Below are positions 1 to 64,000 of a stretch of DNA of 64,000 bases, one piece after another. This DNA comes from Xestospongia bergquistia (Eukaryota; Porifera; Demospongiae; Haplosclerida; Petrosiidae): NCBI GenBank assembly GCA_963965975.1, contig OZ014418.1, positions 6,274,775-6,338,774 of the forward strand, given 5' to 3'. How positions within the stretch are numbered: the stretch's first letter is position 1; every line of letters starts with the position of its first letter. The notes beneath the pieces were generated by a model. It made no database searches. It was not told the DNA's origin and saw nothing but the letters and a program-made list of their open reading frames with translations. The position numbers were made by a program, and so were the translations under genes.

Positions 1-1718
1 ACAATATTTGTAATTTATATTGGTTGTAATTATTGCCTTCATAGTCATATTAAAATAAATAAACACGGAAAGTATACAAAAATAATAATAATCATAAAGC
101 GTTGTAAAATTCATTAGTCAAATGAAAAGCATATCAAAAACAACAAAACCTTTGATTCCAGTATTTAGTACATGATCAATACAACTCTGATAAACTAAGA
201 TAGAAAAATAATTATTCCCAACAATGACTAGTTCACCAGGATCAGCACTTAAAATTAAGTCAAAAAGTATGCATGTTTGAATATATAAACTAATTTTTAT
301 TTCCTTTGAAGAGGTAGAAAATACAGTGCGATTTATTAAGGCTTGTCAAAAGCTTTTGTAATGAGAGAAACATCTTTAAGGAACAATATAGCTTTCCCTA
401 ACTTTCCAGTCTTCAGATTTAACAAATGTAGTATTTTACATCAATAACACTACCATAATTAGGACAACATTTATACATTATTATAATCTTGTTAATGTAA
501 TTTCATTTGGAGAAATATAATAGTATATAGTATACAACATACCAATTAACATATTTAACAACTTACATATTGAAAGACTAACTATACACAAATAAACATC
601 AACATTTGGCAATAGCCTCACAACAACATTCTACAAATACTTAGAAACCTTTCAAATTATTCGATAACATTTTATAAACTATACAATAGATACTAACAGT
701 TAATCCATGACTATGTACTATATATGTCAAGACATATTTACTAATGTTAATAAAATAACCTATAAATCTTGTTATATCATATGTTATATTAACTAACACT
801 TTTAATAAAAACTATAGCTACATACTGATATCAACTTTATAGCATTGTGATAATTATAAATCAATATTCATTATTAACTCTAACTGACAACAAACAAATA
901 GAGAAACAACAGCTCAAAATAATAGTACCTACTTGTCCAGCAATAGATTTATCTTATTTATAAGTTTATTAGGTCCACTGAAGAAGGTGAAGAGAAACAG
1001 AAGTTGTAGTTAATAATAATTGATTTCAAGAACTGTAACTTTTAAATAAAATAGATAAATTACAGTATTCAGTTTATAGGTTTAGCAAATATACACTGCC
1101 CTTGAATAGTCACCTCCCTCCTTTTGGATGTGAAGTGAAGTAGAAATTGGGTATCAAGCAACATTTTCAACATCTATCAAGCAATAAATTTAGCTTGTTT
1201 ATAAGTTTCTTAGGTTCACTGAAAAGATGAAGAGGAACTGAACGTTTGGCTAATAAAGTTTATTTTTTCAACATCTTCCATATTGAAAGACTAATTACAT
1301 GTACAAAATGTGACACTAGTATTAAGATAACATACATTGTACCACAAATGGTTATGGTCAATTCAATACTCTGTCAGAAGTTTAACAAAACATATATTAT
1401 ACGATATAGCACATATTATGATAGAGAAGACAATAATTTAGGTTAATAGCAAACAACATACTAACAACATACAGAACAAAAATGCAAACTTTGGAAAAAG
1501 CTTTCAATAACATTTTGTAAATACTTAGGACAATTTTTGTTAGTAAAATATCTCACAAATGTAATGCTATTATAACATGTGATGACAATGCACTATGAAT
1601 AATTTCACTTCTATCAATCAAGATCAAAATATATCAAATATCATGTGTCTATATAGATATGTACCATTATTATCAAACTATCAAGTTAGCATTAACATAT
1701 AAAGAATTCCTACAAGAG
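1..1718. other. Non-coding array flank
   Basis: About 1.7 kb of AT-rich sequence upstream of the A1 gene. The same sequence recurs upstream of A2 and A3. Short ORFs here are disrupted by indels between copies (for example around 1246-1446 versus 7390-7545), so I see no protein-coding gene. No RNA gene was recognised. Confidence 0.7.
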
Positions 1719-1728
1719 TATATATAAA
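1719..1728 (+). promoter_or_regulatory. TATA box of FReD gene A1
   Basis: The sequence TATATATAAA lies about 100 bp upstream of the A1 start codon. The same box, with the same downstream sequence, precedes A2 (7822-7831) and A3 (13977-13986). Confidence 0.6.
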
Positions 1729-1828
1729 GCAAAGACCAGAACATCAATTCAACACTAAGATACTAACAGAGGAGTGTCATCATTAACAAAAAATACTCAA
1801 CCACAAGAGGACAACTATAAAATCAAAG

Positions 1829-2827
1829 ATGAACTTCTACATTATTCTCTTTGTAGTTACAGCTATAGCTATATACAATGTAAAAGGAAACTGTCCATCT
1901 GGTGTGGAAACTCAAGGTATGTAAATTATACTACATATAAATGTAGTGATCATAAAGGATTCCTATTTACTGTTCATATTCTCATGGTTTACTAATAGAC
2001 ATTTTTCTATTTACTTTCAGAGTACTTGTACAGTTGTAAAGCTAATGATGAGGAGGGACAAGATCTCTCATGCATTTGTAGAAAATTAAATGAGACAGGA
2101 AAATACAACTGTACTTGTTTTGCTGATGATCCACCTACTACTGAAGAAAATTTTCTGGATTGTCTTGATGCTTTGAGAAAGGGACAGAATAAGAATGGTG
2201 TCTATTCTCTCAAACCTGACAACTTGTCACCTTTTAAGGTATAACATTGTATTTAACAAACTTGTTACTTCACCTCTATACATTGTATAGGCCTATTGTG
2301 ACATGGAGACTGATGGTGGTGGATGGACTGTCTTTCAAAGAAGAATGGATGGCTCTGTTGACTTCTATCTCAATTGGAATGATTATGTTCATGGTTTTGG
2401 AAATCCTTCAGGAGAATATTGGCTAGGACTTAGTAAAATCCATCGTTTAGCTAATGGAAGTGGATCTACACAACTACGAGTTGATATGAGAGATAAAAAT
2501 GGTAACAGCGCATATGCTAGTTACTCTACCTTTTACATAGGTAGTTCTACCAATGATTATAGACTCCATGTATCTGGATATAGTGGTACTGCTGGAGACT
2601 CACTTGGAGGCCATAATTTTATGAAGTTTACTACTAAAGACAAAGATTGGAATGATAGCAATTGTGCTGTGCAGTACACCGGTGCATGGTGGTATGAGAG
2701 ATGCCACTGGTCTAACTTAAATGGTAAATATGGAGATGATGATTATGGAAAGGGAATAAACTGGAAAGCATGGAAAGGTTATCAATATTCACTTCCATTT
2801 ACTGAGATTAAAGTCCGTCGTGCCTAA
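1829..2827 (+). CDS. Secreted fibrinogen-related protein A1
   Basis: Three exons (1829-1916, 2021-2238, 2291-2827) join in frame to give 280 aa. Exon 1 is a signal peptide (MNFYIILFVVTAIAIYN...) ending near NCPSG. Exon 2 is a short Cys-rich module (YSCKAND...C.C...C.CF) followed by the start of the fibrinogen C-terminal (FBG) fold. Exon 3 carries the hallmark [10 protein letters not shown] and WWYERCH motifs and ends the domain. FBG lectin-type domains usually bind carbohydrate or acetylated ligands, and secreted FReDs often serve in recognition; that role is inferred here. The protein is two residues shorter than A2 in the segment that normally reads DNDND, so its calcium site may be altered. 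The start is the Met of the conserved leader shared by all family members. Confidence 0.88.
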
Positions 2828-3768
2828 TAATGCAAATCCTCAAGACACAAACTCAATTATATTGTATATATAGGAAATGATGTTTCTATTTCATCGTTCA
2901 TTTGTTGTAGTAATAGTAATCATTATTTCAATGTATATACATCTGTCAATTTAAGGAGAAAAGAATAACACTTTAACCACAATATCAAGGATATAATACT
3001 TATTTGTTGTAATAGTTGTAGCAGATCCATAGAATTACAATTATTGTTATAGGAACAAATACATGAATAACACAATTAAATAGTTGAAGAGACACAAGAT
3101 GCACTAGATTCAATATATTGCTGTTATGCAAAGAGAAAGTGTAACAATCAGAAGCTATCAAAATTATTATGACTGCTTATTAATTATTCTTAGATGAACA
3201 GTTGAATAAACATCAGTGATAGTACATCTGGTCTGACCATATTTAACCTACTTTACTTACTACTCTAGTTGCAGCTGGCAATATTAGAGTTTAATGTTCT
3301 TTGAAAAATTTACAGAGATATCTTGAAATTTCCCTTAATTATTGTTTGTTTTCAAAATTATAGAATACAGTAAAATACAGTTTTGATTGTTATTAGTCCA
3401 AAGTCAGTATGTGATGCAATTGAATCATTACATTTAATCAAAGCATACCAAATACTCACCTGATGCCAATACATAGTAGTAGTAATGTTTGTGTATGTGT
3501 GTGTTTGTATTATCTTTATTTTCAAGTAGATGACTATTCATTTGAATAAAGCCAAAGTAAATCTTGTATTAATATCAAGTTTAAGACTTTATGTAGTTTT
3601 TAAAATATAACAAGTATCATGCAGTTTTCCATTAACATATATTCATAACATTTATAGAACTGCCTGGAACACAACTAAAATAAAAGTAAGACAAAGATTG
3701 CTGGCATGAAACATACACATTATCTCAATGAAAATGTATCGATTAAATAACATTAGCACATGTACATA
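2828..3768. other. Intergenic, nothing recognised
   Basis: AT-rich spacer between A1 and B1, repeated downstream of A2 and A3. It contains a short degenerate TG-rich stretch near 3490-3510 and no convincing ORF or RNA gene. Confidence 0.6.
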
Positions 3769-3769
3769 G

Positions 3770-3796
3770 CCACACCTACTTAGATGCCTATATAAG
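3770..3796 (+). promoter_or_regulatory. Shared promoter module (CCACACCTACT + TATATAAG) of B1
   Basis: A CCACACCTACT box is followed after 8 bp by TATATAAGTGC, about 85 bp before the B1 ATG. Related modules precede B2 (9913-9938, TATA altered to TATATAGA), B3 (16068-16093), gene D (22324-22357) and the collagen gene (26309-26334). Confidence 0.6.
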
Positions 3797-3880
3797 TGCG
3801 TAAAGCAACTGCACCAGTCACATTGTTAAGAAAACTAAGGTTACTCATAAATTTTAAGAGAAATACAAATTTGTTCAAAG

Positions 3881-4690
3881 ATGAACTTCAATATCATACA
3901 CTTCATAGCTATAACCATAGCTATCTCCATTGTGGAAGGGAATTGTCCATCTGAAGAGCCCCAAGGTAGAAAACAGCATTTAATTAATTTATTAACTTTC
4001 TCTCAATTTGTCATGTAGAAAAACTCTATGGCTGCAAAGCTAAAGATGAGGAAGGACAAGACATCCATTGTACTTGTATAGAAATAGAAGAGAAAGGAAA
4101 ATTCAATTGTACTAATTGTTTTGCTTATTATAGTCGTGATGGACAATATCAAGACTGTCTTGATGACTTAGAGAAAGGACAGGATAAGAGTGGTGTCTAT
4201 TTGCTTAAACCTGACAACTTATCACCTTTTAAGGTATAGTTATGAATCCAAATAAACAAATATTTTATTAGATATTGTATAGGCCTATTGTGACATGGAG
4301 ACTGATGGTGGTGGATGGACTGTCTTTCAAAGAAGAATGGATGGCTCTGTTGACTTCTATCTCAACTGGGATGATTATGTTCATGGTTTTGGTAATATTT
4401 CAAGAGAACATTGGCTGGGACTGAGTAAAATCCATCGCTTAGCTAATAGGACTTTACCTGCACAGTTACGAATTGATATGAAAGATAAAGATGGTAACAC
4501 TGCATATGCCAGTTACTCTACCTTTTTCATAGGTAGTTCTATTACTGAATATTATCTTTATGTATCTGGATTTAATGGTAACGTTGGAGATTCTCTTGGA
4601 GGTCACAATCTCTACAGATTTTCTACTAAAGATAATGATAATGATGTTCATGTTGATAATTGTGCCACTGTATACCCCGGTGGTTGGTGA
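3881..4690 (+). pseudogene. FReD gene B1, 3'-truncated
   Basis: Exons 3881-3965, 4019-4233 and 4283-4690 are in frame. They encode a signal peptide (MNFNIIHFIAITIAIS...), a Cys-rich module and about three quarters of a fibrinogen domain. The frame then stops directly after PGGW. Comparison with B3 shows that about 515 bp (B3 16983-17497) is missing, joining the middle of exon 3 to downstream flank through a 2-bp TG microhomology. The lost part contains WWYNACQ and the C-terminal strands needed for the FBG fold. It may be transcribed, but a stable lectin is unlikely. Confidence 0.85.
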
Positions 4691-5225
4691 TAAGAAGATA
4701 GAAAAAGTTTATAACAATAGCCAAAACCAATCTTTTGTGATTGTCTGGCATACTTTGTGAGTGAGATTGCAATGTAAACAATCCAGTCATATCTTTTCTA
4801 TCAAATCTCACATTTTTATAAAATTCATATCACAAGTGACATTACCAGTATTGATATGATAACAGGAAACAAAACCATCATAATTTGTCTATACCATAGA
4901 GCAATAATTATTACATAATTATTTTAACAATATATCCTCTAGATCATCTATACTGCACAGTTAACCACACATACCCAGATACCTATAAAAGTCTATAAAA
5001 GTGCCTCAAGTGATCGTTGACATTAAGCCTGTCACACTGTATAGCAGACAGTTTTATCCAGTAAAAATTTAAACAAAAATTTCTGTTGTGGGTAATATTC
5101 ATAGAATCCCACATGGGATGACTATCCCTTCAAGTCAAATGTTTTTACTTTTGCCTGTCATCTAACTGCGTTTATTAACTATACTTGAAAATAGCATAAG
5201 CAAGCCGTGAATTGTGAAATAGATA
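4691..5225. other. B-type downstream flank
   Basis: This AT-rich flank matches 10871-11380 and 17498-18013. No gene seen. It runs into the C1 junction. Confidence 0.7.
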
Positions 5226-6039
5226 ATGTACTACTGTCACCACATTTATAATGATGAGGACGGACAAGATCTCTCTTGTATTTGTAGAAAATTAAATGAG
5301 ACAAGAAAATACAACTGTACATGTTTTGCTGATGATCCACCTACTACTGAAGAAAACTATCTGGATTGTCTCGACGCTTTGAGAAAGGGACAGAATAAGA
5401 GTAGTGTCTATTCCCTCAAACCTGACAACTTGTCACCTTTTAAGGTATAACATTGTATTTAGCAAACATGATGCTTCATCTCTATACATTGTATAGGCCT
5501 ATTGTGACATGGACACTGATGGTGGTGGATGGACTGTCTTTCAAAGAAGAATGGATGGCTCTGTTGACTTCTATCTCAACTGGGTTGATTACGTTCATGG
5601 TTTTGGTAACACTTCAGGTGAGCACTGGCTAGGACTTAGTAAAATCCATCGTTTAGCTAATGGGAGTGAAACAACACAACTACGAATTGATATGAAAGAT
5701 AAGACTGGTTCTAGCCGATATGCCAGTTACTCTACCTTTTACATAGGTGGTTCTACCACTGATTATACTCTCCATGTATCTGGATATAGTGGTACTGCTG
5801 GAGATGCTCTTGCTAGGCATAACAGCAGGAAATTCACTACTAAAGACAATGACAATGATCCATATAGTGGTAATTGTGCAATTAAATATGCTGCTGCATG
5901 GTGGTATGAAGTCTGTCATGATTCCAGTTTAAATGGTAATTATGGCAATGATAACTATGGGATGGGAATTAATTGGTACCAATGGAAAGGTTGGGGGTAT
6001 TCTCTGTACTTTGCTGAAATGAAAGTTCGGCGTGTTTGA
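5226..6039 (+). pseudogene. FReD gene C1, lacks leader exon
   Basis: Two exons (5226-5444 and 5497-6039) are open and in frame, giving 253 aa from the first Met. The first eight codons (MYYCHHIY) derive from downstream flank of a B-type gene, not from a FReD exon. The fusion point is at 5251/5252, where flank ending ATTTATAA meets exon 2 at TGATGAGGA. Exon 1 with the signal peptide and the start of exon 2, including the first Cys, are absent. The fibrinogen domain itself is complete, with [15 protein letters not shown] and WWYEVCH. Without a leader it should not be secreted. It is a junction pseudogene or, less likely, an intracellular FBG protein. Confidence 0.8.
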
Positions 6040-7821
6040 AGAAATCAATTAAACATTAATAGAACTAGTAGCAGTAAATATTATGTGACACTTTTTGATT
6101 GAAACATTTAGATCATGTCAATGTAAAATATAATTATCTTAATTAAGCTAGATATTTCAATTTATTTGTAATTTATATTGGTTGTAATTATTGCCTTCAT
6201 AGTCATATTAAAATAAATAAACACGGAAAGTATACAAGAATAATAATAATCATAAAGCATTGCAAAATTCATTAGTCAAATGAAAAGCATATCAAAAACA
6301 ACAAAACCTTTGATTCCAGTATTTAGTACATGATCATTACAATTCTGATAAAATAGGATAGAAAAATAATTATTCCCAACAATGACTAGTTCACCAGGAT
6401 CAGCACTTAAAATTAAGTCAAAAAGTATGCATGTTTGAATATATAAACTAATTTTTATTTCCTTTGAAGAGGTAGACAATACAGTGCGATTTATTAAGGC
6501 TTGTCAAAAGCTTTTGTAATGAGAGAAACATCTTTAAGCAACAATATAGCTTTCCCTAACTCTCCAGTCTTCAGACTTAACAAATGTAGTCTTTTACATC
6601 AATAACACTACCATAATTAGGACAACATTTATACATTATTATAATCTTGTTAATGTAATTTCATTTGGAGAAATATAATAGTATATACTATACAACATAT
6701 CAATTAACATATTTAACAACTTACATATTGAAAGACTAACTATACACTAATAAACATCAACATTTGGCAATAGCCTCACAACAACATTCTACAAATACTT
6801 AGAAACCTTTCAAATTATTTGATAACATTTTATAAACTATACAATAAATACTAACAGTTAATCCATGACTATGTACTATATATGTCAAGACAACCTACTA
6901 ATGTTAATGAAATAACCTATAAATCTTGTTATATCATATGTTATATTAACTAACACTTTTAATAAAGACTAAAGCTACATACTGATATCAACTTTATAGC
7001 ATTGTGATAATTATAAATCAATATTCATTATTAACTCTAACTGACAACAAACAAATAGAGAAACAACAGCTCAAAATAATAGTACCTACTCCTCCAGCAA
7101 TAGATTTAACTTATTTATAAGTTTATTAGGTCCACTAAAGAAGGTGAAGAGGAACAGAAGTTGTAGTTAATAATAATTGATTTCAAGAACTGTAACTTTT
7201 AAATAAAATAGATAAATTACAGTATTCAGTTTATAGGTTTAGCAAATATACACTGCCCTTGAATAGTCACCTCCCTCCTTTTGGATGTGAAGTGAAGTAG
7301 AAATTGGGTATCAAGAAACATTTTCAACATCTATCAACCAATAGTTTTAGCTTGTTTATAAGTTTCTTAGGTCAACTGAAAAGATGAAGAGGAACTGAAC
7401 ATTTAGCCAATAATGATTATGTTTTCAACATCTTCCATATTGAAAGACTAATTATATATACAAAATGTGACAATAGTCTTAAGATAACATTCACTGTACC
7501 ATAAATGGTTATGGTCAATTCAATACTCTTTCAGAAATTTAATAGGTTAATAGCAAACAACATACTAACAACATACAGAACAAAAATGCAAACTTTGGAA
7601 AGAGCTTTCAATAACATTTTGTAAATACTTAGGACAATTTTTGTCAGTAAAATATCTCACAAATGTAATGCTATTATAACATGTGATGACAATGTACTAT
7701 GAATAACTTCACTTCTATCAATCAATTCATAATATATCAAATATCATGTGTCTATGTAGATATGTACCATTATTATCAAACTATCATGTTAGCATTAACA
7801 TATAAAGAATTTCTATAAGAG
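6040..7821. other. Non-coding array spacer
   Basis: 1.8 kb between C1 and A2, matching 1-1718 and 12195-13976. A 67-codon minus-strand ORF at 6276-6479 is identical in the next unit, but only because the units are recent copies. No gene recognised. Confidence 0.65.
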
Positions 7822-7931
7822 TATATATAAAGCAAAGACCAGAACATCAATTCAACACTAAGATACTAACAGAGGAGTGTCATCATTAACAAGAAATACT
7901 CAACCACAAGAGGACAACTATAAAATTAAAG

Positions 7932-8936
7932 ATGAACTTCTACATTATTCTCTTTGTAGTTACAACTATAGCTATATACAATGTAAATGGAAACTGTCCA
8001 TCTGATGTGGAACCTCAAGGTATGCAAATTATACTACATATAAATGTAGTGATCACAAAGGATTCCTATTTACTGTTCATAATCTCATGGTTTAATAATA
8101 GACATTTTTCTATTTACTTTCAGAGTACTTGTACAGTTGTAAAGCTAATGATGAGGAGGAACAAGATCTCTCTTGTATTTGTAGAAAATTAAATGAAACA
8201 GGAAAATACAACTGTACTTGTTTTGCTGACGATCCACCTACTACTGAAGAAAATTATCTGGATTGTCTCGATGCTTTGAGAAAGGGACAGAATAAGCATG
8301 GTGTCTATTCTCTCAAACCTGACAACATGCCAGCTTTTAAGGTATAACATAGTATTTAACAAACATGATGCTTCATCTCTATACATTGTATAGGCCTATT
8401 GTGACATGGAGACTGATGGTGGTGGTTGGACTGTCTTCCAAAGAAGAATGGATGGGTCTGTTGACTTCTATCTCAATTGGAATGAATATGTTCATGGTTT
8501 TGGAAATACTTCAGGAGAATTTTGGTTAGGACTTAGTAAAATCCATCGTTTAGCTAATGGGAGTATATCTACACAACTACGAGTTGATATGAAAGATAAA
8601 GATGGTAACAGTGCATATGCCAGTTACTCTACCTTTTACATAGGTGGTTCTACTACTGATTATACTCTCCATGTATCTGGATATAGTGGTACTGTTGGAG
8701 ACTCACTTGGAGGCCATAATCTTATGAAGTTTTCTACTAAAGACAACGATAATGATCCATGGAATGACCATTGTGCTGTGCAGTTCACCGGTGCATGGTG
8801 GTATGAGACATGCCACTGGTCTAACTTAAATGGTAAATATGGTGATGATGATTATGGAAAGGGAATAAACTGGTATTCATGGAAAGGTTATTACTATTCT
8901 CTTCCATTTACTGAGATTAAAGTCCGTCGTGTCTAA
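7932..8936 (+). CDS. Secreted fibrinogen-related protein A2
   Basis: Exons 7932-8019, 8124-8341 and 8394-8936 give 282 aa. Order: signal peptide (MNFYIILFVVTTIAIYNVNG), Cys-rich exon with five or six cysteines, then a complete fibrinogen C-terminal domain. The domain has [17 protein letters not shown], a canonical DNDND calcium segment and the WWYETCH cysteine that closes the disulfide. A TATA box lies at 7822-7831. Introns are phase 1 and phase 0, as in every family member in the window. It should be secreted and is probably a calcium-dependent lectin-like recognition protein (family inference). Confidence 0.9.
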
Positions 8937-9912
8937 TAATACAAATCCTCAAGACACAAACTCAATTATATTGCATTTATAGGAAGTGATGTTCTATTTC
9001 ATTGTTCATTTGTTGTAGTAATAATAATCATTATTTCAATGTATATAACTTTGTCAATTTAAGGATAAAAGAATAACACTTTAACCACGTTATCAAGGAT
9101 ATAATGCTTATTTGTTGTAATAGTTGTAGCAGAATTTTGAGACAAATAGTTACATAGTATTACGATTATCGGAACAAATACATGGATTAACACAATTAAA
9201 TAGTTGAAGAGACACAAGATGCACTAGATTTAATATATTGCTGTTATGCAAAGAGAAAGTATAACAACCTGAAGCTATCAAAATTATTATGACTGCTTAT
9301 TAATTATTCTTAGATGAACAGTTGAATAAACATCAGTGATAGTACATCTGGTCTGACCATATTTAATCTACTTTACTTACTACTCTAGTTGCAGCTGGCA
9401 ATATTTTTGAGTTTAATATTCTTTGAAAAAATTACAGAGATATCTTGAAATTTCCCCTAATGATTGTTTGTTTTCAAAATTAGAGAATACGGTAAAATAC
9501 AGTTTTGATTGTTATTAGTCCAAACTCAGAATGTGATTCAATTGAATCATTACATTTAATCAAAGCATACCAAATACTCATCTGAGTGTCAATAGATGCC
9601 AATACATAGTAGTAGTAATGTTTGTGTATGTGTGTGTGTGTATTATCTTTATTTTCAAGTAGATGATTATTCATTTGAATAAAGCCGAAGTAAATCTCGC
9701 ATTAATATCAAGTTTAAGACTCGATGCAGTTTTTATAATATAACAAGTATCATGCAGTTTTTCATTAACATATAATATTCAGAACATTTATAAAACTGCC
9801 TGGAACACAACTAAAAATAAAAGTAAGACAATCCCTACATTGCTGGCATGAAACATACACATTATCTCAATGAAAAGGTATTGCTTTAAATAATGTTAGC
9901 ACATGTACATAG
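8937..9912. other. Intergenic, nothing recognised
   Basis: Spacer between A2 and B2, a near copy of 15092-16067. It contains a short TG-rich microsatellite near 9622-9641. No gene supported. Confidence 0.6.
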
Positions 9913-10021
9913 CCACACCTACTTAATGCCTATATAGATGCTTAAAGCAACTGTGCCAGTCATATTGTTAAGAAAACTTAAGATTACTCATAAATTTAAG
10001 AGAATACAAATTTGCTCTAAC

Positions 10022-10915
10022 ATGAACTTCAATATCTTTCTCTTTGCAGCTGTTACCTTAGCTATCTCCAGTGTGGAAGGAATTGTCCATCTGAAGAGCT
10101 TCAAGGTAGAAACAGCATTTAATTATTTAATAAATTTCTCTCAATTTGTCGTGTAGAAAAACTCTATGGCCGTAAAGCTAAAGATGAAGAAGGACAAGAC
10201 ATCCATTGTACTTGTATAGAAATTGAAGAGAAAGGAAAATTCAATTGTACTAATTGTTTTGCTTATTATAGTCGTGATGGACAATATCAAGACTGTCTTG
10301 ATGACTTAGAGAAAGGACAGGATAAGAGTGGTGTCTATTTGCTTAAACCTGACAACTTATCACCTTTTAAGGTATAGTTATGAATCCAAATAAACAAATA
10401 TTTTATTAGATATTGTATAGGCCTATTGTGACATGGAGACTGATGGTGGTGGATGGACTGTCTTTCAAAGAAGAATGGATGGCTCTGTTGACTTCTATCT
10501 CAACTGGGCTGATTATGTTCATGGCTTTGGTAACATTTCAAGAGAACATTGGCTGGGACTGAGTAAAATCCATCGCTTAGCTAATAGGACTTTACCTGCA
10601 CAGTTACGAATTGATATGAAAGATAAAGATGGTAACACTGCATATGCCAGTTACTCTACCTTTTTTATAGGTAGTTCTATTACTGAATATTATCTTTATG
10701 TATCTGGATTTAATGGTACTGTTGGAGATTCTCTTGGAGGTCACAATCTCTACAGATTTTCTACTAAAGACAATGATAATGATGTTCATGTTGATAATTG
10801 TGCCACTGTATACCCTGGTGGTTGGTGGTATAATGCATGCCAGGCCTCAAATTTAAACGGTAACTATAACAATAGCCAAAACCAATCTTTTGTGATTGTC
10901 TGGCATACTTTGTGA
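10022..10915 (+). pseudogene. FReD gene B2, frameshifted and 3'-truncated
   Basis: Expected exons are 10022-10105, 10157-10371 and 10421-10915. Exon 1 has lost one G after the signal peptide (GGAAGGAATTG where B3 has GGAAGGGAATTG), so the normal splice shifts frame. In exon 2 the conserved Cys of YGCKA has become Arg. In exon 3 a 497-bp deletion relative to B3 (17023-17519), with 3-bp TAT microhomology, joins the FBG domain after NLNGNY to flank and adds a short unrelated tail. The breakpoints differ from B1, so the two truncations are independent events. Confidence 0.88.
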
Positions 10916-11380
10916 GTGAGATTGCAATGTAAACAATCCAGTCATATCTTTTCTATCAAATCTCACATTTTTATAAAATTCATATCACAAGTGACATTAC
11001 CAGTATTGATATGATAACAGGAAACAAAACCATCATAATTTGTCTATACCATAGAGCAATAATTATTACATAATTATTTTAACAATATATCCTCTAGATC
11101 ATCTATACTGCACAGTTAACCACACATACCCAGATACCTATAAAAGTCTATAAAAGTGCCTCAAGTGATCGTTGACATTAAGCCTGTCACACTGTATAGC
11201 AGACAGTTTTATCCAGTAAAAATTTAAACAAAAATTTCTGTTGTGGGTAATATTCATAGAATCCCACATGGGATGACTATGCCTTCAAGTCAAATGTTTT
11301 TACTTTTGCCTGTCATCTAGCTGCGTTTATTAACTATACTTGAAAATAGCATGAGCAAGTTGTGAATCGTGAAATAGATA
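10916..11380. other. B-type downstream flank
   Basis: Copy of 4738-5225. No gene seen. Confidence 0.65.
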
Positions 11381-12194
11381 ATGTACTACTGTCACCACAT
11401 TTATAATGATGAGGACGGACAAGATCTCTCTTGTATTTGTAGAAAATTAAATGAGACAAGAAAATACAACTGTACATGTTTTGCTGATGATCCACCTACT
11501 ACTGAAGAAAATTATCTGGATTGTCTCGACGCTTTGAGAAAGGGACAGAATAAGAGTAGTGTCTATTCCCTCAAACCTGACAACTTGTCATCTTTTAAGG
11601 TATAACATTGTATTTAGCAAACATGATGCTTCATCTCTATACATTGTATAGGCCTATTGTGACATGGACACTGATGGTGGTGGATGGACTGTCTTTCAAA
11701 GAAGAATGGATGGCTCTGTTGACTTCTATCTCAACTGGGTTGATTACGTTCATGGTTTTGGTAACACTTCAGGTGAGCACTGGCTAGGACTTAGTAAAAT
11801 CCATCGTTTAGCTAATGGGAGTGAAACAACACAACTACGAATTGATATGAAAGATAAGACTGGTTCTAGCCGATATGCCAGTTACTCTACCTTTTACATA
11901 GGTGGTTCTACCACTGATTATACTCTCCATGTATCTGGATATAGTGGTACTGCTGGAGATGCTCTTGCTAGGCATAACAGCAGGAAATTCACTACTAAAG
12001 ACAATGACAATGATCCATATAGTGGTAATTGTGCAATTAAATATGCTGCTGCATGGTGGTATGAAGTCTGTCATGATTCCAGTTTAAATGGTAATTATGG
12101 CAATGATAACTATGGGATGGGAATTAATTGGTACCAATGGAAAGGTTGGGGGTATTCTCTGTACTTTGCTGAAATGAAAGTTCGGCGTGTTTGA
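11381..12194 (+). pseudogene. FReD gene C2, lacks leader exon
   Basis: Exons 11381-11599 and 11652-12194 repeat C1 almost exactly, with the same flank/exon 2 fusion (11406/11407). The reading frame is open and the fibrinogen domain intact, but there is no signal peptide. The identical junction in C1 and C2 shows that both derive from one original duplication event. Confidence 0.8.
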
Positions 12195-13976
12195 AGAAAT
12201 CAATTAAACATTAATAGAACTAGTAGCAGTAAATATTATGTGACACTTTTTGATTGAAACATTTAGATCATGTCAATGTAAAATATAATTATCTTAATTA
12301 AGCTAGATATTTCAATTTATTTGTAATTTATATTGGTTGTAATTATTGCCTTCATAGTCATATTAAAATAAATAAACACGGAAAGTATACAAGAATAATA
12401 ATAATCATAAAGCATTGCAAAATTCATTAGTCAAATGAAAAGCATATCAAAAACAACAAAACCTTTGATTCCAGTATTTAGTACATGATCATTACAATTC
12501 TGATAAAATAGGATAGAAAAATAATTATTCCCAACAATGACTAGTTCACCAGGATCAGCACTTAAAATTAAGTCAAAAAGTATGCATGTTTGAATATATA
12601 AACTAATTTTTATTTCCTTTGAAGAGGTAGACAATACAGTGCGATTTATTAAGGCTTGTCAAAAGCTTTTGTAATGAGAGAAACATCTTTAAGCAACAAT
12701 ATAGCTTTCCCTAACTCTCCAGTCTTCAGACTTAACAAATGTAGTCTTTTACATCAATAACACTACCATAATTAGGACAACATTTATACATTATTATAAT
12801 CTTGTTAATGTAATTTCATTTGGAGAAATATAATAGTATATACTATACAACATATCAATTAACATATTTAACAACTTACATATTGAAAGACTAACTATAC
12901 ACTAATAAACATCAACATTTGGCAATAGCCTCACAACAACATTCTACAAATACTTAGAAACCTTTCAAATTATTTGATAACATTTTATAAACTATACAAT
13001 AAATACTAACAGTTAATCCATGACTATGTACTATATATGTCAAGACAACCTACTAATGTTAATGAAATAACCTATAAATCTTGTTATATCATATGTTATA
13101 TTAACTAACACTTTTAATAAAGACTAAAGCTACATACTGATATCAACTTTATAGCATTGTGATAATTATAAATCAATATTCATTATTAACTCTAACTGAC
13201 AACAAACAAATAGAGAAACAACAGCTCAAAATAATAGTACCTACTCCTCCAGCAATAGATTTAACTTATTTATAAGTTTATTAGGTCCACTAAAGAAGGT
13301 GAAGAGGAACAGAAGTTGTAGTTAATAATAATTGATTTCAAGAACTGTAACTTTTAAATAAAATAGATAAATTACAGTATTCAGTTTATAGGTTTAGCAA
13401 ATATACACTGCCCTTGAATAGTCACCTCCCTCCTTTTGGATGTGAAGTGAAGTAGAAATTGGGTATCAAGAAACATTTTCAACATCTATCAACCAATAGT
13501 TTTAGCTTGTTTATAAGTTTCTTAGGTCAACTGAAAAGATGAAGAGGAACTGAACATTTAGCCAATAAAGATTATGTTTTCAACATCTTCCATATTGAAA
13601 GACTAATTATATATACAAAATGTGACAATAGTCTTAAGATAACATTCACTGTACCATAAATGGTTATGGTCAATTCAATACTCTTTCAGAAATTTAATAG
13701 GTTAATAGCAAACAACATACTAACAACATACAGAACAAAAATGCAAACTTTGGAAAGAGCTTTCAATAACATTTTGTAAATACTTAGGACAATTTTTGTC
13801 AGTAAAATATCTCACAAATGTAATGCTATTATAACATGTGATGACAATGTACTATGAATAACTTCACTTCTATCAATCAATTCATAATATATCAAATATC
13901 ATGTGTCTATGTAGATATGTACCATTATTATCAAACTATCATGTTAGCATTAACATATAAAGAATTTCTATAAGAG
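12195..13976. other. Non-coding array spacer
   Basis: Near-identical copy of 6040-7821. No gene recognised. Confidence 0.65.
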
Positions 13977-14086
13977 TATATATAAAGCAAAGACCAGAAC
14001 ATCAATTCAACACTAAGATACTAACAGAGGAGTGTCATCATTAACAAGAAATACTCAACCACAAGAGGACAACTATAAAATTAAAG

Positions 14087-15091
14087 ATGAACTTCTACAT
14101 TATTCTCTTTGTAGTTACAACTATAGCTATATACAATGTAAATGGAAACTGTCCATCTGATGTGGAACCTCAAGGTATGCAAATTATACTACATATAAAT
14201 GTAGTGATCACAAAGGATTCCTATTTACTGTTCATAATCTCATGGTTTAATAATAGACATTTTTCTATTTACTTTCAGAGTACTTGTACAGTTGTAAAGC
14301 TAATGATGAGGAGGAACAAGATCTCTCTTGTATTTGTAGAAAATTAAATGAAACAGGAAAATACAACTGTACTTGTTTTGCTGACGATCCACCTACTACT
14401 GAAGAAAATTATCTGGATTGTCTCGATGCTTTGAGAAAGGGACAGAATAAGCGTGGTGTCTATTCTCTCAAACCTGACAACATGCCAGCTTTTAAGGTAT
14501 AACATAGTATTTAACAAACATGATGCTTCATCTCTATACATTGTATAGGCCTATTGTGACATGGAGACTGATGGTGGTGGTTGGACTGTCTTCCAAAGAA
14601 GAATGGATGGGTCTGTTGACTTCTATCTCAATTGGAATGAATATGTTCATGGTTTTGGAAATACTTCAGGAGAATTTTGGTTAGGACTTAGTAAAATCCA
14701 TCGTTTAGCTAATGGGAGTATATCTACACAACTACGAGTTGATATGAAAGATAAAGATGGTAACAGTGCATATGCCAGTTACTCTACCTTTTACATAGGT
14801 GGTTCTACTACTGATTATACTCTCCATGTATCTGGATATAGTGGTACTGTTGGAGACTCACTTGGAGGCCATAATCTTATGAAGTTTTCTACTAAAGACA
14901 ACGATAATGATCCATGGAATGACCATTGTGCTGTGCAGTTCACCGGTGCATGGTGGTATGAGACATGCCACTGGTCTAACTTAAATGGTAAATATGGTGA
15001 TGATGATTATGGAAAGGGAATAAACTGGTATTCATGGAAAGGTTATTACTATTCTCTTCCATTTACTGAGATTAAAGTCCGTCGTGTCTAA
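14087..15091 (+). CDS. Secreted fibrinogen-related protein A3
   Basis: Exons 14087-14174, 14279-14496 and 14549-15091 encode 282 aa, identical to A2 except for one His-to-Arg change in the Cys-rich exon (NKRGVYS versus NKHGVYS). Signal peptide, Cys-rich module and complete calcium-type fibrinogen domain are all present. Near identity with A2 makes it either a functional dosage copy or a very young duplicate. TATA box at 13977-13986. Confidence 0.9.
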
Positions 15092-16067
15092 TAATACAAA
15101 TCCTCAAGACACAAACTCAATTATATTGCATTTATAGGAAGTGATGTTCTATTTCATTGTTCATTTGTTGTAGTAATAATAATCATTATTTCAATGTATA
15201 TAACTTTGTCAATTTAAGGATAAAAGAATAACACTTTAACCACGTTATCAAGGATATAATGCTTATTTGTTGTAATAGTTGTAGCAGAATTTTGAGACAA
15301 ATAGTTACATAGTATTACGATTATCGGAACAAATACATGGATTAACACAATTAAATAGTTGAAGAGACACAAGATGCACTAGATTTAATATATTGCTGTT
15401 ATGCAAAGAGAAAGTATAACAACCTGAAGCTATCAAAATTATTATGACTGCTTATTAATTATTCTTAGATGAACAGTTGAATAAACATCAGTGATAGTAC
15501 ATCTGGTCTGACCATATTTAATCTACTTTACTTACTACTCTAGTTGCAGCTGGCAATATTTTTGAGTTTAATGTTCTTTGAAAAAATTACAGAGATATCT
15601 TGAAATTTCCCTTATTGATTGTTTGTTTTCAAAATTAGAGAATACAGTAAAATACAGTTTTGATTGTTATTAGTCCAAACTCAGAATGTGATTCAATTGA
15701 ATCATTACATTTAATCAAAGCATACCAAATACTCATCTGAGTGTCAATAGATGCCAATACATAGTAGTAGTAATGTTTGTGTATGCGTGTGTGTGTATTA
15801 TCTTTATTTTCAAGTAGATGATTGTTCATTTGAATAAAGCCGAAGTAAATCTCGTATTAATATCAAATTTAAGACTCCATGCAGTTTTTATAATATAACA
15901 AGTATCATGCAGTTTTTCATTAACATATAATATTCAGAACATTTATAAAACTGCCTGGAACACGACTAAAAATAAAAGTAAGACAATCCCTACATTGCTG
16001 GCATGAAACATACACATTATCTCAATGAAAATGTAGTGCTTTAAATAACGTTAGCACATGTACATAG
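15092..16067. other. Intergenic, nothing recognised
   Basis: Near copy of 8937-9912. No gene supported. Confidence 0.6.
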
Positions 16068-16176
16068 CAACACCTACTTAATGCCTATATAAATGCTTAA
16101 AGCAACTGCACCAGTCATATTGTTAAGAAAACTTAAGATTACTCATAAATTTAAGAGAATACAAACTTGCTCTAAC

Positions 16177-17121
16177 ATGAACTTCAATATCTTTCTCTTT
16201 GCAGCTGTTACCTTAGCTATCTCCAGTGTGGAAGGGAATTGTCCATCTGAAGAGCTTCAAGGTAGAAACAGCATTTAATTATTTAATAAATTTCTCTCAA
16301 TTTGTCGTGTAGAAAAACTCTATGGCTGCAAAGCTAAAGATGAAGAAGGACAAGACATCCATTACACTTGTATAGAAATTGAAGAGAAAGGAAAATTCAA
16401 TTGTACTAATTGTTTTGCTTATTATAGTCATGATGGACAATTTCGAGACTGTCTTGATGCCTTAGAAAAAGGGCAGGATAAGAGTGGTGTCTATTTGCTT
16501 AAACCTGACAACTTATCACCTTTTAAGGTATGGCTATGAATCCAAATAAACAAATCTTTTATTAGACATTGTATAGGCCTATTGTGACATGGAGACTGAT
16601 GGTGGTGGATGGACTGTCTTTCAAAGAAGAATGGATGGCTCTGTTGACTTCTATCTCAACTGGGCTGATTATGTTCATGGCTTTGGTAACATTTCAAGAG
16701 AACATTGGCTGGGACTGAGTAAAATCCATCGCTTAGCTAATTGGACTTTACCTGCACAGTTACGAATTGATATGAAAGATAAAGATGGTAACACTGCATA
16801 TGCCAGTTACTCTACCTTTTTATAGGTAGTTCTATTACTGAATATTATCTTTATGTATCTGGATTTAATGGTACTGTTGGAGATTCTCTTGGAGGTCACA
16901 ATCTCTACAGATTTTCTACTAAAGACAATGATAATGATGTTCATGTTGATAATTGTGCCACTGTATACCCTGGTGGTTGGTGGTATAATGCATGCCAGGC
17001 CTCAAATTTAAACGGTAACTATGGTAATGACAACTATGCAAGTGGGATCAACTGGTATACATGGAAAGGTCATTACTATTCTCTATTATTTTCTGAAATG
17101 AAAGTTCGGCGTATTTCATAA
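16177..17121 (+). pseudogene. FReD gene B3, full length but frameshifted
   Basis: Exons 16177-16261, 16313-16527 and 16577-17121 retain the whole gene, including the WWYNACQ segment and the C-terminal strands lost in B1 and B2. A run of five T at 16817-16821, where B2 has six and B1 TTTTTC, shifts the frame into an immediate TAG. Restoring frame parity would make exon 3 a multiple of three. A conserved Cys in exon 2 is also Tyr (HYTC for HCTC), which suggests relaxed constraint. The one-base loss in a homopolymer could be an assembly error; if so, this would be the only intact B gene. Confidence 0.75.
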
Positions 17122-18228
17122 TACAAAGAACTCAAGTTAAAATACTAAATACTTACTAGAGTAGTAGCAGTATAGTTTTAATAGTGATTTATTGTCTTCA
17201 TTTGTTATACTAGCAAGTAGTTCATTTTTTAAAAAAATACAAATCTTGAATTGATAGTAGCTATGGTAAAGTTATTTTAAGGATGATGTTGTAATAAACA
17301 AAAGAATTAAAAACTGGAGAAACTACTAAAAACTAAAGGGCTTGAAATACTGATCAGCCACATACATCATTGTAGCCAAGTGAAATTCAATTGATAGGAT
17401 CTGAAGTTAAATTTTATTGATTGCCATTGCTATTTATATGTGACATTAGAATACAATTATGAACATAAATGAATAAACTAATGAACATAATGAAATGATA
17501 TGAAGATAGAAAAGTTTATAACAATAGCCAAAAGCAATCTTTGTTATTGTCTGGCATACTTTGTGAGTGAGATTGCAAAGTAAACAATCCAGTCATATCT
17601 TTTCTATCAAATCTCACATTTTTATAAAATTCATATCACAAGTGACATTACCAGTATTGATATGATAACAGGAAACAAAACCATCATAATTTGTCTATAC
17701 CATAAAGCAATAATTATTACATAATTATTTTAACAATCTAGATCATCTATACTGCAAAGTTAACCACACATACCCAGATACCTATAAAAGTGCCTCAAGT
17801 CATCATTGACATTAAGCCTGTCACACTGTATAGCAGACAGTTTTATCCAGTAAAAATTTAAACAAAAATTTCTGTTGTGGGTAATATTCATAGAATCCCA
17901 CATGGGATGACTATCCCTTCAAGTCAAATGTTTTTACTTTTGCCTGTCATCTAACTGCGTTTATCAACTATACTTGAAAATAGCATGAGCAAGCCGTGAA
18001 TTGTGAAATAGATAATGTACTACTGTCACCACATTTATAACAAAATTTAACTAGCCACACTTAGAGATTACAAACCTGAAGTTACAGGCTCTAAAGAGTT
18101 TAACAAACCAAGACGAACCTGCAAAGAGTCGTTAACCTGCCCACGTGTCTCTGGTCATTCAATTGCGCATACACAATATGCCATATTATAAGTATAGCCA
18201 TAATATTATGTTAATTACTAATACTGAC
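17122..18228. other. Array edge and unique boundary
   Basis: 17122-18040 is B-type 3' flank that preserves the sequence deleted from B1 and B2. 18041-18228 is unique sequence between the array edge and the last visible SPTLC2 exon. On the minus strand it does not encode the expected continuation of SPTLC2. Confidence 0.65.
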
Positions 18229-21200
18229 CTTATACTTCTTCTTTAGTGCAATGATTTCTGCTAATTTTGGTACCGATCCCTCCATACTGTAAATGCCTTC
18301 AACAATAATGAGAATTTTCTTCCAAGGACGATGAGTACGAGGTTGACCTTTAATAATAGCCTGTCTTAATAAAGACTCCAATGACTCCATATCTAGAAAA
18401 ATAAGATGTATATATTAAACAATATGTATAATCTTGTAGAGAATTTATATAAGTATAAAGTTACAGTATATATGTATAATGCTAATACTTATACATACAT
18501 TTATATGTATTCTAGTATTATACTTATGCATATACTTATATATGTATTTTAATATTGTATTGTACTGTTCAATAGTCATAATTACCATTATGTTTAAAGA
18601 CTCTAATGACAGCGCCAGACAGTCGAGCACCCATGACAACAGAGGCATGGTTTAGTTCATCACTTACAATGAGACAACCCTAATAAAGAGAAGGATATAA
18701 TATTAAGTTCATAATCAGATATAAGAGATATATATTAAGACTTAAATACACAATGTACTATATGTTTATTAAATAACATAATTATTAATGAAGCAAGGTA
18801 AAGGTCACAGTTATAAGTAGTAGGCAATAAAATTACACAATGAATTGCATTTGTTAAAAAGCAATTCTTATGCTTTGTGTGACAAAAAATGTAGAAAATG
18901 CATAATTTCATGATTAATTCTATTAAGGTATTTAAATTGTGTTAATGAATTTCATATACTAATATATTAAATAATATTATTAATTTTTATTCCTAATACT
19001 TGTCAATTCAAGTTTCTGTAATGATACTATAATTATATCACAATTTAAACATATCTCAACAATAACTATTAATTCATTTATAGTCACATATATATCCCTA
19101 AATTAGTTGTAAAGTAGAAATTACCTGGATATGATAAATTAATTTCCACTGGAAACAAATAACAAGTCAACAAACATCAATACATGTCCTCAAGAAAATA
19201 TCATACTAAACTCCAATTTAATAATATTTGTTGTATCTTAAATCATAGCTCACAACTATAGTTAGAAAGCATCTTCCTTGACTTAACACAAGTGTAGTAT
19301 TATCTGTGTATGTGACTGACTTTTATGTACAAGATGATCTACATTCTTAGTTTGTCTTAACATAAAATAACAATAGCACCTGTTATAATGCCACAGGTGG
19401 TATATATATAATTATATATAATATACTTTCATTATTATTAAATAACACATTCAATACTAAATAAACATTTAGTATGAAAATCATGCATAAAATAATATAG
19501 TATGCATTGCTCATTTTGAACAAGACAGATCAGTGAAACCACTTCAAAATAAACAATATTACATATTGAATGTAATATTGTTACTTTGATGATGCTACAT
19601 TGCTATGTCGCTAAGCTTAACTGATAGTAATTGACTATTGATCACAGTAAAATGTCTCTTTAAGATGTACTATTACAATGTGATATTATGATGATATGAA
19701 ATGTTACTAACAAAAGATGGAAAAGGTTTCTATGTAATTCACAGTAGTGAAACTAATAAAGCACTCAAAATGGTTAAAAACACAAGTGATGAGAATAATA
19801 GGGAGAAAGAGAAATGTTGAACAGTAGACTTAAAAATTTCTGTTGACAAGGCTACTAATGAACCAGTTGGTCTAAATCCCATGAACAAAGCAGTGACATC
19901 ATTTTTGAATAGGAAATGTGTTTTAAATATTAAAGGAAATATACCTATGTTAAATTGGATACCTCAAAAGTCACAAATATGACCAAAAGACTAAATTATC
20001 TAATGTTATCCACAAATCATATCATGTTACGAGATGAAACCAACTCCCATTAAAGAAATTGTATAGAAGTATAAAAGACAAATGTAATAATATTAGAAAT
20101 GTATGTTGTTTACTATTATATCCTAATAGTATCTTTACTGAATAAACACACTATACAAACAGTTATCTAGTGCTACTATTTTGTCATTTATACTGAGGTA
20201 CAAGTCCTTAAAGTAACTAACTTTCCAATATTCCTGGAAATTGGGTTCATCTTTGATTATATTTGGCCTATTCTTTAGAGTCAAATATTGTATAGATTTA
20301 TCTGATATACACATAGCATACCATTTAAATATAAAGACACACAGTGTGTAATCCTGTGTATATAGTTATAATATCCTGTATCTATTACTAGACCAACTAC
20401 TAATAGTATGTACTAGTGTTAGTCATTTTAGTGACTATCATAATATTTACTACAATTATGTTTTTCAAAAGTCATTACAATGAGTACATAGAAAATATTG
20501 ACATTTTAAAATCACTAACTTCACTAGGACTTAACAAATATTAGGGGTCAAAATATAGTATACCTTATCAACTAGTGCTGGAATATTAGTTGAGTTAGTA
20601 CTGAACCCCATACCAAACACTAGAGCATCAGGTTTGCCAACAAATCGAGCTACTGTCTTCTCAAGATCACGAGTTATATCCAGAGTACCTGGAAAATAAT
20701 GTCTTAATTAAAATTTATTATTAATAATCCATTAATTTTAATAAGTATTGGTTCATTGACCTGTCTAATTAACCATCTATCCATCCATCCATCCATCCAT
20801 TCATCCATCTATGCAATTATTCCTACCCAACTCTCTACGAGAGCTGTTAGTACCAGCACCATATTTATAAATCCCTTCAATGGCAGCATCTGAACAGGGT
20901 CCAGTTTTTTCAGCAAATCCAAGATAGTTATAGGACCCCAAATTAAGACAGGTAGACACTGTGCCAGTATATCTGAGAGAGAAATGAAAATAAACAATGT
21001 TAATGTAAACAATATAAACATATAAACTTTATTTACTCACTTTAAAATAAACAGTTAGATGCTCTTAATATTACATGAAAAGATACAGTAGCTACAAAGT
21101 ACTATACTTAAATATCAATTTTCCTTTGTCAATAATACTATATCTCACTTTAATATAATTAATTTTGTAGCATAGAAATAGTACTGTATAAAAAGATCTA

Positions 21201-22090
21201 ACAAAGCCATTTGCAAAAGTCACTACTTATAACTGTCATTTATTAGCTAGCACTAACACCCACTATACAAGCAGCTGTTAATAACAAAACTGCATTACCT
21301 TCCATACATAGTTACCTAATTAAGTGATTAATTTCCTTTAGCATTTCAACACTGACTTACTTGAAGGTCCAGTTACCATCATCGCTAGTACAGTCCAGTA
21401 CATCAATGTAAGCACCTGGGACTCCACCCACTGGTCTATTAAAACAATCTCTTACACGTCGGTAAATATTACGAGTATAAAAACCATCAAACTCTAATGT
21501 CAATTTAAAAAAGTCCTAGAAAATAAGAAAGTGGAATAATAATAATAATAGCTGCCAAGGCAGCTGGATGAGTTGTATGAGTTAGTAATATGGTCAGTTA
21601 TTGAAGGTGTTAATTTCATATATTAATGAGAGAATGCACATAATGAAGTAGTCACAGCTGCTTAGTGTAAAGATTATAGTATTAGTATTATTTCATTTAA
21701 AAATGAAATCTTTAAGGTTGAAATTGTTTTTCATATTTTTTAACTGGCTTGTAAATCTAAAAGTTTTGACAGTTAACAAAATATATAAATAAACTGACCT
21801 CAAACAATGAATCTCATTAAAAATAATTTATTCTAACTTACATCTTCACAAGTAGTTTTTCCAACACTGTCATTTTTGAGGCCTACTGTCCTCAAGAAAT
21901 CATTGATATAGCCCCAAAAAATTAAAACAGCGTAACTAATGTACGTATAAACTGCCCTACTCAGTGGTATAACATCGCGAGTGTCTTCAAGGAGAGATTT
22001 ATCAATAGTTCTAGAACGAAGGGAACCGTTTTGGACTGAGGATGAACACTGAACATATCCATTCTGATTGTTGGAGGTCTTGCTAGCCAT
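18229..22090 (-). CDS. SPTLC2: Serine palmitoyltransferase subunit 2, N-terminal half (partial)
   Basis: Six minus-strand exons (22090-21842, 21515-21361, 20972-20827, 20688-20564, 18679-18586, 18392-18229) join in phase to 311 codons. SPTLC2 is the catalytic subunit that, with SPTLC1, condenses serine and palmitoyl-CoA at the ER membrane as the first step of sphingolipid synthesis. Visible signatures are an N-terminal membrane segment ([12 protein letters not shown]), [38 protein letters not shown] and EGIYSMEGS, all in family order. The coding part stops at IIALKKKYK, just before the DEAHS and PLP-lysine exons. Those are absent from the remaining 18 kb of the minus strand here. A good GT donor follows, so later exons may lie beyond the FReD array, outside the window. 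Confidence 0.88.
20775..20812. repeat. (CCAT)n microsatellite
   Basis: Short tandem repeat of CCAT/CTAT units in the SPTLC2 intron, directly beside the exon 3 donor. Confidence 0.85.
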
Positions 22091-22323
22091 GACTTAACTT
22101 TTGGTAATACTTAGAGATTTGAAATATTGCCACGAAATTCGAAAGTCAAAATCAGACCATTTTGCAAATCAGCCACACCTTATTATGAATATTATTAAGT
22201 TACTACCTGACTCCTCCTACTAACCATAATTAACCTATGAATATAATTATAGATATTCAATCGTGTAGCTATACATATTATTATACTATAGTCAGTAAAG
22301 TCAGTAAATATACACACTTTAGA

Positions 22324-22357
22324 CACACCTACTCAAAAGCCTACATGCATATAAGTG
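22324..22357 (+). promoter_or_regulatory. Promoter module of FReD gene D
   Basis: CACACCTACT followed by ATATAAGTG, about 60 bp before the start codon. This matches the module of the B-type and collagen genes. Confidence 0.5.
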
Positions 22358-22414
22358 ATTCTTCAAACTTGACAAAAAAGAAGCTGTATAGAGTGATAAG
22401 TCCATCAGAAAAGT

Positions 22415-23363
22415 ATGAATTTTTGCATCATTTTCTTTGCAGCTATAGTTATAGCTGCCTCCAGTGTGAAAGGGAACTGTCCTTCTGAAGGTATATTAAC
22501 TTCTGCTTAAAACATTAAAGTAGAGAGTCATGTCATTTCTCCATGTAACTCATAGAAAAAATCTACAGCTGTAAAGCTAAGGATGAAGAAGGACAAGATC
22601 TTTCTTGTATTTGCAAGAAAATTCTGGAAAAAGGGAAATTTAATTGTACTTGTTTTGCTGACAATTCACTTACTCCTGAAGTAAATTATCTGGACTGTCT
22701 TGATGCTTTGAGAAAGGGACAGAATGAGAGTGGTATCTATTCTCTCAAACCTGACAACTTTTCACCTTTTAAGGTACAACATTGTCTTTAACTACTTCAT
22801 CTCTATACATTGTATAGGCCTATTGTGATATGGAGACTGATGGTGGTGGATGGACTGTCTTTCAAAAAAGAATGGATGGTTCTGTTGACTTCTATCACAA
22901 CTGGAATGATTATGTTCATGGTTTTGGAAACACCTCAGGAGAATATTGGCTAGGACTTAGTAAAATCCATCGTTTAGCTAATGGGAGTGTATCTACACAA
23001 TTACGAGTTGATATGAAAGATAAAGATGGTAACAGTGCATATGCCAGTTACTCTACCTTTTACGTAGGTGGTTCCACCACTGATTATACTCTCCATGTTT
23101 CTGGATATAGTGGTACTGCTGGAGACTCTCTTACATACCATAACCTCATGAAATTTAGTACTAATGATCATGACAATGATAATCATAGTGGTGGTAATTG
23201 TGCTACTGAATTAACTGCTGCATGGTGGTATAATCTTTGTCATTATTCCAACTTAAATGGTCTCTATGGCAATAACAACTATCCATTTGGAATTAACTGG
23301 AAAACATGGAAAGGTTATGAACATTCTCTTCTGTTTTCTGAAATGAAGATTCGTCGTATCTAA
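22415..23363 (+). CDS. Secreted fibrinogen-related protein D
   Basis: Exons 22415-22490, 22556-22773 and 22818-23363 give 279 aa. The signal peptide is MNFCIIFFAAIVIAASSVKG. The Cys-rich exon and a complete fibrinogen domain follow ([25 protein letters not shown]). The calcium segment reads DHDNDNH, one or two residues longer than in A2. It is divergently placed about 320 bp from the SPTLC2 start, so the two genes may share an upstream region. Function is inferred from family: secreted lectin-like recognition. Confidence 0.88.
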
Positions 23364-24133
23364 TGTAACTAATAAATGACAAGAAACTATATATCTGTTG
23401 CTGTATGTAGAGTGAAATTAATTTTTGTATCCTATAAAGGCCATTGTGATTCATGTAATGGTTTTGCTCATTTCATTGTTCATTGATCCTAGTAGTACCT
23501 TAATTTTAATCTTGTGTTTTTTAATAGTCTTTTGTCATAAATCATTTTCTACTTAAGTTATGTGCTTTTTGCAATAAGATAGAGTATAATTATGTTTTTA
23601 AAAATGTTTTAAAATTAACTCAGTCTGTTACATGTCCTAAATCTATTATGCACTGAAGATTATTCAAAAAAGAGTCTGCTGTGCATCTGTAGATATCTAA
23701 GTAAAAGTACACATGCATAGATTAATTGTATAGTTCATTTATTATATAACTATCAATATACAGTCTAAAAGATTGTACTGCATAAACAAGTTAAGATCCT
23801 GTAACCTGACAACAGATATGAAGTAATCACTAGTACTAGAATAATGATCAGATATTGTACTGATGACATTACTCATTACTCTTCTATCAAATGTCACACA
23901 CTATACAATATCTATCCTATTTAAATATTGCATATATAGTCACACTTCTAGCATTTTCCTAAGTAAAATTGTGATGATACAAAAGTAATCAATCTTTTCA
24001 TTCTTTAAAGTCTCTTCATACGAATGAAGTACATAACTGTAGAGTATAGTCACAAATCTAATTTAATGCACACTACAAGACAGGATATGGAGCATATGCA
24101 TATACTTTAGTAACACCCATTTAAATCGATTTG
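23364..24133. other. Intergenic, two duplicated segments
   Basis: 23366-23842 recurs at about 24745-25230, downstream of the E pseudogene. 23843-24215 recurs at about 27905-28276, upstream of the F gene. No gene seen. Confidence 0.7.
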
Positions 24134-24144
24134 TATATAAGTGC
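24134..24144 (+). promoter_or_regulatory. TATA box of FReD pseudogene E
   Basis: TATATAAGTGC about 75-80 bp before the start, identical to that of gene F at 28195-28205. Confidence 0.5.
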
Positions 24145-24215
24145 TTCTTTGGAGCTTGATGGACCACAATTTAAACAGAAGAGACATAAACTCTATCAGT
24201 TAAATGAATTCAAAG

Positions 24216-24752
<537 letters not shown>

Positions 24753-26308
24753 CTAATAAGTGACAAGAAATTATCTGTTGCTGTATGTAGAGTGAAATAA
24801 ATTTTGATATCCTATGAAGGACCATTATATGATTAATGTATTAATTTTGCTCATTTCATTGTTCATTGTATCCTAATATAGTTCCTTAATCTTAATCTTG
24901 TGTTTTTTAATTTTCTTTTGTCATAAATCATTTTCTACTTACGTTATGTGCTTTTTGCAATAAAATAGAGTATAATTTATGGTTATGTTAACAAAAAAAT
25001 TGTTTTAAAATTAACTCAGTCTGTTACATGTCCTAAATCTATATACACTGAAGATTATTCAAAAAAGATTCTGCTGTGCATATGCAGATATCTAAGTAAA
25101 AGTACACATGCATAGATTAATTGTATAGCTCATTTATTATTTAACAATCAATATCCAGTGTAAAAATTGCGGTACATAAACAAGTTAAGATCCTATAACC
25201 TGACAACAGATTTGAAGTAATCACTAGTACTAAGAGAGGTATACTGAGAGAACTCATTGAATATTGTTAAAAGCAATCTTTCAACAAGAATTGCACACAC
25301 ATTTAATAATGGCCTGTTGTGGTTACAATTTAATCCACTCTGTGTGTGTGTGTAAAATTTGAAATATTGTCGAATTTTGCAATCAGCCACACCTTTTTAA
25401 CTACTGGCTCCTCCTTCAGATGTCAGCTACGAAAATAATTTTTAAAAAGTAAGTCTTTATTTGTACAATATTCAATGCCTCCCACAATATTATTACAGAT
25501 AAAGCATGCTAGATATTTGAAATCCTATATGACAATAACATTCATAACACACACAGCATACTGTGAGATGTAACCTCTAGTTAGTATACTGCATGATGTG
25601 ATGACTTGCTACAGACATCTGTACTTATTCCAGGTTGAAAAACCAAAAAGGTTTCAAGCTATATAATTACATATGTAGCCAGTATCTGTTACAAGCAAAA
25701 ATAATGAAAAAAACACTAAGTACAAGTAATATACAAAACTATAATAAACATTTTAATGAACTCCATATAGTTCCAATAGGAATATCCATGACATATATAA
25801 TTAGAATGGCATCCTTCAAATTTTCTATTAAAAAATTAATATTGTATAATACAGTTAACTACACTTGGCAATAAACTGATAGAAGATTACACATCAATCA
25901 AAAACAAGGTTATAGGAACAAGATGTCACTCTCTCATCTGGAATAGATCCAGAGCCTTTAATGAAACAATGCAACAAAGTGTATGTACAACAACTTTGTT
26001 AGTGAAACAAAAACTACAATAACAAATGCTTTAACACATATTCATTAAAAAACAACATTCACAAGCAATCCAGTCATAACTATTCTGTCAAACATCACAG
26101 ACAATTATTACCATATCTACTGCTATTAACAGCCTCATTTACATTTGTTATAGTAACTTTTTCATATAATAATTAACACATCCACAACCAAATTAACTTG
26201 AAAAGTTTAATTATTATCATTTCAAGAAGGAACAATATCATCAAATCTTATTTTTAAACAAATTAAAGTATAAGGTCTTTGGAGCATATTGCTTTCAGGA
26301 TGCATAAG
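24753..26308. other. Intergenic, nothing coding recognised
   Basis: 24753-25230 copies the 3' flank of gene D. About 25355-25420 resembles the SPTLC2 upstream region near 22118-22215 (shared GAAATATTG, TTTTGCAA and CAGCCACACCTT blocks). The remainder is AT-rich with no supported gene. Confidence 0.55.
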
Positions 26309-26334
26309 CCACACCTACTTTGGTATATAAGTGC
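26309..26334 (+). promoter_or_regulatory. Promoter module of the collagen gene
   Basis: CCACACCTACTT, 3 bp, TATATAAGTGC, about 75 bp upstream of the start. It is the same module as the FReD B genes. Confidence 0.65.
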
Positions 26335-26403
26335 TGGTAGTCAACACAAAGCGGCAGAAAAATACACTAAACTTGTGTAAATACAATTAACATTTGTTTA
26401 AAA

Positions 26404-27357
26404 ATGATGTTCAATGTCGTTGTTTTTGTAGCAGCCATAGTTTTAGTTACGTACAGTGTGGAAGGAAATTGTCCCTCCAAAGGTAAAGTAATGCCCCATA
26501 TATATACTATTATTTTAATATTGTTTGTAATAGATAATAATGCAAATGTAACTGCAGGTACTCTTTGTGCTCCAATAACTCAAGGATATGGTCGTGATGG
26601 GCGTGATGGACGTGATGGAAGGCCAGGTCCTACTGGACCAGTTGGTCCACCTGGAAGAGATGGTATGAATTATGGAGTGAAAGGAGATAAAGGAGATCTA
26701 GGACCACAAGGACCTCCAGGACTTCCTGGTAAACAAGGCGAGAATGGCATAAATGGCAGGGATGGAGCACCAGGACCACAGGGACCTCCTGGAACTGGGG
26801 GTGTTGTCTTTACCAGATGGGGAAGAGTTTTGTGTCCAAATACAACAGGAACAGAACTACTCTATAAGGGGAGAGCTGCAGGCAGTGAAGGAAATCGTTG
26901 GGGTTACAGTGGAGGTGGAGCTAATTACATATGTCTGCCTGATGAGCCTGAGTTTCTCTCTTATTTCAATGGTGCTTCTGATTACCAGTCATTTGTGGAA
27001 GGTTCAGAATATGAAGTTATTGATGGTAAAGGCCCTTTTAAACAGCTTCACAATCATAATGTTCCTTGTGTTGTCTGTTATGCTTCTACTAGAGCATCAT
27101 ATCTTATGATACCAGCAAAAGTAACCTGTCCTACAACATGGACTACAGAATATCAGGGCTACCTTATGACAGAACGATATATGCATGCACGAAACAAAGT
27201 CTATGAATGTGTTGATAAAGATGCTGAAAGCATTCCAGGAACTAGTGCTGACACTCATGGTGCTATGTTTAATCATGTTCAAGCTAAGTGCAATGGTCTT
27301 CTCTGTCCTCCTTATGATGAGAGCAAAGAACTTGCCTGTGTAGTGTGTACCAAATGA
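26404..27357 (+). CDS. Short-chain collagen C4-like secreted protein
   Basis: A leader exon (26404-26482) encodes a signal peptide ending SVEGNCPS. A second exon (26558-27357) carries a short Gly-X-Y triple-helix region ([17 protein letters not shown]..., interrupted near GMNYGV) and a C-terminal domain with [34 protein letters not shown]-like [11 protein letters not shown] and CNGLLCPP...CVVCTK. This is the non-collagenous domain of sponge short-chain (spongin-type) collagens, which form extracellular skeleton or basal attachment material. The 75-bp intron is a multiple of three without stops, so the whole stretch also reads as one ORF of 317 aa; splicing gives about 292 aa. The leader exon, its phase-1 donor and the promoter match neighbouring FReD genes. 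Confidence 0.88.
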
Positions 27358-28194
27358 ACAGACTGTCATCTTTTAAATCCTAAAGTGTACATTTCTTAGT
27401 TGTTCATTTTATAAGTTTTATTTTACCAGTAAATTTTATGATGTAGTATCAGTATCCATAGTACATAACATTCTCTGCTTGACGATACTTAACCTCATAA
27501 TGCAATAATATGAAGTATGACAGCATCTCATGTTCCACACCATTTCTAAAATTAAAGGAGAATTCTGGTAAAAGCATTAAGTGTGGCAAGACAATGGACT
27601 GATAGGAAGGAATTAAGGCATCATTGTGGCTCCTATATAATATCAATAATATCAATGGTCATTAGAAACATGCATCAATCTCTCAATCTGTATATGCAAC
27701 ACATTGAGTGATGCATAACTTTAAAATCACAACTACACAAAACAATAATATTTATTCAAGACAATATCCTATAAATGATTACAACAAATCCAGCAACATC
27801 TATCCCACAGAACATATATATTGGTACAAATGAGGCTCCTCAGTGATCAGTAAGCTAGTTTGGCTAGCAATGTTTTTGAAAATGTTGTGTGCACTACTAG
27901 AAAAATGATCAGACATTGTACTGATGACATTACTCACTACTCTTCTAGAAAATGTCATACACTATACAATATCTATTCTATTTAAATATGCATATATAGT
28001 AATACTTCTAACATTTTCCTAACTAAAACTGTGATGATACAAAAGTAATCAATCTTTTCATTCTTTAATGTCTCTTCACATGCATATGAATGATGTACAT
28101 TGAGTATAGTCACAAATCTAATTTCATGCACACTACAAGACAGGATATGGAGCATATGCATATACTTTAGTAACACCCATTTTAAATCGATTTG
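27358..28194. other. Intergenic, nothing recognised
   Basis: AT-rich. Its right part, from about 27905, duplicates the upstream region of pseudogene E. No gene seen. Confidence 0.6.
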
Positions 28195-28276
28195 TATATA
28201 AGTGCTTCTTTGGAGCTTGATGGACCACAATTTAAACAGAAGAGACATAAACTCTATCAGTTAAATGAATTCAAAG

Positions 28277-29248
28277 ATGAATCTTAATATCATTTTTTTT
28301 ATTGCTATAACTCTAGCTAGCTCCAACGTGGAAGGGAACTGTCCATCTGAAGAACCTCAAGGTGCGTAATTATAGTAAATACAAAATTAATTTAAATATA
28401 CATATACTTCATGTCATTTCTCATTTGACCCGCAGAAAAAATTTATAGTTGTAAAGCTAAAGATGAGGAGGGACAAGATCTTTCTTGCATTTGTAATAAA
28501 ATCCTAGAAATAGGAAAATTTAATTGTTCTTGTTTTGCTGATAATCTACCTACTCCTGGAGGACCATATCTTGACTGTCTTGATGCTCTCAGGAAGGGAC
28601 AGAATGACAGTGGTGTTTTTTCCCTCAAGCCTGACAACCTGCCACCTTTTAAAGTATGACAATCTATTTAACGATCATAATACTTCATCTCTGTACATTG
28701 TATAGGCCTACTGTGACATGGAGACTGATGGTGGTGGATGGACTGTCTTTCAAAGAAGAATGGATGGCTCTGTATACTTCTATCTCAACTGGGCTGATTA
28801 TGTTCATGGCTTTGGTAACACCTCAAGAGAACATTGGTTGGGACTGAGTAAAATCCATCGCTTAGCTAATGGAAGTGTATCTACACAACTACGAGTTGAT
28901 TTGACAGATAAATATGGTAACAGTGTATATGCCAGTTACTCTACCTTTTACATAGGTGGTTCTACTACTGATTATACTCTCCATGTATCTGGATATAGTG
29001 GTACTGCTGGAGATGCTCTTGCAAACCATAATCTCATGAAATTCACCACTAAAGACAATGACAATGATCAAGGTGATTCCGGCAACTGTGCTCATATGAA
29101 TACAGGTGCATGGTGGTATAATGCTTGCCATACTGCCAACTTGAATGGTGTTTACAATGGTGAAATTTTCCATGGTGTTACCTGGTACCCATGGAAAGGA
29201 CGCCATGAATCTCTATCATTTGCTGAAATGAAAGTTCGTCGTGTCTAA
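28277..29248 (+). CDS. Secreted fibrinogen-related protein F
   Basis: Exons 28277-28361, 28436-28653 and 28706-29248 encode 281 aa. The leader is MNLNIIFFIAITLASSNVEG; an in-frame ATG 12 bp upstream is also possible. The Cys-rich exon and a complete fibrinogen domain follow, with [10 protein letters not shown], a DNDNDQGDSGNCA calcium/disulfide segment and WWYNACH. A TATATAAGTGC box lies at 28195-28205. It is the intact relative of pseudogene E. The position Tyr in GSVYFYLNW replaces the usual Asp. Likely secreted lectin-type protein (family inference). Confidence 0.88.
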
Positions 29249-29429
29249 TAACAAAAACTGAAAGAATTCAATAATTACTGAAAAACATTTTAACAAGTTT
29301 TGTTGTTGTAACATATGTAGTTTTTCTTTATTATAGAAACTTGACTTGGTCTGTTTTTTGCATTTGAAAATATTAAAAATAAGTTAATCAGCATTGAATT
29401 TTGGTTATTATATGAATACATCCATACAT

Positions 29430-29482
<53 letters not shown>

Positions 29483-29504
29483 ATATACATATACATATAC
29501 ATAC

Positions 29505-29559
<55 letters not shown>

Positions 29560-30000
29560 AATCAATTGTAAAACAAAATTTCCATTAGAGAGATAAACAA
29601 ATTTCGTTGCTATTGCTATGCCATAAGCAATAGAAAGCATACTACTAATAATAAGACTTGCTAAATAGGAATTGTTCAGTAAGGAAGAAAACAGACAGCT
29701 TTAGTCACAAATACTACACTCTTCTTAGACCAGCTTAATACTAAAATACACTCAAGGTTAGTTTGCAGAAACCACACCCTTCATTCCAAGAATGAATGTC
29801 CTTAAATGCCACGCCTGTTTTTTCTAAGATCCGCCTTCGTACTTACCATTCTTGTTGAACCTGGCCAAAGATTTGTTGGAGAATTTATCTCCGAAACAAG
29901 TAAAGAAAGATATACTTCTACATTCTAAAGGAACGAGTCGAGATTAATCAATCTACACAGCTAAAGTGTAGACTGTTACGTCAATATAGTAAGTAAAAGG
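29249..30000. other. Intergenic with AT microsatellite
   Basis: Spacer between gene F and the usherin gene. Apart from the microsatellite at 29431-29559 it holds no gene. An ORF across the microsatellite is an artefact of the repeat. Confidence 0.7.
29431..29559. repeat. (TA)n / (ATAC)n compound microsatellite
   Basis: Long TA dinucleotide runs flank an ATAC tetranucleotide block near 29490-29518. Confidence 0.95.
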
Positions 30001-30010
30001 AGGGCGGGGC
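30001..30010 (+). promoter_or_regulatory. GC box next to usherin start
   Basis: GGGCGGGGC lies 15-25 bp before the start codon, unusual in this AT-rich sequence. A TATA box is not evident, unlike the FReD genes. The role is inferred. Confidence 0.3.
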
Positions 30011-30025
30011 TCGGTCTGCAAGAAA

Positions 30026-49354
<19,329 letters not shown>

Positions 49355-49781
49355 TAATGATGTCATTATTACATCATCATTAGGACCCTAGATTTAATAT
49401 TCCCAACTTTATACACACACATATAATAGATAGTTATATATATAATGTATGTTTCATCAATATTAATGTACTTATATATTTTTAGCTATTGTGGAAATAG
49501 TAAATATGATTCATTTATTAACTGGTCAATAATTATGTTGAGATCTAGACAATAGAGATATAATGGAGAGTCTGAGTTAACAAATTTGATTTGCTAAGGA
49601 GGAAGGACTAGAACATCATGAGATCTAGACAACCTACAATCATCAATAATAACAAGAGGTCCTGAGCAGGTTATTTGTAATTGCCTTGCTTATAATGATT
49701 AATAATTATTAATATTAACTATTAAATAATTTTAATAATAATTAACAATGAATATTATTTCTATTATACTTCTCGTGCAAC
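49355..49781. other. Usherin 3' flank / intergenic
   Basis: AT-rich 427 bp between the usherin stop and the next start codon. No gene or clear promoter element recognised. Confidence 0.6.
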
Positions 49782-52700
49782 ATGATAGATATAAGTCAAT
49801 GGAGAACTAGTATAGGCCTATGGTATCATAGTACACAAAGAACCAACACAGATGGAGGATTACTGTTGTTAGGAAGATCAGGAGATGTGGATGATGGCTA
49901 CCTTGCCACATTATCTTTAATATTGTTTATTTCATTACTCCTTATTTTAGCTGGTGATATTGAACTCAATCCTGGACCTACAGGTATAATACTTGTATTA
50001 AAACATGACTATATTTATGTCCCTGCTATTTATTTCAATAGAATTGACACCTACCAATGCTGTACAATTTCTCGTTGATAATGGCTTTAATATTAAAGAT
50101 AAATGGATTGAACTAATTACTTTGCTACGTGTCTCACTGGAGGAGAGGGAAAGACTAGAGACAATGGCCAGCAGGGATCAAGATTTTCATGAAGTTTTAA
50201 AGGAAGGTTTACAATGGTGGATTACAAACAGTGCTGATCCCTCTTGGAAAGAACTCATCTCAGCTGTTGAGAACTGTGGGGATAAGGATGTAGCTACTAA
50301 CATGAGAAAACAGATAGAAATTAAAGAAGAAGGTCTGTGTTCTATGTAATGTAAGGTAATTCTAGCACTTTTAACAATAGCCCAACCTCTAAACCTCAAA
50401 CCCTAGAACTGCATTCTTTTTATAATCAAGATATCTTATAAGAATAACCACATTGTTTACTTTGTGCATATATAATCCAAACTTTCCTACAGGAGAGTAC
50501 CTGGTAGGTATGTATACACCCACAAGCACATACTTAAAAATCTATGCTAGAATCTAGTGAACATTTCAACCTTTTTAGCTTGAACCTTAATTGTGTCTAG
50601 TGTTTATTATGATGGACATTAAAATTAGTACATGTAATTAATAATAGACTTAATTTAGCTGACATAAGTTTGTATTAGGACATGCTCAGCATTGGTAGAG
50701 AATTAATAATTATACTATTTTATGAAATCTGATCTCATGGTCATAAGATATTATTGTGAAATTCAAACTGTATTGTTACAATAAACTACTCTGTCTTTAT
50801 AGCACTGTTACCAGAAGATATTCTCAAAGAAATTCAAGGAATTATTACATGGCCTCAACTTGGTCTAGTCCTTAACATTGAGAAGGAAGTGATTGAACGA
50901 ACAGCTCAGCTGTTTGGAGGAGATGAGGAAAGAGCTCTTCAGCATGTTGTGACCAACTGGTTGGATAATGATCCTGATGCATCTTGGGAAAAGTTAGCAA
51001 AGGCTGTGATGCGGATACCAATGTTACGACAAAAAGGAGCTCAACTTTATAGCAAATATGTGTCCAAAGGTTATATACAATTTACAATAACTTTAATATA
51101 GTGATATATTATAACAAGAATGCTTCAAATAGGACTTGTTATATCATTTTTATACAATATAATATTCTTTTAGATCTCACAGCAGATGCTGTATGTAAAG
51201 AACTAGAGGATTTGGTACAGGACTGGTTCCAACTAGGATACACATTTCTTTGTAATTCTCAACGTGTTCGAGAAGCAGGAAGAGGTGACTCCAATGAAGA
51301 AAAGCGAAAAGATGTCATAGGATATTGGTTAAAATCTGATCCTATTGCCAGCTGGGAATTAGTTGCTAGAAGGATTGAAGATTGCTTTCCACAACATGAG
51401 GCATTAGCTGAAGAAATACGACAGAAGCATCTTCCTAAAGTTGACACTACACCATTAATAAGGCCACCAACACCAGGTAACACCAATCATTGTAATACAG
51501 TTTTTTATCTGTCTATTCCCCTCAAATGCTATAGAACCTGAGACTGAACTATCTATAAAAACAGCTTTTAAAGCAACTCAAGGTGTTGATGATTGGTATG
51601 CCCTGGGTTGGTTCCTTAAGTTAAAGCAAGAGGAGCTTATAGATATTGAAGAAGAGCACACTAGACCTGACCAATGTCGTAATGCAGTCCTTAAATTATG
51701 GCTAGAGAAACATCCAATTAGTGCAGAATGGGTAGACCTGGCTAATGCACTTCGCTGCATGCCACAGCATGTTGGAAAGTCAGAAACAATACAAACCAAA
51801 TATTGTAAGTATTTTATAATCAATATAATTGTTTATTAGCGTTAACAACTTTTACACTATTGTGATACAGGTGAAGCCGTTTTAGAAAAACCGGATCTAA
51901 CTGGCCCAAGTAAATAAAATAACATAATGCACCCCACATTACTGTTTAATGAATGCGCAAAGATAATAACTTTCAATATGCTTATTTTTTGAATGTTAGA
52001 ATCTGAAGAGAAAGAACAAGAGATAAAGTCATTGAATGAAAAAATCAATTCATTGACTCAAACATATGAAACTAAGATATCTGAATTGAAAGAGAGTACA
52101 TCTGACTTGGAAGGAAGTAAGAAAGGATTTTGTTAATATGTAGAGATAGATCATATATATATATATATATTGAATGTTAGAATTTGAAGAGAAAGAACAA
52201 GAGATAAAGTCATTGAATGAAAAAATCAATTCATTGACTCAAACATATGAAACCAAGATATCTGAATTGAAAGAGAGTACATCTGAATTAGAAGGAAGTA
52301 AGAAAGGATTTTGTTAATATGTAGAGATAGATCATATATATATATATATATATTGAATGTTAGAATTTGAAGAGAAAGAACAAGAGATAAAGTCATTGAA
52401 TGAAAAAATCAATTCATTGACTCAAACATATGAAACCAAGATATCTGAATTGAAAGAGAGTACATCTGAATTAGAAGGAAGTAAGAAAGGATTTTGTTAA
52501 TATGTGGAGATAGATCATATAGATTTAAGAGAAGCAACAGAGAAAGCTGATATGCAGTTAAAAATGTCATCTGTTAAAACAGCTGAGATTGAAAACCTAC
52601 AAAAGGAATTGTTAAATTGTAAAGAAGAACTGCAAAGGTCTACTATGACAAGGCATAGTCCTTCACGCACCGAGACATCGCCAGTCCAGTTAGGTTAGTT

Positions 52701-55700
52701 ACACTACTAACTCAGATTCTTTTAAATATAACTGATCTTGTCATCAAATAAAATTGACGTAATTATAAAAATTATTGTAATAATCTGGACAGACAATTGT
52801 ATGTACTCGTGTATAATATTTACTTAGAGAATGACTTTCCTGATGGTATACATAAAACCTAAATATCTTTTTTATATATATTTGATATTGATACCAATAG
52901 ATTCTTTTTCAAATTTAGAACTACCTTTACTTGAGGAGTTAATTAAAAATGATGTATCTGTTCAGTTTGACTATCTTATTCCAGTCAATGGTACTAACAT
53001 ATAATTAATAAATGAACCATCATTAACTGATTATCTCAGATACTCTTCATGGTGTGCAAGTAGGAGGCAAGAAATTATTCCTAATTCAAGGAGACTCTCC
53101 TCAATATTTTAACTGGGATGGATATGGTCTAAGGATTAATGTTCCTGAAGGAACTGTATCTTCAACAGAGACCTGTGAGATAGTAGTTACAGCACTGATT
53201 GGTGGACAGTTTACATTTCCTAAAGGAAGTGAGCTAGTCAGTGCTGTATATGGTGTCTCTATTGCTAGTGAGATCCAGCAGCCACTGACACTTGAAATAC
53301 AACATTGTGTCTCTCTTAAAACAAGTGAACAATCTTCCTACATGAGATTTGCCAAAGCTAGTTCAAAACAGTTGCCTCTACCTTACCAGTTTCATTTGTT
53401 AGAAGGAGGTGTTTTCTCTCTTGATACCCGTTATGGAGCAATTTCTCTTACCAAGTTCTGTTTTGTTTGTGTACTCCTTGTTTATCCCACAGATTGGATT
53501 AACATAAATTCTCCTACTAGTAGTACCACTAGTGAAAGTGATTCAATTGAGATGTCTTCTTCACCTATTGATGATCAAAATAGTACTGAATTGCCAAAGA
53601 TTGATACTGAAACTGAGTTAGAATCAATACAACCGGCTGTTTTGCCTAATGAAGACTCTTCCATAACATATATGGATAATGCTGGTGAGTGGTATTTTCT
53701 TTGTTGCCATTTATTAGTAGTATATTTGACATTTTGTCTTCATTAGAAACTGATCAACACTATTTTGCCAAAGTATTCTATAAAGATCAAGTAGGCAATA
53801 ACTATGAGATGGAACTGATAGTTGTCAGAGACCTTGATTTCCTCAAGCAGGTATAATGAATATATATCATTCTATTATATACTGTACTGTTACTATATTC
53901 TATTAGTGTATTGAAACTCAACAAGATCTCCGTCAAGCTGAAAGTGGACAACAAATTCGTTTTCGTTTTAAGAAAGACATCAAAAGTGGTGGTTTTATTG
54001 AACTGGTATTTAAAGAGACAACTATTAAAGGATGGCATATACTACCTCAATTATTACCTTGTCAGGTAAGTACTTTTCAATCAGGGCAGTATTGATATAA
54101 TATTTGACAATTTTTTACTTATAGATTTTGAAGAAAGATGTAGATGACTTTGGTAACAAAGAAAATATCAAACCACCTTCATGTATTGTGTTAATTCATG
54201 CCAGTGAAAACAGTACTGATCTGGATGTGCTATACTATCCTGTACAACTCATTGGTATTGAGCCGTCTAATAGGACAATTTTTATTACCAGATATGCCAA
54301 GAAAATAGGTAGACACTTAATTGATATTCATTTAATGGTCAGTAACTTGTTCTCTTTTCTTAGAAGGTCAATTTGCACGAAAGCGGCCATCCCAATCTCT
54401 AGAGGAAATTTCAGTTCCAACAAAGAGACAGCATCTATTATCCTCAAGTAATAATTAGCATCAGATAAAGCTAATGATTTTCTCCTACATAGGTAGTGAA
54501 ATTCTGTCACCTATTAGTGAAGATAGTCCTGGAGGTATATCGATTAAGTAAATTTATTTATATACAACTTTTCTTTCACTATACATTTTAATGACATGAT
54601 ATGATAGCTTTAATTTTATTTTTACTTTTAGGTAGTGGTATAGTGTCATCAAATAATGCTGAGGTTCTTAGAAAGAGATCATCTACTAGTTCTTTAGGAT
54701 CATCATCACAAGGTGACTATTGGTCTACAATAAGAAAAAGCATCCTAGCAAGATATTTACCTTGCCTATCTATTCATATTTTGTCTACCAGGAAGAAATG
54801 ATGGGAAGGGTGAATAGTACAAAACTCCCATGTGATTGATAAAAATATAAGGTAGAAGTCTGGAAACTAGGCCACAATAAGTAGGCACATGACTTACCAG
54901 TATAATGACACAAACATCCATATGATAAATAGATCCTCTTATAGGATAGCAAAGACAGACAGGTCTTTTAATCAAGAAGAAGCATGACAATAAGTGAGGT
55001 TTTATCAAGATCACTTGGATGGCATTCACATACAAGCCTCACCCACAATTGTAATATTAACATTTATAAGTAATTGTAGTAATACAACTTCCTAGAGCTC
55101 TTTCTAACTTTTCAATTAATCACATGGGAGTTTCACGCTCCTTCCTTCTTCCTGCCTTTTCTTATTATATACTCTTGTTCCTACTTAGAACAGTTCACAT
55201 TTTACTTTACTTACATTCTCCTTGTTATAACTTTGATTTTACATTAAGCAAATTCTTTAGTGTTTAAGAATTTACTTGAACATAGAATTTAAGGTTGGCC
55301 TTAGCTAAGTAACAAGCTAATTGCTGTTGGTATCAGAAATCTAGTGGCTAGTGGTATTCTAACTATGCTTATAATTATATCTCATATTAAGGTACATAGC
55401 CAGACACCTCCACAAGTATATGTAATGCATAGTAATTGTCCAGCATGGTTATTACATTTCTTTTCAGATAACATTTCTTTTCAGATAATGTTAATATTTC
55501 CAAGCTGAGACAAGCTATCCACAAAGTCCTCACTAGTAACTATTCTTCATTACGTGATATAAGTAGAAATTGTTTAGAGGCATTAGCTAGTGAAATGTAT
55601 ACAGCTGGTCTCATTAACATAGAAGTCCAAAGGTCACCTTCATTTGATGGTATCATTAATGAATTTAAGTCGGGAATGGGATTCTTCAGAAGACCCTCTG

Positions 55701-55846
55701 AACTAGAGAACCACTGTATCAAGTTTCTAACAGTATTTGCTAAACTAGGAGGTAGTTTTACTATAGCTGGTAATGCTATTAAAGAGGACTGGATTGAAGT
55801 GGGTAAAACTGAGTGTGGACTAGAACTACGATTAATAATAGATTAA
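49782..55846 (+). CDS. 2A-leader, four Death-like domains, coiled coil, ZU5 protein
   Basis: Nineteen exons join in phase to 1,208 aa: 49782-49983, 50042-50332, 50803-51069, 51174-51476, 51535-51804, 51871-51909, 52000-52116, 52181-52297, 52364-52480, 52523-52693, 52919-52990, 53040-53684, 53747-53850, 53907-54065, 54125-54308, 54364-54447, 54493-54534, 54632-54712, 55485-55846. Residues 1-67 hold a hydrophobic segment ending in GDIELNPGP, a perfect 2A motif. Exons 2-5 each encode one Death-like helical domain (about residues 68-445), recognised by the recurring L..W......SW..L..A pattern. Exons 7-10 are coiled coil. Exon 12 is a ZU5 domain (about 656-800), followed by a beta-rich UPA-like region and a helical C-terminal domain (1089-1208). 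ZU5-Death combinations occur in UNC5, PIDD and ankyrins. A signalling or innate-immune role is inferred. Not a recognised named gene. Confidence 0.8.
49902..49979 (+). other. 2A (StopGo) ribosome-skipping sequence within an N-terminal hydrophobic leader
   Basis: The codons give a Leu/Ile-rich stretch (LATLSLILFISLLLILA) followed by GDIELNPGP. This satisfies the 2A consensus D(V/I)ExNPGP; the predicted skip is between Gly (49974-49976) and Pro (49977-49979). Known 2A signal-sequence leaders in sea urchin NLR proteins have the same design. Here it would release the leader and leave the Death/ZU5 protein starting with Pro in the cytosol, while unskipped product would carry the leader. Confidence 0.85.
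52000..52480 (+). repeat. Triplicated 117-bp coiled-coil exon
   Basis: Exons 52000-52116, 52181-52297 and 52364-52480 are almost identical, as are the introns between them (TA microsatellites at 52153-52171 and 52334-52353). Each exon is 39 codons with phase 1 at both ends, so copies can be added or lost without shifting frame. Confidence 0.93.
54789..55154. mobile_element. MITE-like element with imperfect terminal inverted repeats
   Basis: The left end (CAGGAAGAA, then AAACTCCCATGTGATT at 54822-54837) is inverted at the right end (AATCACATGGGAGTTT at 55118-55133, then TTCTTCCTG to 55154). The element is about 366 bp, non-coding, inside the last intron of the 2A/Death gene. No clear target-site duplication was seen, so the family is unassigned. 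Confidence 0.55.
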
Positions 55847-57224
55847 GTGTTTCTTTTAATAATTTTTTAAAAATGAGTCTGACTTTTCATTAACAATTGC
55901 ACACATTGTTCATAACTGCCATCCTAAGTATCAGTTCAGTCTTGTGTACAATTTGAGAGATAAAAATTTGTCCAATTCGACATATCTTGGATCTAGGGAG
56001 GTATTGATTCTACATTGATATATTATTGATTTGTGGTACACCCAACATAAACAGGTGATATAAAGTGTTTTTCTGCAGCTATTAAGAGAATACATCTTTA
56101 GGAGGAGTCTAGAAAATTTAGTTGTAAATGAACATGCATGTTGAAGCTAGTTCCTCATTCCTGAGCCTCAAGTACATACATCATTGATATAAAATCGGTA
56201 GGTTTTGTAATAAATTATCATTTTTAGTATATTTTTAGATATAATTACAATACATCACATTCAAGAAAAACAAATAACATTATTATCTGTGACTACTGAT
56301 CTGCAACTTCAAGCAAGACACGTACATAATTAATAGCACATCATCATTGGGTGACTTACAAACAAAATCTCAGATTATTGACTCATTGAACCCACAAAAT
56401 TAATCCCTTTTAAAAGTATGTGGTATTTACGTTAAAAGATAGCTTACCACATTATTCAAATCAAGTAAGTTGAATGTTGCTTAAACTGCCTCCCTTATCC
56501 TTATTATAATTATATTGTTTCCATCTTCTAGCATCATGTCACAGATAAAGTGTTTAAAGAGTTGCTTTAAAATCATACTATTTCAAAGAGTATAATTGGC
56601 CCTTCTCTTTCACATCCTGATGCTTTAGATAGAGGAGGAGTGGGGGCAATGGTATATGTTGATTACTGTCTTCATGAAATGCAAATGAAGGAAGCAATTT
56701 GATAACATGACTTTTGTACTTGTTTCAGCATTGTTTGGCACACCAACAATCTGTAGTTATAATATAATATACTCTCATGTAGTAGTTAAACTAATGTAAC
56801 AGTGGAACATAAATATAACTATTTGAATTAAACATAGTGACTAACAAAAAAATTACATCCTTTTAATGTTGCAGAATTATTCTTTTTAAAACTTTCCTAC
56901 ATCATGAACTTAAGTTCAATTTAAATTGTCTATTATTATAAAAGCAATACTATTGTTTTCATTTTAACTGGATAGACCAGGAAAAAAGATTTGGAGTTCC
57001 TTTTGTAAACCAGATTCTTTGGTTTTTACCACTTCCTAACGCGAGACAAATTTTCCCTACTTTACTATTAAAGTTCCTTTATGGTAAATGTTTATAGACA
57101 TTCTACTGACAATGCAAGCCTTTATGAATAATTAATAACAAACAGTCACGTGGGAGCGAGCAATCATATTCCTTCACACGCCATTATTGGTTGCATATGC
57201 GTTTAATTGTCTTGTACTTAGAAA
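55847..57224. other. Intergenic, nothing recognised
   Basis: About 1.4 kb AT-rich spacer between the two ZU5 genes. A somewhat GC-richer stretch with CACGTG-like and inverted CCAAT-like sequence near 57147-57195 may be the promoter of the next gene (weak). Confidence 0.5.
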
Positions 57225-60200
57225 ATGGCTGTAATAAGTGAAGTTGTGAGTAGGACTACATTTGGTGGATGTACTCTTGATGATCTACATAGAGGATCTA
57301 AGAATTATGTATGTGATGCCAGTTGCTTAGTGAACTTAGTGGGTAAAGATACCAATGAAGCAAAGGAAGGATTGATAAACAAAATGGATGAACTTTTTCA
57401 AGAGTTAGAACTACAGACTGAACGTAGAGTAAAGAAGTATTATATTGGAAAGACATTCATTAAACCTCGAAGACGTCCAAACTACAGAAAATTTTTTATG
57501 AAGTTTGATCCAATGGACCCATATACTTGGAAAAAGAATGGTATCAGTTCAAGATGGGGTTGTCATAAAAACACGGAGTATGGTAGAGATGGGTTAGTGG
57601 TATTGGCAGCTGTAACTAAAGATGCAGTACCACAACAATATCGTGATAAAGGCCATCAAGAACAATATGCTGTAGCATTAGAACAAATGTTACTTCATCA
57701 TTACAAATTAGAAATAGGAGATCAACGATTGTATAATGATACCTTCACTTCTGCAGGACCTGATGGAGGAAAATCAATAGCTTATGCTATTTATGTCGCC
57801 TTTACTTTAGAGGAACTGACCAAAGATGATTTTGAAAATAGCCATATGTCCTCAAAAATAAGCCAACCAGTTGAGGGACAAACTACTTCTGATTTAAATG
57901 ATACTTTCTCATCTCAGTTAGACGTTCATGCACAAGAGACATGGCTACATGTACCAGTAGCTCTAAATAGTTCTGCTTCATCAGAATCATCACTGCCAAG
58001 CCAGGGAATCAAAGAACGAAGTAGTTCAAGTGATAGTGATGCATTTGTGATCAGTCTTCCTCAATTAGACATGGACAAAGTGACAGGTCACCAAGCAACG
58101 ATCTCAAGGTTTCCAGTCCCATTAGGTTAGTTACATTATTAGTTTTAACCCATAAAATTTTTAATAACAAAATTAACAAATTCAACTCTATTGTGATACA
58201 GGTGAAACAGGTTCAGAGAAACCAGATCACACTGCAACTGACTCAATTACAAGTAAATAAAATAATGATAAGTTAGATTATATGCGTATCAAATTACTGT
58301 TTGATGATAATGTTTAAAGACAACACTAGAAACAAGAAGGATATGTTGATGCTTCAAGAAATTAAGTATGCATTTAAACCTTTATTCGCATGTCTACTAC
58401 ATGTTCCATAAAGTATTATCATATTTATTACTGACATGTGTTACCATTAGCTTACTTGGTATTCACTAACCAGTAATCAAATTTTATATCTTGTTATATG
58501 TTTTTAAAATCATTCTTTATTTGTTTTATAGCATTGGAGTTATTAAAAAAAGAGGAAGAAATTGACAATCTAAAACAAGGTTAGTAATATTTGTAGCTAT
58601 TGTAAGTTATTTCAGTCATGCTGTGGTCTATGATATGTAATTTTAGTAATATATATACTATATATATATATATGTTACAGTAGTATTGTGCATATATATA
58701 GGGATTTTGCGAAATCCCTGAAACTTTCAGGGAGTTTGTGAAATCACTTTTTCACTTATGGACTTCATAAAACCCTAAAACCTAAACCTTAACCTGAAGC
58801 TTAAAACTACTCAGTTTTTATTGTCTCAGCACTAAAATTCAACAAAATAATTGTAATTACTTGTGATTAATTGCCGAGCGCCTTAGCGCGAGGCAAATAA
58901 TTGTGCGTCGCATCTCGCAGATAGTTTGTATGTATGTATGTGTCACGCTTGAGAATGCTATTATTTCAGCACAACACGCTAACGTATGCTCACGTGCTTC
59001 AGTGTAACGCTTAGGAATGTTACTGCACTATCTCCACGACCTTTTGCTGCAATCTGAACTCGTAACTTGGAACTCTTATGGCTCTTTGTCCACAGCCCAA
59101 TCGCTTGCGTAATCTATGCGTTTTCACTTTCGCTTCCTTGCGTTATTATTTTTATCTGCATACAAAAATGTATGCAATTCACTGCGCGAGGCTCTACACT
59201 GCATATACGTATGTCTAGTTATTACATGTAACATGTGTTCAGTACCATAGTTTTTTCTCTTATTATAGAACAACAATTACTAGAGGAAGAATTAAAAATA
59301 AAGAAAAGAAAAATAATGGAGCTTGAAGACAGTAAGAAACAGACTATTTTTTATATATTTTCAGAACTATATATAGGTTTAAAAACAGCCACAAAAAAAG
59401 ATAAAATGCAGGAAAAAATGTTGTTTGAGATAGGAACTCTACGAAAAGAATTGTCAAGGTGCGAAGAGGAAAAGCTTGCTAATACTTTGTGATAAAAACT
59501 CTACAAAAGGAATTGTCAAGTTGTAAAGAGGAATTACTACAGTGCAAAACCAAACATAGTCCTGCTATGAAGCCTGTAGTCCAGTTAGGTTAGTTAAACA
59601 TTTGCTATAATATAACACCATGTACAATATATAATAGATATTTCCCAGTATCTCCCCAAACTGTAGGTAGTTCTTCAACCAATACAAGATAATTGGGAAC
59701 AGTTAGGAGTATCACTGGGTATAGATCAGTCTGTACTGTCATCAATAAAATCTACAACTGGAGACTCTACAGAGTATATGAGACAACTTCTAGAGAAATG
59801 GAGTATGAAGGGAGGACATTTACAAGATCTTGAGGAGGGACTAATATCTATTGGAAGGAAGGACTTGATCTCTGGTATGTTATTGAAGAGATAGGTGTAT
59901 ATATGTAGAATATTTACTAAGTACTTATTGAAAGTTGTAGATCAAGACTCATAACCTTTATACATGCTTTAACATTGACATTAACTGAGTAATTTCTAAT
60001 ATATATATATATAGGTTTGGTTGAGATGATGGAAGTATCTACTGATACATATGTCAAAGATGTACAGACATCAGAGAGTGAGTTAAATGATGATACTTAA
60101 TAGCTTATATTAGTTCATGAATATTATTGATCTTTTAATATTTGTTGCTGTTTAAGATAAATACTAATGTTGTTCCATGCAGCAACATACTTAGGGACAT

Positions 60201-62827
60201 TGAAAATTATTTGATTTAGTTATTGTCTTTTATTGAAAGCTGTCTGCTCTCTAAGCTAGTAATAACTAGAAAATCTCACTAACTTGTTTACCACCTTTAA
60301 TAGAAATGGTTTAGATTTGTATTTAGTGATTCACCTTGATTCTTGTTCTGCTTGGAATCTTCCATTAATCCCAAATTTGAAATAGAGGAAGACATGATAC
60401 TTTTATAAGTATTTTCTCTTGTTTTTAGAGTATAAAGTTTGTATCTATCATTTTACATGCTTCTATTTGACTCAAGGTCTTTTAATGCGTAAACGACCCA
60501 ACAAGTTTCTTGAGGATGTTCCGTCATCAAAAAGACAATCTATTACCTCCAGTGAGTTCATGTTTACACTATATGATGTTATATTTCATGTATTGATATT
60601 ATGTATATAGGCTTACCCCAAATGGTTGAAATGGAGGAAAGGTCCACTGATGTCATAGATATAGAAATGTCAGATGACAGTGAGTGAGATAAGTATAGTA
60701 CTGTTACTACTGTGTGAAGATGATACTTTACAGTGACTATTAGATTGATCGACTATAATATATAGCAACTTCTGCCATTTTAGAATTATCTGTGGTTAAA
60801 ATGGAGGGTGATATTAAGTCAATGGAGACATCACTAGTTAAAAAAGATGAATCTGTTCAGTTTGACTACCTTATCCCAATCAATGGTATATTTACAATAT
60901 TGTCTTGTTCATTAATGATAACCTTATAGATACACTTTGTGGTGTCCATGTAGCAGATAAGAAGTTATTCTTAATTCAAGGAAACTCTCCTCAATCTTTC
61001 AATTGGGATGAATATGGTCTAAGAATTAGTGTTCCTCAAGACACTTTATTTTCAACAGAGACCAGTGAGTTAGCAATGACTGCACTAGTTGGTGGACAGT
61101 TTGAATTACCAGTAGACACTGAACTAATCAGTGTTGTATATAGTATATCTGTCTCTAAACCACTACTTAAACCAGTCAAATTAGAGATCCAACACTGTGC
61201 ACATCTAATTACTGAAGATCATACTAGTTATCTAAGCTTTGCTACAGCTTCTATTGACCAACCAGTTCTTCCTTACCAGTTCAAGTTAGAGGAAGGAGGA
61301 GATTTCAGACCAGGAGATCAATATGGTAGCATCTCTCTATCACAGTTCTCTTTGAAGAGTATCATTAAATCGCTCAGTCGTTCATTCCGGAAACTACTGG
61401 GATATGACGATACATCATATGACAAAACAAATCTTGGTTGTCAGTTTAAGTCTGAATTACAAGAAAACAATATATCCACCACTGATTGTGATAAAGCAAT
61501 CATTGTGAATATATCAGAACTTTCTACTGTGAGTGAATTTCACATAACTGAAGGTAAATTGTATTTTATGTTGATATGCAGTATTTGTAATGTATAGATT
61601 ATTCACTGTAAGCCAACTCTGATATTGCAGCTAATGCTACAATTCCCTCATCAACTGTGTCTAATTTTACTTGTCAGGCACAACCTACTCTAACTCATTC
61701 TCTTGCTATACTTAATGAGCAGTTTTTAATAGCTAGTCCAGTTCAAAGTATACTGTATTGCTACCTGCTCATTATATCTGTTATTTGTTACTGTAGATCA
61801 GTTTCCTGTTAATAGTTCATCTCCTGATAACATGTATGTAGGTCAGGTAGTATATGAAGTTAAACATCATGATAATGAATGGTTAATGAGATTTATGGTT
61901 GCTAAACATCTCAATGCTCTACTCGAGGTAATTATGTTATTGGTTAATTAATAATTGACTATTCATTTATTTACTAGTACATTAAGACTTCTCTTCCAAG
62001 TAATGTTGAGATAGATAATCATATTTCTTTTACTTTCAAAGATGTTAATGGTTCTATTGAACTAGTTCTTGGAAAAGAACAAGAGCATCCATATGATGGA
62101 TGGAATATCGCCCACATAGTATCCCATCAAGAGTATGTTATTACTTTGTTATACTGTCATTTGATATAGTTTTATATTTACAGGTATCAAAACGTGATGT
62201 AGACAGGTTTGGTACTCAATCTCCTCCATTTTTTCCCTCTACACTTATAACAATATCTGTACATGACAGTTCAAGTACTGTTAGTGGCATAGACTATAGT
62301 GTACCATTGAAAGGAGTGGAAACAGATATTATGAAGATATGTATTGTCAGATCTCTCACTGGCTATACTGGTAAGAACTTTCATTTATTGTTTAAATTAA
62401 GTTTAATCCTTATTTAGATAGAGGCTCAGTAACGTCAGCTGGGGTTGATTTTCAATCCATTGGTAGGTATAAAATGTATACCACAATACAATTATAAATT
62501 TCATCTCTAGTTAATAATGATCCATCTGAAGTATTTCGAAAACAATTTGCAAAACTTTGTGATGCCATTGAAGCTAATCCTCTTCGTGTTGCTAATGGAC
62601 TCAATTCTGATGGACTGGTAACTCCAAGTATCAGGAAAGACATTAAAAGTATGAGTGGTACATCATATGATAAAGCTGATGCAATAGTTGAAGAGCTTCA
62701 AAGACAAATAGATGCTGACAGTAATCCAGTCCAATTTCTATTAAAGATTTCTAAGTTTCTTCAAAACCAAAAAGACAAGGTCCTCAAAGATATTGGTAAT
62801 GAAATAATGAACCAACTAGGTCAATAA
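57225..62827 (+). CDS. GIY-YIG-like, coiled coil, Death, ZU5, CARD-like protein
   Basis: Eighteen exons join in phase, about 1,093 aa: 57225-58125, 58202-58252, 58532-58579, 59269-59331, 59365-59458, 59521-59588, 59689-59874, 60015-60077, 60477-60551, 60611-60679, 60784-60885, 60930-61553, 61631-61747, 61797-61927, 61978-62118, 62184-62370, 62418-62462, 62511-62827. Exon 9 could start at 60429, adding 16 aa. The first exon holds YYIGKT (72-77), RWGCH (110-114), Glu153 in ALEQMLLHHY and Asn171, the spacing expected for a GIY-YIG nuclease-type fold. Then come coiled coil, a Death domain (about 409-470, WEQLGVSLGI...LLEKW), ZU5 (from 574), a beta-rich region and a CARD-like helical end (989-1093). 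It is a paralogue of its upstream neighbour from the linker exon onward. Function is not known; nucleic-acid sensing or effector signalling is an inference. The 62-nt intron at 59459-59520 and the acceptor at 59688 are the least certain splice sites. Confidence 0.72.
58870..59215. repeat. CpG-containing insert in an intron, possible mobile-element remnant
   Basis: Unlike the surrounding AT-rich intron, this stretch has many CG dinucleotides and nearby copies of GCGCGAGGC (58888 and 59182 regions). It has no ORF. Its composition suggests inserted repetitive DNA; the family is unknown. Confidence 0.4.
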
Positions 62828-63066
62828 CTTATAGTAACATTAATATCTTGTACATATAATAATACAACACACAATACTGTCAATTCCCATATAATGACCA
62901 GATGTACTATCACTTAGTGTTAGTATTTTTTTGTATTTTACTAACTCAAAATTCAATTAACAAATTTGATAATAATTGAATACAGTAACAATATTCAAAA
63001 GAGTATGTAAACTAAAATGACTACAAAGCTGTCTTATAGTGTAGTCTATATCTGGTCATCAGGTCT

Positions 63067-63768
63067 TTACTCATTACCAGCTGATCTAGTAGACAGTTTA
63101 GATCTCTTAGAGGAACTAGTAGATGAAGTACTCTCACGTTTGGTACCACTTCCTGTAGTAGGAGAGGTATGTGTTTGTAGTGATGATGATGTTGATGAGA
63201 GGGAAGGAGGGAGAGGTGTGGCTAAAACACATGATATCCCAGAACTAGGAGGAGTTGGTGCAGATGATCCGGTTCCTGAGGCTGCAGCATTGTTCTGTCT
63301 AGCAGTAACAGCAGCTGTTAGAGCTCGAAGTTGTTGTGATTGCATGAGTAGTGCCATATGAAGTGCAGCTGGAGAAGCCGTGGGAAAGGAGGAGTTAGCT
63401 GACGAGAAGAGATTAGTATAGGCTGTAGCAGTGGAACTTGGTAATACCATCTAAAAAGAAAAAGGAGACATTTTAAAGAGTCAATGATTTTATTTAAATA
63501 TTGCTAATACCTGTGGTTTAGGAGTTGTAGACAGTAAAGTTGTTGTTGATGAAGTAGTCATACCTCCAGCTCCATCAGGGATAAGTTGAAGTAATGCTGA
63601 TGGTCCACTACGGCTAGTGTCTATCTTAGTGACTCTAACAGAACTTGGACGAGAAGTATAAGGAGTGATAGTATCAGAGTCCTCTGATGAGACAGGTTTC
63701 TTAGTAACTTGTGAGGATGGTCCAATTGGTTCACCTTCTAGTAATAGTGGGTTGTGCCATTGTAGATA
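63067..63768 (-). CDS. Ser/Thr-rich protein, 3' part (partial, unrecognised)
   Basis: Two minus-strand exons, 63768-63511 (86 codons, phase 0 at both ends) and 63450-63067, join in frame and end at a stop. The visible 213 aa start YLQWHNPLLLEGEP and are rich in Ser, Thr, Pro and Ala. There is an Ala/Gln/Leu-rich helix (HMALLMQSQQLRALTAAV) and a basic, Ser-rich C-terminus (KRSKLSTRSAGNE) that could act as a nuclear localisation signal. Upstream exons continue beyond 63768, probably near 63820-63890, but I could not fix them. It converges on the GIY-YIG/ZU5 gene, with stops 240 bp apart. I do not recognise the family. Confidence 0.6.
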
Positions 63769-64000
63769 CTGGAGTTAAAATGTAAGATGGTAGAGCAGAT
63801 GATTTGCGGATTTGTCACTGATGTCTTGATAAGTTTACTAGGAGACACATGTTTGGTTGACGAGGCTGGTGTGTAAAGTCTAGATCGAGGAAACAAAGCA
63901 ATATTTAGTCACTGGCTACATGACACTTATCACACTTATACTTACATGCTTATACACACTTATTACAAATGTTGATCTAATACATGAACTTGCATACTTG
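63769..64000. other. Intron or upstream exon of the minus-strand gene
   Basis: A possible coding segment (minus strand, TPASSTKHVSPSKLIKTS) lies at about 63835-63890, but its splice sites are uncertain. The rest is AT-rich. Confidence 0.35.

Follow-up and report, generated by a model that had tools for sequence, protein, structure and literature searches.

The genome of the sponge Xestospongia bergquistia contains a leader module that is repeated about 130 times, and that stands at the head of NACHT, Death, Death-ankyrin and Death-ZU5 genes. Leaders of this class consist of the motif MI(D/N/G/E)xxQWRxxIGxW, a linker, a hydrophobic helix and a 2A (StopGo) core. The recurrence of such a leader, with its core kept, ahead of immune-type genes points to a selected host leader module, and we consider it likely that the module is a portable one on which ribosome skipping yields a cytosolic protein, while a minor, unskipped form is directed to the endoplasmic reticulum (ER). 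By analogy with a sea-urchin leader for which skipping has been assayed, the arrangement is best read as giving two products from one mRNA. The member of the class from which we started lies in the window, a 64,000-nucleotide stretch of contig OZ014418.1 (positions 6,274,775 to 6,338,774, forward strand), and bare coordinates below refer to this window.

Exon 1 of the window gene (49782..49983, plus strand) is an open frame that holds the whole leader, from MIDISQWR, the start common to the leader family, to GDIELNPGP-T-, and it is followed by a phase-1 GT donor after 49983. Its layout can be written MIDISQWRTSIGLWYHSTQRTNTDGGLLLLGRSGDVDDGY-helix-GDIELNPG/P. The N-terminal motif MIxxxQWRxxIGxW (49782..49823, plus strand) is picked out by a QWRxxIGxW pattern search and by constraint on residues 9–14, and 40 residues precede the helix. 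The helix itself (49902..49952, plus strand), called from hydrophobicity alone, is a 17-mer with a mean Kyte-Doolittle value of 2.82 that ends eight residues before the Gly-Pro bond. Directly behind it the 2A core GDIELNPGP (49953..49979, plus strand) closes the exon, as the sequence-only reading had proposed; DIELNPGP (49956–49979) conforms to the StopGo consensus (D/G/C/N)(V/I)ExNPGP, and the only ExNPGP frame within the window is the one at 49956. The predicted skip site falls between 49976 and 49977, after Gly65 and before Pro66. That reading had also taken the leader to be 26 residues long, the translation of 49902–49979 on the plus strand (LATLSLILFISLLLILAGDIELNPGP); the ATG at 49782 lies upstream of this segment and carries the family start, which lengthens the leader to 66 residues. 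An N-terminal position and a hydrophobic segment, as in the SpNLR2A type of leader, are thus both present (ATG at 49782, helix at 49902–49952). There is no stop codon between core and donor, and the splice from 49983 to 50042 that had been proposed holds as a predicted GT-AG intron (intron 1, 49984..50041, plus strand, phase 1) that keeps the frame.

We searched the window's own assembly (146,460,797 bases, 21 contigs) for further copies; because these searches score the best candidates, the counts are lower bounds. The pattern GDIExNPGP gave 92 genome matches and D(I/V)ExNPGP gave 159, against none for either pattern reversed, and the version with a GTN (Val) codon gave 66 sites. Our working set of 160 2A places comprises the 92, the 66 and two from the D(I/V)ExNPGP search; one further site was counted and lies outside this set. 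A 65-residue leader query from which the core had been removed matched 149 places, and a perfect core lies downstream on the same strand in 132 of them (130 within 12 nt, the remaining two at 83 and 126 nt), the reading frame of these pairs having been checked in the loci that were fetched. Restricted to stop-free leader matches, the figure is 129 of 141. That the motif is kept in copies found without using the motif supports the earlier suggestion that the 2A exon belongs to a host gene.

The 17 leader matches that lack a perfect core, read in 16 stretches, are mostly damaged. Two (L063, L068) are open frames with the variant GGVELNPGP, which falls inside the expanded motif given in PMC12846837, and two (L060, L061) offer no readable frame. 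The other 13 are broken or mutated: L055 reads GDVELKPGP and is followed by an apparently broken exon, L064 reads GDAKLNHGP and contains stops, in L057 and L058 the frame is lost at the core, and nine matches are truncated or broken by stops (L056, L059, two in L062, L065, L066, L067, L069 and L070). Searched as a DNA pattern, QWRxxIGxW has 118 sites in the genome and none in the control; among the 100 sites listed, 96 have a 2A site 60–330 nt downstream, and the four that have none lie in L055, L058, L059 and L065. Conversely, 28 of the 160 2A sites were untouched by a leader match, two of which (L008, L029) are leaders by sequence. Leaders are clustered, 104 of the 132 having another within 50 kb.

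Sequence constraint was measured on 34 leaders, obtained from 46 distinct 2A frames by leaving out 13 and adding the window leader, the filter being M(I/V)(D/N/E/G)x(x)(Q/N)(W/L)R in the same frame. Those left out are five frames of a second, PHD-finger class described below (L003, L016, L017, L022, L047), three others (L006, L009 on the plus strand, and L048) and five that are leader-like yet truncated or divergent (L002, L021, L030, L031 and the second site of L046); L030 and L031 are open frames with helix and core that lack the QWR start. Uncorrected pN/pS, with synonymous change among the 34 near saturation, comes to 0.87 in the linker, as against 0.39 in residues 9–14, 0.44 in the helix and 0.11 in the core, the last value being biased downwards because the rows were found by the 2A pattern. 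The value for residues 1–8 (0.24) is not independent evidence, since the rows were filtered on those eight residues. At positions outside the filter, I11 is kept in 32, G12 in 33 and W14 in all 34 leaders. From such sequence evidence the core appears to be kept by selection. Synonymous variation is itself lower in the core, with a pS of 0.30 versus 0.51–0.59 in the rest of the exon, and particular codons recur there (for example, CTC in 25 and GAA in all 34 leaders).

Placement is as regular as sequence. In all 34 leaders the most hydrophobic 17-mer ends 5–12 residues before the Gly-Pro bond, and in 31 of them a phase-1 GT follows one or two codons beyond the core. Core and Death exon are at most 100 nt apart in 34 of 42 plus-strand cases. 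With a common donor phase and a short gap to the next exon, the leader is a one-exon unit whose phase allows it to be joined to many genes. Net charge ahead of the helix ranges from −3 to +5 among the 34 and so gives no consistent sign of membrane orientation.

The genes behind the leaders are largely of innate-immune type. A 2A site lies on the same strand within 4.5 kb upstream of 48 of 95 NACHT exons, within 1.5 kb upstream of 71 of 77 Death exons (those at least 50% identical to window exon 2) and within 9 kb upstream of 12 of the 150 ZU5-like exons listed, whereas the opposite-strand control gave zero for each of the three. Seen from the leaders, 100 of the 132 sites have one or more of four domain exons downstream, the four including a further type of Death exon, and 44 have a NACHT exon within 5 kb; the other 32 have none of the four within the limits used. 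Pfam searches on single frames found NACHT in L005, L041, L049, L050 and L054, and long ankyrin arrays in L042. The window gene had been put forward as a single new host architecture; it is instead one of about 130 leader-bearing cases, and the 44 with NACHT belong to a class known in sea urchin. These gene classes can also do without 2A, since 2A is absent within 4.5 kb of 47 of the 95 NACHT exons and within 9 kb of 138 of the 150 ZU5-like exons listed. Twenty-nine of those 47 NACHT exons are on contig C2, where they form an array at 8.83–9.15 Mb; with 4.5 kb upstream free of 2A sites, these exons contrast naturally with the NACHT exons that do have a leader.

Downstream of the leader, the window gene can be modelled in frame over 16 exons (all plus strand): the leader, four Death-like exons, a coiled coil, a ZU5-like exon and further exons. 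The claim of four Death-like domains held in part. Exon 2 (50042..50332) is just over the Pfam Death cut-off (22.7 versus 22.6 bits) and exon 5 (51535..51804) just under it (22.3 bits), whereas exons 3 (50803..51069) and 4 (51174..51476) have no Pfam match; they resemble one another (27.5% identity over 69 residues), and exon 4 also resembles the exon-5-type domain of L077 and L079 (30% over 74). Taken as a whole, the window protein scores 34.6 bits for Pfam Death, over the curated cut-off. The ZU5 assignment is likewise divided: the window exon (53040..53684) reaches 17.8 of the 21 bits required by Pfam, but its exon family, with at least 150 matches (the best 150 of 313 candidates), overlaps places where ZU5 exceeds the cut-off (for example, C1:6115617, C3:3476992 and C5:6766670). 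In a search against solved structures the ZU5-like exon matched nothing, and exon 2 gave two weak matches, to a histidinol dehydrogenase.

The rest of the model is made up of a short exon 6 without a domain (51871..51909), coiled-coil exons (52000..52693) of which three are tandem copies, a short exon 11 without a domain (52919..52990) and three more exons without an assigned domain (53747..54308); exons 6 and 11 and these last three are bounded by in-frame GT-AG junctions. The tandem coiled-coil copies, at 52000–52480, are near-identical, introns included. The probable last exon (55472..55846), an open reading frame, encodes a domain common to other leader genes, with tblastn matches in L039 and L040 and a blastp cluster that takes in L004, L025, L026, L039, L040, L042, L052 and L053; it is probably joined to the gene via short phase-1 exons at about 54.36–54.70 kb, which were read by eye. 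No NACHT was found in the window gene among the 25 Pfam families listed out of 38, and no endonuclease or reverse transcriptase among the Pfam families listed.

Two neighbours of this gene may be described here. At 59232–62827 lies a second Death/coiled-coil/ZU5 gene, without a 2A leader in the window, whose ZU5-like exon (60932–61366) is 54% identical to that of the first and whose Death match is interrupted by an in-frame TAG. On the other side, about 33500–49354 encodes a very large protein, by eye usherin-like, in which laminin-EGF-like, laminin-G-like and fibronectin-III-like regions occur and a transmembrane segment comes late; some 430 bases separate its end from the 2A gene.

How would such a leader work? 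The length of the ribosome exit tunnel is such that a helix ending 5–12 residues before the bond should still sit inside the tunnel when skipping takes place, in which case skipping would decide targeting ahead of any recognition of the helix. In most passages the ribosome would release the leader of the window gene at Gly65, with the helix still inside the tunnel, and would go on to make a leader-free cytosolic protein from Pro66. In the remaining passages the bond would form, the helix would emerge and the protein would be directed to the ER. Forty residues ahead of the helix is long for a cleaved signal peptide, which makes a signal-anchor likelier, and the unskipped form may therefore be membrane-anchored rather than secreted. 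For the window gene we infer transcription, skipping and targeting alike.

Not all 2A sites in this genome belong to the leader class. In a second class the core is followed by a PHD finger, found by Pfam in L022 and L047 and by similarity in L003, L016 and L017, and this class may be mobile; L006 and L048 fall in neither class. The PHD-class loci (L003, L016–L018, L022, L047) lie on C1 at 10.9–11.1 and 20.4 Mb and on C4 at 8.60–8.91 Mb, and the latter stretch holds ten 2A sites with near-identical core codons, one of which (L047) was read. Among bacterial and archaeal contigs, three stretches matched in a search for relatives and one was confirmed, L083, which is not a leader: the contig concerned, LFLC01000029.1, binned as Nitrosopumilus, begins (86–604 of L083) with a GDIEINPGP frame followed by what by eye is an endonuclease-like protein, and it has the look of a mobile element of animal origin that was placed in an archaeal bin. 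In viral contigs 38 stretches matched a pattern and none was confirmed.

Many animal 2A sequences belong to non-LTR retrotransposons, and exon 1 might accordingly be part of such an element. In 2A sequences of that kind the core follows a hydrophobic stretch at an N-terminus, much as here. The presence of a PHD-finger class (L022, L047) that may be mobile, and of a 2A sequence joined to an endonuclease-like frame in L083, lends this reading some substance, yet, unlike the retrotransposon kind, the leader-class frames that were scanned yielded neither a PHD finger nor an endonuclease or reverse-transcriptase family. None of the 160 2A sites has a reverse-transcriptase match within 8 kb downstream among the best 150 of 1023 candidates (there is one on the opposite strand), and the leader class has none within 8 kb among the same matches, although this test is weak because the PHD-class sites likewise give zero. 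More telling are the NACHT, Death or ZU5-like exons downstream of 100 of the 132 leader sites on the same strand, and the clustering of 104 of the 132 within 50 kb of a neighbour, as in tandem gene arrays. Mainly because of the immune-type exons after the leaders we rejected a retrotransposon identity for exon 1, which we now regard as very improbable indeed. We hold it to be quite improbable, too, that exon 1 stands as a short gene of its own, or as an alternative first exon, and is seldom joined to the Death exon: the short gap between core and Death exon (34 of 42), the phase-1 GT behind the core (31 of 34) and the stop-free passage to the donor in the window all argue for the join.

A different kind of alternative accepts the exon as the gene's own and disputes what it does. 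The motif could be simply a membrane anchor or signal peptide, with skipping weak or absent and NPGP as inherited baggage, and the dependence of 2A activity on upstream context leaves some room for this; but 132 of the 149 copies retrieved with a core-free query retain a perfect core, and the variable linker provides an example, within the same exon, of what weakly constrained sequence looks like, which makes the proposal improbable. At the other extreme, skipping may be near complete, and the released 65-residue QWRxxIGxW membrane microprotein may be the point of the arrangement, made one to one with a cytosolic receptor that starts at Pro; the unskipped fraction could be negligible, and the unskipped form would then be noise. 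The constraint on residues 9–14 (pN/pS of 0.39 versus 0.87 in the linker) fits this well, as does the number of QWRxxIGxW sites (118), about as many as there are leaders, since such a motif would be superfluous for a mere targeting helix. The same constraint is equally explained, however, by targeting or by recognition in the ribosome tunnel or by SRP, and we look on the microprotein reading as unlikely, if a serious candidate. We thus retain the portable host leader with mostly skipped, cytosolic output as the reading that best accounts for the data.

The closest known case is the sea-urchin leader SpNLR2A (Roulston et al., 2016; PMC4981915). According to that paper, a 26-residue N-terminal 2A sequence of a sea-urchin NLR skips about 80% of the time in vitro, the skipped product is cytosolic, and a non-skipping mutant goes mainly to the Golgi. 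The sponge leaders share with it an N-terminal hydrophobic 2A on immune receptors, and the dual cytosolic and exocytic output shown there is the one that we predict here. They differ in length (26 residues versus 65–78, with 66 in the window gene), in having a conserved MIxxxQWRxxIGxW start and an exon of their own, and in their hosts, SpNLR2A being reported on NLRs whereas here Death-ZU5 and Death-ankyrin genes are also included. The principle is already known from sea-urchin NLRs; it is extended here to a longer leader and to Death, ZU5 and ankyrin hosts.

The core and its context also resemble StopGo sequences of other origin. PMC12846837 describes Leu-rich motifs that close with (A/S/C)G ahead of Asp as a natural StopGo class, with a motif-6 example that is active in vitro. 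By eye, the upstream context of the window core (LLILAGDIELNPGP) is Leu-rich with AG before Asp, and the leaders resemble L-rich classes 2 and 6, as set out there, in their Leu-rich stretch, (A/S/C)G and D(V/I)ExNPGP. In that account, by contrast, classes 2 and 6 are defined on viral sequences, while the leaders are in host genes, and Ser is preferred at the x position of the core, where the leaders have Leu. The same source describes StopGo in cellular genes as only rare.

In PMC12909245, Death-NACHT and NACHT-ZU5/Ank genes are described in sponges and other early animals, with expanded domain sets similar to those found here, and transmembrane domains are noted in sponge NLRs, first reported in Amphimedon. 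The terms '2A-like' and 'signal peptide' are absent from the main text of that paper, and the leader helix could explain the transmembrane calls. Matches to '2A-like' in PMC5890393 are a gene name. Among the papers listed in the literature searches, which did not cover the survey of eukaryotic and viral 2A sequences by Rao et al. (2025), none deals with 2A leaders in sponge host genes, and priority is uncertain.

What sets the sponge case apart is leader length, the conserved start, the separate exon, the use on Death-ZU5 and Death-ankyrin genes, and scale: within one genome a 2A leader heads about 100 host immune-type genes, though StopGo has been described as rare in cellular genes. Because the leader is found on so many immune genes, dual output would be a common property of part of the NLR and Death-adaptor repertoire, and the varied sequences of the leaders offer a natural series in which the effect of skipping on protein location could be measured. 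The broadest reading, which we put forward as rather doubtful, is that one mobile first exon has placed some 130 genes, of which no fewer than 100 are innate-immune in type and varied in architecture, under a single translational switch, each mRNA giving a common membrane microprotein, a receptor in the cytosol and, as a minor product, a receptor anchored in the membrane. If this were true, the whole repertoire would change location at once under global control of StopGo efficiency.
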